A stretch of 64,000 nucleotides of DNA from the NCBI GenBank assembly GCA_019637915.1, contig JAHBUV010000001.1, positions 1,024,565 to 1,088,564 of the forward strand. The letters are read 5' to 3'. This document shows positions 1 through 64,000 of the stretch, in pieces. Each line of letters opens with the position of its first letter. The first letter of the stretch is position 1. The notes under the pieces were generated by a model, which saw nothing but the letters and a program-made list of their open reading frames with translations, was not told the DNA's origin and did no database searches. A program made the translations under genes and the position numbers. The stretch comes from Pseudobdellovibrionaceae bacterium (lineage in GTDB: Bacteria > Bdellovibrionota > Bdellovibrionia > Bdellovibrionales > Bdellovibrionaceae).

Positions 1-30
1 CGGAGAGAAGTCCCGGAGCCGGGCGTTCGC

Positions 31-2484
31 TCACGGATCCCAGACTTCCCTCTTCGCGAACTCCGCCTTGCCTTTCACCGGCACCGGAGAGGCCAGGTTC
101 ACCAGGTCATTGCGGCCGTTGTACAGGTTCGAGTAAGTGAAGGCGTTGGACACCACCCGGCGCACGTACTCGCGGGTCTCGAGGAAAGGGATGTGCTCGA
201 CGAACTCATCCATCTCGAGGTCGCCGAAGGCCAGCAGCCACGAATGCACGCGGTGAGGGCCGGCGTTGTAAGCGGCCGCCGCCAAAGGGATCGAGTTGTT
301 GAACTGCTTCGACAGGCGCTTCAGGTAGAACGAACCCATCTGAATGGCCACTTCCGGGCGCAGCAGCTGCGGCGGCTGGAAGCTTTTCTCCCCTTGCAGG
401 GAGGCGATCTTGCGGCCCGTGCCCGGCATGATCTGCATCAAACCCAAAGCGCCCACCGGAGAAACGGCGTCGCGGCGGTACTGGCTCTCGGCCTTCATGA
501 TGCCCCAGATGAATTCCTCCGGCAGGCCGTTGTTGCGGGCGCCGCTGCGCACGTCCTTCAGGAAGGCCTGCGGAAAGGCCGACTCCCACAAGGGGCGGGC
601 GTTGTCGAAACCCTGCGACACGCGGGCCGAAGCGAACCGCAATTGCGCGATCTTCGACGAGCGGTGCCACTGGCCGATCTCCTCGTAAGCGGCGATCAAG
701 GCTTTCAATTCGTCGCGCGATTGGGTGCGACGCTCGATCTCGAACAACTCCCAGCGGGCTTCGTCGATGAAACCCAAACGTCCCAGGATGCGGGCCCGTT
801 CAAAGCGGCGCGCGTTCGCCGGGGCCTTGATCGGCGAAGGATCGTCCAAAATGTCGGAGCGCCCGGTTTCCTGCACGAGATCCGTGGCGCTGTCCTCCGT
901 GGCGTCCGCCGTGACGGTGGACTCGGAGTCCTCCGTTTCGTTCGCCAGGGTTTCCTCGCTCTCGGCCTCTTCCGAAACCGCGCCGCGCGAAGAGCCCTCC
1001 GACGAAGGCATCATCAGATCGGCCGAACGAAAAGGGCCGAAGGCGCGCGGCCCGTCGTCCAGGACGTCGGGCAAAGCGCGCGGCACGATTTTCGGCGTCG
1101 CGGGCATCACCTGCAGGCGCTGGCGGGCCACCGTTCCGTAGTAAGAGCCGCTTTTGTCCTGGGAAATCGCCTCAAAGACCGGACGGGCCTCTTCGTTGCG
1201 GCCCATGCGCAACAAGGACATCGCCATCCAATAGCGGGCTCTTTCGTTCAGGCTGCTTTTCTTTTTGCCGCCGGCGAGTTCGGCGAAACGGCGGCGGGCC
1301 CCTTCGTAATCTTTTTTCAGGTAAGAGATCCAGGCGAGATTCCACTTCGCGTCCCGCTGCAATCCCGAACGCGGGTATTTGTCCATGAACTCACGGAAGC
1401 GGCGGGCCGCCCCGTCGTAATCCTGGAACTGGTAACTCAGGAAGGCCGATTGGTAGAGGGCTTTGCGGCCCTTTTCCTTTCGCGGGTTCATCTCGTACAA
1501 CTTGTGGTAAGCGCCGACGGCGGCGTTGCCGTTGCCGCTGCGGGCGGCGGCCGAGGCGAAGATCGTCAGGAACTCCGGATCGCCGCCGCGGCGGGGAACG
1601 GAGGCCTCGAGCAAACGGTAGGCCTCGTCCGGTTCCCCGGTCTGCAGCAGGAACCAGGCGCGCAATTCATCGGCCTGATAACGATTGTCCTTGGCGATGA
1701 GGTTCGCCACCTCCTGCACTTCGCGGCGGGCTTTTTCCTCTTCGCCGTTCCACATCAGGGCGCGCACGCGCTCGCGGAACTCGGCGGTGGTGTTGCGGCA
1801 CTGGGTTTTCTGCCCGTCCAGCTCGTTGGAGGCCAGGTCCGGCCCCCAGTCCTTCAGCATCGGGTGCAGGGGGTGCTTTTTGTAAAGCCTCTTCAACCAC
1901 TGGCAGCCCGCCGCCTGGCTGCCGATCTTGCGTTCAGCGCGGGCGAGTTCGATCATGACATCCGGGTGCCCGGGCGTGCCGCGGGCTTTTTTCTCGAGGG
2001 CCGCGAAGATGTTGCGCGATTCGCGGGTTTTGTTTTCGGCGCGTTTGGCGCGGCCCATGCGCATGTTGGCTTCGAAGCGCAGGCGGAAATTCGGCGACAT
2101 CTCGAGCAGACGGCGATTCTCGGACAGGGAGTCGTTCCAGCGCCCCAGTTTTTCCAGGCACTGGGCGCGCAGGGCGCGCACGTCCTCCTCGAGCTGCAGT
2201 TTTCCCTTGAGCAGATCCTCCGACATCTTCAGGGCGCGCTCGTACTGCCCGGCTTGCAAAGCGCCCCAGGCCTGCAGGTACAGGAAACCCTCTTTAGCCT
2301 CGGGGGTTTTGGCGTCCTCGATCAGCTTCGCCAGGGCGGCGTCCGCCTCGAGGAAATCACCGCCTTCGATTTTTTCCTGCAGGTCGCGCGCCTGCTGCAG
2401 GGGATCCGCGGCGGGGGCCGAAATCGCGTTCGCGGTGAAAAGGAAACAAACACTCAATGAAATGAGCAAGCGTTGAGCTGACAA
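31..2484 (-). CDS. slt: Soluble lytic murein transglycosylase with TPR-like region
   Basis: Probable periplasmic enzyme that cleaves the glycan strands of peptidoglycan. A hydrophobic signal peptide ending near SANAISA-type residues is followed by a long helical region with TPR-like repeats (roughly residues 40-460), an acidic Ser/Thr/Glu low-complexity stretch (about 490-545) and a C-terminal SLT domain (about 640-790). The SLT domain has the catalytic-Glu motif MKAESQYR, then GALGLMQIMP and AAYNAGPHRV. I chose a TTG start at 2484 because GGAGG lies seven bases upstream and the protein then begins with a good signal peptide; an ATG at 2517 would put a polar, His/Cys/Gly-rich leader in front. 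It is divergent from radA, with only about 47 bp between the starts. The acidic linker is unusual for Slt. Confidence 0.9.
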   Translation of the reverse strand: MSAQRLLISLSVCFLFTANAISAPAADPLQQARDLQEKIEGGDFLEADAALAKLIEDAKTPEAKEGFLYLQAWGALQAGQYERALKMSEDLLKGKLQLEEDVRALRAQCLEKLGRWNDSLSENRRLLEMSPNFRLRFEANMRMGRAKRAENKTRESRNIFAALEKKARGTPGHPDVMIELARAERKIGSQAAGCQWLKRLYKKHPLHPMLKDWGPDLASNELDGQKTQCRNTTAEFRERVRALMWNGEEEKARREVQEVANLIAKDNRYQADELRAWFLLQTGEPDEAYRLLEASVPRRGGDPEFLTIFASAAARSGNGNAAVGAYHKLYEMNPRKEKGRKALYQSAFLSYQFQDYDGAARRFREFMDKYPRSGLQRDAKWNLAWISYLKKDYEGARRRFAELAGGKKKSSLNERARYWMAMSLLRMGRNEEARPVFEAISQDKSGSYYGTVARQRLQVMPATPKIVPRALPDVLDDGPRAFGPFRSADLMMPSSEGSSRGAVSEEAESEETLANETEDSESTVTADATEDSATDLVQETGRSDILDDPSPIKAPANARRFERARILGRLGFIDEARWELFEIERRTQSRDELKALIAAYEEIGQWHRSSKIAQLRFASARVSQGFDNARPLWESAFPQAFLKDVRSGARNNGLPEEFIWGIMKAESQYRRDAVSPVGALGLMQIMPGTGRKIASLQGEKSFQPPQLLRPEVAIQMGSFYLKRLSKQFNNSIPLAAAAYNAGPHRVHSWLLAFGDLEMDEFVEHIPFLETREYVRRVVSNAFTYSNLYNGRNDLVNLASPVPVKGKAEFAKREVWDP

Positions 2485-2531
2485 GCGGCGTCCTCCGTGA
2501 CAGTGGGATCCCCCCATGATACCGAGACATC

Positions 2532-3977
2532 ATGGCGAAATCGAAGTCCAAATCCGTCTATGTCTGTCAAAATTGCGGCGCCCAGCGTCCGCGCTGGGAA
2601 GGTCGCTGCACCGATTGCGGCGCCTGGAACACCTTCGTCGAAGAGACGGTGGCCGCCGAGCCGAAAACCCGCGGTTGGTCCACTCAGACGGGCGGCGGCG
2701 GGTTGTCGGCCAACATGACCATGACCCTGGACCAAAGTCCCGGCGAACTGAGCCTGGAGCGCTGGTCCTCGGGTTTCGGTGAATTGGACCGCGTTTTAGG
2801 CGGTGGTCTCGCCAAGGGCAGCTTCGTGCTGTTGGGGGGCGCGCCCGGCATCGGAAAGTCCACCTTGCTGCTGCAAATGGCGGGAGGCCTCGCCGACCAA
2901 GGCTCTTCGGTTTTGTACGTGTCCGGGGAGGAGAGCATCGCGCAGACCGGGCACCGCGCCCACCGCCTGGGCATCCGTCATCCGCGGATCCGCCTGTCCG
3001 CCGAGAGCAACCTGAACCAGATCCTCGACCTCACCCGCCTGCACAAACCGCAGGTGCTGGTGGTTGACTCCATTCAGACGGTTTTCCTGCCGGACCTGCA
3101 GGCGGCGCCCGGCTCGGTGTCGCAGGTGCGCGAGTGTGCCGGACAGCTCCTCGGCCTGGCGAAGCAGGAGCACATCACCGTCATCCTCGTCGGCCACGTC
3201 ACCAAAGAGGGCAGCATCGCCGGCCCCAAAGTGCTGGAGCACATGGTGGACAGCGTCCTGTCCTTCGACGGCGACCCGTCGACGAACTTCCGGCTTCTGC
3301 GCTCGGTGAAAAACCGCTTCGGCCCGGCCAACGAGCTCGGCGTTTTCCGCATGGTTTCGTCGGGGCTGGAAGAGGTCACCAATCCCTCCGAATTGTTTTT
3401 GGAAGAACGCGCCGAGCACGCCATGGGTTCCGCCGTGTTCAGCTCCATGGAAGGCACGCGGCCCCTGCTCTGCGAAGTGCAGGCCCTGACCGTGTCGAGC
3501 CCCATGGCCAATCCGCGGCGCACGGCTTTGGGCATCGACGTGAACCGCCTGCACCTGCTGGCCGCGGTGCTGGACCGTCATCTGGAATTGCGTTTATTCC
3601 AGAACGACATCTTCATCAACGTGGTGGGCGGCCTGCGCCTCGAGGACACGGCGGTGGACCTGGCGGTCACCGCGGCCTTGCTCTCTTCCGACGGGCGTCA
3701 GGAGATCGATCCGAAGACCTGCTTCTTCGGTGAGGTCGGCCTCACCGGCGAAGTGCGCGGCGTTTCGTTCGCCGACGTGCGCGTGCGCGAGGCCGACAAA
3801 CTCGGCTTCACCCGTTTCGTCATCCCCGCCAGCAACCGCAAGCACCTGGCGGACCTGAAGCTCACGAAGGGCAAAGAGATCGTCTACGTGAAAAACGTCC
3901 GCGAGTTGCAGCGCTCCCTGGGACGTCCCGCCTCGCCGCGGCCCTCGGGCGCCCGCCGGCAGGACATGGATTTTTAA
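2532..3977 (+). CDS. radA: DNA repair protein RadA
   Basis: RadA is a RecA-like, DnaB-related ATPase that drives branch migration in recombinational repair. The 481-residue protein has the family architecture: an N-terminal C4 zinc finger (CQNCG...CTDCG, residues 12-30), a Walker A motif GAPGIGKST near residue 103, the RadA-specific KNRFG motif near residue 260, and a C-terminal Lon-protease-like domain with GEVGLTGEVRGV. Length is normal for the family. It is transcribed divergently from the transglycosylase gene and ends two bases before the convergent stop of the PilZ gene. Confidence 0.97.
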   Translation: MAKSKSKSVYVCQNCGAQRPRWEGRCTDCGAWNTFVEETVAAEPKTRGWSTQTGGGGLSANMTMTLDQSPGELSLERWSSGFGELDRVLGGGLAKGSFVLLGGAPGIGKSTLLLQMAGGLADQGSSVLYVSGEESIAQTGHRAHRLGIRHPRIRLSAESNLNQILDLTRLHKPQVLVVDSIQTVFLPDLQAAPGSVSQVRECAGQLLGLAKQEHITVILVGHVTKEGSIAGPKVLEHMVDSVLSFDGDPSTNFRLLRSVKNRFGPANELGVFRMVSSGLEEVTNPSELFLEERAEHAMGSAVFSSMEGTRPLLCEVQALTVSSPMANPRRTALGIDVNRLHLLAAVLDRHLELRLFQNDIFINVVGGLRLEDTAVDLAVTAALLSSDGRQEIDPKTCFFGEVGLTGEVRGVSFADVRVREADKLGFTRFVIPASNRKHLADLKLTKGKEIVYVKNVRELQRSLGRPASPRPSGARRQDMDF

Positions 3978-3978
3978 A

Positions 3979-4655
3979 TCATTTCAAACCGCGGGCTTTG
4001 GCGTAAATCTCGCGGTGCAGGTCCACCAGCCAGGTCTGAAAGCGCGTCAGGTCCCCGACCTGATTGAATTCCAACCCCACGGTGTAATCATAATGACCGC
4101 GGGCGAGCTTGCGGTGATGGCGCACGACGGCCGTGATGGGGATGGGCTGGCGGCTGCCGAAGCGCAAGTCCCCGGTCAAGGTGTCGCCCACTTTCAGTCC
4201 GCCCTGCTCCTGATGAAAAGACACCCGGCAGCCTTTGAGGGAGATGTCCTGCAAGGGACCGCGCAAAAACGCCAGACGATCGCCGACCCGTTTGGTGATC
4301 AGGTTCAAGGCGGCGGAGGCCGGCACCTTCAAGCGGTTGTTGCGGCGACGGACCAGGCGGTGCAGGCCCTCCTGGAGCTCCAGATGCACGAAGCGTTTCT
4401 GGATCCGCACTTTGGCGTTGAAGAAGTAAAATTCGCCGTCGATGCTGAAATTCGCCGTGGCCAGCTGATCCTTGCGGCTGTCCCCCAAGGTGGCGGGACG
4501 CGCGCCCAGCACCGCTTGCCCCCAGGCCTTGCCCGCCGCGCGCAAGCGCAAAACTCCGCTGTCCGGGAACTTGAAGAGCACCACGATGCCCCGCTTGTGC
4601 ACTTCCTCGAGAAGGGCGTTGGCCGCGGTGACGCTGAGTTTGCGGAAGTTCTCCG

Positions 4656-4659
<4 letters not shown>
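3979..4659 (-). CDS. PilZ-domain (c-di-GMP binding) protein, YcgR-like layout
   Basis: This 226-residue protein has an N-terminal YcgR-like region followed by a PilZ domain. Both canonical c-di-GMP contacts are visible: RxxxR (R105 to R109 in RRNNR) and DxSxxG (DISLKG, D138-G143). It is therefore expected to bind cyclic di-GMP and act as a cytoplasmic effector. I chose the ATG at 4659 because it overlaps the glpK stop in an ATGA arrangement, giving translational coupling; an upstream in-frame ATG at 4683 would lie inside glpK. The target of the protein is not indicated by sequence, and the link to glycerol kinase is contextual only. Confidence 0.88.
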
Positions 4660-6134
<1,475 letters not shown>

Positions 6135-6143
6135 AGGATCATC

Positions 6144-6914
6144 ATGAAGAATTTCTTCCCGAAACCCAACGAAAAAATCTTCGGCCTGAAGAACCTCGAT
6201 CGCGAGACCCTGATCTATCGCGTGCTGCCGCGCCTGATGATGGAGATCCTGAGAAAGTATTTTCGTTTGGAGGTGAGCGGCATCGAGAACGTCCCCCGCC
6301 GCGGGGCCGTCCTGATCACCCCCAACCATTCGGGCTACTCCGGCTTCGACGTGTTCGTGCTCGCCCATGTGCTGTCCACGGACGCCAAGCGCATGCCGCG
6401 CATCCTCGCCCACTACTTCTGGTTCCTGTCGAAAACCACGGCGATCCCGGCGCAGAAGATGGGTTTCACCGAAGCGAGTTTCGAGAACGGCATGGCGGCC
6501 CTGGAAAAGCAGCATCTGACGGTGATTTTCCCCGAAGGCGAACAAGGAAATTTCAAACCCTCCGCCCGCATGTACCAGCTGCAGGAGTTCAAGCGCGGCT
6601 TCGTGCGCATGGCGCTGAAAGCCCAGGCCCCCATCGTGCCGACGGTGGTGATCGGCGCCGAGGAAACGCACATCAACCTCAGCCAGCTGAAATTCACGAA
6701 ATTCCTGCGCGGCCTGGTGATCCCGCTGCCCTTGAACGTGCTGCCCCTGCCGGCCCGCTGGCGCATCCGTTTCCTGGAGCCGATCCACCTGCCCTACAAG
6801 CCCGAAGCCGCCGACGACAGCGAGCTCGTCCACGAGATCTGCCAGGACATCCGCGAAAAAATGCAAAAGGCCCTGCAGGAAGAGATCAAAAAGCGCGGGG
6901 CCGTGTATCTTTGA
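6144..6914 (+). CDS. Lysophospholipid/glycerol acyltransferase family protein
   Basis: Member of the LPLAT superfamily, likely acylating a glycerol-based or other lipid acceptor at the inner membrane. The catalytic block reads PNHSGYSGFD (residues about 53-62), where His and Asp are six residues apart, as in the MGAT-like subfamily rather than the NHx4D of PlsC. The second block FPEGEQGNFKPS and the IVPTVVIGAEE segment are also present. Predicted length is 256 residues. The start at 6144 lies nine bases from the divergent glpK start. The stop abuts the convergent stop of the pilin-like gene. Exact substrate is unknown. Confidence 0.85.
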   Translation: MKNFFPKPNEKIFGLKNLDRETLIYRVLPRLMMEILRKYFRLEVSGIENVPRRGAVLITPNHSGYSGFDVFVLAHVLSTDAKRMPRILAHYFWFLSKTTAIPAQKMGFTEASFENGMAALEKQHLTVIFPEGEQGNFKPSARMYQLQEFKRGFVRMALKAQAPIVPTVVIGAEETHINLSQLKFTKFLRGLVIPLPLNVLPLPARWRIRFLEPIHLPYKPEAADDSELVHEICQDIREKMQKALQEEIKKRGAVYL

Positions 6915-7127
6915 TCAGCGGTTGCAGGAATCGCCGACGCATTTGTCGGGCAGCTCTTCACCGATTTCTTTTTGAATGGCTTTCCAGCGCTCCACCACGA
7001 TGCCGGGGCTGGACTCCGAACGACTGGCCAGGCCACGGACCAGGATGGCCGAGATGGCGACGGCCACCACCAAGAGCAGGATGTATTCAATGACGATCTG
7101 ACCGCTCTGCGAGGATGATTCCTTCAC
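6915..7127 (-). CDS. Small pilin-like protein (TadE/Flp or class III signal type)
   Basis: A 70-residue protein with a short polar N-terminus, the motif SGQIVIEYILLL, one hydrophobic helix and a polar C-terminal tail with two cysteines. A polar residue pair before GQ, a Glu at +5 and a Tyr followed by the hydrophobic run resemble Flp/TadE pilins and class III signal peptides, which are processed before the hydrophobic stretch. A surface or pilus role is inferred. It begins with GTG six bases after the stop of the upstream unknown gene, so the two are probably co-transcribed. No Tad secretion ATPase or prepilin peptidase gene is present in this window. Confidence 0.65.
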   Translation of the reverse strand: MKESSSQSGQIVIEYILLLVVAVAISAILVRGLASRSESSPGIVVERWKAIQKEIGEELPDKCVGDSCNR

Positions 7128-7133
7128 GGCGGT

Positions 7134-7577
7134 TCATCCGGGCGAAACGAGGCCCAGATCGCCGCGGCCGCTTTCCAGGCTGCGCGGGGTCCAATTGCGC
7201 AACACCTCGCCGGCGAAACTCAGGAAGCTTTCGATTTCGTTGTCTTCCAGGGGACCGCGCAGGGCGATGACCGCGTCCTCGTTCCAGCCTTCCACCACCC
7301 AGCGGGCGCTGGCCGGCGCATCGTTGTTCACCGAGGCCATGAAACTGTCGTCCGTCGGATACAGCATCACCAGCACATTGGCGTGGGCGGAGCGCGACAG
7401 CTCTTTGGCGCGGGAGAATTCCTGCGGCCATTTTTGCTGGATCAGAAAATAGATCTTCAGCGCCAGCGCTTCGTGAAACTGCGCGAAGTAGATCCGCACG
7501 GGGCCGTCGAAGATGGCCGAATTAAAGGCCGGGCTGAAGTACTTCGACTGCATGAGAGAAGAGTAAGAGCTTTTCAT
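7134..7577 (-). CDS. Hypothetical protein, probable partner of the pilin-like gene
   Basis: I do not recognise this protein of about 147 residues. It is soluble-looking, with no signal peptide or membrane helix. It has an aromatic-rich N-terminal half (SKYFSP, RIYFAQFHEALALKIYF) and a mixed alpha/beta C-terminal half (ARWVVEGWNEDAVIALRG). Of two close ATG codons I chose the one at 7577, because GAGG lies nine bases before it; the ATG at 7583 would have spacing of only three to four bases. Its stop is six bases before the GTG of the pilin-like gene, suggesting a two-gene operon. Function is unknown. Confidence 0.6.
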   Translation of the reverse strand: MKSSYSSLMQSKYFSPAFNSAIFDGPVRIYFAQFHEALALKIYFLIQQKWPQEFSRAKELSRSAHANVLVMLYPTDDSFMASVNNDAPASARWVVEGWNEDAVIALRGPLEDNEIESFLSFAGEVLRNWTPRSLESGRGDLGLVSPG

Positions 7578-7691
7578 CGCCATTTTCCTCGGTCTTCCAA
7601 GTGGACACATCCTGTTCCTGACTCGAGACTAGAAAGAGTGGAAATGGATAAGCAATCGTTTTTTAAGAATCTTAAATTCGTGACGCAAGGC

Positions 7692-8930
7692 TTAATTAAT
7701 CAAGGAACCCTGACAATAGACACCCTGATAGGAGCGTTCGCCGACGGAATAGAACAAAGTTCTCCAATCCGCCGTGGTGTTCACAAAGTCCGCACATTTG
7801 CCGACCTCCAGGGAACCAATCTCCTGAGCCCGTCCCAGCGCGTGGGCCGCGCCCACCGTGTAGGCGGAGATCACTTCGGGCAAAGTCATTTTCATTTCCA
7901 AACGCGCCAGCAAGCCGACGAGGTTCACATCCTGACTGGGGCTGGTGCCCGGATTGAAATCCGTCGCCAGGGCCACGCGCACGCCGGCATCGATCATTTG
8001 GCGCGCCGGCGGATAAGCGCATTTCATGTACAGATCCGCGGAGGGCAGCAGCACGGCCGTCGTCTCGCTCGCGGCCAAAGCGCGGATCTCGCCCTCACCG
8101 ACCTGGATCACATGGTCGGCGGACAAGGAACCGAGCTCCACCGCCAGGCGGGTGCCGCCGCTCAAGCTCAGCTGATCGGCGTGAATCAAAGTCTGGAAAC
8201 CCAGGGCCTTGGCCTTCTCGAGGTACCGTCGCGAAGCTTCGGCCGGGAAAAAACCTTTCTCGACGAAAATGTCGACGCGTTCGGCGAGTTTTTTCCTTTT
8301 CACCGCGGGCAGGACCTCCCGACCGAGGAACTCGAGGTACTCTTCGTAGGTTTTGAATTCCGGCGGCAGCGCGTGCGCGGCCAGAAAGGTGCGCCGCACG
8401 CGCGGACCCTTCAGGCGGCCGGCGGCCTCGAGCTGGCGCAATTCGTCCTTCAGGTTGAGGGCATACCCGGACTTCACCTCCAGGGTGGTCACCCCTTGCT
8501 CGGCGAAGACGTCGGCGCGGTGTTGCGCCAGGCGCGCCAGCTCCGCGGTCGAGGCGGCGCGGGTGCGCTTCATCGTCGACAGGATGCCGCCGCCGCGGGC
8601 GGCGATCTCCTGGTAGCTCACGCCCTGGTTGCGCTGCTCGAACTCCGCGGCGCGATCGCCGGCGAACACCAGATGCGTGTGGCACTCCACCAGGCCCGGC
8701 AGGACCGTCGAGCCCTTGAGCTCCACTTCGCGATGGCGGGCGCGGGCGTATTGTTTCGGCAGCCGGCGGTGCGGCCCGATCCATTCCAGGCGGCCGTCCC
8801 GGCAGACCATGGAGGCCTTTTCCAGAAAGCCCAGGTCGGCCTCTTTCACGCGCCGTCCCCCCTGGCGCGCGGCGCCCGCCAAGGTCAGAATCAGATCGGC
8901 TTTGGTGAAGATCGCGATTTTTCCCGCCAT
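7692..8930 (-). CDS. hutI: Imidazolonepropionase
   Basis: Third enzyme of histidine degradation, hydrolysing 4-imidazolone-5-propanoate to N-formimino-L-glutamate. The 412-residue protein has the amidohydrolase metal site ECHTHLVFAGDRAAEFEQR, the HADQL His further on, the ALATDFNPGTSPS segment and a C-terminal GERSYQGVYCQG. Length matches HutI. It is not adjacent to hutH-hutU, which lie about 25 kb away at 32818-36002. It is divergent from the mtnA remnant with 47 bp between. No obvious T-tailed terminator follows it. Confidence 0.96.
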   Translation of the reverse strand: MAGKIAIFTKADLILTLAGAARQGGRRVKEADLGFLEKASMVCRDGRLEWIGPHRRLPKQYARARHREVELKGSTVLPGLVECHTHLVFAGDRAAEFEQRNQGVSYQEIAARGGGILSTMKRTRAASTAELARLAQHRADVFAEQGVTTLEVKSGYALNLKDELRQLEAAGRLKGPRVRRTFLAAHALPPEFKTYEEYLEFLGREVLPAVKRKKLAERVDIFVEKGFFPAEASRRYLEKAKALGFQTLIHADQLSLSGGTRLAVELGSLSADHVIQVGEGEIRALAASETTAVLLPSADLYMKCAYPPARQMIDAGVRVALATDFNPGTSPSQDVNLVGLLARLEMKMTLPEVISAYTVGAAHALGRAQEIGSLEVGKCADFVNTTADWRTLFYSVGERSYQGVYCQGSLIN

Positions 8931-8977
8931 GTCATGAGAGATATCCCATGAAAGGAAAATGACAACCGAAAAAAGCT

Positions 8978-9256
8978 GTGAAAGATGAAGACATGCCGAG
9001 TGAGCTTCCCGATCTTTGCCCGCACATCGTCGACATCGCCCGCCGCCTGATGGCCGAGCAGGGGTTGAAGATCATCTCGCGCGGCGATCGCGTCCTCACC
9101 CACTGCAACACCGGGGGGCTCGCCACCGTCGACAACCCGGCCTTCGACGTGACGCCGGCGGCTTTGGTGGACGGCTGGATCCTCGAGCAAGGCCTCTTTG
9201 ACCGCGAGCAGGTGCGGTCGGGGGCGCTCCGAAAAATTCTTGGAAAGGAACTCTGA
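8978..9256 (+). CDS. Truncated MtnA-like protein, probable in-frame deletion remnant
   Basis: This 92-residue frame joins two separated parts of methylthioribose-1-phosphate isomerase. The first half (about residues 18-48, ending GDRVLTHCNTGGLAT) matches the region around the catalytic Cys of MtnA. The second half (NPAFDVTPAALVDGWILEQG) matches its extreme C-terminus. The N-terminal domain, and the core between them that holds the GADR motif with the catalytic Asp, are absent. The frame is uninterrupted and ends one base before mtnP, so it may persist for translational coupling. It cannot be an active isomerase as seen. The start is uncertain: GTG 8978 or ATG 8993. It may be a pseudogene or a repurposed minigene. 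Confidence 0.75.
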   Translation: MKDEDMPSELPDLCPHIVDIARRLMAEQGLKIISRGDRVLTHCNTGGLATVDNPAFDVTPAALVDGWILEQGLFDREQVRSGALRKILGKEL

Positions 9257-9257
9257 C

Positions 9258-10106
9258 ATGCTGGGCATCATCGGCGGCTCCGGTTTTGAAAAATTCGACG
9301 GCTTTGAAGCGCTCTCTTTGTTGGATCGCGAAACGCCCTTCGGACTCGCCGCAAGCGGCTTCAAGAAAGTCCGCATCGAGGGCCGCGAGTGCCTGTTCCT
9401 TCCCCGCCACGGGGAACATCACGAGCACTTGCCCTCGGAAGTGAATTATCGCGCCAACCTGTTCGCCCTGAAAAAGGCCGGCGCCCAGGCCGTGGTGTCT
9501 TTTTCCGCCGTCGGCAGCCTGGAAAAACTCTGCAAGCCCGGCGATCTCGTCGTGCCCACGCAGTACATCGACCGCACCAAGGGGATCCGCGCCCCGTCCT
9601 TTTTCGGCGACGGCCTGATCGGCCACGTCTCCCTGGCCCATCCGGTCTGCGACAAAATGGTGCGCCGGACAAAAGAGATCATCGAACAGCATCTCTTCGA
9701 CGCCCACTTCGATCGCACCTATGTCTGCGTCGAGGGTCCGTATTTTTCGACGAAGGCGGAGTCCCACTCCTACCGCGTCCTCGATGCCCACATCATCGGC
9801 ATGACGAATTTCCCCGAGTACGGCCTGGCCCGCGAGGCCGGACTGCCTTACCTCCCCTGCTGCTTCGTCACCGATTACGACTGCTGGGACGACAGCATCC
9901 CCCACGTGACCGCCGGCGAAGTGCTGCGCGTGATGAAGGACAACAACGCCAAAGGCTTCGGCCTTTTGCGCGACCTGGTCAAAATGGGGCCGCACCTGTG
10001 GGAACACAGCACCGCCCCGGCGGGCGGCATCCGCTCCGGGCTTTTCATGCCCTGGGAGGCCGTGCCGGCCGAAAAACGCGATTGGGTGGAGATCCTCCTC
10101 AAATAA
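9258..10106 (+). CDS. mtnP: S-methyl-5'-thioadenosine phosphorylase
   Basis: Phosphorolyses methylthioadenosine to adenine and methylthioribose 1-phosphate, in purine and methionine salvage. The start at 9258 gives MLGIIGGSGF, the family N-terminus, with AAGGA upstream inside the preceding remnant gene. Further motifs are RHGEHHEHLPSEVNYRAN, SAVGSL, EGPYFSTKAES, GMTNFPEYGLAREAG and TDYDCWD. Length of 282 residues is typical. Its natural partner mtnA survives only as the upstream fragment, so the product methylthioribose 1-phosphate may not be recycled unless another isomerase exists elsewhere; adenine salvage would still work. Confidence 0.93.
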   Translation: MLGIIGGSGFEKFDGFEALSLLDRETPFGLAASGFKKVRIEGRECLFLPRHGEHHEHLPSEVNYRANLFALKKAGAQAVVSFSAVGSLEKLCKPGDLVVPTQYIDRTKGIRAPSFFGDGLIGHVSLAHPVCDKMVRRTKEIIEQHLFDAHFDRTYVCVEGPYFSTKAESHSYRVLDAHIIGMTNFPEYGLAREAGLPYLPCCFVTDYDCWDDSIPHVTAGEVLRVMKDNNAKGFGLLRDLVKMGPHLWEHSTAPAGGIRSGLFMPWEAVPAEKRDWVEILLK

Positions 10107-10216
10107 AGTCCATTTTGTGTCCCTCCGTGTGAAAAGCTTTTCAAATCCCCGGGCGGGTCTTGCTTCCGGGCCGTCCTTAAGGGAATCAGAAGCTTCATTT
10201 CACAGGAGAGTTCAGC

Positions 10217-11440
10217 ATGAAACGACTGATCCGCCGTTCCCTCGCCGTCATGGTCTTGTCCCTGCCGGGCGCGCTGTCGCCGGCCCTGGCGCAAAGCAAT
10301 CCCCCGCCCTGCCAGAAAGACATGGCCTTCGGCCCCTGGCTCGAACACTTCCTGCAGGAGGCCCGCCAGCGCGGTGTGAACGACGCCACCATCGCCGCCT
10401 CCCGGCCCCATCTGGTTCTGGATCCCAGCATCCTTCCCCGCGACACCGCGCAAGGGGTTTTCCAGCAGAGCTTCCTGCAATTCTCCGGGCGCATGATCTC
10501 CCAAGGCCGCATCCAGAAAGGCACGCGCCTGGTGCAAACCCATCGCGAGCTTTTCCAGCGCATCGAGCGCGACTTCGGCGTGCCGGCCGAAGTGCTGGTC
10601 GCCTTCTGGGCTTTGGAAACCGATTTCAGCAGCAATCTGGGCAATCGTTCGACCCTGGGCGCTTTGACGACCCTGGCCTACGACTGCCGCCGCTCGAGCC
10701 TTTTCCGCTTCGAGCTGCTGAGCGCCTTGAAGATCGTCCAGCGCGGTGATCTCAGCCCCGCCGAAATGCGCGGCGCCTGGGCCGGCGAACTCGGCGGCCT
10801 GATGATGTCGGCCTCGAACTACCTGCAGCACGGCCTGGATTACGACGGCGACGGCCGCCGCGACCTGCTCCACAGCGTGGCCGACACCATGGGAACGGCG
10901 GCGAAGCTCCTGGTCAACCGCGGCTGGAAACGCGGCGAGCCCTGGCTGCGCGAAGTGCGTTTGCCGAAACAAATGCCCTGGGAAGAGGGCGACCTCTCGA
11001 TCCAGCACCCGCAGCGCGAATGGCTGCAGTGGGGCGTGCGCGCCGCCAAGGGCGAACTTCCCGCCGACGACACGCCGGCCTCGCTGCTGATGCCCATGGG
11101 CCATCTCGGCCCGGCCTTCCTCGCTTACGGCAATTTCAAAGCTTATCTGGGATGGAATTCATCGCTGATTTACGCCATGACCGCCGCCCATCTGGCCGGA
11201 CGCATCGCCGGTGAACCCGCCGTCGGCCGCGGCAACGGCGTCGTCAACCCGCTCTCGATCGCCCAAGTGAAAGAGATCCAGGAGCTGCTCATCCGGCGCG
11301 GCGAGGACGTCGGCACCGCCGACGGGAAAATGGGCGCCAAAACCCGCGCCGCCATCCGCCGCGCGCAACTGCGCCTGGGATTGCCGGCGGATTCTTATCC
11401 GACCCTGGAACTCCTCGAGCGGCTGCGCTCGGGCCGTTAG
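10217..11440 (+). CDS. Lytic murein transglycosylase, MltB family, with peptidoglycan-binding domain
   Basis: Secreted peptidoglycan lyase. A signal peptide (residues 1-25, cleavage near ALAQ) precedes an MltB-type catalytic domain with the characteristic WALETDFSSN motif, where E134 is the expected catalytic acid, then DGDGRRDLLHSVADTMGT and LGPAFLAYGNFKAYLGWNSS. The C-terminus (about 340-405) is a PG_binding_1-like domain (IQELLIRRGEDVGTADGKMG). GGAG about seven to eight bases before the ATG supports the start. It stands alone, with a hairpin terminator immediately downstream. Family assignment is firm; whether it acts on self or foreign murein is unknown. Confidence 0.92.
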   Translation: MKRLIRRSLAVMVLSLPGALSPALAQSNPPPCQKDMAFGPWLEHFLQEARQRGVNDATIAASRPHLVLDPSILPRDTAQGVFQQSFLQFSGRMISQGRIQKGTRLVQTHRELFQRIERDFGVPAEVLVAFWALETDFSSNLGNRSTLGALTTLAYDCRRSSLFRFELLSALKIVQRGDLSPAEMRGAWAGELGGLMMSASNYLQHGLDYDGDGRRDLLHSVADTMGTAAKLLVNRGWKRGEPWLREVRLPKQMPWEEGDLSIQHPQREWLQWGVRAAKGELPADDTPASLLMPMGHLGPAFLAYGNFKAYLGWNSSLIYAMTAAHLAGRIAGEPAVGRGNGVVNPLSIAQVKEIQELLIRRGEDVGTADGKMGAKTRAAIRRAQLRLGLPADSYPTLELLERLRSGR

Positions 11441-11471
11441 AACATCCGCGCCCCATCGGATTCCCCTCGGA

Positions 11472-11498
11472 AACTGTCTGCGATCCAGACAGTTTTCC
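11472..11498 (+). terminator. Hairpin terminator after the MltB-family gene
   Basis: A perfect 9-bp stem (11472-11480 pairing with 11486-11494, left arm AACTGTCTG) with a 5-base loop is followed by a short T run that merges with the stem end. It sits 31 bases after the stop of the MltB-family gene and is placed as expected for a Rho-independent terminator. The T tract is short, so efficiency is uncertain. Confidence 0.6.
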
Positions 11499-11582
11499 CC
11501 TGATTTTTCCTCGATGATCCTGGAAATCCTGAAATTTCCTGTCCTCCGTTAAGTCGCTTTTTCGCTCGCCGAAAAGCACTCA

Positions 11583-13163
11583 ATGGAAAACTTCAAAGCC
11601 GCGCCCCGCGCCCTTTTCACGCTGATTTTTCTCCTGGTTCTCTCGTCGCCGCTGGAAGCCCGCGACACGCCGAAGTACGAACGCTGCCTCAACCGCGAGG
11701 GTGGCGAGTGGAATTACGGCCGCGGTCCCGAAGTCTGCACGGCCAGTGTCCACGGCGAAGACAGTTTCATCAAAACACAGATGAACGTCATCGTCTTCGG
11801 CGACGCCAAAGCCCGCGAGACCGAGCGCAAACGCTACGCCACGGAAATGAACGCCTTGCTGCGCGAAGCGGCCCGCGTCTACATGAAGAAGCGCAAACCC
11901 AACGTCAGCGAGGCCGAACTGGCCAACTGGACTTTGGGCGTGCTCGCCACCGCCGCCCATGAAAGCCGCTGGAGCCATTATCGCACCACGTCCGACGGCC
12001 GCCTCAAGATGATGCGCGGTGATTTCGGCCATGGCCACGGACTCATGCAAATCGACGATCGCGCCCACTATCCGGCGATCCAGCAGGGCATCGCCTGGAA
12101 CCTCGCCACCAACGTCACCTACGCCATGGACATCTACTACGCCGCCTGGCAGCTCGCGCCGTCCGCCTCCTGCGTGGGCAACGCCACGAACTGGATCCCG
12201 CGCATCCGCGCCGCCTGGAGCGTCTACAACGGCGGCGGCGGCAAGACCAAACTCTGCCGCTGGACGAAACCCAATGACCCCTGGGCGAAGAACGACAAGA
12301 ACTTCCTCAGCATCCTCACCGGCCGCGCCTGGCAGAAACTCGTCACCGACGCCGGCAAACAGACCGACGTGCCGGTCGCCTGCCTCATGGAAAAACGCGA
12401 AAACTGTGCCGGCACGACGCCGCCCTCGGAAAAACCGGAGAACCTGCTGGAAGGCCGCTTCTACCGCCTGAGCGACGCCTTCTGCCTGGCGAAAAACGGC
12501 CAGCTTCATTGCCTGGATGACGAGCGCGACCGCCAGTGTTTGAAAGACATCGGCCCCGTGACCGCCGGCAACGCCATCGAACTCACCAAGGACAAAGCGG
12601 CCCGTTACGTCCGTCACGATGAAGACCGCCATCTCCTGTGCGCCTCTTACGACCGCAGCCTGCTGGCCGTGGGCGAAGGCTTCGAGCTGCGCAAGAACAT
12701 CAACCTGCGCGTCACGCCCGGCGGCGGGCTCCTGGCGACCTTGCCGGCGGGCAGCCGCTGGCAGGTCCGCGACTTCGAACTGCGCAACGACAGCAAGGAC
12801 CGCTATTACCGCGTGCAGTCCGGCGAGGTGGAAGGCTACTTGTACGTCGGCGATGCCGACTCGGCTTCGCAGTGGGCCGTCCCGGTGGACGCCAAGCTCG
12901 CCCAGCCGACCAGTCTCGCCCGCGTCGGCGAAAACGTCCTGGTGAACAACGCGGCCGGCATCAACCTGCGCGCCGCGCCCGGCGGCACCCTGCTCACCGC
13001 CGTGCCCAAAGGGCAGACGGTCAAGGTGCTGGAGGTCACCGCCCGCACCACCAACAACAAAATTTATTACAAAGTCCAGTACGGCTCGCGCACGGGCTAC
13101 ATCCACGCGGGCAGCATCCTGCCCGCCGACACCCTGCCCGACTGGGCGGAACCGAAACGCTAA
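11583..13163 (+). CDS. Secreted SLT-like lytic transglycosylase with two SH3b domains
   Basis: A 526-residue exported protein. The signal peptide ends near SSPLEA (residue 26). Residues about 85-240 form a lysozyme-like SLT fold with TAAHESRWSH (E127 the likely catalytic Glu), GHGLMQID, and AWSVYNGGG. The C-terminal half contains two bacterial SH3 modules: about 365-425 (INLRVTPGGGLLATLPAG ... GYLYVGD) and about 445-515 (INLRAAPGGTLLTAVPKG ... GYIHAGS). SH3b domains usually bind cell-wall peptides. The combination suggests a wall-targeted hydrolase acting in the periplasm, outside, or in another cell. The next gene starts 12 bases after its stop. Confidence 0.82.
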   Translation: MENFKAAPRALFTLIFLLVLSSPLEARDTPKYERCLNREGGEWNYGRGPEVCTASVHGEDSFIKTQMNVIVFGDAKARETERKRYATEMNALLREAARVYMKKRKPNVSEAELANWTLGVLATAAHESRWSHYRTTSDGRLKMMRGDFGHGHGLMQIDDRAHYPAIQQGIAWNLATNVTYAMDIYYAAWQLAPSASCVGNATNWIPRIRAAWSVYNGGGGKTKLCRWTKPNDPWAKNDKNFLSILTGRAWQKLVTDAGKQTDVPVACLMEKRENCAGTTPPSEKPENLLEGRFYRLSDAFCLAKNGQLHCLDDERDRQCLKDIGPVTAGNAIELTKDKAARYVRHDEDRHLLCASYDRSLLAVGEGFELRKNINLRVTPGGGLLATLPAGSRWQVRDFELRNDSKDRYYRVQSGEVEGYLYVGDADSASQWAVPVDAKLAQPTSLARVGENVLVNNAAGINLRAAPGGTLLTAVPKGQTVKVLEVTARTTNNKIYYKVQYGSRTGYIHAGSILPADTLPDWAEPKR

Positions 13164-13175
13164 GGGGAGCACGCC

Positions 13176-13991
13176 ATGAGCAAACGTTTTTTCACCACTC
13201 TCGGCATCGCCCTCCTGGTCGCGGGACTCTGGAAAACCTTCGGCCCGACCCCGGCGGCGGTCCCGGCGCCCGCGGCGGAAACGGATGGCGCGGAAGCGCG
13301 CCCCGTGAACCCGCGCGCCCCCGCTTCATCCGGCGCCTGGAATCCCGGCGCGGCGGGATCCGCCGCCCAGCCGCCCGCGGCGGCGGCCGGGGCCGCGTCA
13401 TCGTCCACTCTTGAAAAAATGCGGGAAGTGCGGCGTCTGCTGGCCTGCTACGAATCGGAGAGCTGTGACTACCCCCAGACGGATTCGCGCTCCTACGGCT
13501 TCGTCCTCGGTCAGGACATGCAGCTCGCCTTGCGCGCCCTGAAAGGCGTCGCCGCCCACGAACCGCAACAGAAGCAAGCCCTCGGCGAGATCGCCCGCGA
13601 AGCCATGACGAACCCCGATGGCCACGTTCAGGAAGCGGCCCTGGAACTCCTGCGCGAGCTGCCGGCCGACCACGCCAACCTGCAGGCGGTTCTGGAAGGC
13701 TTGCAGATCAACCCGGCCGACCCCCTGATCCTCGATCAGGCCAGCCGCGAGCTGAGCCGCTACCTGGGCCAACCCGAAGAGGCCCGCGTGCATGACTTCA
13801 TGGCGTCCACCATGAAACAAGGCGCCCACTTCACGGCGCAGCAAGCGGCGCAGTCCGTGAAGCAATTCCTGAATCCGAATTCCACCGGTCTCTATCGCCG
13901 CGTGCTGGAAGAGCTGCCGCCCGGCTCCCTCACGGCCCGCACCCTGAAGTCGGTGCTGGATGATTATGAAGCGCGCTTGAGCGGCGGATAA
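13176..13991 (+). CDS. Anchored or exported helical-repeat protein, unknown function
   Basis: A 271-residue protein. A hydrophobic N-terminal segment (MSKRFFTTLGIALLVAGLW) acts as signal or anchor. It is followed by an Ala/Pro-rich low-complexity linker (about 25-75) and then a wholly helical region with HEAT-like character (HVQEAALELLRELPADHANL, DPLILDQASRELSRYL). Two cysteines (CYESESC) open the folded part. I do not recognise a named family. It follows the SLT-SH3 gene by 12 bp with GGGGAG as ribosome-binding site, so the two are probably co-expressed; a role beside the wall hydrolase is only inferred. Confidence 0.65.
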   Translation: MSKRFFTTLGIALLVAGLWKTFGPTPAAVPAPAAETDGAEARPVNPRAPASSGAWNPGAAGSAAQPPAAAAGAASSSTLEKMREVRRLLACYESESCDYPQTDSRSYGFVLGQDMQLALRALKGVAAHEPQQKQALGEIAREAMTNPDGHVQEAALELLRELPADHANLQAVLEGLQINPADPLILDQASRELSRYLGQPEEARVHDFMASTMKQGAHFTAQQAAQSVKQFLNPNSTGLYRRVLEELPPGSLTARTLKSVLDDYEARLSGG

Positions 13992-14072
13992 AAAATCGTT
14001 CGAACCCGGGGAAAACACTGCTAGAGTTTTCAACGAAACTGGAGCTTTGTTTTCCCACAGAAAGGTTCGGTC

Positions 14073-16124
14073 TTGAAAAATCCCGTCCCGCCCCGCGCCC
14101 CGCAAAAAGAAACCCGCCTGGAAAAGCACGGCGACGTCCGCATCGATCCCTATTTCTGGCTGCGCGACAAAGAGAACCCCGAGACGATGAAATACCTCGA
14201 GGCGGAGAACAAATACTACGAACAGATCCTGGCGCCCCTGAAAAAGACCCGCGAGAAGCTGTTCAAGGAAATGAAATCCCGCATCCGCGAGGACGACTCC
14301 ACGCCGCCGGCCCCCTGGGGCGAATTCGAGTACTACAACAAATTCAAGAAGGGCCAGCAGTACGCCCTGCACTGCCGCCGCCCCCGCGCCGGGGCCCGCA
14401 AGAAGGAGCAGGTCCTCCTCGATGAAAACCAATTGGCGAAGGGCAAGAAGTACTTCAGCCTGGGCACCTTCTCCGTGTCGCCGAGGCAGGATCTGATCGC
14501 CTACTCGGTCGATTTCGACGGCAGCGAGAAATACACCCTGCGCTTCCACGACATCGCCCGGAAAAAGGATTTCGACGCGCGGATCCCCAACACCTCGGGC
14601 AGCGTCGTGTGGGCCAACGACAACCAGACGGTTTTTTACTGCATTCAGGATGAAAAGCAGCGCCCCTACCGGGTTTACCGCCACAAGATCGGCCAGCCCA
14701 GTTCCGAAGACGAACTGATCTTCGAGGAAAAAAGCCCGGAGTTTTTCCTGGGCCTCAGCAAAAGCTCCTCCGATCAGTACATTTTCATCGGCACCCACGC
14801 CAAGACGTCCTCGGAAGTGCTTTACATCCATGCCGACCACCCGGCTTTGCCGCCGAAGCTGATCGAGGCGCGGGCCGCCGAGCTCGAGTACGACGTCGAG
14901 CACCACGGCGATTTTTTCTACATCCACACCAACGAGGGCGGCGCCACCAATTTCAAGATCTCCCGGGCGCCGGTGGACCAGCCGGGCCGCGCGCACTGGA
15001 AGCCTTTCTGGGCGGAAAAGAAAAAGATCCTGCTCACGGGGATGCTGCCCTTCAAGAACTGGTTCGTGCTGTTCGAGCGCGAGAACGCCAACCCGCAGAT
15101 CCGCGTGGTTTCGATGCCGGGCAAAAAAGCCCACCTGGTGAAGTTCAACGAGCCGATTTACAGCGCCGGCCCCGACACCAACCTCGAGTACGACACGGAC
15201 GTCCTGCGCGTGCACTACTCCTCCATGGTGCAGCCGACGACGGTGTACGACTACAATATGAAAAGCCGCCGCAAGACGGTGCGCAAGGAGCAGAAGGTCC
15301 CCGGCTACAAGGCCGCCAAATACAAGTGCGAGCGCCTTTGGGTCAAAGGCCATGACGGCGCGAAAATCCCGCTGTCCGTCGTCTACAAAAAGGGCCTGCG
15401 CAAGAACGGCCAGGCGCCGATGTACATCTCGGCCTACGGCTCTTACGGCTCCAGCCGGCCGACGACGTTCTCCAGCCTGCGCCTGAGCCTGCTCGATCGC
15501 GGTTTCGCCTACGCCATCGCCCACATCCGCGGCGGCCAGGAGATGGGTCGCCAGTGGTACGAGGACGGCAAATTCCTGAAAAAGAAAAACACCTTCCACG
15601 ACCTGATCTCCTGCGCCGAGTTCCTGGTCAAAAAGAAATGGACCAATCCGGCGAGGATCGCCGTGGCCGGCGGCAGCGCGGGCGGCATGCTCATGGGCGC
15701 CATCATGAACATGCGCCCGGATCTGTTCAAGGTCGTGGCGGCCCACGTGCCCTTCGTCGACGTGCTGAACACCATGCTCGACGACACCCTGCCGCTCACG
15801 CCGATGGAGTACAACGAGTGGGGCAATCCGAACGACAAGACCTACTACGACTACATCAAGTCCTACTCGCCCTACGACAACGTCCGCACGCAGGAGTACC
15901 CGCACCTGCTGGTCACGGCCGGCATCTCGGACCCCCGCGTGACGTACTGGGAGCCCGCCAAGTGGGTGAACCGTTTGCGCGAGCTGAAGACCGACTCGAA
16001 CCTGATCGTGTTCAAGACCAACATGGGCGGCGGCCACTTCGGGGCGTCGGGGCGTTTCGAGATCCTGAAAGAGTACGCCGACGAATTCGCCTACATCCTG
16101 TGGCTGATGGGGATCAAGGGATGA
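14073..16124 (+). CDS. ptrB: Oligopeptidase B-like S9 serine peptidase
   Basis: Prolyl-oligopeptidase-family enzyme that cleaves short peptides in the cytoplasm. The 683-residue protein starts with the family motif DPYFWLRDKENPETMKYLE, has a beta-propeller region, then the catalytic domain with AHIRGGQEMGRQWYEDGK, GGSAGG (nucleophile S535), ISDPRV (Asp) and GGGHFG (His 655). The features match oligopeptidase B, which prefers basic residues, more than prolyl endopeptidase. The start is TTG, preceded by AAAGG. There is no signal peptide. Its stop overlaps the phosphatase start by ATGA. The gene name is assigned by family resemblance. Confidence 0.88.
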   Translation: MKNPVPPRAPQKETRLEKHGDVRIDPYFWLRDKENPETMKYLEAENKYYEQILAPLKKTREKLFKEMKSRIREDDSTPPAPWGEFEYYNKFKKGQQYALHCRRPRAGARKKEQVLLDENQLAKGKKYFSLGTFSVSPRQDLIAYSVDFDGSEKYTLRFHDIARKKDFDARIPNTSGSVVWANDNQTVFYCIQDEKQRPYRVYRHKIGQPSSEDELIFEEKSPEFFLGLSKSSSDQYIFIGTHAKTSSEVLYIHADHPALPPKLIEARAAELEYDVEHHGDFFYIHTNEGGATNFKISRAPVDQPGRAHWKPFWAEKKKILLTGMLPFKNWFVLFERENANPQIRVVSMPGKKAHLVKFNEPIYSAGPDTNLEYDTDVLRVHYSSMVQPTTVYDYNMKSRRKTVRKEQKVPGYKAAKYKCERLWVKGHDGAKIPLSVVYKKGLRKNGQAPMYISAYGSYGSSRPTTFSSLRLSLLDRGFAYAIAHIRGGQEMGRQWYEDGKFLKKKNTFHDLISCAEFLVKKKWTNPARIAVAGGSAGGMLMGAIMNMRPDLFKVVAAHVPFVDVLNTMLDDTLPLTPMEYNEWGNPNDKTYYDYIKSYSPYDNVRTQEYPHLLVTAGISDPRVTYWEPAKWVNRLRELKTDSNLIVFKTNMGGGHFGASGRFEILKEYADEFAYILWLMGIKG

Positions 16125-17623
16125 AACGCTTTCTTCTGTCCGGCCTGTTGATCGCGCTGGGGACCGTGCCCGCTTCGGCCCTGACCGCCGCCGAGTACGC
16201 GCGCCGGCCGAAGCTCGTGGTCGTGCTGGTGGTGGATCAGTTCCGCGCCGATTACCTCAGCCGCTTCGAGAAAAAATTCCTGCCCGCGGGGACGGCGGCG
16301 AAGCCCGGCGGTTTTCGTTTCCTCATGCAGCAGGGGGCCTGGTTCCCGTCGGCCGAGTACGATGTCCTGCAATGCATGACCTGCCCGGGCCACGCCATGA
16401 TCGCCTCGGGCGCGCGGCCCGCCTTGAACGGCATCGGCACCAACGATTGGTTCGATCCCGTCACGGGCAAGCTCGTGTACTGCGCGGAGGACAGCGAGTT
16501 CGGCCGTTCGCCGCGCCGGCTGCTGACGACGACCTTCGGCGACGAGCTCAAGAACGTCCATGAAAAATCCCGCGTGATGACGGTGGCGTTGAAGGACCGT
16601 TCGGCCATCATGCTGGGCGGCCAGCGCGCCGACCTGGCGCTGTGGCTGGATGAGGCGGCCTGGCAGTGGACCAGCTCGAAGTACTACGCCGAGCCTCCGG
16701 CATGGGTGGGCAAATTCAACGAGGGCCTGCAAAAGACCCCGAAGCTCAGCTTCAAGGTGAACACCCTGCCCATCGCCATCGCCGGCACCCGGATGACCCT
16801 CGATGCGGCCAAGGAAATCCTGAAGCGCGAAAAACTCGGGCGCGGTCCCGGCACGGACGTCCTGGGCGTCAGCCTGTCGAACCACGACATGCTCGGCCAC
16901 CAGCTCGGCCCCAACTCGCCGGAGATGGAGCGGCTCACTCTCGAGGAGGACCGGCAGATCGCCGACTTCCTGCGCGTGCTGAGCCAGGAGATGAAGGGCC
17001 TGCAGGACGTCGTCATCGCCTTCACGGCGGATCACGGTATCCCGCCGGTTTCGGAGGTGGCGAAGAACTTCAAGATCGACACGGGGTTGTTCGATTTCCT
17101 GCCCGTCCTGCGCAAGATCAACGAGCGCCTGGACAAGCGTTTCGGCTCCGCCGGGGACAAGCCCTGGGTCTTGCGCACGCGTTTGTTCCATTTTTTCCTG
17201 GATCAGGAATTGATCCGCAAGAAAAAGCTCGCGCGCGCCGAGGTCGAGGACGAAGTGAAGCAGGCCCTGCTGGCGGAGCCCGGCGTGCTGCAAGTCTTCA
17301 CGCGCTCCGAATACGACCGCGGCCTGTTCCCGCCGGGCCTGATCGGCCAGCAGCTGAAGAACAGCTACATCCCGGGCCAGAGCGGCGATGTCGTGCTGAT
17401 CGCCAAACCGTTTTTCATGAACAAGACCGGCAACGCCGTCACCCACATGACGGGCTGGTCCTACGATCGCACGGTGCCGTTGATCCTCTACGGCCGCGCC
17501 TTCAAACCCGGCGTCTACGCCGGCGGCCTGGTCATCGACCTCGCCCCCACCCTGTCCTTCGTCCTCGGCACCCTTCCCCCCGCCATGAACGAAGGCCGCG
17601 TCCTCAAGGAAGCCCTCAGGTAA
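16121..17623 (+). CDS. Secreted alkaline phosphatase/phosphodiesterase superfamily protein
   Basis: A 500-residue exported hydrolase. The signal peptide (MKRFLLSGLLIALGTVPASA) is followed by the metal-binding VVVLVVDQFRADYL motif and the nucleophile region CMTCPGHAMIASG, with Thr as the likely nucleophile as in PafA-type enzymes. Further metal ligands appear as LSNHDMLGHQLGPNSPE and FTADHGIPP, and HMTGWSYDRTVPLILYG closes the site. A PafA-like broad phosphomonoesterase or a type I phosphodiesterase is likely. ATGA overlap with the oligopeptidase B gene indicates translational coupling, although one product is cytoplasmic and the other exported. Confidence 0.86.
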   Translation: MKRFLLSGLLIALGTVPASALTAAEYARRPKLVVVLVVDQFRADYLSRFEKKFLPAGTAAKPGGFRFLMQQGAWFPSAEYDVLQCMTCPGHAMIASGARPALNGIGTNDWFDPVTGKLVYCAEDSEFGRSPRRLLTTTFGDELKNVHEKSRVMTVALKDRSAIMLGGQRADLALWLDEAAWQWTSSKYYAEPPAWVGKFNEGLQKTPKLSFKVNTLPIAIAGTRMTLDAAKEILKREKLGRGPGTDVLGVSLSNHDMLGHQLGPNSPEMERLTLEEDRQIADFLRVLSQEMKGLQDVVIAFTADHGIPPVSEVAKNFKIDTGLFDFLPVLRKINERLDKRFGSAGDKPWVLRTRLFHFFLDQELIRKKKLARAEVEDEVKQALLAEPGVLQVFTRSEYDRGLFPPGLIGQQLKNSYIPGQSGDVVLIAKPFFMNKTGNAVTHMTGWSYDRTVPLILYGRAFKPGVYAGGLVIDLAPTLSFVLGTLPPAMNEGRVLKEALR

Positions 17624-17668
17624 CAGTTCCCTCGTCGCCCGGCTTCAAGATTTCGCCGCGGCCTGGGC

Positions 17669-19081
17669 CTACGGAGCGGCCTCCGCGCAATCAAAAGTCG
17701 TGGGGGTCTGCTTCTCCGAGAGCCTTTCCCGGCAGAGGCGCGACACGCGGTCGAGCCAATCCGGGTGGTCGATGAAGGGATTGCGGACGCCGGTCAGACG
17801 GTAGATTTTTTCGTGGCGGGCGATCTCGCGCTCCCCCGGCGGATTTTCGCGGTTCCACTTGCGCACGTAATACTCCTGCAGGGACGACATGCCGGCGTTG
17901 TAGCGGACGGCGAAGTAGGCCAGCGCCCGCGCCACTTCGCCCTTGAAGGCCCGCGGCGGCTCAAAAGCCTGGGCGCCGTCCGCCGTCGTCGAAGGCTGGG
18001 TGATGGGTTTTCCCAAACGGCCGTCGGCGCACTTCATGGCTTGCGCGCCCGCCGGTTCCACTTCCGCGAAATCAAAATGGGAGCGGGCGGCGTTCACCTG
18101 GGTGTCCACCGAGAAGAGATGATGCAGATCGGTTTTCTGCCGCAGGTTCTCGGCGGAGTTTTTCGGCGCCGGGAACTTCGACTGCGGGAAAACGTGCTCG
18201 CAGTTCATCTTGCGCACGTGCACGATGCGGGAGGGCCCGGGCATATCGCGCTCGTCGTTCGTGACCTCGGCGAAATCCTTTTTGCCCCGCCACTGCTGGC
18301 AGTAATAATCGAAGACTTCATCGTCGCCCTCGGAGTTCCGGCGCAAATCGAGATGGCCGAACATCATCTCGCGGGCGGTTCTGTAACCGATCTGGCGCGG
18401 TTTCACGCAGACGCTCTCTTTGTCGAGGTCCGCCGGGCAATCCTGCGCGACGATGTCCGCGGCGTCGGCCTTCTGGATGTGGGCGCTGCCCAGGAACGCC
18501 GACAAGCGGCGTTTGAAAAGGCCATCCCCCTGAGGGTCCGTGGGCAGATGGCCGTAATACAAAGACGCATCGAAATTGATCGGCGCCTGAAAAGATCCCG
18601 CCGGGGCCTGCACCTCGGGGGCTTCTTCGTCCGGAACTGCGGGAGCGGCGGGCACGGACGGCGCGGAAGGGGCTTTCGCCGGCTCCCCTCCGCAAGCCCT
18701 GGCGATGCCCTTCACCTGGAAATACTGCGTGACGCTCTCCCACGGGAGACCGCCCGGCGCCTTGTCCGGTTCCTCGACGGGAACGGCGCTCTCTTTCACG
18801 CGGCTATAAATAATCCCCGTTTTTTCATCCAAAGCGAAGGAGTGGCGCTTGCGGAAAGGTTTGCCCCGGGAGTTCCAACAGGGATTGGCGAACCAGAAAA
18901 GCCCGTCCGAGGCGGCCCGGCGGGCCTGCTCGACATTGACCGGTTGCGCCTCCAGAACCACCGGCGGCACGAAGGCCTGATCCGGCAGGTCGTCGAGCAT
19001 GGTGGCCTTGCGCCCATGCATGCAGGCCGTGGACAACAGAGCACCCGCCAACAAGCATCCGGCCAGGAATGGGTGTTTCAT
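17669..19081 (-). CDS. Endonuclease I family nuclease, probable lipoprotein
   Basis: A 470-residue nuclease of the EndA/NucM beta-beta-alpha-metal family. The diagnostic motifs are NCEHVFPQSKF (near residue 295, catalytic His), AENLRQKTDLHHLF and NAARSHFDF. The N-terminus (MKHPFLAGCLLAGALLSTAC) is a signal peptide ending in a Cys, fitting a lipoprotein although the -3 residue is Ser. An Ala/Pro/Glu-rich linker lies around 140-170. The start at 19081 is supported by GGGAGG; the frame upstream is spurious. The protein is about twice the length of E. coli endonuclease I, with the extra length N-terminal. It should cleave DNA outside the cytoplasm, plausibly for nutrient recovery. Confidence 0.85.
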   Translation of the reverse strand: MKHPFLAGCLLAGALLSTACMHGRKATMLDDLPDQAFVPPVVLEAQPVNVEQARRAASDGLFWFANPCWNSRGKPFRKRHSFALDEKTGIIYSRVKESAVPVEEPDKAPGGLPWESVTQYFQVKGIARACGGEPAKAPSAPSVPAAPAVPDEEAPEVQAPAGSFQAPINFDASLYYGHLPTDPQGDGLFKRRLSAFLGSAHIQKADAADIVAQDCPADLDKESVCVKPRQIGYRTAREMMFGHLDLRRNSEGDDEVFDYYCQQWRGKKDFAEVTNDERDMPGPSRIVHVRKMNCEHVFPQSKFPAPKNSAENLRQKTDLHHLFSVDTQVNAARSHFDFAEVEPAGAQAMKCADGRLGKPITQPSTTADGAQAFEPPRAFKGEVARALAYFAVRYNAGMSSLQEYYVRKWNRENPPGEREIARHEKIYRLTGVRNPFIDHPDWLDRVSRLCRERLSEKQTPTTFDCAEAAP

Positions 19082-19369
19082 TGATCCTCCCGCCCTCATT
19101 GTGAGGATTGTCGTGAGGCCATTCAATAACTGGGGTCGCGACGGAAAGGCAACGGCGGGCCTTTTCGCTGTCCAAAAAACTCTCATGCGCGGTGCGTTGA
19201 TCAACGAAGCCCGCAAGCCGACTGAAGAATCCAAAAACTCCCGCCCCGGATGGCCAAAATCTTTCGAACTGGACCTTGATTTCCACCTTTTTTACACTTA
19301 CACAAGAGTTACCTGTTGCGTTGTGGGGGCGAAGCCGGAGACGGCTCGCCCCCCGAGGAGGATGTGCCT

Positions 19370-20281
19370 GTGAACCCGGCTCAATTGAAAGACCAAGATC
19401 TGCTCAGCACCCTGCGGGAACTCGCCCATGACGAGAGGAACTCCTGCCTGCGCCTGATCCAGCATTTGCGCGAGATGGACGCGCGCAAACTGTATCTGCG
19501 CATCGGCTACCCGAGTCTCTTCGAGTACGTCATGAAAGAGCTTCGCCTGTCGGCAGGCGCGGCTTACCGGCGCATCCAGGCCATGCGCCTCATCACCGAT
19601 GTGCCAGAACTCGAGGAAAAGGTGGCGAGCGGCGAGTTGCAACTCGTCTCCGCCGCCCAACTCCAGGGTTTTTTCCAGTCGGAGAAGAAGCGCAACCGCT
19701 CTTACTCCCTCGACGACAAGCTGGAACTGGTGGAGCAGCTCAAAGGCTGCTCGGTCCCGGAGGCCGAGAAGGAGCTGGTGAAAATCAACCCCCAGTTCCA
19801 AAGGCAGGAGCGCCCGCGGCCCCTGCCGGACTCGCGCTACGAATTGACTTTATTATTGACGGAGGAACTCCGCTATCAGCTGGATGAACTCCGACATCTG
19901 CTGTCCCATCGCAATCCGAACATGAATTACGTGCAACTGGTGGAGTTCCTGGCCGATCTGGCCCTGAAAAAGTACTCCCCCAACCGCCAGCGGCATCGCC
20001 CGCGACCCATCGCCCCTCCCGGAGCAGAGATGAAATTCATGTCACGGATGATCCCGGCCGCGCTGCGCACGGAGGTGTGGCTTCGCGATGGTGGCAGCTG
20101 TTCTTACACCCATCCCGAGACCGGGCGGCGCTGCGGATCCAAGCATCTGCTGCAGGTGGATCACATCCACCCCCTGCGCCTGGGAGGAAAAACCGAATCC
20201 AAAAACCTGCGCCTGCTGTGTTCAGCCCACAATCTCTGGCGCAGTGAACTCACCTTTCAACCCACCACCCATGCTCATTGA
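19370..20281 (+). CDS. HNH endonuclease-motif protein
   Basis: A 303-residue protein with a helical N-terminal region (HLREMDARKLYLRIGYPSLF, typical of the HNH proteins that carry a DUF222-like or helical preface) and a C-terminal HNH nuclease motif: CSYTHPETGRRC, LLQVDHIHPLRLGGKT, NLRLLCSAHN. The start is GTG 19370, with GAGGAGG eight bases upstream. No toxin partner, recombinase or intron is beside it. The preceding 288 bases are AT-richer than the surroundings and contain no gene I can support. The role could be in DNA degradation, repair or an element remnant. Confidence 0.82.
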   Translation: MNPAQLKDQDLLSTLRELAHDERNSCLRLIQHLREMDARKLYLRIGYPSLFEYVMKELRLSAGAAYRRIQAMRLITDVPELEEKVASGELQLVSAAQLQGFFQSEKKRNRSYSLDDKLELVEQLKGCSVPEAEKELVKINPQFQRQERPRPLPDSRYELTLLLTEELRYQLDELRHLLSHRNPNMNYVQLVEFLADLALKKYSPNRQRHRPRPIAPPGAEMKFMSRMIPAALRTEVWLRDGGSCSYTHPETGRRCGSKHLLQVDHIHPLRLGGKTESKNLRLLCSAHNLWRSELTFQPTTHAH

Positions 20282-20295
20282 GTCCCCGCAGGCTG

Positions 20296-20333
20296 AAGGC
20301 CCGTCGTTCTTTCCCCCAGGAGCGGCGGGCCTT
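20296..20333. terminator. Inverted repeat between the convergent HNH and gpmA genes
   Basis: An 8-bp perfect stem (AAGGCCCG at 20296-20303 with CGGGCCTT at 20326-20333) with a 22-base loop sits between two convergent stops. On the + strand it is followed by a T/C-rich tail. It probably works as a terminator for one or both genes; the long loop lowers confidence. Confidence 0.5.
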
Positions 20334-20353
20334 ATCTTTCTTCCGAAGGCCCT

Positions 20354-21100
20354 TCAGCGGGCCTTGCCTTGGTTGGCCACGGCTTCCATGGCGGCCTTGA
20401 CCTCTTCGGGGTCGCCGATGAATTCCCGGCGGATCACCTTCAGATCTTGGTCGAGCTCGTAGCACAGCGGGATGCCGGTCGGCATATTCACCTCCATGAT
20501 CTCGGCCGGGGTCATGGACTCCAGATGCTGCATCAAAGCCCGCAGCGAATTGCCGTGGGCGACGATCAGGACCTTCTCCCCCCCGCGAACGCGCGGGGCG
20601 ATCTTGTCCGTCCATAAAGGCAGGAAACGGGCCACGGTGTCCTTCAAAGACTCCGCATTCGGCAGGTCCTTCGGGTTCACGTGCCGGTACCGGGGATCCT
20701 GCCGGGGGTGACGAGGATCCGTCAGCTCCATCGGCGGGGGGGGCGTGTCATAACTGCGGCGCCAGATTTTGACCTGCTCTTCACCGTGCTTGGCGGCGGT
20801 TTCCGCCTTGTTCAAGCCCTGCAAGCCGCCGTAGTGACGCTCGTTCAAACGCCATTCTTTGTGCACGGGTAGCCACACTTGGTCGATCTCCGTCAGCACA
20901 TAATCCAGGGTGTGGATGGCGCGTTTCAGGACGCTCGTGTAGGCGACATCGAAAGAAAAGCCTCTTTGTTTCAGGGCCTTTCCGCCTTTTTGAGCTTCAG
21001 CTCGACCTTTTTCGGACAGCTCCACGTCCTCCCAGCCGGTGAAACGATTTTCCTTGTTCCAGGCGCTCTCGCCGTGACGGATGACGACCAATTTGTGCAT
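20354..21100 (-). CDS. gpmA: 2,3-bisphosphoglycerate-dependent phosphoglycerate mutase
   Basis: Interconverts 3- and 2-phosphoglycerate in glycolysis and gluconeogenesis. The 248-residue protein begins [15 protein letters not shown], with the phospho-accepting His, then [45 protein letters not shown] and [12 protein letters not shown]. Length and motifs fit the cofactor-dependent family. Its own ribosome-binding site is unclear (a G-rich stretch), while a much stronger site lies 100 bases upstream in front of a small overlapping frame. It is divergent from sucA. Confidence 0.96.
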
Positions 21101-21200
21101 TCACACACCCCCAGAAAGTCCGGGCAGAAAATTCCCCCCTCCGACCGGTGTCGGTGTCGGGCACTTCCAGCTCCTCGATGATTGATTTTGGGCGTAACAT
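20997..21200 (-). other. Small upstream frame overlapping the gpmA start
   Basis: A 67-codon frame begins at ATG 21200, preceded by AAGGAGG at ideal spacing (seven bases), and runs out of frame into gpmA, stopping inside it. The first part reads MLRPKSIIEELEVPDT, then becomes basic and low in structure. It may be a leader that couples ribosomes to gpmA, the stub of a lost gene, or chance. The Shine-Dalgarno match is stronger than that of gpmA itself. Confidence 0.3.
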
Positions 21201-21318
21201 GAAAGCGCCTCCTTGTCTTTGGTTTCACCGCGTTTTGCGGCGCATGAGACCGTGACGAACACTGCGGTTTTTGAAAAATTGCGGGGGCTTCAGGAACCTG
21301 AGGAAAGGACCAACCACC

Positions 21319-24048
21319 ATGAGTTCCCATTTCGCCAACGTCGGCAATCTCGAGTACATCGAACAGCTTTACCAGCAGTACAAAACGAATCCCGACAGCG
21401 TCAGTGTTGATTGGCAGCGCTTCTTCGAGGGCATGGAGTTCGGCTCCAGCGCCGGCGTCGGTGGTTTGTCGGAAAAAGAACTCGACGTTTATCACCTGAT
21501 CACGGCCTACCGCAATTACGGCCACTTCGAAGCGGACCTTGATCCGCTCACCAACACGACGGCCCCGAGCGAGCAGCTCTCCCTGTCGCGCTTCAAGCTC
21601 ACCGACAAGGACCTCGACGCCAAATTCCAGATCGGCAAGATCCTCGGCCTGCCGAACGCCACCTTGCGCGACATCATCGCCCGCCTGCGCTCGGTTTATT
21701 GCGGCACCTTGAGCGTGCAGTGCGCGGAAGCCCTGCCGGAAGTGCGCAACTGGTTCATCAAGGAATTCGAAACCGAAAACCCGAAATTCAAGCTCTCTCC
21801 GGCCGAGAAAAAAGACGCTTTCGTCTCCATCACCCGCGCCGAGTCCCTGGAGAAGTTCGTGCACATGCGCTACGTCGGCACGAAGCGCTTCTCCATCGAG
21901 GGCGCCGACGCCCTCCTGCCGATGATGGAAACCATCGTCACCCAAGGCACCGCGCAGGGCGCGCAGGAGATCATCGTCGGCATGGCCCACCGCGGACGGG
22001 TCAACATGCTCGCCAACTTCATGGGCAAGAACCTCGAGTACATCTTCGGCGACTTCAACGGTCCCCTGGAAGTGGCCGAGCCCCTTGAAGACTACGACGG
22101 CGACGTCAAATACCATCTGGGCTACGAGTCCACCAAAGAAACGCCGAGCGGCCCCTGCCTCGTGCGCCTGGCCTACAACCCCTCGCACCTGGAGGCCGTG
22201 AACCCCGTCGTGCTCGGCATGGTGCGGGCCTCGCAGCGCCGCCGCAAGGACACCAAAGAGCGCAAGACCGTGATCCCGGTCCTCCTGCACGGCGACGGCG
22301 CTTTCGCCGGCCAAGGCGTCGTCATGGAGACTTTCCAGATGGCGCAGGTGAAGGGCTACACCGTGGGCGGCACCGTCCACATCGTCATCGACAACCAGGT
22401 GGCCTTCACCACCAGTCCCGAGAACGACCGCTCTTCGCACTACGCCTCGGACGTCGCCAAGGTCCTGGCCACGCCGGTCCTGCATGTCAACGGCGACGAC
22501 GCCGACGCCTGCGTGCGCGCCACGCGGATCGCCGTGAAGTTCCGTCAGGAATGGAAGCGCGACATCGTCGTCAACATGATCTGCTACCGCCGCTTCGGCC
22601 ACAACGAGGGCGATGAACCCGCCTTCACGCAGCCGTTGATGTACGACATCATCCGCAAGCACCCGACCCTGCGCGAGATCTACGGCAAACAGCTGATCCG
22701 CGAAGGCGTCATCGATTCGAAGTTCTACGACGACTTCTACAACGAGAAGATCGACAACCTGCAAAAGGTCTACGACGAGACCAAAAAAGCCCCGCCGAAA
22801 GTGAAGCCCTTCAAGTTCGAGGGCTTCTGGAAAGGCCTGCGCAAAGGCAACTCCGCCGACCTGGAAAAACCGGTGGACACCAGGGTCCCGGCCAAAGTCC
22901 TGGCGGAACTCGGTGACATCATCGGCTCCGTGCCGGCCGGTTTCACCCCCCACCCGAAACTGGTGGGCCTGCTCGAGGCCCGCAAGAAAATGGGCCGCGG
23001 CGAACAACCCATCGACTGGGGCATGGGCGAGCTGCTCGCTTACGGCTCCTTGCTGAACGAAGGCTCCAGCGTGCGCCTGAGCGGTCAGGACTGCGTGCGC
23101 GGCACCTTCACGCACCGCCATGCGGGGCTTTACGACGCCAAGACCGGCGAGATGTACGCCGCCCTCGACACCATCAACGGCGACAAGGTCGAGTTCTGCG
23201 TTTACGACTCGATCCTGTCGGAGTACGGCGTGCTCGGCTTCGAGTACGGCAACGCCACCTGCGACCCCACCTTCCTCACCCTGTGGGAAGCCCAGTTCGG
23301 CGACTTCTGCAACGGCGCCCAGATCATGATCGACCAGTTCCTCTGCGCCGGCGAGGCGAAGTGGATGCAGATGACGGGTCTCGTGCTGCTCCTCCCCCAC
23401 GGTTACGAGGGCCAGGGCCCCGAGCACTCCAGCGCCCGGCTTGAACGTTGGTTGCAGCTCTGCGCCCAGGCCAACATGCAGGTCGTGAACATGACGACCC
23501 CGGCGCAGATCTTCCATGCCCTGCGCCGTCAGATGAAGCGCGACTTCCGCAAGCCCCTGATCGTCATGTCGCCGAAGTCCCTGCTGCGCCACCCGAAAGC
23601 GGTCTCGAGCATCGCGGACCTGTCGAACGGCGGCTTCCAGGAGGTCATCGACGACGCCACGGTGAAGGACCCGAAAAAGGTCGACACCGTCGTCTTCCAC
23701 TCCGGCAAGCTCCATTACGAACTGCTCGAGGAAAAAGAGAAGAGCGGCAAGCAGAACATCGCCCTGGTGCGGGTCGAGCAGCTCTACCCCTTCCCCCATT
23801 GGAAGATTTCGGAAATTCTCAAAACCTACCCGAAGGCGAAGAATCTGGTGTGGGCGCAGGAGGAGCCGAAAAACATGGGGGCCTGGCAGCACATCTATTT
23901 CAAGTTCCTGGGTCTCTTCCAGAAAGAGGGCATCAAGCTGAACCTGGAATACGTCGGCCGGCCCGAGCGTTCGTCCCCGGCGGCGGGTTCCATCTACCGC
24001 CACAAGGTCGAGCAAAACGAAATCATTCAAAAAGTCATGAGTTACTGA
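21319..24048 (+). CDS. sucA: 2-oxoglutarate dehydrogenase E1 component
   Basis: Thiamine-diphosphate-dependent decarboxylase of the TCA cycle, first step of the OGDH complex. The 909-residue protein starts with the E2-contacting peptide EYIEQLYQQYKTNPDSVSVDWQ in outline, followed by VGMAHRGRVN, HLGYESTKETPSG, NPSHLEAVNPVV, the ThDP/metal segment GDGAFAGQGVV and VIDNQVAFTTSP, and CYRRFGHNEGDEP. The start at 21319 follows AGGAAAGGA. It heads a three-gene operon with sucB (29 bp) and lpdA (18 bp), giving a complete complex. succinyl-CoA synthetase genes are not adjacent. Confidence 0.97.
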   Translation: MSSHFANVGNLEYIEQLYQQYKTNPDSVSVDWQRFFEGMEFGSSAGVGGLSEKELDVYHLITAYRNYGHFEADLDPLTNTTAPSEQLSLSRFKLTDKDLDAKFQIGKILGLPNATLRDIIARLRSVYCGTLSVQCAEALPEVRNWFIKEFETENPKFKLSPAEKKDAFVSITRAESLEKFVHMRYVGTKRFSIEGADALLPMMETIVTQGTAQGAQEIIVGMAHRGRVNMLANFMGKNLEYIFGDFNGPLEVAEPLEDYDGDVKYHLGYESTKETPSGPCLVRLAYNPSHLEAVNPVVLGMVRASQRRRKDTKERKTVIPVLLHGDGAFAGQGVVMETFQMAQVKGYTVGGTVHIVIDNQVAFTTSPENDRSSHYASDVAKVLATPVLHVNGDDADACVRATRIAVKFRQEWKRDIVVNMICYRRFGHNEGDEPAFTQPLMYDIIRKHPTLREIYGKQLIREGVIDSKFYDDFYNEKIDNLQKVYDETKKAPPKVKPFKFEGFWKGLRKGNSADLEKPVDTRVPAKVLAELGDIIGSVPAGFTPHPKLVGLLEARKKMGRGEQPIDWGMGELLAYGSLLNEGSSVRLSGQDCVRGTFTHRHAGLYDAKTGEMYAALDTINGDKVEFCVYDSILSEYGVLGFEYGNATCDPTFLTLWEAQFGDFCNGAQIMIDQFLCAGEAKWMQMTGLVLLLPHGYEGQGPEHSSARLERWLQLCAQANMQVVNMTTPAQIFHALRRQMKRDFRKPLIVMSPKSLLRHPKAVSSIADLSNGGFQEVIDDATVKDPKKVDTVVFHSGKLHYELLEEKEKSGKQNIALVRVEQLYPFPHWKISEILKTYPKAKNLVWAQEEPKNMGAWQHIYFKFLGLFQKEGIKLNLEYVGRPERSSPAAGSIYRHKVEQNEIIQKVMSY

Positions 24049-24077
24049 TTTTGCACACGCACTGAAAGGACCACGAA

Positions 24078-25388
24078 ATGAAACTCGAAGTGAAAGTCCC
24101 CGCCGTCGGGGAATCCATCACGGAAGCGACGATCGGCAGCTGGGAGAAAAAATCCGGCGACTTCGTCAAACGCAATGACGTCCTTTTGCTCCTGGAAACC
24201 GACAAAGCCAGCGTTGAAGTCGTCGCCGAACAGGACGGCGTGCTGACCACCCAGGCGGAAGCCGGTCAGACCGTGCAGATCGGCTCCACCATCGGCACCA
24301 TCGACACCGACGCCAAAGCCGCGGCGGGCGCCCCTGCCGGCGGCGGTGACACCAAAACCAAAGCGGGTTCCGATCCCGGCCCCGCCATCGCGAAAAAAGA
24401 CGAATCCAAACAACCGGCCGGCGCCGAATCGGGCCGCGCCCCTCAAAGCGGCGAAGCCGCCCAGCACCTCTCCCCGGCCGTGCAGCGCCTGGTGACCGAG
24501 ACGGGCGCCGATCCCGCGAAGATCGCCGGCACCGGCAAGGATGGCCGTCTCACCAAGGGTGACGTGCTGGCCGCCAACGCCGGCGGCGGCTCGCTGCAGA
24601 CCACGACCCCCGCGAAGGAAAAACCCGCGTCGGCGAAACCCGCCGCCGAACCGATGTTCCCGGGCGGAAGCGCCCGCGCCAGCAAACAGGGCGAGAAAAA
24701 ACTCGTGCCCATGACGACGATCCGCAAGCGCATCGCCGAGCGCCTGGTCGAAGCCAAGAACACCACGGCCATGCTGACGACCTTCAACGAGATCGACATG
24801 AGCCGGGTCATGGACCTGCGCAACAAGTACAAGGACAAATTCAAAGAGAAGAACGGCATCAACCTCGGCTTCATGGGCTTCTTCGTGAAGGCCGCCGTCG
24901 AGGCGCTGAAAGCCTTCCCGGCCGTCAACGCCTACATCGCCGGCACCGACGTCGAGTACCACAACTACTTCAACCTCGGCATCGCCGTCAGCACGGACCG
25001 CGGCCTCATGGTCCCGGTCATCCGCGACGTCGATCAGATGTCCATCGCCGAGATCGAGATGGCCATCCGCGATTACGCGGCGAAGGCCCGCGACGGCAAG
25101 ATCGGCGTCGATGACCTGCAAGGCGGCACCTTCACCATCACCAACGGCGGCGTGTTCGGCTCGCTGATGTCGACGCCCATCCTGAACTCCCCGCAATCGG
25201 CCATCCTGGGCATGCACAAGATCCAGGAACGCCCGATCGCCGTGGACGGCCAGGTCGTCGTGCGCCCGATGATGTACGTGGCCCTGTCCTACGACCACCG
25301 CATCATCGACGGCAAAGAGTCGGTGAGCTTCCTCGTGAAAATCAAGGAAGGCGTCGAGGATCCCGAACGTCTGTTGCTGGAAATCTAA
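24078..25388 (+). CDS. sucB: Dihydrolipoyllysine succinyltransferase, E2 of 2-oxoglutarate dehydrogenase
   Basis: Core acyltransferase that moves the succinyl group from lipoyl-Lys to CoA. The single N-terminal lipoyl domain has the lipoylation motif ETDKASVEV (K43). A flexible Ala/Gly/Pro/Lys linker leads to the E1/E3-binding domain ([18 protein letters not shown] ... GRLTKGDVL, about 133-172). The C-terminal catalytic domain has the active-site signature [11 protein letters not shown]. Its 436 residues fit SucB, and position directly after sucA supports succinyl rather than acetyl specificity. AAAGGA precedes the start. Confidence 0.96.
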
Positions 25389-25406
25389 AAGGAAGACGGA
25401 GACTTT

Positions 25407-26816
25407 GTGAGCGAGACGCAATTTGATCTGATCGTGATTGGTTCCGGCCCCGGCGGTTACGTCGGCGCCATCCGCGCCGCCCAGCTGGGGATGAAAACCG
25501 CCATCGTGGAAAAAGACAAAACCTTCGGCGGCACCTGCCTGAACGTGGGTTGCATCCCCTCGAAGGCCCTGCTGGAATCCTCGGAGCACTACGCCCGCGT
25601 CCAGCACGACCTCGAGGCCCACGGCGTGAAGGTCGGCAAGGTCGAGCTCGATCTGAAAACCCTGCTCGCCCGCAAGGACAAGGTCGTCCAGCAGAACACG
25701 CAAGGCATCAGCTTCCTGTTCAAGAAAAACAAGATCACGCCCTACACCGGCTACGGGAAAATCCTCGGCGCCGGCCGCGTCGAAGTGACGAAGGACGACG
25801 GCTCGAAAGAAGTCCTCTCCACGAAGAACATCATGATCGCCACGGGCTCCGTGCCCAGCGAGCTGCCCTTCCTGAAATTCGACGAGAAGAAAATCGTCTC
25901 GTCGACGGGGGCCCTCGCGCTGTCGGCCGTGCCGAAAACCATGATCGTCGTCGGCGGGGGCGTCATCGGCCTCGAGCTCGGCTCCGTCTGGGCCCGCCTG
26001 GGTTCGGAAGTCACCGTCGTGGAGTACACCGACCGCCTGGGCGGCACCATGGACGTCGACTGCATGAACGTGCTGAAAAAGGTCATGGAAAAAGAGGGCG
26101 TGAAGTTCCTCCTGTCCACCAAGGTCTACGCCTCGCGCGGCGAGGGCAAAAACGTCGAGATCGACTATGAATCCGTGAAGGACGGGAGCAAAGGCACGCT
26201 GAAAGCCGATGTCGTCCTCGTCTCCACGGGTCGTCGTCCCTTCTCCGCCGGCCTCGGCTGCGAGGAGATCGGCGTGAAGAAAGACGCCCAGGGCCGCATC
26301 GAGATCGACGGCCATTTCCAGACCTCGGTCCCCGGCATCTACGCCATCGGCGACGTGGTGCGCGGCCCGATGCTCGCCCACAAAGCCGAGGAAGAAGGCG
26401 TCGCCTGCGCCGAGCTGCTGGCGGGCAAAGCCGGCCACGTCAATTACGACACCGTTCCCAGCGTCATCTACACCCATCCGGAGATCGCCTCCGTGGGCCT
26501 GACCGAGGAACAGGCCAAGGCCAAGGGCTTCGAGGTCGCCGTCGGCAAATTCCCGTTCCTCGCCAACGGCCGCGCCCGCGCCATCGGTTTCACGGAAGGC
26601 TTCGCCAAGATCGTCGCCGACGCCAAGACCGACCGCATCCTGGGCGCCCACATCGTGGGTCCTTACGCCTCGGAAATCCTCGGTGAAGTGACGGTGGCCA
26701 TGGAATTCGGCGGCTCCAGCGAAGACCTGGCCCGCAGCTTCCACGCCCATCCGACTTTGTCCGAAGTCATCCGCGAAGCCGCCCTGGCCGTCGACAAACG
26801 CGCCCGCCAGGCTTAA
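25407..26816 (+). CDS. lpdA: Dihydrolipoyl dehydrogenase (E3)
   Basis: FAD flavoprotein that reoxidises the dihydrolipoyl group of E2 with NAD+. The 469-residue protein shows the FAD-binding GSGPGGYVGAIRAAQLG, the redox disulfide GGTCLNVGCIPSK (C44 and C49), the NAD-binding VGGGVIGLELGSVWARLG, the YAIGDVVRGPMLAHKAEEEG segment and the C-terminal HAHPTLSE His. It starts with GTG, preceded by GGAAGACGGAG. It closes the sucA-sucB-lpdA operon, which ends in a strong terminator 29 bases later. It may also serve other lipoyl complexes. Confidence 0.97.
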   Translation: MSETQFDLIVIGSGPGGYVGAIRAAQLGMKTAIVEKDKTFGGTCLNVGCIPSKALLESSEHYARVQHDLEAHGVKVGKVELDLKTLLARKDKVVQQNTQGISFLFKKNKITPYTGYGKILGAGRVEVTKDDGSKEVLSTKNIMIATGSVPSELPFLKFDEKKIVSSTGALALSAVPKTMIVVGGGVIGLELGSVWARLGSEVTVVEYTDRLGGTMDVDCMNVLKKVMEKEGVKFLLSTKVYASRGEGKNVEIDYESVKDGSKGTLKADVVLVSTGRRPFSAGLGCEEIGVKKDAQGRIEIDGHFQTSVPGIYAIGDVVRGPMLAHKAEEEGVACAELLAGKAGHVNYDTVPSVIYTHPEIASVGLTEEQAKAKGFEVAVGKFPFLANGRARAIGFTEGFAKIVADAKTDRILGAHIVGPYASEILGEVTVAMEFGGSSEDLARSFHAHPTLSEVIREAALAVDKRARQA

Positions 26817-26844
26817 GGCACATTTTCCTTTCCCCGCCTTTCCG

Positions 26845-26874
26845 AGCCTCTCCCTTCACGGGAGGGGCTTTTTT
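26845..26874 (+). terminator. Rho-independent terminator of sucA-sucB-lpdA
   Basis: A 10-bp stem with one G-U pair (AGCCTCTCCC at 26845-26854, GGGAGGGGCT at 26860-26869) and a 5-base loop is followed directly by six T residues. This is a textbook intrinsic terminator, 28 bases after the lpdA stop. Confidence 0.9.
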
Positions 26875-27062
26875 CTTCAGGCGTTTCGCGCGGGACCGCG
26901 GCACGGCGCCCGGCCCAAGGCTTTATGTTACATGCCGTTTGTTCGGTCCGTCCTTTTTGTCCCCGCGCTCTTTTCTTCAAACGTCCGGACGCGATCAAAT
27001 CACGAATTGCCGCTGTCGGAATTTTCTTTCGACAATGGAGACCTCAACCAAGGAGGTTTTCC

Positions 27063-27788
27063 ATGTTGCGATCACTGTTTCTTTTCACGGCCCTGACGAT
27101 GACCGCGGGATTTTCGTCCGCGATGCCCAACGAGGACGAAGCGAAGTTCCTGCGCCGGGACGCCACCCCCGAGCAAACCACCGCCTACGCCAAAGAAAAA
27201 TCCATCGAGGCGACGAACGCCTTCGAGGACTTCATCCGCCTCGAGGAGGAGTCCATCCCGAACTCCATGCTCAAGAACGCCAAGTGCGTGGCCGTCATCC
27301 CGGACCTGTGGAAGGCCGGGCTCATCGTCGGCGCGCAAGCCGGCACGGGCCTCGTCTCCTGCCGCACGGACGCGGGATGGTCGCAACCGGCCTTCTTCGA
27401 CGTCGGCGGCCTGTCCATCGGCCTGCAGGCCGGCATTCAGAAAGTCGACCTCGTCATGGTCTTCACTCACCGCGATGCCGTGAAAAAACTGACGAAACCG
27501 CAGTTCACCCTGGGCGGCGAAGCTTCGGCGTCGATCGGGCCCGTCGGTCGTTACCTCGAAGCCGGCACGGACTACAAACTGGACAGCGAGGTCTACACCT
27601 ACTCCAAAGCCAAAGGCTTCTACCTGGGGCTGAACCTGCAAGGAATGAAGGTGCTCGCCAATAAAAAGATCAACGGCAACGTGCACAGCACCCGCACGGT
27701 GTCCGAGATCCTGGGCAACGCCGGGGTTTCCTCGATGAGTGAACTCGACGGGTTTGTTTCGACTTTGAACAAGTACGCGGAGAAATAA
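27063..27788 (+). CDS. SYLF (Ysc84-like) domain protein, exported
   Basis: A 241-residue protein with a signal peptide (MLRSLFLFTALTMTAGFSSA) and a SYLF/Ysc84-type lipid-binding domain. Supporting segments are IPNSMLKNAKCVAVIPDLWK, AGLIVGAQAGTGLVSCR, WSQPAFFDVGGLSIGLQAG, VDLVMVFTHRDAVKKL, FTLGGEASASIGPVGR and YSKAKGFYLGLNLQG. The family binds phosphoinositides in eukaryotes, and its bacterial role is poorly defined; a periplasmic or envelope function is inferred. A perfect AAGGAGG ribosome-binding site precedes the ATG. It is monocistronic between two terminators. Confidence 0.9.
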   Translation: MLRSLFLFTALTMTAGFSSAMPNEDEAKFLRRDATPEQTTAYAKEKSIEATNAFEDFIRLEEESIPNSMLKNAKCVAVIPDLWKAGLIVGAQAGTGLVSCRTDAGWSQPAFFDVGGLSIGLQAGIQKVDLVMVFTHRDAVKKLTKPQFTLGGEASASIGPVGRYLEAGTDYKLDSEVYTYSKAKGFYLGLNLQGMKVLANKKINGNVHSTRTVSEILGNAGVSSMSELDGFVSTLNKYAEK

Positions 27789-27839
27789 GCAATTCCTGAC
27801 GACGACGTTTCTCCAGAAACAGCTAATCAGGATGATTGC
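27789..27839. other. Nested imperfect hairpin directly after the SYLF gene
   Basis: Outer segments GCAAT/ATTGC and TCCTGA/TCAGGA pair across an inner hairpin GTTTCT-CC-AGAAAC (27807-27820). The two-base bulge and the inner stem give an extended structure ending seven bases before the terminator stem. It may protect the 3' end of the mRNA or be part of a structured RNA. Confidence 0.35.
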
Positions 27840-27845
27840 TGGCAT

Positions 27846-27877
27846 ACGGAGGGGGTTTCCTCTCCGTTTGTTTTTTT
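27846..27877 (+). terminator. Rho-independent terminator of the SYLF gene
   Basis: Stem ACGGAG (27846-27851) pairs with CTCCGT (27862-27867) around a G/T-rich loop and is followed by a T-rich tract interrupted by a single G (27867-27877). Position and T tract fit an intrinsic terminator. Confidence 0.75.
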
Positions 27878-27899
27878 GCCGCGGGAAGAGGACGGGTGC

Positions 27900-28057
27900 T
27901 CAGGGAGCGGAGCGGGGCCGGGGGGCGGCAGGCACGCCTTCTGTTTTGAAGGACACGGCCTTCCTGGCCTCTGCCGCGGGGATTCCCGTCGTGGCCGCGG
28001 AGGTCCTTCAAAACAGAAGGCGTGCCTGCCGCCCCCCGGCCCCGCTCCACTCCCTGA
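27900..28057. repeat. Long inverted repeat: 55-bp arms around a 48-base spacer
   Basis: Arms at 27900-27954 and 28003-28057 are reverse complements over 55 positions with a single mismatch, which implies recent origin or active maintenance. The arms are very GC-rich at their outer part and contain the segment GCAGGCACGCCTTCTGTTTT. The spacer has no gene. Together with the preceding terminator it fills the 348-base gap before the next gene. No transposase is adjacent. It could be a non-autonomous mobile element, an extragenic palindrome or a cruciform-forming site. Confidence 0.85.
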
Positions 28058-28136
28058 ACAACACTCTGAGAATGAGGCTTTTTTGGGGGGAATTTTGTTT
28101 CGGTGATCCAATGAATGACAGTTAACGCGATTCGAC

Positions 28137-29480
28137 ATGTTGGAGATGTTGCGCTCTTTGGCTTGCCGCGTTTTGATGGAGGGCATGAAGGCTCTCCTCG
28201 GACTCGTTGTTTTGTTGTTTGGCATGCAGGCCTCCGCCCAGGTTTGGAATGACCGGCGTTCTTGGGACGACGGATGGGAACAAAAGTATCAAGAATGGGT
28301 CCGGGATCATTGGCAGAAGGATTTCTTTTCTCGGCGGATCCGACCTGACGGGACGGTGAATCCCTACTATGGGTTGCGCCTGGACTGCGCGGATGTCGTC
28401 TATTCGATGCGCGCCATCTTCGCTTATGAGAACGAACTGCCCTTTGAGATCAGCGATCCGACGGGGGGAAAGAAAACGATCACGAACCGCATGAGCCGCT
28501 TCAATGGCGTCGGGTTCGAGTCGCGCATCCGCCCCTTCCTTGCCTTTCTGTACGGGGTCGTCGCCACCAAGACTTTGCCGAATGACACTTTTCCGGTCGC
28601 GATTTCTCCGGAATGGATCAAGCCCGGAACCCTGATCCTGACGACGAAAACGAATCACCACAGCTGGTCGGTGAAAGAGATCCTGCCGATCGGCGTGCCC
28701 TGGCTCGTCTACAATTCCCGCGTCAGCGCCACCAGCAGCCTCGTCCTGCAGGAACGCCAGTCATGGCCGAATCCGTTCTGGGTGTTCGAGAAAGACCATT
28801 CGCCCTCCGGGAATGCCGGCTTTCGCGTCTTTCGGCCCGCCTCCGCCCTGGGCAAACCCGTTTGGGAAGTGCCGGGCTACTCGGAAGAGCAGTACCGCGT
28901 GCCCCTCAACAAATGGGTGAAATTCGCCACCGCCCGCCTGGCCCAGCGGCAGGAAAGCCACGAGCAGCAATTGCGCCGCCTGCTGAATGCCTCCTGCGAG
29001 GGGCTCCAGGGACGCGTCGAAGCGGTGCGGGACGGGGTGCTGTATCTCGCCCGCAACCGCCGCTGCATGAATTACGACACCTACGACAACTACTCGACGC
29101 CGAACCGCGACCAGCGTTTCTTCGATGATCTGGTGGCCTTGCGGGCGGCCTACGCGGACGCCTTGGTTTCGCGGGCCTCTTTGAACGCGGACCTGCAGAA
29201 ATCCCTGGAGAAGATCTTTCCCTTCATCGAACGCAACCTGCGGCAGGAAGCCTCGGCCATGCGGCCGCAATCGATTGACGGGAACTCGCAGTGCGCGATC
29301 ACTTACGCCTCCGGGCGCAGCATCGATCTCGCCGAAGCCAAACGGCGTTTGTTCGCCGGCCTGATGTCCAACAATCCCCACGACGACCTGGAGTACCGCT
29401 GGGGCGAAAAGCGCGGGCCATCGCCCCTGGGACGCATGTGCCGCTCCTGGGATCTTTGGACCCCGAACCTGAACCAATAG
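28137..29480 (+). CDS. Exported protein with possible papain-like Cys/His pair, unknown
   Basis: A protein of up to 447 residues with a hydrophobic export signal. The start is uncertain: ATG codons at 28137, 28146, 28176 and 28185 are all possible, and the last gives the most compact signal peptide (MKALLGLVVLLFGMQASAQ). I do not recognise the family. A segment LDCADVVYSMRAIFAYE resembles the Cys helix of NlpC/P60 and transglutaminase-like enzymes, and about 95 residues later TNHHSWSVKEI could supply the His. A cysteine peptidase or amidase is therefore a guess. The C-terminal half is helical with several Cys residues. The next gene follows after seven bases. Confidence 0.6.
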   Translation: MLEMLRSLACRVLMEGMKALLGLVVLLFGMQASAQVWNDRRSWDDGWEQKYQEWVRDHWQKDFFSRRIRPDGTVNPYYGLRLDCADVVYSMRAIFAYENELPFEISDPTGGKKTITNRMSRFNGVGFESRIRPFLAFLYGVVATKTLPNDTFPVAISPEWIKPGTLILTTKTNHHSWSVKEILPIGVPWLVYNSRVSATSSLVLQERQSWPNPFWVFEKDHSPSGNAGFRVFRPASALGKPVWEVPGYSEEQYRVPLNKWVKFATARLAQRQESHEQQLRRLLNASCEGLQGRVEAVRDGVLYLARNRRCMNYDTYDNYSTPNRDQRFFDDLVALRAAYADALVSRASLNADLQKSLEKIFPFIERNLRQEASAMRPQSIDGNSQCAITYASGRSIDLAEAKRRLFAGLMSNNPHDDLEYRWGEKRGPSPLGRMCRSWDLWTPNLNQ

Positions 29481-29487
29481 AGGAGAT

Positions 29488-30186
29488 ATGGACCGAAAAA
29501 CCTGGCTTGTTTCCGTTCTCGTCGCCATGGGCCTCGTGCTGGCCGCGGATTATTTTTTCCTGCACCTGCTGTTTCCGCTGAAAAAAGCCGCCCTGATGGA
29601 GGAAATGAACCGCGACGTGGAAGAGCATCTGCGGGAAAACCCCACGGAGCCCCCGCCAACCCCCGATAACGATCCGGAAGCGGCTCCCGCCCCGGAACCC
29701 GGCGCGAAGAATGAATCGTCCTTCCGGAAAAGCGTGCAGGAATGTTTCAAGGGTCAGGTGTCGGCCCGGGATCCCAAAGATCTTTTGCGGGGCCTGAAGC
29801 GCCAGGGCCTGGTGTTGAACGAAGTCACGGTCGAGAATTGGCACGTGCGGCGCCCGAACGGCCAGGAGGAGCGCATCATGGTGGTCGCCTCGGACCGCGA
29901 AAACGCCAACGGCCGCAAAGAGGTCCGCCTGTTCGGCGTCGATGACGAAGGCCTGCCCGTGCCGAAACCTTTGCCGGCGGCCAAAGCCTTTGACCCGAAA
30001 GAGGACTTCATCGCTGCTTTGAAAAAACCCGGTCGGCTGGTTTTCCACCAACGCCAGGAAAGCCACAACGGTCCCGAAGGGCTCAGCGCGTCCGTTGAGT
30101 GGGTGAACGAGGACGTCCGCGACCTGCAGGTTTTCCTGAAAGAGAAAACCCTGTCCTGCCGCGACAGCGACTGCCGCTGCCTTTAG
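29488..30186 (+). CDS. Membrane-anchored protein of unknown function
   Basis: A 232-residue protein with one N-terminal membrane helix (WLVSVLVAMGLVLAADYFFL), a charged helix, a Pro/Glu/Ala-rich linker (about 55-75) and a mixed alpha/beta C-terminal domain that ends with clustered cysteines (LSCRDSDCRCL). No family is recognised. It starts seven bases after the stop of the preceding exported protein, with GAGGAG as ribosome-binding site, so the two form an operon and may act together at the inner membrane. Its stop overlaps the convergent downstream gene by four bases. Confidence 0.6.
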   Translation: MDRKTWLVSVLVAMGLVLAADYFFLHLLFPLKKAALMEEMNRDVEEHLRENPTEPPPTPDNDPEAAPAPEPGAKNESSFRKSVQECFKGQVSARDPKDLLRGLKRQGLVLNEVTVENWHVRRPNGQEERIMVVASDRENANGRKEVRLFGVDDEGLPVPKPLPAAKAFDPKEDFIAALKKPGRLVFHQRQESHNGPEGLSASVEWVNEDVRDLQVFLKEKTLSCRDSDCRCL

Positions 30187-31313
30187 TTCATGGATTCGAG
30201 CTGGCGGAGGAATCCGCCCAGCAGGTCGCTGTCATTCAGACGCCGCTGGAATTGCCGCGATAAAGAACGGTGATCGAGATCGCGCACGGACACCGACAGC
30301 GAACGATCAAGGTCTTTCAGCACGTTTTTCCGCTTTTTCCTGGAAAATCCCGCGCGCTCCATCGCCTCCCCGAAAGCGATGTGCATTTCGGCGGCGTCCT
30401 TGAGGTTCCCCAGCTGCAGGATGATCTCATTCAGCATCGTGAAAGAACGCCACGGGATGAGGACCGGGTTCGCGATCGCGGGCGGCGAGAGCTTCATGTA
30501 CGGGTTCCGATAGATTTCCGGATTGGCCCTGGTCATTTCCTGAAGCCACGCGCGGGATCCGAAGGACAGCGCGTCCTCCTGGAAACGGATCAGACCGTCC
30601 AGGTTCATGGTCTGGATCGCCAGCCAGCGCAGTTCCCGGCGCAACTCGTGCAGTCCTTTTTCAATGTCCTTGCGGTCGTACTCGAGGTCGCGGATGCGCA
30701 CGCGCAACTTCGCCCCGTCATGCAGCAGCATGCCGCGCAGGAAACGACCGTCCTGGACCCCGTCCATCCACAGGGATTCTTTTGCCATGGACTGACGGAA
30801 TTGCCGGAGGGTCCCCGTGGAGTCGCTCCACCAGCCGCTGTCTTTCAGGGCGTTCACCGCGGCCGCTTGAGCCTGCTCCGCCTCTTCGCTGAAAATCCGG
30901 GCGAGCTTGTCTTCACCCAACTCCCGGGCCTTGTCGCGCAGGCCGCGTTTCAAGGCCAGGCGACCGAGGCGGTCCTCGACGTCTTTGAACTGGGAACGCC
31001 AGGCGCCGAAGAACTCCGGGTGGTGCGCGCGATAAACATCGGCCAAGCCCTGCAGACGGTAAAAAACGCGGCGGATGTTCTCGCCCATCAGCGCATCCAT
31101 TCGTTGATTTTCATCCAAGCGCCGGGTGCGCGCGAAAAATTCGCCGGCGCTTCGCAGCTCACGCTCAAAAAGCTGCCGCCCCCATGAAGCCCGCGCATCA
31201 AAGGCCGGCGCGGACGCCGCGGCCGCGGAAACGAACACCGCCTCGCAACGCAAAGCCTGAGCCTGGGCACTCGCGGCCAACAAAACCAAAAGGGGAACGG
31301 ACATCCAGCGCAT
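30183..31313 (-). CDS. Exported all-helical protein, unknown function
   Basis: A 376-residue protein with a signal peptide (MRWMSVPLLVLLAASAQAQA) and an almost entirely helical mature part rich in Arg, Glu and Leu. Segments such as HHPEFFGAWRSQFKDVEDRL and KKRKNVLKDLDRSLSVSV are notable. The fold recalls helical phosphate-binding bundles such as CHAD, but the typical His pattern is not clear, so I do not assign it. Convergent with the preceding operon, with a four-base stop overlap. It lies downstream of the nucleotidyltransferase gene on the same strand, 118 bases away. Confidence 0.6.
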   Translation of the reverse strand: MRWMSVPLLVLLAASAQAQALRCEAVFVSAAAASAPAFDARASWGRQLFERELRSAGEFFARTRRLDENQRMDALMGENIRRVFYRLQGLADVYRAHHPEFFGAWRSQFKDVEDRLGRLALKRGLRDKARELGEDKLARIFSEEAEQAQAAAVNALKDSGWWSDSTGTLRQFRQSMAKESLWMDGVQDGRFLRGMLLHDGAKLRVRIRDLEYDRKDIEKGLHELRRELRWLAIQTMNLDGLIRFQEDALSFGSRAWLQEMTRANPEIYRNPYMKLSPPAIANPVLIPWRSFTMLNEIILQLGNLKDAAEMHIAFGEAMERAGFSRKKRKNVLKDLDRSLSVSVRDLDHRSLSRQFQRRLNDSDLLGGFLRQLESMN

Positions 31314-31431
31314 CCCCTGACGCCAAGCAATTTCAACGCCCGGACGCGCTCCCCCTGAGGAGCTTCCCGACCTCTTTTTTCGTCAAACTTTTAAACAATG
31401 GACAAGCTGCGCTCTCAGCGTCTGGAGCAAT

Positions 31432-32115
31432 TTATGAAGAGGCGGCCCGCATTCTTTCGAGGACGATCTCTCTGCGCGCGAAGCTGTTCTCACGCTCCGT
31501 CACGTGAGCCTCGACGGCGTCGGCAAATTCCGGGCGCGCGACCCAATCCCGCAAACAACCACGGATCCACTCGCCGGCCTCCGACGTCGATTCCCGCACT
31601 TCATTCCCCAAGAAGGGTCTGCCATCGAAAAGATTCACGATATCCTCGATGTCGTGACTCGTGAAAAAGTCACTCTGTCCCCTTCCCAGAAAGGCTTCCA
31701 TCTTCGTCGCCAACAGATACAACGCCGAGAAAATTTTAATTGTCCGGGCCTTGAGCGGAAACTCGATCTTGGCGTCGATTCCCGGCTTGTACCATCTGTT
31801 CGTGAACCCGTAGATATTGAAATCGTCGGGCATCACATCAAGAATCAATTCTCCGTTTCGAAAACGGCAGATGTTCTTTTCCTCGGGGCTTTCCTGAAAA
31901 CCCTTTTTCCGCAACAGAACGCGCAGCCTTTCGAGTTCCCCCATGTTCGCGACCTGCACGACGGTATCCACGTCCTCCGTCGGACGGATCGAGACGACCT
32001 GGGGCTCCGTCAAATGAAGTCCCACGGTGGCTCCTCCCAAAAAAACGAGCTGATCGGCCGCTTCCTCCAACTTGCCGACAATGGTCTCCAGAAGAAGGCG
32101 TCCCGGGTCACTCAT
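31432..32115 (-). CDS. AbiEii-like nucleotidyltransferase, possible type IV toxin
   Basis: A 227-residue protein of the DNA polymerase beta-like nucleotidyltransferase superfamily. The signature is FLGGATVGLHL (residues 25-35) followed by RPTEDVDTVV with catalytic-type Asp48 and Asp50, and a third acidic site in ELILDVMPDD. The Lys-containing LLATKMEAFLGRG segment followed by HDIEDIVNLFDG is typical of AbiEii/AbiGii-like toxins and MNT-type proteins. I chose ATG 32115, which overlaps the upstream regulator gene by eight bases; the frame continues upstream only as shadow. The pair looks like a toxin-antitoxin or phage-defence module. Composition here is AT-richer than the neighbours. Confidence 0.8.
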   Translation of the reverse strand: MSDPGRLLLETIVGKLEEAADQLVFLGGATVGLHLTEPQVVSIRPTEDVDTVVQVANMGELERLRVLLRKKGFQESPEEKNICRFRNGELILDVMPDDFNIYGFTNRWYKPGIDAKIEFPLKARTIKIFSALYLLATKMEAFLGRGQSDFFTSHDIEDIVNLFDGRPFLGNEVRESTSEAGEWIRGCLRDWVARPEFADAVEAHVTERENSFARREIVLERMRAASS

Positions 32116-32668
32116 TCGAGGCCAATTTTTCCTGAAGCTTTTGAATCGCGGCTTGGCTTTCCCGCGCCCGTCCCACACGAATCATGTCGATCAGGGAGAG
32201 AAGTTCGTAAAGATCCGGATCTTTTTTCGCGGCGGCGGGCACGGAGTCGTAAAGAGGCCGGAGGCTTTGGCCGCGCACCGACCCCTGGGGATCAGGCCAA
32301 ACGTAGTTTTCCAAAGAGCTATTCGCATCATGGTGAATGAATTTGAGCGAAGGATGAGAGTGCGCCGTCGGCATCCCGAGGGAAACAGGCCCGTAACTCG
32401 CGGGAAAAACATACTTCAAGCCGTACAAAAGGAATTCCAAAGCGGAACGCCGTTTCACGGCACGTTTTTCATCGATCAGATGGGAAGACTTCAATCGCCG
32501 CAAGGACTGACTGACTTCCGCCTGGCTCAAACCCAAAGAATCCGAAAGCTCTTTCTGGGACAGAACGGGCACGTCCGAAAGACGTTTGATCTGGGAAAGC
32601 GAGGGCGGACCCGACAGGAGCTTGAGCAGCAGCAAAACATCTTGTGCTTTCATAACCGGGCTTCTCAT
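32108..32668 (-). CDS. Winged-helix regulator, probable partner of the nucleotidyltransferase
   Basis: A 186-residue protein with an N-terminal helix-turn-helix (VLSQKELSDSLGLSQAEVSQ then LRRLKSSHLID, about residues 34-66) like a winged-helix DNA-binding domain. The C-terminal two thirds contain IHHDANSSLENYVWPDPQGSVRGQSL and a helical tail. Type IV AbiEi antitoxins also pair an N-terminal winged helix with a C-terminal domain, which fits the downstream AbiEii-like gene. The stop overlaps that gene's start by eight bases, so translation is coupled. An autoregulatory role is inferred from the palindrome upstream. ATG 32653 is an alternative start. Confidence 0.72.
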   Translation of the reverse strand: MRSPVMKAQDVLLLLKLLSGPPSLSQIKRLSDVPVLSQKELSDSLGLSQAEVSQSLRRLKSSHLIDEKRAVKRRSALEFLLYGLKYVFPASYGPVSLGMPTAHSHPSLKFIHHDANSSLENYVWPDPQGSVRGQSLRPLYDSVPAAAKKDPDLYELLSLIDMIRVGRARESQAAIQKLQEKLASNE

Positions 32669-32738
32669 GCCCCTATTTTAGCCAGAAAGAGCTTCCCTTT
32701 TCAATTCATGATTTGCAATATAAAATAATCAAGTAATA

Positions 32739-32750
32739 TCAATATATTGA
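32739..32750. promoter_or_regulatory. 12-bp perfect palindrome, candidate operator of the regulator-nucleotidyltransferase operon
   Basis: TCAATATATTGA is a perfect palindrome 70 bases upstream of the regulator start, in the most AT-rich part of the window. On the minus strand it overlaps where a -35 element could sit, before AT-rich candidates for a -10. It is a plausible autorepressor site, but AT-rich palindromes also arise by chance. Confidence 0.35.
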
Positions 32751-32769
32751 GCTAACATCACTTCCTGGA

Positions 32770-32812
32770 CTCTGTCTCCTCCTGAGACGTCACCCTTATT
32801 GAACAGACAGAG
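32770..32812 (-). terminator. Weak hairpin after hutU
   Basis: CTCTGTCT (32770-32777) and AGACAGAG (32805-32812) form an 8-bp stem with a 27-base loop just after the hutU stop on the minus strand. There is no T tract, so it may be only a transcript-end structure. Confidence 0.3.
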
Positions 32813-32817
32813 CTGAT

Positions 32818-34457
<1,640 letters not shown>

Positions 34458-34464
<7 letters not shown>

Positions 34465-36002
34465 TCGAGACCTCCCACGGTCTTTTGAACGACGTCGACC
34501 AGACGGTTGCCGGCGACAAATTCACGGTAAAGGGTTTGCACGTCATGCGCGAAAATGCGGTCCTCTTTCGCGAAGGGCACCCGCGTGCGGATCAGATCAT
34601 AGGCCGCCGCCACGCCGGCGGCGGGCTTGAGCGGCGCCAGCAAGTCAATGGCCTGGGCTCCCGACAGCAATTCCATCGTCAGGACCTGCTCCGCGTTGCT
34701 CAGGATTTTTTCAAACTTGCGGGCGGCGATCGTGCCCATGGACACATGGTCCTCTTTGTCCGTCGAGGTCGGGATGGAATCGACGCACGCCGGGTGCGAG
34801 AGCACTTTGTTCTCGCTCACCAGGGCCGCGGCCGCCACCTGCACGATCATGTGGCCGGAATTCAAACCGCCGTTCGGCGCCAGGAAGGCCGGCAGTTCGC
34901 TGAAGGCCGGATTGATCAGCTTCGAGATGCGGCACTCGGAGATGCTCGCCACCACGCTCAGGGCGATGCCGGCGAAATCCATCTGCATGGCCACGGGCTC
35001 GCCGTGGAAATTGCCGCAGGAAAGGACCTTGTCCTCGGCGGCGAACACGAGCGGATTGTCCGTCGAGGAATTCGCCTCCACCTCGAGGGTCTTCCACACC
35101 TGGCGGAGGGCGTCCTTGGCGGCGCCGTGCACGGCGGGCATGCAGCGCAGGGAATAGGAGTCCTGCACGCGGCCGCAACCGGCGTGGCTTTCCGAAATGG
35201 CCGACTGGGAGCCGAGGATTTTCAGGAGATTCCGCGCCGTCATCGCCTCGCCCGGATGGGGACGCGTGGCCGCGATCAGGGGATCAAAGGCCAAACGCGA
35301 ACCGCGCAGGCCTTCCAGGGACAACGCGCCGGCGATGTCCGCCATCAGCAGCAAACGCTGCGCCCGCAAGGCCGCGAGCATGCCCACGCCCGTCATCACC
35401 TGACAGCCGTTGATCAGGGACAAACCTTCCTTCGCCTGCAAAACGAGCGGGGCCACGCCCTTGGCGGACAGAACTTTCGCCGCCGATTGCGGCCGACCGT
35501 CATCGCCCCAGATCTCGCCTTCCCCGATCAGGGCCAAGGCCAGATGGGACAAGGGCGCCAAATCACCGCTCGCCCCGACGCTGCCCTGGCTCGGGATCAC
35601 GGGGATGATGTTTTTGTTCAGGAACTCGAGGATCTTGTCGACGACCTCGGCGCGCACGCCGCTGTGGCCGCGGGCCAGGGTGTTGGCGCGCAAACCCATC
35701 ATGGCGCGAGTCTGCTCGCGGGTGAAGGGCTCGCCGATGCCGGCGGAGTGGGAGCGGATCAGGTTGCGCTGCAGGGTTTCGATCTCGGCGTCGGAAATGC
35801 GCACGCTGGAAAAAGCGCCGAAGCCGGTGTTGACCCCGTACATGACGTCGCCGCGCTGAATGCGGTTTTCAATGTAAGAGCGCGACGCCTTCATCGCCTC
35901 GCGGGCGCCGGCGGAAACCTCCACGCGGACGTCCGGGTGATGAGCGATTTGCGCCAAATCCTGGACGCTCAGGCCCTCGCCTTTCAAGATCATTGCCGAC
36001 AC
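34458..36002 (-). CDS. hutH: Histidine ammonia-lyase
   Basis: Deaminates histidine to trans-urocanate, opening the Hut pathway. The motif [15 protein letters not shown] contains the Ala-Ser-Gly triplet that forms the MIO prosthetic group. [15 protein letters not shown] and [15 protein letters not shown] are also family features. I prefer GTG 36002, since GAGGGGG lies at proper spacing, with ATG 35993 as alternative. This gives 514 residues, normal for HutH. It is first gene of hutH-hutU and ends inside the hutU start. No hutG, hutF or regulator is next to it, so the fate of formiminoglutamate is not shown here. Confidence 0.97.
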
Positions 36003-36097
36003 GATGCCCCCTCTGGTGGAGTCAATATTCTGGAGTCCCCGTTTGTAGCGGAGGACGTCCCAGGGGGCAACCGGATCGACTGGCGGGCAGCGCGTTA

Positions 36098-36700
36098 TCA
36101 GCCGGCGAGATTCTTCTCGGCGAACTCCCAATTCAGCAGCTTTTCGATGACCGCTTTGGCGTAATCGGGACGGCGGTTTTGATAGTCAAGGTAATAGGCG
36201 TGTTCCCACACGTCCAGGGTCAGCAGCGGACGGCGTCCCTGGCTCCAGGGCGTGTCGGCATTGCCGGTTTTCATGATCTCGAGCTGCTCGTGGCCGTTCG
36301 AAACCAGCCAGGCCCAGCCGCTGCCGAATTGCGTGACGGCGGCCTCGCTGAATTGTTTTCGGAATTCGTCCATGCTGCCGAAGGATTTTTCCAACAGGCC
36401 TTTCATGCGGCTCGAGGGGTCCTGCTGTTTCGGCGTCAGGGAGTGCCAGTAAAAATCGTGATTCCACGCCTGCCCGGCGTTGTTGTAGATCGGCTTGTTG
36501 GCGTTGTCGTCCGTGGTCGCCATGATGATGTCGAGCAGGGACATCTCGGCGTAGGGCTTGCCCTTCACCAGTTCATTGAGTTTGTCGATGTAAGCCTTGT
36601 GGTGCTTGCCGTGGTGGAAGCCCAGGGTCTGGGCCGAAATCACCGGCGCCAGGGCATCGGAGGAAAAAGGCAGCGGCGGAAGTTCAAAAGGGGCGGCCAT
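36098..36700 (-). CDS. sodB: Superoxide dismutase, Fe/Mn family
   Basis: Converts superoxide to oxygen and hydrogen peroxide. The 200-residue protein begins AAPFELPPLPFSSDALAPVI and carries the metal ligands in LGFHHGKHHKAYIDKL, AWNHDFYWHSL and DVWEHAYYLDYQNRRPDY. Residues such as the early FHHGKHHKAY pattern favour the Fe-type, but Mn or cambialistic use cannot be excluded. ATG 36700 follows GGAGAATCC and is better than the ATG 15 bases upstream. There is no signal peptide, so it is cytoplasmic. A promoter-like pair lies about 30-60 bases upstream. hutH starts 96 bases beyond its stop on the opposite flank and reads in the same direction upstream-to-downstream only by proximity. Confidence 0.95.
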   Translation of the reverse strand: MAAPFELPPLPFSSDALAPVISAQTLGFHHGKHHKAYIDKLNELVKGKPYAEMSLLDIIMATTDDNANKPIYNNAGQAWNHDFYWHSLTPKQQDPSSRMKGLLEKSFGSMDEFRKQFSEAAVTQFGSGWAWLVSNGHEQLEIMKTGNADTPWSQGRRPLLTLDVWEHAYYLDYQNRRPDYAKAVIEKLLNWEFAEKNLAG

Positions 36701-36730
36701 GGATTCTCCTTTCATCGAGAATTCGCCGAC

Positions 36731-36759
36731 ACTCTACAAAATGAATTGCGCCGAGGCAA
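36731..36759 (-). promoter_or_regulatory. Candidate sigma-70-type promoter for sodB
   Basis: On the minus strand TTGCCT (36754-36759) and TAGAGT (36731-36736) are separated by 17 bases and lie 31-59 bases upstream of the sodB ATG. Each hexamer matches the consensus at four of six positions. Confidence 0.4.
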
Positions 36760-36771
36760 AACCCGAAATCT

Positions 36772-37242
36772 TCATTTTTCTTTTTTCGGGATCACCGTGA
36801 TGTCGCCATTGGTCTCGAGAATCGCGAGCTTGACGTCGGAGATCCCCTCGCAATCGTGTTCACGCAGGGCGGCCATGAGCTCCTTGTCCGTGATGCGCTC
36901 GCTCTCAATGCTTTTCCGGCACTTTTTCCCATCACTGATCAGGACCTGGGGCACGCCCTCGAGGAAATCATCGACCTTTTTGAAACGAAAACTCAAGCAG
37001 GTGAGCCCGCGATCCACGAGGAGCATGGTGCCCGCCACGATCATGCCGCCCGGCAGGGACTTGTCCTCCCCGACCATGGAATTCTGAAGGGCGTCGCTCA
37101 AGAGCAACAGCACGACGAAATCGAAGGGCGCGAGCTCCCCCACCTGGCGTTTGCCCATCAAACGCAGGGCGAGCAGAAGAAAGAAATAAATCGCCAGGGC
37201 GCGAACGATCAGCTCCCACCAAGGCGTCGAAAAATCGAACAT
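36772..37242 (-). CDS. DUF421 (YetF/YcaP-like) membrane protein
   Basis: A 156-residue inner-membrane protein. Two or three N-terminal hydrophobic helices (LIVRALAIYFFLLLALRLMG, APFDFVVLLLLSDALQNSMV) are followed by a cytoplasmic DUF421-like domain (GVPQVLISDGK, ITDKELMAALREHDCEGISD, AILETNGDITVIPKK). GKRQVGELAPFDFV is the hallmark segment of the family. ATG 37242 has GGGAGGG nine bases before it, and the longer frame would need TTG. It follows rpe by 30 bp, so it may be the last member of a def-fmt-rpe operon. The biochemical role of the family is unknown. Confidence 0.85.
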   Translation of the reverse strand: MFDFSTPWWELIVRALAIYFFLLLALRLMGKRQVGELAPFDFVVLLLLSDALQNSMVGEDKSLPGGMIVAGTMLLVDRGLTCLSFRFKKVDDFLEGVPQVLISDGKKCRKSIESERITDKELMAALREHDCEGISDVKLAILETNGDITVIPKKEK

Positions 37243-37272
37243 CGCGACGGTCCCTCCCGTCGCCAATTTAAC

Positions 37273-37908
37273 TTATTTCTTCAGGGACTGAATGGCCTGC
37301 CGGAGGTCATTCTTGAAAACGTAACTGCCGGCGACCAGCACGTCGGCCTCGCGGCAGCGATCGACGGTCTGATCGTTCACGCCGCCGTCGACCTCGATCA
37401 GCACCTTGAGGCCACGGCGATCGATCTCCTTGCGCAAACGCGAGATCTTCGCCACCTGGTCGTCCATGAAGGACTGCCCGCCGAAACCCGGTTCCACCGT
37501 CATCACCAGCACCAGGTCCACCTGCTCGAGGAAGGGCAGGATGTCGACCAGCGGCGTGCCCGGCCGCAAAGTGATGCCGGCCTTCGCCCCCAGCTCGCGG
37601 ATGCGCTTCAGGGTGCCCGGCACGTCATCGCAGGCCTCGACGTGGATGGTGAGCCAATCGGCCCCGGCCTTGATGAACTCCTCGATGTATTTCTCCGGCG
37701 TTTCGATCATGAGGTGCACGTCCAGGGGCAGGGGCGAAACGCGTTTCAAGGCCTTCACCACCGGCGCGCCGATGGTCAGATTCGGCACGAAGTGCCCGTC
37801 CATCACGTCGACGTGGACCCAGTCGGCGCCGGCGGCGGCGATGGCCTTGATGTCTCTTTCCAGATTGGCGAAGTCGGCGGACAGGATGGAAGGGGCGACA
37901 AGTTTCAT
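37273..37908 (-). CDS. rpe: Ribulose-phosphate 3-epimerase
   Basis: Pentose-phosphate enzyme interconverting ribulose 5-phosphate and xylulose 5-phosphate. The 211-residue TIM barrel begins APSILSADFANLERDI and carries WVHVDVMDGHFVPNLTIG, DVHLMIETPEKYI, MTVEPGFGGQSFMD and EVDGGVNDQT, which supply the metal and phosphate ligands. It starts nine bases after the fmt stop, giving a def-fmt-rpe order. Confidence 0.97.
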   Translation of the reverse strand: MKLVAPSILSADFANLERDIKAIAAAGADWVHVDVMDGHFVPNLTIGAPVVKALKRVSPLPLDVHLMIETPEKYIEEFIKAGADWLTIHVEACDDVPGTLKRIRELGAKAGITLRPGTPLVDILPFLEQVDLVLVMTVEPGFGGQSFMDDQVAKISRLRKEIDRRGLKVLIEVDGGVNDQTVDRCREADVLVAGSYVFKNDLRQAIQSLKK

Positions 37909-37917
37909 GCCGCCACC

Positions 37918-38856
37918 CTACCCCAAAGCGAGGCCGGCTTTCAAGGGTTGCGCTTTCAGGAAATCCGCGACGCTCAGGCGGTTGCGCGATTCGGGCTGCA
38001 ATTCGAGAATCTCCAGCGCGCCCCGGCCCGTCGCCACGACGAGCTCGTTCTCGCCGACGCGCAGGATTTCCCCGGGATGGCCTTCGCCGGACACGACGCG
38101 GGTTTTGTGGATCTTCAGACGCTTGCCGTTCAGAGTCGTGTGGGTGCCGGGCCCCCACACGAAGGCGCGCACCTTGTCGTGCAGCTCCTTCGCCGGGCGC
38201 GACCAGTCCAGAACCGACTCGCTCTTCTCGATTTTCTTGGCGTAGGTGACGAGGCTCTCGTCCTGCGCGTGCGGGCCGAGGTTGCCGCGCACGTAATCCA
38301 TCAGCTCCACGCGCAGCATGTCGGCGCCGAGGAAGGCCAGCTGATCGTGCAGCTGCAGGGAGTCCATGTCGTCGGGGATTTTCACGCGGCGTTCGCCGAT
38401 GACGTCGCCGGCATCGAGTTTGCGCACCATCTTCTGCAGGCACACGCCCGTTTCCCCATCACCGGCCTCGATGGCGCGCTGGATGGGCGCGGCCCCCCGC
38501 CAGCGCGGCAGGAGCGAAGCGTGCACGTTGACGCAACCGAAGTGGAAGAGATCCATGAAACTCTGCTTCAGGATCTGCCCGAAGGCCACGACGACCGCGA
38601 CCTCCGCGCCCCAGCGGGCGATCTCATCGACGATCAGCTGATTGTCTTTCAGGGATTCCGGCGCCACCACTCGCAGGCCGCGGGCCTGGGCGAGGCTTTT
38701 CACCGGACTGGGCGTGAGCTGCAGTTTGCGGCCGGCCGGGCGATCGGGCTGGGTGACGACGCCCACCACCTCGTAGTGTTCATCGTCGAGCAATGCCCGC
38801 AAGCAGGTCACCGCGAATTCCGGAGTGCCGAGGAAACAAACCCTGACCTTGCTCAC
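37918..38856 (-). CDS. fmt: Methionyl-tRNA formyltransferase
   Basis: Formylates initiator Met-tRNA using 10-formyltetrahydrofolate. The 312-residue protein has VCFLGTPEFAVTCLRAL, TQPDRPAGRKLQLTPSPVK and the active-site block NVHASLLPRWRGAAPIQRAI, then a C-terminal oligonucleotide-binding domain. It starts with GTG overlapping the def stop (GTGA), so the two are translationally coupled, the common def-fmt arrangement. Confidence 0.97.
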   Translation of the reverse strand: MSKVRVCFLGTPEFAVTCLRALLDDEHYEVVGVVTQPDRPAGRKLQLTPSPVKSLAQARGLRVVAPESLKDNQLIVDEIARWGAEVAVVVAFGQILKQSFMDLFHFGCVNVHASLLPRWRGAAPIQRAIEAGDGETGVCLQKMVRKLDAGDVIGERRVKIPDDMDSLQLHDQLAFLGADMLRVELMDYVRGNLGPHAQDESLVTYAKKIEKSESVLDWSRPAKELHDKVRAFVWGPGTHTTLNGKRLKIHKTRVVSGEGHPGEILRVGENELVVATGRGALEILELQPESRNRLSVADFLKAQPLKAGLALG

Positions 38857-39455
38857 ACGTCACAGGTCTCCGGGTCTTTGGCTTCTTCCTTTTCGGTTTC
38901 CTTGACGGGGTAGCCGTGCTTTTTGATCTGATCCTTGATGCGTTTCCCTTTCAGGAAGCTCAAGTGATCGATGAACAGCGTGCCCTCGAGGTGATCGAGT
39001 TCATGCTGCATGCAGATCGCCAGAAGGCCGTCGGTCTCGATGGTGAATTCCTTGCCGTTCACGTCCTGGGCTTTCATGACGATCTTGTCGAAACGCTGCA
39101 CGGTTTCGTAATAACCGGGCACCGACAAACAGCCTTCGTCGAAGGTCGTTTTGCCCTCGCCCTTGACGATCTGCGGATTGATCAGCACCAAAGGCTGCGG
39201 CACCTGGCGTTCGAGCTCGGTCATTTCGTCGTACTTGTAACGACGGCCGGATTCATCCTTCGGGCGCGTGTCGATCACCACCAGACGGACGAGCTCCCCC
39301 ACTTGCGGGGCGGCCAGGCCGATGCCCTTGGCGTCGTACATGGTCTCGATCATGTCCTTCACGAGGGTCTTCAGCCCGTCATCGAATGTCGTGACCGGCT
39401 TCGAGACCTCGCGCAAACGAGGATCGGGGAATTTCAGAATCTCACGCAGGGACAT
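38853..39455 (-). CDS. def: Peptide deformylase
   Basis: Metalloenzyme that removes the N-formyl group from new proteins. All three family motifs are present: GIGLAAPQVG, EGCLSVPGYY and QHELDHLEG, providing the Cys and two His metal ligands and the catalytic Glu. Its 200 residues include a charged C-terminal extension (about 20 Lys/Glu residues). It is first gene of def-fmt-rpe, with GAGGAGGG just upstream of its ATG. Confidence 0.97.
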   Translation of the reverse strand: MSLREILKFPDPRLREVSKPVTTFDDGLKTLVKDMIETMYDAKGIGLAAPQVGELVRLVVIDTRPKDESGRRYKYDEMTELERQVPQPLVLINPQIVKGEGKTTFDEGCLSVPGYYETVQRFDKIVMKAQDVNGKEFTIETDGLLAICMQHELDHLEGTLFIDHLSFLKGKRIKDQIKKHGYPVKETEKEEAKDPETCDV

Positions 39456-39525
39456 GGGCCCTCCTCAGGCATGGGCGCCACCATACTCTCTATTATGGCA
39501 TATTTCAGCCATTTTTTGCAGCGCA

Positions 39526-39544
39526 AAAGCGTTGAGAACGCCTT
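39526..39544 (-). terminator. Intrinsic terminator after the LptG-type gene
   Basis: On the minus strand AAGGCGTT pairs with AACGCTTT (one G-U pair) around a three-base loop and is followed by T residues, eight bases after the permease stop. It separates that gene from def. Confidence 0.55.
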
Positions 39545-39551
39545 GAAAAGA

Positions 39552-40631
39552 TTATCGTTTCAGGCGTTTTAAAAGGAATAAGGCCAGTCCCGCCATGAGC
39601 AGATTGGGCAGCCAGGCCGCCGCGATGGGGGGCAGTTGCCCGTGTTTGCCCAGATTCAGCGCGGAGCTGTAAAGCACCCAATAGCCGAAAACCAGGGCCA
39701 ACACGATCCCCAGGTTCATCATGATGCCGCCCGAGCGCGCCCGGCCCACCGAGAAGGGGATGCCAAGCAACACCATCACCAGGCCGGAAACGGCGAAGCC
39801 GAAACGGGCATGGTAATCGACCTCGTAATTCAAGGTGTCCAGGCCGGCCTCGCGGTTGCGGTCGATGAAACGCGACAGCTCCGACTGGGTCAGCATGTTC
39901 GACGACTGCCCGGATTCGGTGAGGTCCTGCGAGTCCTCCCCCATGGGCAGGGTTTTGGTTTTGAAATTCGAGGTCAGCGGGAAGCTGGAATCCGCCGAGA
40001 ACACCGTGACCGAACCGTCGGAGAGCAGCCAGATCTTGCCCTGGATCTCCACGGTCTGCGCCGTCAGCATCTGCAGGAGGTCCCAATCATCGCTGAAGAA
40101 GTACATGGTCAGGCCCTGCGCCTTGGAGCTGTCCGGGTTCAGGGTCTTGATGTTGAAGATGGTGTTCTTCGAACGGTACCAAATACGGTCTGTTTTGACG
40201 ACGGAGAAACGGTCCGGTTTTTTCTCGATCTCGGTGAAGAAGATGAAATCCTTTTTCCGCGTCGTCACCGGGATCAGGCGATCGCTCATGACGTAGGAGG
40301 CGACGCAGATCACCGTCACCCACACCAGGATGGAGGCCGACACCCGCAGCAGGCTCATGCCGCTGGCGAACAGGGCCACCAGCTCGTTGGCTTTGTTCAG
40401 GGTGGACAGCGTCAGCACCGCCCCCAGCAACGAGGCCACCGGCAGCATCTGGCGGATCACTTCAGGCGCGTAGGACAGATAATAACCCATCAGGGCGGAG
40501 GTGCTGACGCCCTTGTAACTCACCATGGTCGTCATGGCGTCCATCGCCAGGAAAATGGTGGCGAAAACCAGCAGGCCGCCGAAAAAGTAAGTCCAAAACA
40601 ACATGGAGATGTAACGATCAATGCGACTCAT
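39552..40631 (-). CDS. lptG: LptF/LptG-family permease, most like LptG
   Basis: Inner-membrane subunit of the LptB2FG ABC transporter that extracts lipopolysaccharide. The 359-residue protein has three N-terminal helices (MLFWTYFFGGLLVFATIFLA, VIRQMLPVASLLGAVLTL, ILVWVTVICVASYVM), a periplasmic beta-rich domain (about 130-265) and three C-terminal helices ending with VGRARSGGIMMNLGIVLALVFGYWVL, a typical YjgP/YjgQ block. A partner lptF gene is not in the window. The LptG label rather than LptF is by resemblance. It is divergent from the response regulator gene. Confidence 0.85.
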   Translation of the reverse strand: MSRIDRYISMLFWTYFFGGLLVFATIFLAMDAMTTMVSYKGVSTSALMGYYLSYAPEVIRQMLPVASLLGAVLTLSTLNKANELVALFASGMSLLRVSASILVWVTVICVASYVMSDRLIPVTTRKKDFIFFTEIEKKPDRFSVVKTDRIWYRSKNTIFNIKTLNPDSSKAQGLTMYFFSDDWDLLQMLTAQTVEIQGKIWLLSDGSVTVFSADSSFPLTSNFKTKTLPMGEDSQDLTESGQSSNMLTQSELSRFIDRNREAGLDTLNYEVDYHARFGFAVSGLVMVLLGIPFSVGRARSGGIMMNLGIVLALVFGYWVLYSSALNLGKHGQLPPIAAAWLPNLLMAGLALFLLKRLKR

Positions 40632-40688
40632 CCGAGCTCCAGTCTATTCGTTCTTGACTCGTTGGAGAAATCCTCCTTTACTCAACTC

Positions 40689-41915
40689 ATGGCATTGCGC
40701 GTCTTATTGGCGGATGAATCCTCGACGATCAAAAAAGTCATGCAACTCGCACTTCAGGACTACGGGGTCGAAGTGAAGTCCGTGCCCGTGGGGCTGGACG
40801 TCATCCCCGTGGCCAAGAGCTTCCAGGCCGACATCATCTTCGTCGACGTGCTCCTGCAGAAAAAGTCCGGCTACGACGTCGCCAAGGACATCAAAAAAGA
40901 CCCGCAGCTCGCCAGCGTCCCCGTCGTTCTCATGTGGAGCGGCTTCATGGAGCTGGACGAGCTGAAAGCCCGCGAGAGCGGCGTCGACCGCCGCCTGGAA
41001 AAGCCCTTCGACGCGGAAATCCTGCGCGGCCTGGTGAAAGACCTGGTGCCGCGGACCTTGGAAAACAAGGTCAGCAGCTACCTGACTTTTCCCGAGCTGC
41101 CGGATTTCGACGAGACCTCCGCTTTTCCGGAGACGCCGGCTTTCACCAAGAGCCCGGCGGCAACGATCCCTTCGGCGCCTCCCGCCTCCGGCAAGGCTCC
41201 GGCGGTCGCCGGCCCCTCCATCGACGCCTTGGCGAAAACGGGCGCCGCCCCGGCGAAGGACGGCCCGGGAACGGAGGACGTCCTCCTGGTCTCCGACATG
41301 CCCGAGGAAGACTTGAAATCGGATATCTACGCCATCCCCGAAGTGGACGAGAACGATCCGATGTTCGAGATGCCTCCCGTTGAACCCGAGGACCAGTTCC
41401 AGAACGTGCCTTTGTCGGCCGCTCCCGTGATCGAGTCGCGTCCCGGACCGGCGGGGGATGAGACCTGGAGCCATCAGGACCTGTCGAAATTCAAATTGCA
41501 GATCCCGGCGCAAAAGCCGCCGGAAGATCCGGCTCCGGCCGCGCGCAAGGGCGAGTTCGACAAGTACATGATCCCCGCCGAAGACCTCAATATCGCCCGC
41601 GTCGAGAGCAACGGCGAATTCGAAGAGGTCACCTTTGCCGCCCCGAAAAAGCCCTTCGATGACGAAAAAACCGCCATGCACTCCCCGGCTTACGAGCCGC
41701 CGGAGCCGACGACGGTTCGCATCGACCGCACCGAGATCGGCGCCCACACCTCGGCCGGCTCCGCCATGACCCAGGCCGTGACCGAGCGCATTTTGCGCGA
41801 AGAGGCCCGGGCCGTCCTGGAAAAAGTCGCCTGGCAGATCCTGCCGGAACTTTGCGAGCGGGTCGTCAAAGAGGAGCTGAACAAGTTGCTCAAAGACGTC
41901 GAAAGGTCTATCTAA
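40689..41915 (+). CDS. Response regulator with long linker and C-terminal helical tail
   Basis: A 408-residue protein with an N-terminal receiver domain (residues 1-125): acidic pocket E10, phospho-acceptor D53 in DIIFVDVLL, S84 and K105 in RRLEKPFDAE. A Pro/Ala/Glu-rich disordered linker spans about 130-345. The tail (about 355-405) is a helix with REEARAVLEKVAWQILPELCERVVKEEL, a type of C-terminal helix seen in response-regulator-like proteins of delta-type bacteria. The layout recalls polarity regulators such as RomR, but no specific homology is claimed. No histidine kinase gene is adjacent. No good ribosome-binding site is seen before ATG 40689. nadC follows seven bases after the stop. 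Confidence 0.78.
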   Translation: MALRVLLADESSTIKKVMQLALQDYGVEVKSVPVGLDVIPVAKSFQADIIFVDVLLQKKSGYDVAKDIKKDPQLASVPVVLMWSGFMELDELKARESGVDRRLEKPFDAEILRGLVKDLVPRTLENKVSSYLTFPELPDFDETSAFPETPAFTKSPAATIPSAPPASGKAPAVAGPSIDALAKTGAAPAKDGPGTEDVLLVSDMPEEDLKSDIYAIPEVDENDPMFEMPPVEPEDQFQNVPLSAAPVIESRPGPAGDETWSHQDLSKFKLQIPAQKPPEDPAPAARKGEFDKYMIPAEDLNIARVESNGEFEEVTFAAPKKPFDDEKTAMHSPAYEPPEPTTVRIDRTEIGAHTSAGSAMTQAVTERILREEARAVLEKVAWQILPELCERVVKEELNKLLKDVERSI

Positions 41916-41922
41916 CTCGGGC

Positions 41923-42744
41923 ATGACACTGCTCGATCTGATCCGCGCCGCCCTCAAAGAAGACATGCCCAAAGGCGATGTGACCACCGAGTCCCTCGCC
42001 CTGAAACCGCGTCCCGGCCTGGCCCGTCTGAAGGCCAAGGAGGACATCGCCCTGTCCGGCACCATGCCCTTCGAGCAGACCGTGCACGTGCTGGAACCCG
42101 GCGCGAAGGTGTCCTGGCATTTCGAGGAGGGCGACGCCGTCCTGAAAAACCAGATCATCTGCACCATCGAGGGCGATCTCGTGCAGGTCCTGAAGGCCGA
42201 GCGCGTGGCCCTGAACTTCCTGGGCCACCTGTCGGGCATCGCGACCCACACGCGCCGTTTCGTGCAGGCCGTCGCCGGCACCCAAACCCGCATCCTCGAC
42301 ACGCGCAAAACGACGCCGGGCCTGCGCGATCTGGAAAAACGCGCCGTCGTCCACGGCGGCGGCATGAACCACCGCATGAACCTGTCCACCGCCGTCCTGA
42401 TCAAGGACAACCACATCTCCGTCATGGGCGGCATCGCCCCGGCGGTGGGCCGGGTGCGCGAGCACACCAGCCTGCCCATCGAGGTCGAGGCCAAGAACCT
42501 CGATGAGGTGCGCGAGGCGGTGAGCCTGCGCGTACAACGAATTTTGTTGGACAACATGAACGATGAAACTTTGAAGCAGGCGGTGATGCTGATCCCCGAT
42601 TCCATCGAGGTCGAGGCCAGCGGCAACATGTCCCTGGACCGCGTCCGTCGCGTCGCCGAGACCGGCGTCGATTACATCAGCGTCGGCGCCCTCACCCACT
42701 CGGCTCCGGTGGCCGACGTGAGTCTGCTGTTCGATTGGTCCTGA
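41923..42744 (+). CDS. nadC: Quinolinate phosphoribosyltransferase (nicotinate-nucleotide pyrophosphorylase)
   Basis: Makes nicotinate mononucleotide from quinolinate and PRPP in de novo NAD synthesis. The 273-residue protein contains LKEDMPKGDVTTE, ERVALNFLGHLSGIAT, ILDTRKTTPGLRDLEKRAV, GGGMNHRMNLSTAVLIKDNH and EVEASGNMSLDRVRR, all NadC features. It begins seven bases after the response regulator gene and is followed by birA, a frequent cofactor-gene neighbour. Confidence 0.97.
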   Translation: MTLLDLIRAALKEDMPKGDVTTESLALKPRPGLARLKAKEDIALSGTMPFEQTVHVLEPGAKVSWHFEEGDAVLKNQIICTIEGDLVQVLKAERVALNFLGHLSGIATHTRRFVQAVAGTQTRILDTRKTTPGLRDLEKRAVVHGGGMNHRMNLSTAVLIKDNHISVMGGIAPAVGRVREHTSLPIEVEAKNLDEVREAVSLRVQRILLDNMNDETLKQAVMLIPDSIEVEASGNMSLDRVRRVAETGVDYISVGALTHSAPVADVSLLFDWS

Positions 42745-42763
42745 GCTTCCAAGGAGGCCCCTC

Positions 42764-43513
42764 ATGCAAGACAGTCCCCTGAACGACATCCGCCTCGGTG
42801 AAGTCACCGCCAGCTGGGCCCGGCACAATCAGCTGCCCGTGCGCTACGAAAAAACCACGTCCAGCACCAACGACCTCGCCAAAGAGGAGGCCTTCGAGGC
42901 CGCCGCCTCCGAGGACGTGAAGGTTTACCTCACGGATCACCAGAGCCAAGGCCGCGGACGCGGCAAAAACGGCTGGAGCGAGGGTCGCGCCGGCGCGGCC
43001 CTGCTGTCCTCGTGGAGTTACGTGCTGGGGGATCCGCCGCAGCCGACCCTGCCGCCGCGGGTGGGCCTCGCGCTCTTCAAGGCCCTGCAGAACGTCTGGC
43101 CCTTTTTGCCCTGGTCCCTGAAATCCCCGAATGATATTTACCTGAACGACCGCAAGGTCGCGGGTCTTTTGCTGGAAACGCTCTCCCAGGGACCCGACAT
43201 CCGCGTCGTCGTCGGCCTGGGTCTGAACGTGATGGACGCGCCGGCCGACCTCGAGACCGCGACGTCCATTCTCGCGCAGCTTCCGGCGGGCACGCCCCTG
43301 CTGGGCGATGATTGGGCGGCTTTTTTGGACCGCTGGATGTTCGAGCTCACCGACGCCGTGGCGCGGGCCGCGGAGCCCCTGACCACCACGGAGCAGGAGG
43401 CTTTGCGCTGGGCCTTGAACCTGCGTCCCTCGTTGAAGCAAAAAATCACCCGCGTGCGCGCCGACGCCAGCCTCGAGGACGGTGGCGGCGTGACGCCCTG
43501 GTCGGAGATTTGA
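42764..43513 (+). CDS. birA: Biotin--[acetyl-CoA-carboxylase] ligase (no regulatory domain)
   Basis: Attaches biotin to biotin carboxyl carrier proteins via biotinyl-AMP. The 249-residue protein shows KTTSSTNDLAKEEA, SQGRGRGKNGWSE (adenylate-binding loop), WSLKSPNDIYLNDRKVAGLLLE and GLGLNV. It lacks the N-terminal winged helix of E. coli BirA, so it is a monofunctional ligase. AAGGAGG precedes the ATG. The thioredoxin-like gene starts one base after its stop. Confidence 0.93.
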   Translation: MQDSPLNDIRLGEVTASWARHNQLPVRYEKTTSSTNDLAKEEAFEAAASEDVKVYLTDHQSQGRGRGKNGWSEGRAGAALLSSWSYVLGDPPQPTLPPRVGLALFKALQNVWPFLPWSLKSPNDIYLNDRKVAGLLLETLSQGPDIRVVVGLGLNVMDAPADLETATSILAQLPAGTPLLGDDWAAFLDRWMFELTDAVARAAEPLTTTEQEALRWALNLRPSLKQKITRVRADASLEDGGGVTPWSEI

Positions 43514-43514
43514 G

Positions 43515-44066
43515 ATGGCCCTCATGCACACGCCCGCGCCGAGCTTCGGCGCCCCTTGCCCGGATTTTTCCCTGCCCGCCACCGACGGCAAGATCCTGTC
43601 GGCGAAGGACCTGCGCAACGGCCGGCCGTTCCTGGTGATGTTCATCTGCAATCATTGCCCTTACGTGAAGGCCGTCGAGGACCGCCTGATCGCCCTGGGC
43701 CACGAGGCCCGCGAGCGCGGCATGAACGTCGTCGCCATCAGCTCGAACGACGCCGAACACTATCCGGCGGACAGCTTCCCCAACATGAAGAAGCTCGCCG
43801 AGGAAAAAAACTACAGCTTTCCTTACCTCTATGACGAAAGCCAGCGCGTGGCGAAGGACTTCGGCGCGGTTTGCACGCCGGATTTTTTCCTCTACGACAG
43901 CCGGGGGCTTCTCGCCTACCGCGGTCGCCTCGATGATTCGTGGAAAGACCCGGCGGGCGTGACCAAGCGCGAACTGTGGACCGCCATGGAGACCCTCCTC
44001 GCCGGCCGTCCCCTCGACTCGGAGCAGATCCCGTCCATGGGCTGCTCGATGAAATGGAGAACTTGA
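43515..44066 (+). CDS. Thioredoxin-like/peroxiredoxin-type protein with CNHC motif
   Basis: A 183-residue thioredoxin-fold protein of the AhpC/TSA-like kind. The redox motif is FICNHCPYVKA (C45-x-x-C48), with CTPDFFLYDSRGLLAYRGRLDD downstream containing the cis-Pro region. It has no signal peptide, so it is probably cytoplasmic. It is very tightly packed between birA (one base) and the GyrI-like gene (one base), implying one operon. Substrate unknown. Confidence 0.88.
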   Translation: MALMHTPAPSFGAPCPDFSLPATDGKILSAKDLRNGRPFLVMFICNHCPYVKAVEDRLIALGHEARERGMNVVAISSNDAEHYPADSFPNMKKLAEEKNYSFPYLYDESQRVAKDFGAVCTPDFFLYDSRGLLAYRGRLDDSWKDPAGVTKRELWTAMETLLAGRPLDSEQIPSMGCSMKWRT

Positions 44067-44067
44067 A

Positions 44068-44619
44068 ATGAGACTGGTCGTTCTGGGTTTGATCCTGTTC
44101 GTTCTGGGCGGCGCGGTTTTCCTGTCCGTGCGCAACGGCGTTTTCATGCCGGTGCGGGTGAACATCGAAGAGCGCGGGCCTTTCCTGCTCGTCTATAAAA
44201 CCCATGTGGGTCCTTACCACAAGATCATGCCCACCCTGGAAACCGTGGAAAAATGGGCCCGCGAGACGGGCTTTCACTGCGAGCGCACCTTCGGGGAATT
44301 CATCGATGACCCGAACCTCGTCGAGGTGGAACGCCTGCACTCCAACGTCGGCTGCCTGCAGGATCTTTCCGGCCCGGATGTTCAAAACCTGCTGGCCAAC
44401 CGAAACCTGCCCGAGGATTTCAAAGTGAAGGAGATTCCGGCGCAACGGTTCGTGGTCGCCACCTTCGAGGGTTCCCCCGCCCTGGGACCTTACAAGGTCT
44501 ACGGCAAGGCCCATGATGTGATGATCCGTCAGCGCCTGGAACCCAACGGCCCAGTCATCGAGATCTACCAGACCGTGGACAACATCTTCCGCACCCTCTA
44601 CCTCTTCCCCGTGAAGTGA
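44068..44619 (+). CDS. Membrane-anchored GyrI-like (effector-binding fold) protein
   Basis: A 183-residue protein with an N-terminal membrane helix (MRLVVLGLILFVLGGAVFLS) followed by a domain resembling the GyrI/SOUL-type small-molecule binding fold (GPFLLVYKTHVGPYHKIMPTL, PAQRFVVATFEGSPALGPYKVYGKAHD, EIYQTVDN). Family function is unclear. It is the last gene of the operon, and its TGA overlaps the first base of the 94-bp palindrome, which it shares with the convergent SIMPL gene. Confidence 0.72.
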   Translation: MRLVVLGLILFVLGGAVFLSVRNGVFMPVRVNIEERGPFLLVYKTHVGPYHKIMPTLETVEKWARETGFHCERTFGEFIDDPNLVEVERLHSNVGCLQDLSGPDVQNLLANRNLPEDFKVKEIPAQRFVVATFEGSPALGPYKVYGKAHDVMIRQRLEPNGPVIEIYQTVDNIFRTLYLFPVK

Positions 44620-44712
44620 AAGGTACCGCCTACTTTCTGGTACCCCTCTGCGTCAGCGGCATCTTGCGATGCCGCTGACGCAGAGGGGTACCAGAAAGTA
44701 GGCGGTACCTTT
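44619..44712. repeat. Perfect 94-bp palindrome between convergent genes
   Basis: Two 45-base arms (44619-44663 and 44668-44712) are exact reverse complements around the four-base loop TTGC. Each arm contains two GGTACC sites flanking GCCTACTTTCT, followed by CCTCTGCGTCAGCGGCATC. The palindrome begins on the last base of one gene's stop codon and reaches two bases of the other's, filling the intergenic space exactly. It must form a very stable hairpin in both transcripts and probably ends both. There is no classic T tract. Confidence 0.92.
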
Positions 44713-45451
44713 AGAACGAGTATTCGGCGGTGATCGCGACCCTGATTTTGATCTGGCCTTCCGCCACGCCGGTGCCGCTGGAGTCGGCCCCCAGGGCGGC
44801 GCGGGCCATTTTCATCTCGTAGGGGCGGGGCGCGCCGTCGTCCGGGTTGGCCTCGTGGGAGATGCGGTACACCGATTTGATTTTGATGCCGGCGGCTTTG
44901 GCGATCTCATCGGCCTTGCGGCGGGCCTTTTTCACGGCGTCGCCCAACGACTCGGTTTCCAGTTCCGACTTTTTTGAGGTGTCCCATTGCAGGGCGCTGA
45001 CCGTCGTGCCGAACTCGGGCCGCGGGCCCGAACCGTCGCCCTTTTCCGCCACCGTCATGGCGTCGATGAATTTCCCCGCCTGATCGATCTTCCGCAAGGT
45101 GACGCGCAGGACCTGCGACGAACGGTAGCCGTTGATCTTGTTCTGGTTGCGGTTCGGATCCCACACGTAATCCGGGCCGAAGCTGAAGGAATCCGTGCGG
45201 ATGTCCTCCTTGCGGATCTTGTATTGTTCCAACAAGGCCATCACGCGCTTCGTTTCATCCGCCGCCAGGGTCTGCGTGCGCTGGGCGGTGGCGGCCTTGC
45301 TCCAGACCTCGATGTTCAGGTTCAGGAGATCGGGATCCACGGCCCTTTCCGCGAAGGCCGTCACCTGGATCGTGCGCGCGTCCTCGCGGGCCGCCTCGGC
45401 CGACAGCGCCGCGGACAGGATCAGGGAACTCATGAACAGGATTTTTTTCAT
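44711..45451 (-). CDS. SIMPL-domain (DUF541) exported protein
   Basis: A 246-residue protein with a signal peptide (MKKILFMSSLILSAALSAEA) and a SIMPL/DUF541 domain: TIQVTAFAERAVDPDLLNLN, IRKEDIRTDSFSFGPDYVWD, INGYRSSQVLRVTLRKIDQAG and DAVKKARRKADEIAKAAGIK. Members are periplasmic or outer-membrane associated and of uncertain function, sometimes linked to oxidative stress. ATG 45451 has GAGGTG upstream; the longer frame starts in the spacer. Its TAA lies at the edge of the palindrome. Confidence 0.9.
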   Translation of the reverse strand: MKKILFMSSLILSAALSAEAAREDARTIQVTAFAERAVDPDLLNLNIEVWSKAATAQRTQTLAADETKRVMALLEQYKIRKEDIRTDSFSFGPDYVWDPNRNQNKINGYRSSQVLRVTLRKIDQAGKFIDAMTVAEKGDGSGPRPEFGTTVSALQWDTSKKSELETESLGDAVKKARRKADEIAKAAGIKIKSVYRISHEANPDDGAPRPYEMKMARAALGADSSGTGVAEGQIKIRVAITAEYSF

Positions 45452-45535
45452 CGAACACCTCACGGCCCCAGGACAGCGCATTTCATCCGCCTTGTCGACG
45501 GGAATGCGTTCATTGGGCGGCGCGCTCGATGTTGT

Positions 45536-45844
45536 TTACAACTCGGCCGATTCCATGTCCGTCAGCACCACATCCGGCAGTGCGCTGTCGAGGGAGCGCT
45601 TCAAGGCTTGCGGCAGGGTGGTGCCGGACTCCACGGCCCGCCAATGATGGCGGCCGACCAGATCCAGGTAACAACGGTAACGACCGTCGTTCTGGCGATC
45701 AAAGCTCACGGAAAAATAATTCTGCGGCGCGATCTCGTGGGGATGGTTGCGGAACCAGCGCCGAATGGGCTCCGCCAGATGATCACTGGCCACCTGACCG
45801 AGGAAACGTCCTTGATAATCGATCTTTCCGAGCAGTTCTGACAT
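45536..45844 (-). CDS. Small hypothetical protein
   Basis: A 102-residue soluble protein without signal peptide. It reads as an alpha/beta domain with FRNHPHEIAPQNYFSVSFDR and YRCYLDLVGRHHWRAVESG, then an Ala/Leu helix. The order strand-turn-strand-helix faintly recalls ribosome hibernation factors, but I do not assign it. A G-rich AAAGGGGG ribosome-binding site supports the start. It is 84 bases upstream of the SIMPL gene on the same strand. Confidence 0.6.
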   Translation of the reverse strand: MSELLGKIDYQGRFLGQVASDHLAEPIRRWFRNHPHEIAPQNYFSVSFDRQNDGRYRCYLDLVGRHHWRAVESGTTLPQALKRSLDSALPDVVLTDMESAEL

Positions 45845-45950
45845 CGCACACCCCCTTTGCTGCCTTTCATTTTAAGAAAGGCGTTTGAAGGCGTGTTGAA
45901 GGCCGCGTCTTTTTTGACACGGCCCGGGACTCATGAAGGAAAATTCAATC

Positions 45951-47465
45951 TCACCAAAGGTTCCAGTTGAAATCCGTGTGGAACTCGTCGCGACGGTGGG
46001 CGCGGAATTCCCTCTCATCCTCGGCCCGGTACATCTCAAGTTGATCCTGCTGTTCGGCAAAAAACGGCGAAGGGCCCTGGCGTCCCGCGCGGCGTTCGGC
46101 CTTTTCCACGCTGATCAGGCGCTTTTCCAGAGCCAAGCCGACGCGCTCCAGGCTGAACACGATGGCGATGGTGTCGCGCTTCATGTTTTTCGGCATCAGC
46201 GACTGGAAGCCGAGGCCCGCCTGACGGGCGGACCAGCCGATCCAAGCCGCCAGCCAGTCCGGCGCCATGGTGTGGAAACGATAAGCGCGTTGGTCCATCC
46301 AGCGGTACATGGCGCTCAAGGCCGCCTCTTTGCGCGCGACGGTAGCGAGCTTGCGCACGTCCCGCCACTCGGCGACCAGCTCGAAGTTCGGATCGATCTC
46401 GATGTCCGCCGGCGCGAAGGTGCGGTCCGCCGCCAACCCCATGCGCCGCGTGAACGGGTTGCTCCGCAACGGCGATTGGAAAAACGGCAGCTGCAAACCG
46501 ACGCTGCGGAAAGCGAGCGCCACCACCTCGGAACAGAAAATCTCGGAGGAGTCATGGAGGTCCATGCGGAAATCATAAGGGGGATTGTCGTTCACCGTGG
46601 GCCTGCTGCGGCCCGCCTCGCGCATTTTCTTTTGCTGGTAAGCCAGCACGCCGTCATGCACCGATCGGCCCGCCAGGTGGGCCCGGGCCGCCGTCATCAA
46701 AGGGCGAAACAGCAGAACCCGGCTGTTGCCGTCACGGACGTAATCGCGGAAAGGGCGCGTGAACACGCCGACCTCGATGTGGGCCTCCACGGTTTTCACC
46801 CGCGGATCCATGAGGGCGTCCTCGATCGACACCGTCGTGCCGACGGGGGCGTCGATGTACACCTGGGCCATGTGGGAGAACTGCGCCTCTTCCCGGCTGA
46901 TGCGCGCGATGGCGGCGCTGATGAAGGAGTTCCCGCGGCTCAACAGCACGTCGCCGGAGCGCAGGCGCACCGGGGCCGTGGCGTCACGCCGCAACAACTG
47001 CGGCGAGGATCCTTGCAGGACCGGGCCCGCGGCGGGATCGGTTTTGGAATCGAATTCCTTCGGTTGCAGCGACCACAGGATCAACTGATCCTCCAGCGAT
47101 CGGAAGGCCCGCGAGATCCGGCGCACGGCGCGCGCGCACTCGAAACCCTCCGCGTCCCCCGCCAGGCCCTGCCGGGTCAGGCTTTTCAAATGCGAATTCA
47201 GCGACAAACGCAGGCGGAAAAGCTGGCCGACCCAAGCGCGCCCCTGGCTGCGGGCCAAACCCGGATCCAGATCCGAGGCCTCCATCTCCAGGAACGCGGC
47301 GCTGACGCGGTCAAGAACGCCCGCGCACTGACGAGGGCTCAGACGTTCGGGATTCAATTCGGATTGCAGGGCTTCCAGGGTCACGCCCAGATTCCGTTGA
47401 ATCGGGAAAGCCTGGGCGAAAAGAGGGACGAACAGGAACATGCCGAAAAACGCGAGTCGTTGCAT
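45951..47465 (-). CDS. Exported YiiX/YebB-like permuted papain-fold protein
   Basis: A 504-residue protein with a signal peptide (MQRLAFFGMFLFVPLFAQA). The central part matches the permuted NlpC/P60 (YiiX/YebB-like) group: RSGDVLLSRGNSFISAAIAR near 170, FSHMAQVYI with the conserved His near 198, then a Glu-bearing strand, and EIFCSEVVALAFRSVG with the Cys near 311. These enzymes are probable lipid or peptide amidases or peptidases. The N-terminal 160 and C-terminal 150 residues are helical and unassigned. The ribosome-binding site GGGGAGG lies within a hairpin. A role in wall or lipid degradation is inferred. Confidence 0.78.
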   Translation of the reverse strand: MQRLAFFGMFLFVPLFAQAFPIQRNLGVTLEALQSELNPERLSPRQCAGVLDRVSAAFLEMEASDLDPGLARSQGRAWVGQLFRLRLSLNSHLKSLTRQGLAGDAEGFECARAVRRISRAFRSLEDQLILWSLQPKEFDSKTDPAAGPVLQGSSPQLLRRDATAPVRLRSGDVLLSRGNSFISAAIARISREEAQFSHMAQVYIDAPVGTTVSIEDALMDPRVKTVEAHIEVGVFTRPFRDYVRDGNSRVLLFRPLMTAARAHLAGRSVHDGVLAYQQKKMREAGRSRPTVNDNPPYDFRMDLHDSSEIFCSEVVALAFRSVGLQLPFFQSPLRSNPFTRRMGLAADRTFAPADIEIDPNFELVAEWRDVRKLATVARKEAALSAMYRWMDQRAYRFHTMAPDWLAAWIGWSARQAGLGFQSLMPKNMKRDTIAIVFSLERVGLALEKRLISVEKAERRAGRQGPSPFFAEQQDQLEMYRAEDEREFRAHRRDEFHTDFNWNLW

Positions 47466-47468
47466 GGT

Positions 47469-47496
47469 GGCCTCCCCGCTTCTTATCGGAGAGGCC
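47469..47496 (-). promoter_or_regulatory. Hairpin enclosing the ribosome-binding site of the YiiX-like gene
   Basis: On the minus strand GGCCTCTCC (47496-47488) pairs with GGGGAGGCC (47477-47469), with one G-U pair and a 10-base loop. The Shine-Dalgarno GGGGAGG is inside the stem, five bases before the ATG. This could restrict translation, or be the end structure of the upstream aconitase transcript. Confidence 0.45.
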
Positions 47497-47545
47497 CCTG
47501 GAGGCTGAATCGGTTAACGGGAAAGCCGGCGAAAGGTCGTGGTTT

Positions 47546-49816
47546 TTATCCCTTGGCCGCGGCGGCGATCAGGTTCAAAGCCGAGCCGGCCTTGAACCAC
47601 TTCAACTGCTCGGCGTTGTAGGTGTGCTTCAACTCCACCGTCTCGCGGCCGCCGTCTTTGTGCTTGAGGATCATTTTCACGGGCTTGCCCGGCGCCAGGG
47701 AGGCGAGATCGACGATGTCGACCAGGTCGTCCTCCTGGATCTTGTTGTAATCCGCCGGATTGGAGAAGTGCAAAGCCAGCACGCCCTGCTTTTTCAGGTT
47801 GGTCTCGTGGATGCGCGCGAAGGAGCGCGCGATCACGGCCGAGCAACCCAGGAAGCGCGGGCACATGGCGGCGTGTTCGCGGGACGAACCCTCGCCGTAG
47901 TTCTCATCCCCGATGATGATCCAGCCGCGTCTGGCTTTTTTGTACTCGCGGGCGATCTTGGCGAACTCGAGACCCTTCGAACCGTCGAGCTGGTTTTTGC
48001 CTTTGCCGATCTCGCCGCTGAAGGCGTTGTCCGCGCCGAGGAGCATGTTGTTCGAGATGTTGTCCAGATGACCGCGGAACTTCAGCCACGAACCGCCGGG
48101 GCTGATGTGGTCCGTCGTGCACTTGCCCTTGGCCTTCGCCAGGACGAAGTTGTCCTGGAAGTCCTGGCCGTTCCACACCGTGAAAGGCTCCAGCAGCTGC
48201 AAACGCTCGGAGGTCGGCGACACGGCGACGGTGACGTTCTTGCCGCCCGGGGCCTGGTAACCCTCACGGTCGGCGACGTAGCCCTTGGTGGGGACTTCGG
48301 GGCCTTCCGGCGCCTTGAGCTTCAATTTGCCCTTGGGACCTTCGAGCTCTTCCACCATCGGATTGAAATCCAGGCGGCCGGCCAGGCCGAGCACCGTCAC
48401 CATTTCCGGCGAACCGATGAAGGCCAGGGTTTCGTTGTTGGCGTCGTTGCGGCCGCGGAAGTTGCGGTTGAAGGAGGTGACGATGGTGTTCTTCTCGCCG
48501 CTCTTCACATCGTCGCGCTTCCACTGGCCGATGCAGGGGCCGCAGGCATTCGCCAGCACCGTGGCGCCGGCGGCGTTGAAGACGGCCATCTGCCCGTCGC
48601 GATCGATGGTGTTCTCGATCTGCGTCGATCCCGGCGTCACCAGGAAGGGCTGCTGCATTTTCACGCCGATGGCGGCGGCCTGCCTCACGATGGAGGCCGA
48701 ACGCTCGATGTCCTCGTAGGAGGAGTTCGTGCAGGAACCGATCAGGGCGCTCGACAATTTCACCGGCCAGTTTTTCTCTTTGGCTTCGGCGGCGATCGCC
48801 GAGATGGGGCGGGCGATGTCCGGCGAGTGCGGGCCGACCAGATGGGGCTCGAGGGCCGACAGGTCGATCTCGTACACTTCGTCGAAGTACTTCGAGGGGT
48901 TTTTGATGACATCCTCGTCGGCGGACAGAACATCCTTCGACTGATCGGCGAGGGCCGCGATCTCGGCGCGGTTGGTGGCCTTCAGATAAGTGCCCATGCG
49001 CTCGTCATAGGGAAAAACCGAGCAGGTCGCGCCGAGCTCGGCGCCCATGTTGGTGATGGTGCCTTTGCCCGTGCAGGAAATCGAGGTCGTGCCTTCGCCG
49101 AAATACTCGACGATCTTGTCGGTGCCGCCCTTCACGGTCAGCATGCCGCACAGTTTGAGGATGACGTCCTTGGCGGAAGCCCAGCCCTGCAGCCGGCCTT
49201 TCAGGTGCACGCCGATCAGTTGCGGGTTCTTCACCTCCCAGGCGAGGCCGGCCATGACGTCGGAGGCGTCGGAACCGCCGACGCCGACGGCGCACATGCC
49301 CAGGCCGCCGGCGTTCGGCGTGTGGGAGTCCGTGCCGATCATCAGGCCGCCCGGGAACGCGTAGTTCTCGAGGATGACCTGGTGGATGATGCCGGCGCCG
49401 GGTTTCCAGAAGCCGATGTTGTAACGGCTCGAAACCGTCGAAAGGAAATGGTAGACCTCCTCGTTGGTCTTCATGGCGGCCACCATGTCGGGGGCCTGGC
49501 CCTTGTAACCCTGGATCAGGTGATCGCAATGCACAGTCGAAGGGACCGCGGCTTCGTCTTTGCCGGCCAGCATGAATTGCAACAAGGCCATTTGCGCCGT
49601 GGCGTCCTGCATGGCGACGCGGTCCGGGCGCAGCAGCAGGAAGGATTGGCCGCGCACCAGCTCCTGCCCTTGCGGATCGTCCAGGTGACCGAAGAGGATT
49701 TTTTCAGCCAGGGTGAGAGGACGGTTCAAACGCTGGCGGATCACCGCCAGGCGCTCGCGCGATTTCGCATAGACGGACTTCACCATTTCCGGAGTGGTTT
49801 CGATTCTGGACGCCAT
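47546..49816 (-). CDS. Aconitate hydratase, mitochondrial-type
   Basis: Isomerises citrate and isocitrate in the TCA cycle using a [4Fe-4S] cluster. The 756-residue protein is of the mitochondrial-type aconitase family, shorter than AcnA: RVAMQDATAQMALLQF, STVHCDHLIQGYKG, IGTDSHTPNAGGLGM, IGSCTNSSYED and ANACGPCIGQW, with the cluster cysteines in the last two. NFRGRNDANNETLAFIGSPEMV and GEGSSREHAAM complete the active site. ATG 49816 has AAAGG at good spacing; a GTG two codons earlier is less likely. It lies 80 bp after the DUF2799 gene in the same direction as the second aconitase. Confidence 0.95.
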   Translation of the reverse strand: MASRIETTPEMVKSVYAKSRERLAVIRQRLNRPLTLAEKILFGHLDDPQGQELVRGQSFLLLRPDRVAMQDATAQMALLQFMLAGKDEAAVPSTVHCDHLIQGYKGQAPDMVAAMKTNEEVYHFLSTVSSRYNIGFWKPGAGIIHQVILENYAFPGGLMIGTDSHTPNAGGLGMCAVGVGGSDASDVMAGLAWEVKNPQLIGVHLKGRLQGWASAKDVILKLCGMLTVKGGTDKIVEYFGEGTTSISCTGKGTITNMGAELGATCSVFPYDERMGTYLKATNRAEIAALADQSKDVLSADEDVIKNPSKYFDEVYEIDLSALEPHLVGPHSPDIARPISAIAAEAKEKNWPVKLSSALIGSCTNSSYEDIERSASIVRQAAAIGVKMQQPFLVTPGSTQIENTIDRDGQMAVFNAAGATVLANACGPCIGQWKRDDVKSGEKNTIVTSFNRNFRGRNDANNETLAFIGSPEMVTVLGLAGRLDFNPMVEELEGPKGKLKLKAPEGPEVPTKGYVADREGYQAPGGKNVTVAVSPTSERLQLLEPFTVWNGQDFQDNFVLAKAKGKCTTDHISPGGSWLKFRGHLDNISNNMLLGADNAFSGEIGKGKNQLDGSKGLEFAKIAREYKKARRGWIIIGDENYGEGSSREHAAMCPRFLGCSAVIARSFARIHETNLKKQGVLALHFSNPADYNKIQEDDLVDIVDLASLAPGKPVKMILKHKDGGRETVELKHTYNAEQLKWFKAGSALNLIAAAAKG

Positions 49817-49896
49817 GGGCACCTTTCTTGTGAGGAGCCCTGAGCTTACTGAAAACCCAATGAGAACTCAATCAAAGCAGGACCTTACGCGCTCTG

Positions 49897-50664
49897 TTAG
49901 TCGAGGCCGGCCATCTCCACTTTGTAGTCTTTGATCTTCTGGCGAAGCTGACTCTGACGGGAACGCTTGTGTTTGACCTCGTCGCTCAGACGACGGATCT
50001 CCGTGTTCAAACGGTCCCTTTCGGCCAGGGCCGGATCCTCGTTGGGGGCGGCCGTCACCGGGCGGTTCAGGTTCAGCAAGTTGAGCCGATGCTCGAGAGT
50101 CATGCTCTCCCGCTGCGTGTCCAGGATCTCACGGTCGATCCGGCGCACTTCTTTCTGGCTTTCCTCCACCATGGCGTTCAGCCACTTCTTGCGGCCCCGG
50201 TTGTACTCCTTGAGGAAGGCCTTTTCCATGCCGGCGGGGCAGAGGTTCTGGTACTTGCGGCCGCTGGCGCCGGCGCTGAAACCGTTGTCGACGGCGCAAT
50301 AGATGTAAACGCCTTCCTTGTGCCGCTGCTTCAGGTAATTGGCCTGGCCGGGATCGCACAGCTCGGTGTTGAACTCCTCGCCCTTGCGGCCGGTCACATA
50401 AACAGTTTCTGGTTTACAGTAATTGGTCATTCCGGCCTTGAAGCCCAGGTCCATCTGCGTTTCCGGCAGATCGTATTCGGCCTTGCGGCAGCGCTCGATC
50501 TTGTCGTCGCCGGACAGGCGGCGGCCTTCCATCGCCACGTCGTAGGAGTGCTGGTACCAGTTGATGTTCTTGCACTCCTGGCGGATCAGCCAGTTGGCGC
50601 AGGACGCCTGCAGAAAAGCCAGGGGAAGGAGGATCATCCAACGGATGAGCGTCTTCTTCCTCAT
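49897..50664 (-). CDS. DUF2799-type lipoprotein
   Basis: A 255-residue protein with a signal peptide and lipoprotein-like Cys (LLPLAFLQASC). The body has the DUF2799 pattern: GFKAGMTNYCKPETVYVTGRKG and GFSAGASGRKYQNLCPAGME. The C-terminal third is a predicted coiled coil (KEVRRIDREILDTQ and KHKRSRQSQLRQKI). Function of the family is unknown; it is probably held in the outer or inner membrane. It starts three bases after the gmhA stop, so it is in the same operon as acnA and gmhA. Confidence 0.82.
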   Translation of the reverse strand: MRKKTLIRWMILLPLAFLQASCANWLIRQECKNINWYQHSYDVAMEGRRLSGDDKIERCRKAEYDLPETQMDLGFKAGMTNYCKPETVYVTGRKGEEFNTELCDPGQANYLKQRHKEGVYIYCAVDNGFSAGASGRKYQNLCPAGMEKAFLKEYNRGRKKWLNAMVEESQKEVRRIDREILDTQRESMTLEHRLNLLNLNRPVTAAPNEDPALAERDRLNTEIRRLSDEVKHKRSRQSQLRQKIKDYKVEMAGLD

Positions 50665-50667
50665 GGC

Positions 50668-51255
50668 TCAGTAGTTCTCGGGGAAAAGCTGGCGCTCCAC
50701 ACTCTCGATGACGATGTGGACGATCTTGATGTGGATCTCCTGGATGCGGTCGGAGCTCCCGCCCGGCACGATGAGGGCGAGATCGCAAAGATCCTTCATC
50801 GCGCCGCCGTCGCGGCCGAGCAGGCCCACCGTGGTGATGCCTTTTTTCCTGGCCACTTCAAAGGCCTTGATGACGTTTTTGCTGTTGCCCGAGGTGGACA
50901 AGCCCACGACGAGATCGCCCTTGCGGCCGAGGCCTTCCAGCTGGCGCGCGAAAATCTCCTCGAAGCCGTAGTCGTTCGACACGCAGGTCACGTGGCTGGG
51001 GTCGCCCAGGGCCAAAGCCCCCAGGGGGGGACGGTTCTTGCGGTAACGGCCCGTCCACTCCTCCGCGAAGTGCATGGCGTCGCAGTGGGAGCCGCCGTTG
51101 CCGCAGCTGAAAACGTTGCCGCCGCGACGGAAGGTCTCCAGCAGCAGGTTGGTGAACTGTTCGCACTTTTTCAGGTTCTCTTCCCGGCCGACGAATTCGG
51201 CCAGAACCTGTTGTGATTCGCGCAGGGAATTCGTCCAACACTCGAGGGTTTTCAG
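50668..51255 (-). CDS. gmhA: Phosphoheptose isomerase (SIS family), CTG start
   Basis: Converts sedoheptulose 7-phosphate to D-glycero-D-manno-heptose 7-phosphate for the LPS inner core. Motifs are VFSCGNGGSHCDAMHFAEE, EWTGRYRKNRP, VGLSTSGNSKNVIKAFE and DRIQEIHIKIVHI, closely following GmhA. ATG 51075 would cut off the conserved N-terminal third. The frame is open upstream to the acnA stop and contains no ATG, GTG or TTG there, but CTG 51255 sits five to six bases after AGGAGG and gives 195 residues, the expected size. I infer CTG initiation. It is coupled to acnA, whose TAG overlaps the ribosome-binding site. Confidence 0.88.
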   Translation of the reverse strand: MKTLECWTNSLRESQQVLAEFVGREENLKKCEQFTNLLLETFRRGGNVFSCGNGGSHCDAMHFAEEWTGRYRKNRPPLGALALGDPSHVTCVSNDYGFEEIFARQLEGLGRKGDLVVGLSTSGNSKNVIKAFEVARKKGITTVGLLGRDGGAMKDLCDLALIVPGGSSDRIQEIHIKIVHIVIESVERQLFPENY

Positions 51256-51264
51256 TCGCGCCTC

Positions 51265-53907
<2,643 letters not shown>

Positions 53908-54198
53908 AGCAGGAACCTCCGAACCCCCAATGAACATCGTCGGATGCCCCTGGTCAACAGACCTTGTGGGATGTCACGGCCCAAGGGCCCGTTCCCCCTG
54001 GGGAATGAAGAAAACTTGAATTCCCGCTCTCGGCGCGGGGCCCGCGGATGCCCAACTTTTTGACAGCCGTCAGTCCTTGTTGGGCCCTGGCCGGCGGGCA
54101 CGGTGCCCAAATCATTTTGGAGAGGCAGGGAGACGGCCCCCGGCTTGCTCCGGAAAGAGGATGGACGCCTTCGGCGGAAAACGACAAGGAGAACGAAG

Positions 54199-54576
54199 AT
54201 GAAACAGATTTTCATCACCCTCATGCTGGTGCTGAACGCCGGTCTCGCTCAGGCGGCCCCGCGCTGCCTGGACCTCACGGAAGAACAGGCCGCGAAAGCC
54301 GTGAAACTGATGAAGATCTCGGTGTACCAGGGAGCGAAACTCCTCTTCGTGTCGAAAAAAGAGTCCGGCATGGTGAAGCCCCTGGGCGTCTGGTACGAGA
54401 AGAAGAAAGGCCTGACGGGCCCGAAATCCTACCGCGTCCGCGTCGACGGCCGCGAGGTGGACATTTCCCTGGTTTACGTCGCGAAAAGCGACAAGGATTC
54501 CCGCGCCCACAACCTCGGCCTGATGAGCGGCTGCCGCCCGGCCTTCGACAAACCCAACATGGTGAAGAACCGCTGA
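54199..54576 (+). CDS. Small exported protein, unknown function
   Basis: A 125-residue protein with a clear signal peptide (MKQIFITLMLVLNAGLAQA) and a small mature domain with one Cys near each end (APRCLDL and SGCRPAF), which may form a disulfide. No family is recognised. AAGGAG supports ATG 54199. It is divergent from acnA. The 291 bases between them contain no gene I can support, only short GC palindromes. Confidence 0.6.
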   Translation: MKQIFITLMLVLNAGLAQAAPRCLDLTEEQAAKAVKLMKISVYQGAKLLFVSKKESGMVKPLGVWYEKKKGLTGPKSYRVRVDGREVDISLVYVAKSDKDSRAHNLGLMSGCRPAFDKPNMVKNR

Positions 54577-54584
54577 CGCGGACT

Positions 54585-54616
54585 CATTCGGATATCAGAT
54601 ATCGGATACCCGAATG
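54585..54616. terminator. Hairpin between convergent genes
   Basis: CATTCGG (54585-54591) and CCGAATG (54610-54616) pair, extended after one mismatch by TATC/GATA, with an eight-base loop. It lies between convergent stops. No T tract is present. Confidence 0.4.
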
Positions 54617-54625
54617 GCGGTGGCC

Positions 54626-55081
54626 TCACGGGCGGCGGCGCAGGGCCGTGGTGAGCTCATTGAGCTTTTCCGCCAGGGGCTCGAGACCGTCGCCCTGACG
54701 GAGCTGGACGTCCTGCTCGTACTGGCCGGCGATCAAGCGGTCCATCTGGCGCGCCAGGGGAATGATGGGGCCCAGGAAACGCTGGATGAAATAAACCGTC
54801 ACCATCAACACCAGCACCCCGAAAATGAAAACCCCGGCCACGGCCAGGAATTGCAGCCAGGATTGCCACTCGCCGATTTCCGCGGAGAGCTGCACCGGGC
54901 TCACGCCGACATTTTCACTCAAACGGGACAGCATGCGGTGGACCTGCCAGCAGTAAAACCCGAAAAGCCCGTTCGCCGCCACGATAAGCAGGAAAAAAGG
55001 CGCGTAAAAGCGAAGTTCGGCGCTGGGGGGAATCAGGGAATTCCGGACGAGGCGTCGTTCTTTGTTTTTTTCCATATGCAT
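54626..55081 (-). CDS. Small membrane protein with HAMP-like domain
   Basis: A 151-residue protein with two membrane helices (APFFLLIVAANGLFGFYCW and FLAVAGVFIFGVLVLMVTVYFI) and a C-terminal HAMP-like segment (RFLGPIIPLARQMDRLIAGQ ... LEPLAEKLNELTTAL). It stops right after the HAMP region, with no kinase, cyclase or methyl-accepting output domain. It may act as an adaptor in a sensory complex. It lies downstream of the VWA lipoprotein gene with a terminator between. Confidence 0.65.
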   Translation of the reverse strand: MHMEKNKERRLVRNSLIPPSAELRFYAPFFLLIVAANGLFGFYCWQVHRMLSRLSENVGVSPVQLSAEIGEWQSWLQFLAVAGVFIFGVLVLMVTVYFIQRFLGPIIPLARQMDRLIAGQYEQDVQLRQGDGLEPLAEKLNELTTALRRRP

Positions 55082-55146
55082 TGAGGCTCAACCTTCCCGC
55101 CAGTGAAGTCAACCCGCCAAATCTTCATCCCCGCGAACCGCAAAAG

Positions 55147-55172
55147 ACAACCCCTCCGGGAGGAGGGGTTGT
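55147..55172. terminator. Strong hairpin terminator after the VWA lipoprotein gene
   Basis: A perfect 11-bp stem (ACAACCCCTCC at 55147-55157 with its complement at 55162-55172) has a four-base loop. On the minus strand it is followed by TTTT within three bases, so it likely ends the VWA lipoprotein transcript, whose stop is at 55328. Confidence 0.7.
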
Positions 55173-55327
55173 TTGGGGAGCCGGTCTTCAGGTTCGCCTC
55201 GTCAAGACCGTTTCCCGTTTCCGGTGGAGAAGCCTCATTCAACCTCCCCTGTTTCTTCTTTTGCGCTCTCGACCGGAGGTTGCATTCCCTCCATCGGCGG
55301 CCCCGCGCCCGGCGCCGCCGGCGGGAA

Positions 55328-56965
55328 CTAGTTTCTCAAACAATCGTAGTCGACCGTGTAGTTGCCCGGCTCGAGTTCGCTGTCGAACTTCAGGTTCACG
55401 CCGTCAGCCTGGAAGCCCGGGGTGACGACCGCGCCGTCCTTCTTGATGACGATCGGGCGGCCGGCGACCGGCGTGCACTGCAAGGTCATGGTTTTCAACA
55501 GATCGCGGATCCCCTGGGCGATGCCGCTCACCTGGGCGCCGTAGTCGCTGGCGCAGACGTCGCCGATCACGCCGCCGGTCAGGTTCGACATCGCCGCCAG
55601 GCGCACGCCGTAGGAGTAACCGTAGGTGTTGCGGCAGGCCAGGTCGCCCGGTCGCGTGATGATCGAGTGGAAGCCGAACATCTTCTGACCGCCGAAGCTG
55701 CTGTGAACGTAGTTCACCAGGGTCTGCGGGTCGTTCTTCGCCGTGTCCGCCGATTCGTCCTCGTCGGAGATCACCAGCACCGCGAATTGCGCGCCCTCGC
55801 GGAAGAAACCGCGGGCCTGGGACTCGTTGGCGTTGTAGCGCTCGATCAAGCGGTAAGCCTGACGGATCGGCTGCTCGGAACCGCTGCCCGTTTCCGGGCG
55901 CTGCAAGGTGCTGCTCAGCTGCGATTGCGCCGTGGCTTCCGGGGTCGACGAGTCCAGGATCGTGCGGCCGTTCGTGCCGTTGATCGTCAGGAGTTTGCCG
56001 TCGCCGCCGACGCCGTTCTTGGTCGGATCCGTGGTCGTCACGGCGATCTGGTAATCCAGGCCGCGGATGACCGACAACAGGTTGCCCGTGCGTTTCGCCA
56101 TGTTCTTCTGCTCGTACTCCATGGAGCCCGAGTTATCGATGACGATCAGGATGTCGACCTTCTTGTAGTTGTTCACGCGGATCGACTGGGTCAGGTGACG
56201 GGTCGAGTTCACGACTTTCCAGCTCACCGAGCGCGACGAGGTGTTGCCCAGCTCGTCCGCGGCGTCCACCGTGAAGGTGTAATCGCCCGCCGGCAGTTGC
56301 GAGATGCTGATGTCGTTGCGGCCGGCGTAGCAGGATTTCTGCAGCTGGTTCAGGCGGCAGGTGACGGTTTTCACCGAGCTGCCGGCGTCGGTCACTTCCG
56401 CCGTGATGTCGGCGGTGGCGCCCTCTTCCAGGCTCGCCGCCGGGTAGCGGCTGAACAGGATGTCGGGGCCTTTGTCGTCGTGACGGATGGACTGGCGGTA
56501 GCAGCGGGTCACGCGGCCGTCCCAGTCCTTGTACTGCACCGACACGGTGATCATGCTGTTCGGGGTCGTCACGGGCAGGACCGTGGAGAAGGCCCAGGGC
56601 TGCCAGGTGCCGCCCGAACAATCGATGTTGGAGGTGATCTTCATCTCGAAGCGGTTCAAAGTGATGAACTGCACGTCCAAAGAAGACGCGTTGGTTTTGG
56701 TGGCGCCGTTGTTCACGAGCAGCCCTTCCTCCATGTCTTCCACCGGCGGGGTCACCGTGCCCGGTCCTTGCGTGCTGTTGTCGCCCCCCGTGCTCGGCGG
56801 AGCCGACGGATCCGGCGTCACTTCAAAGGTCGGTGGCGTGGTGACCGGGGTGCCCACCGAGCTTTCGGTGGTGCCGAGCTGCTCGATCAGCTCGCAACCC
56901 GTTCCCAGCCCCAGAGCGCTGAGGAACATCATGTACTGTGCAAGTTGGCGCATTTGACGAACCAT
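55328..56965 (-). CDS. VWA-domain lipoprotein
   Basis: A 545-residue exported protein. The signal peptide ends in LGLGTGC, a plausible lipobox, followed by a Thr/Pro-rich linker. Two beta-rich modules with paired cysteines (about 90-260) precede a von Willebrand A domain starting near residue 270, with the complete MIDAS motif DNSGSM and later ISDEDES. VWA domains bind proteins or metals. ATG 56965 follows GGGAGG. No partner gene is evident. Surface adhesion or envelope assembly is possible. Confidence 0.85.
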   Translation of the reverse strand: MVRQMRQLAQYMMFLSALGLGTGCELIEQLGTTESSVGTPVTTPPTFEVTPDPSAPPSTGGDNSTQGPGTVTPPVEDMEEGLLVNNGATKTNASSLDVQFITLNRFEMKITSNIDCSGGTWQPWAFSTVLPVTTPNSMITVSVQYKDWDGRVTRCYRQSIRHDDKGPDILFSRYPAASLEEGATADITAEVTDAGSSVKTVTCRLNQLQKSCYAGRNDISISQLPAGDYTFTVDAADELGNTSSRSVSWKVVNSTRHLTQSIRVNNYKKVDILIVIDNSGSMEYEQKNMAKRTGNLLSVIRGLDYQIAVTTTDPTKNGVGGDGKLLTINGTNGRTILDSSTPEATAQSQLSSTLQRPETGSGSEQPIRQAYRLIERYNANESQARGFFREGAQFAVLVISDEDESADTAKNDPQTLVNYVHSSFGGQKMFGFHSIITRPGDLACRNTYGYSYGVRLAAMSNLTGGVIGDVCASDYGAQVSGIAQGIRDLLKTMTLQCTPVAGRPIVIKKDGAVVTPGFQADGVNLKFDSELEPGNYTVDYDCLRN

Positions 56966-57179
56966 CCTGGCCTCCCGTTTCGACGAACGAACTGCTTCAA
57001 CAACACCCCCAGGATCCGGCGGGGCGGCCAAAGAAACCAGACATTCTCATCGTGGGATTTTTGTGTCGAACACCACGACATTTCCCGGGAAAATCGCGTC
57101 CAAAAGTTCGTCGTTTCACCTGGAAATCGCCGAAACGACTTCCCTGGACAGGAGGCCGCATCTCGTTTAGGCTTGAGAC

Positions 57180-57449
57180 ATGGGATCTTTCAGTCTGACA
57201 CATCTTTTGCTGCTTTTGGTGATCGTGCTTCTTTTCTTCGGCCCCAGCCGTTTGCCGAATCTCGGGCAATCCCTGGGTCGCGCCATCCGCGGCTTCAAGG
57301 ACGGCCTGAACGGCCAGGATGAAGAGAGCCAGAACTCCACCCGCTCGGTGGGTTCGAACTCACCGGAGCAACTGCCGCCCTCGCAGCAGCCGGGCGGGCA
57401 AAACGCCACCACCACGCAGAATCAAAAAGACCCGCAGTCGCGGTCCTGA
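57180..57449 (+). CDS. tatA: Sec-independent translocase protein TatA/E
   Basis: Pore-forming component of the twin-arginine export system. The 89-residue protein has the short N-terminal membrane helix (LTHLLLLLVIVLLFFGPSRLP), the FGP hinge, the amphipathic helix (LGQSLGRAIRGFKDGL) and a polar Gln/Asn/Ser-rich tail. tatB and tatC are not adjacent. Its 3' end overlaps the convergent nnr gene by 28 bases. Confidence 0.92.
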   Translation: MGSFSLTHLLLLLVIVLLFFGPSRLPNLGQSLGRAIRGFKDGLNGQDEESQNSTRSVGSNSPEQLPPSQQPGGQNATTTQNQKDPQSRS

Positions 57450-58855
57450 ACGCGCTTCATCACGCCGCCCAAGAGCCGCGGCAGGTCCGAAGCCATCAGA
57501 CTCATGGCGGGTTTCCCCGATTTCACCCACTCATCCGCGATCGCCCCGTGGAGATAGGCCCCCAAGGCGGCGCCTTCCTCAACCCCCAGGCCTTGCGCCC
57601 ACAGCCCGCCGATGAAGCCGGCCAGCACGTCGCCGCTGCCGGCCTTGGCCAAAGCGGAATTGCCCGAATGAATGATGAACGAACGCCGTCCATCGTCGAT
57701 GACGGTGCGGAAACCCTTGAGAAGCACGCGGCAACCGAGCATCCGGGAAGCGCGGCGGGCGGCCCCGAGACGGTCCTCCTCGATGGCGGTCGACGGGATC
57801 TTCAGGAAGCGTGAAAGCTCCCCCGCATGGGGCGTGACGAGCCATTCCGGCGGCAGCGGCCACAAACGCTCCTCCGCGCAAACCGTCAGGGCGTCGGCGT
57901 CCACCAGAACCCGAGGATGAGAATTCTTCAACCGCAGCAGAAGATCCTTCGTTTTCACGTTGACGCCCAGACCGGGCCCCAGCACCACGGCCCGCGCCCG
58001 CCCCCAGTCGCCGCGCAGAGCCCGGTTGAAATCATGAAAGAGAAAATCCGGCGGCTTGCGATCGAACGGAATGGTCGCCGGCGAACTCAGCAGCACGTAA
58101 CCGGCGCCCGCCCGCGCCCCGGCGGTGGCGGAAAGAACGGCCGCCCCCTCCATCCCCGGCGAACCGCCCAGGACGAGCAATCTTCCAAAATGAGATTTAT
58201 TTGCCATGGCCCGGCGTTTCGGCCACAACCGGCGCGCCGTCGAGCGGCCCACCAGAAAACAGCTCGAGGCGATCTCCGCGAGAAGTTCCCGCGGGAAACC
58301 CACGTCGACGATTTTGATCTTTCCGCAAAGCCCCGGGCCCTCCTGCAGGAACAATCCCGGCTTGGCCAAACCGCAAGTCAGGGTCCATCGCGCCTTCACC
58401 GCCGCGCCCAGGGGGACGCCGCGATCGGCGTCCAGACCGGAGGGCACGTCCACCGCGATCACGGGCCGGCGTGAACGACGGACGCTTTCGATGAGACTCG
58501 ACCACTCCGCCCCCAAAGGGCGGTTCAAACCCACGCCGAAAAGGGCGTCGACGATCAAATCAGCGGAGTTGAGATCGGATTCCGCCGCCGTGAAATCACG
58601 CGGGAAAGAAAAATCCTCGACCCGGGAAAAGCCTTTTTCCCTCAAGACGCGCGCGATGACGCGGCCGTCGCCGCCGTTGTTGCCGGGGCCGCACAAGACC
58701 ACGATCCGATGGGACGGGCGCAAACCGGGCCAGCGGCCGATCTCCGCCGCCATGGCACGGCCGGCGTTTTCCATCAATTGCGCCGAAGCGAGCCCGAAGC
58801 GGGAGGCGCTCAACCGATCGATCTCGAGAATTTCCGCTTGCCGTGCCAATCTCAT
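57422..58855 (-). CDS. nnr: Bifunctional NAD(P)H-hydrate repair enzyme (epimerase and dehydratase)
   Basis: Repairs hydrated NAD(P)H. The N-terminal YjeF_N half has QLMENAGRAMA, CGPGNNGGDG and DALFGVGLNRPL (epimerase). The C-terminal ribokinase-like half has GRLLVLGGSPGMEGAAVLSA, GPGLGVN, TPHAGELSRFL and NSALAKAGSGDVLAGFIGG with the catalytic Asp (ADP- or ATP-dependent dehydratase). Predicted 477 residues, normal for the fusion. ATG 58855 (MRLARQAEILEIDR) fits the family N-terminus better than a GTG eight codons earlier. Confidence 0.95.
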   Translation of the reverse strand: MRLARQAEILEIDRLSASRFGLASAQLMENAGRAMAAEIGRWPGLRPSHRIVVLCGPGNNGGDGRVIARVLREKGFSRVEDFSFPRDFTAAESDLNSADLIVDALFGVGLNRPLGAEWSSLIESVRRSRRPVIAVDVPSGLDADRGVPLGAAVKARWTLTCGLAKPGLFLQEGPGLCGKIKIVDVGFPRELLAEIASSCFLVGRSTARRLWPKRRAMANKSHFGRLLVLGGSPGMEGAAVLSATAGARAGAGYVLLSSPATIPFDRKPPDFLFHDFNRALRGDWGRARAVVLGPGLGVNVKTKDLLLRLKNSHPRVLVDADALTVCAEERLWPLPPEWLVTPHAGELSRFLKIPSTAIEEDRLGAARRASRMLGCRVLLKGFRTVIDDGRRSFIIHSGNSALAKAGSGDVLAGFIGGLWAQGLGVEEGAALGAYLHGAIADEWVKSGKPAMSLMASDLPRLLGGVMKRVQDRDCGSF

Positions 58856-58986
58856 GCCCCCGCAGAATCGCGCCGGCACCGGGAAAAGTCAAAGCGGCGC
58901 GGGAGCCGCGTTTCCCTCTGAAAACGGCCGCCGTGTTGACAGAATCCTCATTTGCGCCGCCGGCCCGCCTGTGCCATGCTCCCCTC

Positions 58987-60147
58987 ATGAAGCCCCTGGC
59001 CCTGCGGGACACCGCCCGCCGCAGCCTTGAAAAGAACCTCACGGAAACCTCTCACGGTGTTTTCCTGCGGGCGGGCGCCCATCAGTTCGCGTCGTTCTGG
59101 ACCCGTGATTTCTGCTTCGCCGTTCCCGGCCTCCTGCGCCTGAACCACGCCGCCGTCGCCCGCGCCCAGATCGATTTTCTCCTGCAGCATCGCCGCGCCG
59201 ACGGCCTCGTGCCGCGCGGTTTCGACAGCGTCAATCCCAAGCGCCGGGTGATCCGCCACACCCTGCTGCGCCGCTGGTCGAAACCGGAACCCGCCGTGGA
59301 CCGACGCCCGCTGAAGGCCGAGTACATGGGCGAGCACAACACGCCTTGTTTTGACAGCAACGCCCTCCTGCTGTGGGCGGCGGCCACCACCGCCCTCAAG
59401 GGGGGATCCGTCGACTGGTTCCGGGAGCGCGCCTCGTTCTGGCATCAGCTCGTCGAATTTTACGACCCCCACCGCCGCAACGGCCTGATCCACCAGCCCC
59501 CCTACTCGGACTGGCAGGATTCCACCCGGCGCGAAGGTCCCGGTTTCTACGTGAATCTGGTTTTCTGGCGCGCGCTCCTCGCCGCCCGCCAGGCCGGCGT
59601 CCCCCTGCTCAGCGTCCCGCAGGAGAAAAACCTCGAGGAGAAAATCTTCCATTTCTTTTTCGATCCCCTGGAGGAGTTGTTCGTGCAGGACCGCCGCTTC
59701 CGGCAGGTGCCCCTCGAGTGCCACCTCTGGGTCCTCGGCGAGAACCTCTTCACCGATTTCATCAGCGGCGAAAAGCTCTACCAGAAACTGCGCTCGCACC
59801 CTTTGTGGAACCCCGGCGGCATCCCCGTCTATCCGCCCTCGAAACCGGATCAGGTCTCGTGGACGACGAAAATCGTCGGCCTCAGGCACTACCACGACGG
59901 CCTCGTCTGGTCCTGGCTGCTCGCCGAGCAGGCGCGCACCGCCCACCGCTTCGGCGACACCGCCGCCCGCAATCATTTGTTGCTGGTCGCGGAGGACAGC
60001 GCCCGAAAGCAGGGCTGGATCGGCGAGGTGGACCGACCTTTCGGCGACCACCTCATCCCCTTTGAAAGTTCCCTGTACCGCTCGGAAAGCCCCTTCAGCT
60101 GGGGCGCCGCCACCTGGGTCGACGTCCTCGCCGAAATCGGCCCTTAG
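58987..60147 (+). CDS. Six-hairpin glycosidase-like protein
   Basis: A 386-residue cytoplasmic-looking protein of the alpha/alpha six-hairpin glycosidase group. Supporting segments are ASFWTRDFCFAVPGLLRL, DGLVPRGFD, FDSNALLLWAA, PPYSDWQDS and HDGLVWSWLLAE, which resemble amylo-alpha-1,6-glucosidase-like and GH63/GH100-type enzymes. The substrate could be a storage glucan or trehalose-like sugar, but this cannot be read from sequence. Its TAG overlaps the convergent top6A stop by three bases. No sugar transport or glycogen gene is near. Confidence 0.75.
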   Translation: MKPLALRDTARRSLEKNLTETSHGVFLRAGAHQFASFWTRDFCFAVPGLLRLNHAAVARAQIDFLLQHRRADGLVPRGFDSVNPKRRVIRHTLLRRWSKPEPAVDRRPLKAEYMGEHNTPCFDSNALLLWAAATTALKGGSVDWFRERASFWHQLVEFYDPHRRNGLIHQPPYSDWQDSTRREGPGFYVNLVFWRALLAARQAGVPLLSVPQEKNLEEKIFHFFFDPLEELFVQDRRFRQVPLECHLWVLGENLFTDFISGEKLYQKLRSHPLWNPGGIPVYPPSKPDQVSWTTKIVGLRHYHDGLVWSWLLAEQARTAHRFGDTAARNHLLLVAEDSARKQGWIGEVDRPFGDHLIPFESSLYRSESPFSWGAATWVDVLAEIGP

Positions 60148-61310
60148 ACGTACGAACCGCGTTTGATTTTTTCCAGGATGATTTTTTCCGTCTTGATCGG
60201 ATCATTCGGATCCACGGAGAAATAAGCCTGTTGCTCGCAACGGACCTTCTCTTTGATCAGCCAGCGCAGGATGTCCGCCAGGCCCTTGTTCTTCTTGTCG
60301 CTGAAGAAGGGATCGTTCTCGAGGACGTCGCGGGCTTTTTTGAGGGCGCGCGCCTCGGCCGGATCGGATTCCTTCACTTTGTAATGGGGCAGGTCGTACT
60401 TCTTCACGTCCTCGGGCAGCACGCCCAGGAACTTCACGTCCGGCGCCGAGAAATCGGCGTTGCGGATGAGCGAAGCGGCCGAACCGGCCTTCAGGGTCCG
60501 GAAGATGTTCTGCATCGTGTACGCGTCCAAGTCGCCGAAGAAGTACATCGGCACGCTCAGCTCTTCCTGGATCAGCTTGCACCAGCCGCGCACGCCGTTC
60601 GAGGGCACGCCCTGGGCGCCGATCAGGATGCAGTTGTTGCGCTTGGTGAAACCCATGGTGTGCAGGGTGTTCGCCGTGCCCTCGGACTCGATGACCAGGG
60701 CGAAGTCGATCTTCTTCTTGGCCTTGAGCTTCAGGGACTGGGGCCGGTTCTTCGGCATGAAGGGCGCCGTCCCCAGGGTCGACAGGTCCACCGTCGCCCT
60801 GTCGCCGTCGGGCATGGTTTCCTGCACGATCAGCTGGTTCGAGTAGGTCTGGCCGCCGCGGTCGTTGGCGAAGCAGTTCAGCTCCTCGCGGTAGACCTTC
60901 ATCATGTCGCCGATGAAGTCGATGATCGAATCGGATTCGTTCTGATCCTCGAAATCCAGGGGCTTGTAGCGGGCGTTGCCTTTGATCAGGCCTTTGCACA
61001 TGTAATAGAGCTCACGCTTCGTGTTGACCGCGCCGATGCCGAGGTTGCGCAGCATGATCTCCAGCATGAACACGACCCGGGCCAGCTTCTGCACCGAGGA
61101 CACGTTCAGCTCGGTGCGCACCACTTTGTCGCCCGGGGTGAGGTAACCCACCTTGGAATTGTAAAACGAATTGTCGAGGGAGGTCTTCACGGCCTCCAGG
61201 TAGGGTCTTTTCGAGTTTTCGAGGTCCTTGAGCATTCTCTCCGCGAGGTTCTTCGCCTCTTTCGGGATATCGATCTTCAACTCACGGACGCGAATCAATC
61301 CACCAGCCAT
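60144..61310 (-). CDS. top6A: DNA topoisomerase VI subunit A (Spo11-like)
   Basis: Catalytic subunit of type IIB topoisomerase, making double-strand breaks with a covalent tyrosyl link. The 388-residue protein has the 5Y-CAP motif NTKRELYYMCKG (Tyr102/103) and a Toprim domain with Glu in LVIESEGTANTL, then FFGDLDAYTM giving the DxD acidic pair. RNNCILIGAQGVPSNGVRG matches the segment before it in archaeal subunits. It follows top6B by 13 bases. Topoisomerase VI is the rule in archaea and plants and only sporadic in bacteria, so horizontal transfer at some point is likely. Confidence 0.92.
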   Translation of the reverse strand: MAGGLIRVRELKIDIPKEAKNLAERMLKDLENSKRPYLEAVKTSLDNSFYNSKVGYLTPGDKVVRTELNVSSVQKLARVVFMLEIMLRNLGIGAVNTKRELYYMCKGLIKGNARYKPLDFEDQNESDSIIDFIGDMMKVYREELNCFANDRGGQTYSNQLIVQETMPDGDRATVDLSTLGTAPFMPKNRPQSLKLKAKKKIDFALVIESEGTANTLHTMGFTKRNNCILIGAQGVPSNGVRGWCKLIQEELSVPMYFFGDLDAYTMQNIFRTLKAGSAASLIRNADFSAPDVKFLGVLPEDVKKYDLPHYKVKESDPAEARALKKARDVLENDPFFSDKKNKGLADILRWLIKEKVRCEQQAYFSVDPNDPIKTEKIILEKIKRGSYV

Positions 61311-61323
61311 CGCTCACTCCACT

Positions 61324-63138
61324 TCAGGCTTTTTTCCCGGTTGTTTTTTCCGTGCCCTTCACCGTCGACTTGGGCGGCGGAGGCGGAGGGGCTTTTTTCG
61401 CCGTCGTTTTTTCCGTCGTCTTCTTGGTGCCGCCGGCGGCCTCGGCGGAGTCCTCGACCTGGCCGTGATAGATCACCGTGTCTTCACCGCCGCCGCCGTC
61501 GTCCTCGCCGCTCTTCCTCGCCTCGCGGGCTTTTTGCTTCGCCAGGCGCTGCTCGGCCTCTTCCAGCTCGGCGATGGCGTCCTTGGAATCGCGGCCCAGG
61601 ATCTTCTTCAAGCCCTCTTCGGCCTTCTTGCGCCGGGCCTCGTTCGCCCCCGTCAACTGCGCGAGCTTCTCGACCAGGATCGGCCCGAACTGCTCGATGT
61701 GCGCCAGTTTGCGCTCGAGATCGGCCTCTTTGAACTCCCGCTTGATGTGGCGGGACAGTTTCTGCCCGGCCTGGATCAGCGCCAGACGGATCTCCTGAAC
61801 CAGCTCCTCGGAGGCGTCGATGGTCTCTTTCGAGGCGTTTTTGAATTTGATGAAAGGCGAAGTCACCGACACCGCGAAGACGTAAGGTCCCAGCGGCAGG
61901 GAGTCTTTCGGCTGCTGCACGCCGTAGGATTTCCAGTTCACCGACTCGATGGCCCAGGTGATGGCGCAGCCGGATTTGTCAAATTGCAGGGGAACGCGGT
62001 TGGCGAAACGCAGCAGCTGCACCGGCGAATCCGCGTCCTGGTTGCGGCTGGTGAAACGCGCCAGGGCCACTTCGACCACGACGGGCTTGAAATCGCAGAT
62101 GCGCGGTTTGCGGGTGACGACGGCGAAGAAGTCGGTCTCCCCCAGGCGCTGGATGGACTTCGACAGGGATTCCTCGCCGACCGTCAGCACGGAGCGCGTC
62201 GACGGCGCCATGAGATCGGTGTTCTGGACCGCCTGGAAGATCTTTTTGTAATCATCCTCGCTGAGGCCGGTGAGGGCCTTGTCCAGCAGGCCCTTCGGCA
62301 GGCCGTGCTTTTTCACCATCTCCTGCAGGGCCTGGTCCGAAACGCGGGAAAAACCGCTGCGCAGGAATTTCGAGACGCTGACCTTGCCGTACAACGTGGC
62401 ATGGGTGATGAACTCGCCCAGCTTGAAAGTGTGGGGGTGCGGCAAGGTCGCCTCCGGGACGTCCGGCGACTGGTTGCTGACGCGCTCGATTTTCACCCAA
62501 TCGTTTTCCGCGAGCTTGTAATTGATGGTCAGGTGCGGGTTCACCAGGACGGTGCCCTCGATGTAGGTCAACAGACCGCCGTCGCCGTTCAGCTGGATGC
62601 GGCCGTCCATGGCGAACTCGACGCGGGTGCCATGGGGCTTGTTCCACTCGATGGTCTCTTTGGAGCGCACCAAGCCGTGATTGGATTTGATGTCGACGTC
62701 GATCTGCGCCTTCAGGGCCTTGCGCATGCCTTTGGTTTTCGACGTGACGGTGACGCCGCGACCGTTGGTCATCTGCGCCCAGGTGGTGGCGGCCGAGATC
62801 CCGATCCCCTGCTGCCCGCGGGTGCACTGACCGCGCCCGAATTTGGACGAAGCCAGGTATTCGCCGAACACCTTCGCCAGGTCGTCGGGGTCGATGCCGG
62901 GCCCGTTGTCCTCCACGACGATCTTCACCAGATCGGTGTTTTTCGTGGATCCCGTCCCGACCTTGGTCACCTCGATTTCAAGATCCGGCAGGATCCCGGC
63001 CTGCTCGCAAGCATCCAAAGAGTTGTCGACCCCCTCTTTCAAGGTGGTCAGAACGGCCTTCAAAGGGGAGGAAAAACCGACCTGTTGCAGGTTCTTGGCG
63101 AAATATTCAGCGGTGCTGCTCTTGGTGATTTTACTCAC
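61324..63138 (-). CDS. top6B: DNA topoisomerase VI subunit B
   Basis: ATPase subunit of topoisomerase VI. The 604-residue protein begins STAEYFAKNLQQVGF, the family opening, followed by the GHKL nucleotide site: N-box TLKEGVDNSLDA (N39), G1 VEDNGPGI, and G2 RGQQGIGISAA. The transducer domain follows. The last ~60 residues are an unusual low-complexity tail of Lys, Thr and Pro with repeated TTEKTT-like units, likely to contact DNA. The start is GTG. It precedes top6A in a two-gene operon, giving a complete A2B2 enzyme. Confidence 0.93.
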   Translation of the reverse strand: MSKITKSSTAEYFAKNLQQVGFSSPLKAVLTTLKEGVDNSLDACEQAGILPDLEIEVTKVGTGSTKNTDLVKIVVEDNGPGIDPDDLAKVFGEYLASSKFGRGQCTRGQQGIGISAATTWAQMTNGRGVTVTSKTKGMRKALKAQIDVDIKSNHGLVRSKETIEWNKPHGTRVEFAMDGRIQLNGDGGLLTYIEGTVLVNPHLTINYKLAENDWVKIERVSNQSPDVPEATLPHPHTFKLGEFITHATLYGKVSVSKFLRSGFSRVSDQALQEMVKKHGLPKGLLDKALTGLSEDDYKKIFQAVQNTDLMAPSTRSVLTVGEESLSKSIQRLGETDFFAVVTRKPRICDFKPVVVEVALARFTSRNQDADSPVQLLRFANRVPLQFDKSGCAITWAIESVNWKSYGVQQPKDSLPLGPYVFAVSVTSPFIKFKNASKETIDASEELVQEIRLALIQAGQKLSRHIKREFKEADLERKLAHIEQFGPILVEKLAQLTGANEARRKKAEEGLKKILGRDSKDAIAELEEAEQRLAKQKAREARKSGEDDGGGGEDTVIYHGQVEDSAEAAGGTKKTTEKTTAKKAPPPPPPKSTVKGTEKTTGKKA

Positions 63139-63316
63139 GGCGCCTTCAATCCTCTTCGCAAAAATTTTCAGTCTGAGATGAAATCAAAGACCAGCTTAGC
63201 AAAGGGCCGGCGGTTGAGCGCAAGAATTTCTGGCCAAAAGACAAGCTAATGCACCGCTCTGCTGAGGAAATTGGCAATTCACCGACATTTTCTCGCCGAT
63301 TGGCTTTCGAACCAGC

Positions 63317-63634
63317 TCACTCATCCTCGGCGACGGAAGGGGCGGCCAGGGTCTCCAGGGCCAGCTCGGCGGTGGTCTTCGCGCCCTTTTTGGTGTTGCA
63401 GGCTTTGCAGCAGGGCACGCAGTTCTTCTTGTTCGAAAGACCGCCCCGGGCCACGGGGATGACATGGTCCATGGTCAGTTCCGCCGGCGGGAAACGGCCT
63501 TCGCAATAATGGCAGATGCCCCGGCCGCGTTGCTGCTTCCACCATTGCGACTGGCGCAGCTCCCGGGCCTTGGCCTTTTCACGTTTCTGATGCTCCGGCG
63601 AGGCCGGCACGTACCAATCCGAAAGATCCGACAT
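63317..63634 (-). CDS. Small HNH endonuclease
   Basis: A 105-residue protein with a complete HNH/McrA-like motif: CHYCEGRF, LTMDHVIPVARGG, NKKNCVPCCKACNTKKG, with two CxxC zinc pairs. The N-terminal 40 residues are basic and helical. I chose ATG 63634 (MSDLSDWYVP); the longer frame upstream has no support. It is upstream of top6B on the same strand, 178 bases away. The role could be in repair, restriction or an element; context gives no partner. Confidence 0.85.
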   Translation of the reverse strand: MSDLSDWYVPASPEHQKREKAKARELRQSQWWKQQRGRGICHYCEGRFPPAELTMDHVIPVARGGLSNKKNCVPCCKACNTKKGAKTTAELALETLAAPSVAEDE

Positions 63635-63743
63635 AACACCGCGAGTTATAGCATGGAATCCAGACCAAAGCCAAGTTGAACGGCACCCGCGGGATTCCGA
63701 CAAGAACACGAGGAAAAGCGCGTTCGTCCACGAAGGAGAAAAG

Positions 63744-64000
63744 ATGTCGACCAGCCAGAAAACCTACAAAAAAGGCGAAATCCTTTTTAAGGACGGCGAT
63801 AAAGTCCAAAACATCATTTTCATCCAGAGCGGCGGCGTGAACCAGTGCCTGCTCAAGGGCAAAAAGAACATCGACCTTTTCCAGCTGGGCGCCAACCAGG
63901 TCATGGGCGAAACGGCCCTGATCGGCCAGCCCACCCACATGACCGCCGCCATCGCCACCTCGGAAACAAAAACCGTTGAGATCGCCCCGGACGTGCTGAA
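63744..64000 (+). CDS. Cyclic-nucleotide-binding domain protein, cut by window end
   Basis: The N-terminal 85 codons of a protein with a Crp-type cyclic-nucleotide-binding domain. YKKGEILFKDGDKVQNIIFIQSGGV matches the opening beta strands, and FQLGANQVMGETALIGQPTHM matches the phosphate-binding cassette region, although the usual Arg is replaced by Thr. AAGGAG supports ATG 63744. The C-terminal effector is outside the window, so it may be a transcription factor or a stand-alone sensor. Confidence 0.8.
   Translation, partial: MSTSQKTYKKGEILFKDGDKVQNIIFIQSGGVNQCLLKGKKNIDLFQLGANQVMGETALIGQPTHMTAAIATSETKTVEIAPDVL

Follow-up and report, generated by a model that had tools for sequence, protein, structure and literature searches.

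Genes and features of the locus

The window, by which we mean the whole analysed stretch of 64,000 nucleotides, comes from a relative of the predator Bdellovibrio and carries at this locus three open reading frames, called here P1, P2 and P3 (Table 1). Each has homologues in other genera, and for this reason they are taken as more than chance reading frames. P1 and P2 are separated by 7 nt that look like a strong ribosome-binding site, while the stop codons of P2 (TAG) and P3 (TAA) share the bases TTAG at 30183-30186. The start of P1 is uncertain; the frame opens at the first start codon, 28137, and the homologues favour 28185. Residues of P1 are counted below from 28185 unless the full frame of 447 residues is named. 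By inspection, P1 and P3 have signal-peptide-like N-termini and would be exported, and P2 shows a single hydrophobic helix near its N-terminus, the highest Kyte-Doolittle value over 19 residues being 2.25 at residue 7.

Much of this had been described in an earlier note made from the sequence alone. Its three genes with a four-base stop overlap, its P1–P2 operon, the exported or anchored look of the products, the segments DCADVV and NHHSWSV in P1 and the Cys-rich C-terminal tail of P2 (here CRDSDCRCL) were all recovered, and the pairing of P1 and P2 recurs at 30 of the 76 aligned P1 rows. The long inverted repeat reported beside the cluster is present as well, and a whole-genome search with it returned no match except itself. 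P1 and P2 are a two-gene operon, and P3 is an unrelated neighbour.

Table 1. Positions of the genes, motifs and residues in the window
Feature	Positions	Strand	Remark
Inverted repeat	27897-27954 / 28003-28060		58 nt arms, 97%
P1, predicted secreted papain-like (NlpC/P60-type) cysteine enzyme with helical C-terminal domain	28137-29480	+	447 aa; likely start 28185
P1 putative signal peptide MKALLGLVVLLFGMQASA	28185-28238	+	inspection and alignment
P1 predicted catalytic Cys, C84 of 447 (C68 from 28185)	28386-28388	+	C in 76/76; model
P1 predicted catalytic His, H175 of 447 (H159 from 28185)	28659-28661	+	H in 76/76; model
P1 possible third active-site residue, Ser194 of 447 (S178)	28716-28718	+	57 T, 19 S of 76
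P1 C-terminal motif S-T-P-N-R-D, residues 304-309 from 28185	29094-29111	+	alignment
P1–P2 gap AGGAGAT	29481-29487	+	read as P2 ribosome-binding site; operon mark
P2, putative membrane-anchored periplasmic partner: N-terminal helix 3-50, alpha/beta domain 76-232	29488-30186	+	232 aa
P2 C-terminal tail C224-x4-C229-x-C231	30157-30180	+	kept along with C86
P3, putative exported CHAD-like protein	30183-31313	-	376 aa; convergent, outside operon
P3 CHAD-like signature E218..H222..R225,R226..R229 EKGLHELRRELR	30627-30662	-	invariant in 13/13 rows

Predicted fold and conserved residues of P1

The AlphaFold (AF2) model of P1 (pLDDT 94.6, pTM 0.89) consists of a papain-like domain of the NlpC/P60 type and a helical C-terminal domain. 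In the model C68 is the first residue of helix 68-82 and H159 directly precedes strand 160-166. The papain-like cluster is characterized by a Cys that opens a helix and a His, later in the sequence, that lies at a strand, and the model of P1 shows this order. The cluster also has a third polar residue on the next strand; the candidate for it in P1, S178, lies just after strand 172-176, and its position is occupied by Ser or Thr in all 76 rows. In the papain-like cluster a GD motif on strand 1 is accompanied by an Arg on strand 5 (PMC10318531). The corresponding G164 of the P1 family is present in 76/76 rows and D165 in 43/76, the window P1 having G-T; the Arg on a later strand is found in 72 rows, including all 43 with the Asp, and is replaced by Lys in the other four. 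The fold and the catalytic residues are well supported as predictions from the model and the alignment. They bear out the papain-like Cys/His pair that the earlier note had proposed for P1, both residues being kept in every aligned relative. A fold prediction lacking such a site, together with a neighbourhood lacking conservation, had been named as what would count against the proposal; the site is predicted and the P1–P2 pairing recurs, and P1 survives. In the C-terminal domain S304, T305, R308 and D309 are invariant in the 76 rows, and the joint loss of cysteines suggests a pairing into two disulfides.

Relatives of P1 in sequence and structure

Searches of Pfam, NCBIfam and PDB sequences with the window P1 returned nothing convincing (best E 0.14, 0.1 and 0.21, respectively), and the same was true of a profile of alignment A1 against PDB (best E 0.099). 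In Pfam, neither NlpC_P60 (PF00877) nor CHAP (PF05257) matched the window P1 at E ≤ 1, the longer homologue L033 scoring just E 0.046 with CHAP, and DUF1175 was absent from the results for P1 and for members of alignments A1 and A2. A literature search on Bdellovibrio and NlpC gave no title about the P1 family. For the relatives, 80 of 106 were kept and 79 open reading frames were picked (none for L137 and L139, two for L112); A2, with its 76 rows, holds 75 of these (L069, L113, L127 and L130 excluded) and the window P1. Of the 230 genomes sampled from its phylum, 94 contain matches to the family, which also occurs in Thiotrichaceae; up to nine matching stretches were counted in one genome, not all of them separate genes, and some homologues sit in frames of about 950-1130 aa. 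The only other genome of the same genus (92% complete) has a P1 match at E 2.2e-4 in a 585-aa frame and a P2 match in an 82-aa frame only.

The nearest sequence family is DUF4846 (PF16138), to which the P1 family appears to be remotely related. Forty-three of the 76 rows match it at E ≤ 0.05 (best E 6.3e-7), the match spanning about the Cys to His region in L084 and L087 and covering the later part alone in L081 and L116. Its cut-off of 37 bits was not reached: four relatives scored singly gave 15.8-28.6 bits and the window P1 none, and nothing passed in 240 genomes of the phylum, 59 relatives or 14 controls. DUF4846 is itself predicted to be NlpC/P60-like (PMC10318531), and P1 differs from it in the extra C-terminal domain with the invariant ST-x-x-RD motif and four Cys. 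The earlier statement that the proteins match no known family thus holds under the Pfam and NCBIfam cut-offs used, where the multi-copy P1 family has no name, and gives way at longer range, the P1 family appearing remotely related to DUF4846 and the P3 family to CHAD. If P1 is active, it belongs to a multi-copy set of cysteine enzymes that lacks a family name at those cut-offs.

Structural comparison was carried out with two methods. Foldseek gave nothing at E ≤ 0.001 for the P1 model, the first row being a CHAP domain at E 0.41, and a search of a viral structure library likewise gave nothing at E ≤ 0.001. A second look with VIA-align matched MagC (7bk8; Z 8.9, rmsd 3.3, 143 aligned of 192) and further 2hbw, a putative endopeptidase (6.9), MepS (6.8), CwlO (6.7), RipD (6.3) and Tse1 (5.4). 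The matches from MagC to Tse1 all fall on model residues about 25-224 (Z 8.9 to 5.2); MagC alone exceeds Z 8, and Z 5-7 is a range where unrelated folds can also score. On the other domain a designed helical protein scored Z 5.4, and residues 256-408 matched generic helical bundles only (Z up to 5.4, within the whole-P1 model). MagC, of DUF1175, resembles P1 in domain fold and export, and its operon likewise includes a gene for a membrane protein (PMC5764988); it differs in the operon itself, shares 15% identity with P1 and is described as inactive (PMC10318531), P1 having kept the Cys and His. With the cluster of NlpC/P60, CHAP and amidase proteins (MepS, CwlO, Tse1, staphylococcal CHAP), P1 shares the fold rows and the Cys-His order; the G of the GD motif and the Arg on a later strand may be further points in common with its family. 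It differs from them by the extra domain and by Ser/Thr as the likely third residue, which in NlpC/P60 enzymes is usually His, Asn or Gln.

P2 and its replacements

All four Cys of P2 are kept in 25 of 29 aligned rows. No Pfam family is common to the members, nine families being matched by one of the 29 each, and Foldseek gave nothing at E ≤ 0.001. The best VIA row was a LolB variant at Z 5.6 over 44 residues, and with triphosphate-tunnel-like and Mediator rows at Z 5.2 or less no clear fold emerges.

Within 1500 bases of the 76 P1 rows, P2 lies at 30, a protein of cluster 2 at 19, one of cluster 3 at 16 and none at 11, the labels being given in this order and nearby contig ends being able to hide a partner. 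Both clusters were formed by single linkage. In cluster 2 (20 members) the PG_binding_1 cut-off was reached by 11 of 12 scanned, and 16 of all 20 conform to a loosely defined lipobox. Twelve of the 18 members of cluster 3 were scanned; six exceeded the DUF945 cut-off, two fell below it with E ≤ 0.001 and four had no match. In Thiotrichaceae the place of P2 is usually taken by a peptidoglycan-binding or DUF945-like protein, and the sole direct link to peptidoglycan is this neighbour gene, found in the Thiotrichaceae branch and not in Bdellovibrionota. Thiotrichaceae are not known as predators, and the occurrence of the P1 family there therefore argues for a general envelope role. Members of the P2 family also occur without P1: of the 66 genomes in the taxonomic family, 59 have at least one, and one genome (G004) has P2 at the same site without any P1 match.

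P3, a putative CHAD-like protein

Alignment A4 (13 rows) comprises the window P3 and 12 sequences from the genome search. R81, K110, G117, E218, H222, R225, R226, R229, G302, K305 and D306 are invariant in all of them. CHAD (PF05235; cut-off 25.6 bits) gave no match for the window P3; two of the 13 rows matched, L055 with 24.2 bits (and with 25.6 bits, exactly the cut-off, in the genome search) and L050 with 17.3 bits. With hhalign, A4 and three CHAD proteins aligned with their motifs in register, the result being weak (probability 0.85 on a percent scale, E 0.065). For this weakness we lowered our estimate, and P3 is somewhat favoured to be a CHAD domain protein. Common to both is a conserved Arg/Lys/His/Asp pattern in two halves; P3 differs in its signal-peptide-like start, CHAD proteins having been reported at polyphosphate granules (PMC6537752). 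An exported CHAD-like domain would be unexpected in view of that report. Accepted CHAD domains bind polyphosphate and are built of two four-helix bundles around a central basic pore. As a separate, putatively exported protein, P3 may bind polyphosphate or another polyanion.

Proposed mechanism and alternatives

We propose, with a probability of roughly 0.5, that P1 is a secreted cysteine amidase or endopeptidase of peptidoglycan that is tethered or restrained by P2. After export, its NlpC/P60-type domain would cut the peptide moiety of peptidoglycan at an amide bond, with Cys84 activated by His175 and Ser194, or Thr in relatives, as the likely third residue (numbering of the full frame). The helical C-terminal domain, with two predicted disulfides suggested to be C271-C370 and C294-C419, would position the enzyme on its substrate or on a partner protein. 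P2, encoded on the same transcript, would be anchored by its N-terminal helix in the inner membrane; the domain facing the periplasm would bind P1, tether it and so limit the place of action. Since several P1 copies occur per genome, other substrates are also conceivable.

Several other readings were considered. P1 might act on the wall of another cell while P2 protects the producer's periplasm, by analogy with Bd3460 of B. bacteriovorus, a self-protection protein for the DD-endopeptidases Bd3459 and Bd0816 (PMC4686830). The P1–P2 pairing has the same order, enzyme gene before periplasmic partner gene, as bd3459-bd3460 (PMC4686830), and members of the P1 family are common among Bdellovibrionota. 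Enzyme class and partner are different, however, P2 has no Pfam ankyrin match, members of its family exist without P1, and 46 of the 76 P1 rows, some at contig ends, lack P2 within 1500 bases; putative protection by P2 is thus considered unlikely. We give a similarly low rating to a papain-like P1 with a target other than peptidoglycan, whether a protein of the cell surface or a lipid-linked amide, or with a transfer activity, for instance cross-linking. The superfamily does span protein, lipid and transfer enzymes (PMC10318531), and several copies and long homologous frames would suit such targets; against this, the nearest structural matches bind or hydrolyse peptidoglycan, and one P1 branch has a peptidoglycan-binding neighbour. 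A P1 that only binds peptidoglycan would fit with MagC as the top structural match, with the description of DUF1175 as an inactive family that binds peptidoglycan (PMC10318531), and with the presence among the rows of RipD, whose title calls it non-catalytic. A binder would not need both Cys and His, which P1 and all its aligned relatives keep, and this reading is improbable.

The view of all three genes as one envelope system, as the earlier note had presented them, draws on their adjacency, their exported or anchored look and the convergent stop overlap. It did not hold. P3 is convergent to P1 and P2, and in the 12 other P3 genomes its contig is not one that carries the listed P1/P2 matches, except in G013, whose P3 contig also has a P1-domain frame at a distance of about 80 kb. 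No P1 match was obtained in three of the 12 (G026, G044 and G052), and two P3 neighbourhoods that were read contain neither P1 nor P2. Many of these genomes are drafts, in which a contig end may conceal a neighbouring gene; the three-gene system was nevertheless rejected as very improbable, P3 not being linked to P1 and P2 elsewhere.

Returning to P1 as a restrained peptidoglycan enzyme, a wider and more doubtful picture can be drawn. Bdellovibrio must remake both the walls of its prey and its own. P1 and P2 might represent an undescribed system of lineage-expanded cysteine amidases with a new C-terminal domain and an anchored, disulfide-bearing controller, in which the Bdellovibrionota copies remodel predator and prey walls and the Thiotrichaceae branch has swapped the controller for a peptidoglycan-binding lipoprotein, with P3 adjoining and binding polyphosphate or another polyanion outside the cytoplasm. 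Lineages in which a peptidoglycan-binding protein stands in for P2 provide a natural test of the partner's job.

Gene Organization

The three open reading frames that the earlier note had described are present as it gave them (P1, 447 aa; P2, 232 aa; P3, 376 aa), and the four-base overlap that it had claimed between P2 and P3 is the TTAG shared by both stop codons. The genome holding the window (G000) comprises 3.32 Mb in 14 contigs. P1 and P2 are separated by 7 bases, readable as the ribosome-binding site of P2. From comparison with homologues, the best start predicted for P1 is 28185 (431 aa), from which its residues are numbered here. Counted in this way, P1 contains exactly five cysteines (68, 271, 294, 370 and 419), and P2 contains four (86, 224, 229 and 231). 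Searched against the genome, the inverted repeat upstream of P1 had no match beyond its own place.

Coordinates of the genes and features discussed, in the window (upper rows) and at other loci (L-numbers, C1)
Feature	Position	Strand	Remarks
Exported-looking SYLF/Ysc84 domain protein	26925-27788	+	Pfam PF04366, E 5e-29; upstream of the P1-P2 operon
Inverted repeat	27897-27954 / 28003-28060		58 nt, 97% complementary, 48-nt loop; directly upstream of P1
P1	28137-29480	+	Predicted secreted papain-like enzyme
P2	29488-30186	+	Predicted membrane-anchored partner
P3	30183-31313	-	Predicted exported CHAD-like protein
Nucleotidyltransferase-like and helix-turn-helix protein pair, by eye	31432-32178 / 32108-32668	- / -	Presumably resembles AbiE-type toxin-antitoxin pairs
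Further P1 homologue, genome G036	L146:6537-7733	-	Amid a run of exported-looking proteins
P2, genome G004	L147:6923-7603		Syntenic chromosomal site
Second P2-family gene	L151:6819-7583		P1 absent; adjoins presumed 2-oxoglutarate oxygenase-like and TrmO-like genes
Second P2-family gene, G000	C1:2240024-2240728		P1 absent
CHAD protein, genome G013	L162:1387-2136	-	Ordinary CHAD context

Predicted Fold and Active Site of P1

With a probability of roughly 0.9, P1 is predicted to adopt a papain-like fold of the NlpC/P60 type. In its AlphaFold2 model (pLDDT 94.6, pTM 0.89) the Cys opens helix 68-82 and the His directly precedes strand 160-166. Foldseek gave no match to this model at E ≤ 0.001; its first row was a staphylococcal CHAP domain (E 0.41) and its second an entry that bears the title staphyloxanthin biosynthesis protein (E 1.1) and that we take to be CHAP as well. 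VIA-align, run on the 173 chains ranked by Foldseek, placed MagC of Pseudomonas aeruginosa at the top (Z 8.9, rmsd 3.3, 143 aligned). The putative endopeptidase 2hbw (Z 6.9), MepS (6.8), CwlO (6.7), a diffocin baseplate chain (6.6), RipD (6.3) and Tse1 (5.4) followed, and the C-terminal domain matched a designed helical protein (5.4); as Z below 8 possibly reflects just a common arrangement, the fold assignment leans not on a single score but on several lines that agree, namely the class of fold, the order of Cys and His, the motif and the remote match in sequence. MagC presumably belongs to DUF1175. That family is described as inactive and peptidoglycan-binding (PMC10318531).

The sequence match is to Pfam DUF4846, which 43 of the 76 members of the P1-family alignment reach at E ≤ 0.05 (best 6.3e-7). 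When seven homologues were scanned singly, three gave 24.2-28.6 bits and one 15.8, all four below the 37-bit cut-off, and three gave no match, as was the case for the P1 of the window. Ozhelvaci and Steczkiewicz placed DUF4846 among papain-like families, proposed that it is an NlpC/P60-like cell-wall enzyme since the GD motif is kept, and noted that the Asp of this motif contacts an Arg of a later strand (PMC10318531). R214 is found in 43/43 rows with the GD-motif Asp, and the 33 rows without it carry R (29) or K (4) at this position; P1 of the window has Thr in place of the Asp.

The Cys-His pair is retained in 76/76 rows, and the invariant positions include D67-C68-A69-D70, Y73, R76, G148, H159, G170, R277, C294, D301, S304, T305, R308 and D309, while position 178 is T (57/76) or S (19/76). 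The four cysteines at non-catalytic positions are all present in 73/76 rows; C271 and C370 are jointly missing in two of the exceptions and C419 only in the third. The joint loss of C271 and C370 suggests disulfide pairs C271-C370 and C294-C419.

Distribution of P1

Matches to P1 were found in 33 of the 59 genomes searched, the window's own included (21/40 genera), and a profile survey of the phylum gave matches in 94/230 genomes (46/135 genera), one genome having as many as nine matching stretches. Among GTDB representative genomes, a scan yielded 106 relatives; by record name, the 80 kept are mainly Bdellovibrio, Bdellovibrionaceae and Bacteriovoracaceae, and Thiotrichaceae (Leucothrix, Cocleimonas), and those nearest to the window's P1 are in records named Bdellovibrio. 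In the sole other genome of the window's genus (G001; 92% complete, 240 contigs), P1 is matched just weakly (E 2.2e-4) and P2 by an 82-aa frame alone. Even within the genus, therefore, the operon is not present throughout. Part of the matches sit in ORFs of ~550-620 or ~950-1130 aa. By eye, three long homologues (L029, L030 and L031; ORFs of ~950-1115 aa) carry an apparent duplicate of the C-terminal domain, in decayed form, and then a further region.

P2 and the Neighbours of P1 Homologues

P2 was matched in 28/59 genomes, and a 29-row profile matched 59/66 genomes of the taxonomic family. All four cysteines are retained in 25/29 aligned rows; C229 and C231 are jointly missing in three, and one has just C224 by aligned columns. 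In the AF2 model (pLDDT 89.2, pTM 0.66) a helix at the N-terminus precedes an alpha/beta domain, and neither Foldseek nor VIA-align gave the model a clear match.

Within 1500 bases of P1 homologues lie P2 (30/76), proteins of two further single-linkage groups, cluster 2 (19/76) and cluster 3 (16/76), or none of these (11/76). The PG_binding_1 cut-off was reached by 11 of 12 cluster-2 proteins scanned (20 in the cluster), and that of DUF945 by 6 of 12 from cluster 3 (18 in the cluster), with two more at E ≤ 0.001. On a maximum-likelihood tree (quick method, SH-aLRT only) the neighbour labels require 10 changes, where shuffled labels average 39; near-copies inflate clustering of this kind. Several long branches leave the deep joins of the tree unsure. 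P2 neighbours are found to either side of its midpoint split. In three Bacteriovoracaceae loci (L083, L097 and L110) P2 is adjacent to the P1 homologue on the opposite strand. G004 retains P2 between genes read as those for histidine degradation and 2-oxoglutarate dehydrogenase and has no P1 match in its genome, and the flanking ORFs suggest that P1 was lost or replaced. From the neighbourhood pattern and this P2 without P1, the pair is old, and yet neither gene strictly requires the other.

Probable Function of the Pair

P1 is likely to be catalytically active, and we lean towards peptidoglycan as its substrate. P2 would probably be its direct partner, and a role as tether or adaptor is ranked somewhat above that of a cap. 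That an enzyme gene with a periplasmic control gene after it is a workable layout in B. bacteriovorus is exemplified by Bd3459-Bd3460 (PMC4686830). The occurrence of the P1 family in Thiotrichaceae as well speaks for a general role in the envelope, expanded in Bdellovibrionota. Among open-licence papers, judged by title or abstract start, no description of the P1 family was found bar the DUF4846 sentence in PMC10318531. We rate P1-P2 as a papain-like enzyme of the envelope whose accessory domain and probable partner are both new.

P3 and CHAD Domains

P3 was matched in 13/59 genomes, the window's own included; in the 12 others it is not adjacent to the listed P1 or P2 matches, and both are absent from the two P3 neighbourhoods read. 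R81, K110, G117, E218, H222, R225, R226, R229, G302, K305 and D306 are invariant in all 13 aligned rows. Two of these rows match CHAD, L055 (E 3.9e-5, 24.2 bits) and L050 (E 0.0048), and the same L055 protein, from G005, gave 25.6 bits, equal to the CHAD cut-off, in the genome search. Profile-profile comparison set the P3 alignment in register with three CHAD proteins, at a weak score (probability 0.85 on the percent scale, E 0.065). CHAD domains are reported as polyphosphate binders (PMC6537752). P3 is taken, with moderate confidence, to be CHAD-like. The CHAD protein of G013 has an adjoining gene that we take to be polyphosphate kinase 2-like.

Follow-up and report, generated by a model that had tools for sequence, protein, structure and literature searches.

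Topoisomerase VI in a Topo IV-lacking member of the Bdellovibrionota and Lys-rich tails on non-gyrase topoisomerases of the phylum

The window, a 64,000-nucleotide stretch of a Pseudobdellovibrionaceae genome that was analysed as a whole, encodes both subunits of topoisomerase VI (Topo VI) in a genome where gyrase was found and Topo IV was not, and within the phylum Bdellovibrionota Topo VI and Topo IV are, practically, mutually exclusive. It is quite likely that a working Top6A2B2 Topo VI does the job of Topo IV in this organism, that its lineage descended within the phylum and that the Lys-rich tail of Top6B aids processivity. In the proposed mechanism, the Top6A2B2 heterotetramer would transiently cut one DNA duplex with a two-nucleotide stagger and pass a second duplex through the opening, strand passage being powered as the Top6B dimer closes in an ATP-dependent manner. 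Topo VI would thus unlink replicated chromosomes, the role of Topo IV in most bacteria, gyrase would set negative supercoiling, and the disordered Lys-rich end of Top6B would keep the enzyme on DNA, as with the lysine repeats of Streptomyces TopA. That Bdellovibrio bacteriovorus, a member of the same lineage, carries the same gene pair and a gyrase with no Topo IV is already published, with compensation proposed (Allen and Maxwell 2024, PMC11302465, cited here and below from excerpts; one species per family was sampled, 17 bacteria). The present analysis adds the exclusion across the phylum, a second Topo VI lineage and the Topo IV family with a short ParC, of which, as of the tail, those excerpts give no account, and it adds that Lys-rich tails recur on several topoisomerases other than gyrase.

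The features of the locus are as follows.

61324..63138, minus strand: top6B, DNA topoisomerase VI subunit B (604 aa; GTG start; GHKL ATPase, H2TH and transducer)
60144..61310, minus strand: top6A, DNA topoisomerase VI subunit A (388 aa; catalytic-tyrosine winged helix and toprim)
61513..61641, minus strand: second post-transducer helix of Top6B, residues 500-542 (from alignment and structure model)
61327..61512, minus strand: disordered, low-complexity tail of Top6B, residues 543-604 (acidic stretch, then Lys/Thr/Pro-rich end)
63317..63709, minus strand: gene for an HNH endonuclease, upstream of top6B

The gap between top6B and the downstream top6A is 13 bp. Both products exceed the cut-offs of equivalog-level NCBIfam models (subunit A, 449 bits against 424; subunit B, 532 bits against 274), and Pfam matches comprise TOP6A-Spo11_Toprim (3.5e-38) and TP6A_N (2.7e-13) in Top6A and Topo-VIb_trans (4e-46) plus two GHKL matches in Top6B, in agreement with the complete operon proposed by the initial annotation. 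Alignment of Top6A with 1d3y, 2zbk and 2q2e reveals that the catalytic tyrosines Y102/Y103 and toprim residues E208 and D260/D262 are kept; 1d3y itself is matched at 3e-34, with all active-site residues aligned. Top6B retains E35/N39, D77/G79/G81, G108-G113 and the transducer switch lysine K437, positions that display no variation in an alignment of 30 relatives. Judged from their sequences, top6B and top6A together are a complete Topo VI with all catalytic residues, and the enzyme is probably active, as the same annotation had supposed. Its view of an old presence also holds, the GC content of the genes (58-61%) resembling that of the window and the genome sample (59-62%). Of 80 related loci, 79 have Top6A and Top6B next to each other, and 20, mostly from close relatives, repeat the order HNH-top6B-top6A; this is an association only, and the endonuclease is not claimed as part of the enzyme. 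Downstream of top6A, positions 57180-60147 encode a TatA-like protein, an NAD(P)H-hydrate epimerase/dehydratase and a glycogen-debranching-type (GDE_C) protein, the last convergent with top6A.

Among solved structures, Top6B matches that of Methanosarcina mazei (2q2e; 1.8e-87) and that of Saccharolobus shibatae (2zbk; 2.2e-61). An AlphaFold2 model built on a 30-row alignment matches M. mazei Top6B (9o0g/2q2e) with Foldseek E values down to 1e-46 and a TM of 0.66-0.70. M. mazei Topo VI, which also coexists with gyrase, shares the GHKL, H2TH and transducer fold at 32-33% identity. The two proteins differ at the C-terminus, where M. mazei Top6B carries a terminal immunoglobulin-like domain, while in the model of the protein described here the transducer is followed by two helices, a long one at 444-496 and another at 500-542, and then by a disordered segment (543-604; pLDDT about 27-40), with no globular C-terminal domain. 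S. shibatae Topo VI (26% identity) likewise has a helical C-terminal end and lacks the Ig-like domain (PMC9348778; PMC11302465), but that archaeon, unlike the window host, has no gyrase. The Ig-like domain has been reported only in gyrase-containing archaea, those without gyrase having a helical Top6B C-terminus (PMC9348778). This archaeal rule fails here, since the bacterial lineage has gyrase and yet a helical Top6B C-terminus, extended by a tail. Helix 500-542 presents a pattern, RKKKAEEGLxKxLGRDxxxA..., that is recognisable in its own Topo VI lineage and has no counterpart in an archaeal-like lineage described below.

The C-terminal tail of Top6B carries the sequence SGEDDGGGGEDTVIYHGQVEDSAEAAGGTKKTTEKTTAKKAPPPPPPKSTVKGTEKTTGKKA. 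The lysine fraction of its last 40 residues, 0.25, ties for the highest among 504 gene calls (~660 kb). By charge the tail is only mildly basic, with a net +5 in its best 20 residues, a value reached by 16% of background proteins. Background samples were obtained by simple gene calling over ~660 kb (G000) or ~200 kb (G048, G057 and G008). The own-genome background was a codon-scored gene set; a longest-ORF set, in which an antisense ORF displaced top6B, was dropped. Several thresholds were used, as a strict criterion of 30% Lys over 30 residues misses the window tail. In 101 Top6B proteins of the same lineage the tail extends 4-288 residues past the second helix (median 49) with no conserved sequence. 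Strongly basic tails, defined by a net charge of +6 or more in some 20-residue stretch, occur in 48% of these proteins, against 7% of own-genome background proteins. Thus, the Lys/Pro-type tail noted by the initial annotation is real and unusual within its proteome, but it is common and variable among relatives.

Nor is such a tail peculiar to Top6B. In Topo VI genomes TopA has a Lys/Ala-rich C-terminal tail, and in samples from two of these genomes (51% and 42% GC) Top6B and TopA both lie in the top 0-1.3% of the proteome for terminal lysine. In family f17, which has Topo IV, TopA ends without a basic tail, and it is ParE and ParC that reach the top 0-1.3% in the genome sampled (G008); a Lys-rich ParE tail is found in 18 to 21 of 30 f17 genomes, depending on the threshold. 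GyrA lies at or below the middle of the proteome samples, and no strongly basic stretch was detected in the GyrA and GyrB sequences tested. The tail as a mark of decatenases only was rejected, TopA bearing one too. The closest known parallel is provided by the histone H1-like, Lys-rich C-terminal repeats of actinobacterial TopA, which in Streptomyces stabilise the enzyme on DNA and raise its processivity (PMC7398561). Actinobacterial TopA is a type IA enzyme, while the Lys-rich ends described here belong to a type IIB B subunit, to TopA or to the type IIA subunits ParE and ParC. In our analysis a DNA-holding role of the tail appears plausible, the Lys-rich end of Top6B most likely giving extra non-specific DNA contacts that would hold the enzyme on DNA. 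In these cells, whose division is by multiple fission and whose chromosome is strongly compacted, the shared tails suggest a common means by which topoisomerases other than gyrase are held on DNA.

About half of the lineage has no strongly basic tail, which counts against such a role, and there is an appreciable, though smaller, chance that the tail is functionless, a drifting low-complexity end that became lysine-rich by chance. Its variable length, its unconserved sequence and the modest charge of the window tail are what drift would leave. The same composition nevertheless recurs on Top6B, TopA, ParE and ParC and not on the gyrases tested, and the proteome extreme is reached in genomes of 37%, 42% and 51% GC, which speaks against mere drift. 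A broader reading is offered tentatively: the decatenase slot may be filled by unrelated enzymes (Topo VI of either lineage, or a Topo IV whose ParC lacks the C-terminal domain), the enzyme in the slot repeatedly gaining an unstructured Lys-rich tail that would replace a missing DNA-crossing or localisation domain. Tail and enzyme would be modular, the tail being selected by role rather than by descent.

The source genome (3.32 Mb, 99.8% complete; closest named relatives Bdellovibrio and Pseudobdellovibrionaceae) contains exactly one GyrB and one GyrA/ParC homologue, encoded side by side. The latter bears the GyrA box QRRGGKG and is therefore gyrase. The initial annotation had placed Topo VI beside the usual gyrase and Topo IV; examination of the genome for gyrA, gyrB, parC and parE instead yielded a single gyrase pair, with no second GyrB/GyrA-type pair that could represent Topo IV. 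Because Topo IV is absent, Topo VI is probably the only dedicated chromosome decatenase. M. mazei Topo VI is a preferential decatenase (PMC8837201; PMC9348778) and complements an E. coli parE-ts mutant, the latter stated as unpublished data (PMC11302465). In a review, B. bacteriovorus Bd0005 is called "Top IV" and Bd2865 "Top II" (PMC11318664). This naming is probably mistaken, since in a complete genome of the same family and another genus (G048) the only GyrA lies ~6.5 kb from the contig start and carries the GyrA box; Bd0005 would then be gyrase A and, judging from its position beside Bd2864, Bd2865 would be a Topo VI subunit.

The distribution of these enzymes was followed in an even draw of 291 Bdellovibrionota genomes, whose families carry anonymous labels (f1-f28) and in which counts are of genomes, not of independent events. 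Top6B was found in 173 and Top6A in 172 of the 291, nearly all Top6B belonging to one strongly supported lineage, so that "sporadic", as Topo VI had been described for bacteria, does not fit this phylum. A GyrB was detected in 164 Topo VI genomes, and 162 of these have exactly one. The other two are of lower quality: in G022 (90% complete, 5% contamination) the extra GyrA bears a GyrA box, and G207 (77% complete, 5% contamination) has one GyrA only. Family f17 (96 genomes) has no Topo VI, and 86 of its genomes contain at least two GyrB homologues. Its ParC, 473-492 aa in all 30 genomes tested, ends before any C-terminal domain, and parE adjoins parC, directly preceding it in the plus-strand loci with measured spacing (loci L129, L151:3386-6990 and L155-L184). 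Fisher's test on genomes gives P = 4e-46 for the exclusion of Topo VI and Topo IV, a value that overstates it because few evolutionary events are involved, f17 being one clade.

An alternative, which we consider unlikely, is that Topo VI is an accessory enzyme for repair, recombination or the DNA breaks of a life-cycle stage, while decatenation falls to gyrase, as it does in bacteria that have only one type IIA enzyme. Families f13 and f21, one genome of which is 100% complete, have gyrase alone and no Topo VI, and a separate decatenase is thus not strictly needed. G241, a 97% complete genome from the same family as the window, has one gyrase and neither Top6A nor Top6B; this may be a true loss, but a single assembly gap could also take out both adjacent genes. 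An accessory role fits poorly with the near-universal retention of Topo VI in its clade (Top6B in 97 of the 99 genomes of the window's class) and with f17, which lacks Topo VI but has Topo IV. Topo VI presence does not always mean replacement, because the two enzymes coexist in other phyla (PMC11302465), but it is very improbable that Topo VI is here a third, redundant type II enzyme added to gyrase and Topo IV, given one GyrB and one box-bearing GyrA in a nearly complete genome. The three enzymes do occur together in seven bacterial families elsewhere (PMC11302465).

Replacement of Topo IV by Topo VI thus remains the preferred reading. Whether bacterial Topo VI replaces or duplicates Topo IV is considered an open question (PMC11302465), and it becomes directly testable in a phylum where the two exclude each other and where the Topo VI carriers include Bdellovibrio, a genetic model that can be cultured.

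In the Top6B tree, which includes partial archaeal sequences and is read for grouping only because of the extreme branch lengths to these, the window's class and the other sampled families of the main lineage form one group with 100/100 support, and B. bacteriovorus is the nearest row to the window by path. The initial annotation had set vertical descent in a large bacterial clade, with the tail conserved as a normal feature, against its own reading; the descent is observed, but the tail varies among relatives. A second Topo VI lineage, in six genomes of f14 and f18 (loci L083-L088), has a divergent Top6B that groups with archaeal sequences and displays no extension past the transducer. The two lineages imply that Topo VI entered the phylum, or diverged in it, in at least two ways. 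In the GyrA tree f17 is a single clade and backbone support is weak, which leaves the direction and order of the Topo VI-Topo IV switches unsettled. Topoisomerase VIII is a plasmid-borne type IIB enzyme, on a free or integrated plasmid, in which the A and B parts are fused. It was rejected as an identity for the window enzyme, which is encoded by two separate full-length genes on a 3.26 Mb contig and is shared by descent. No viral contigs with relatives of either Topo VI lineage were found, and plasmid-borne relatives comprise only three haloarchaeal megaplasmids.

Matches to the histone family PF00808 have E values of about 1e-4 to 1e-3, the limit of detection, and their presence or absence across genomes is therefore not readable. 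One small protein (L132; G000:C1:1826222-1826374) with a borderline histone-fold match (E 6.7e-4) is probably the bacterial histone known from Bdellovibrio.
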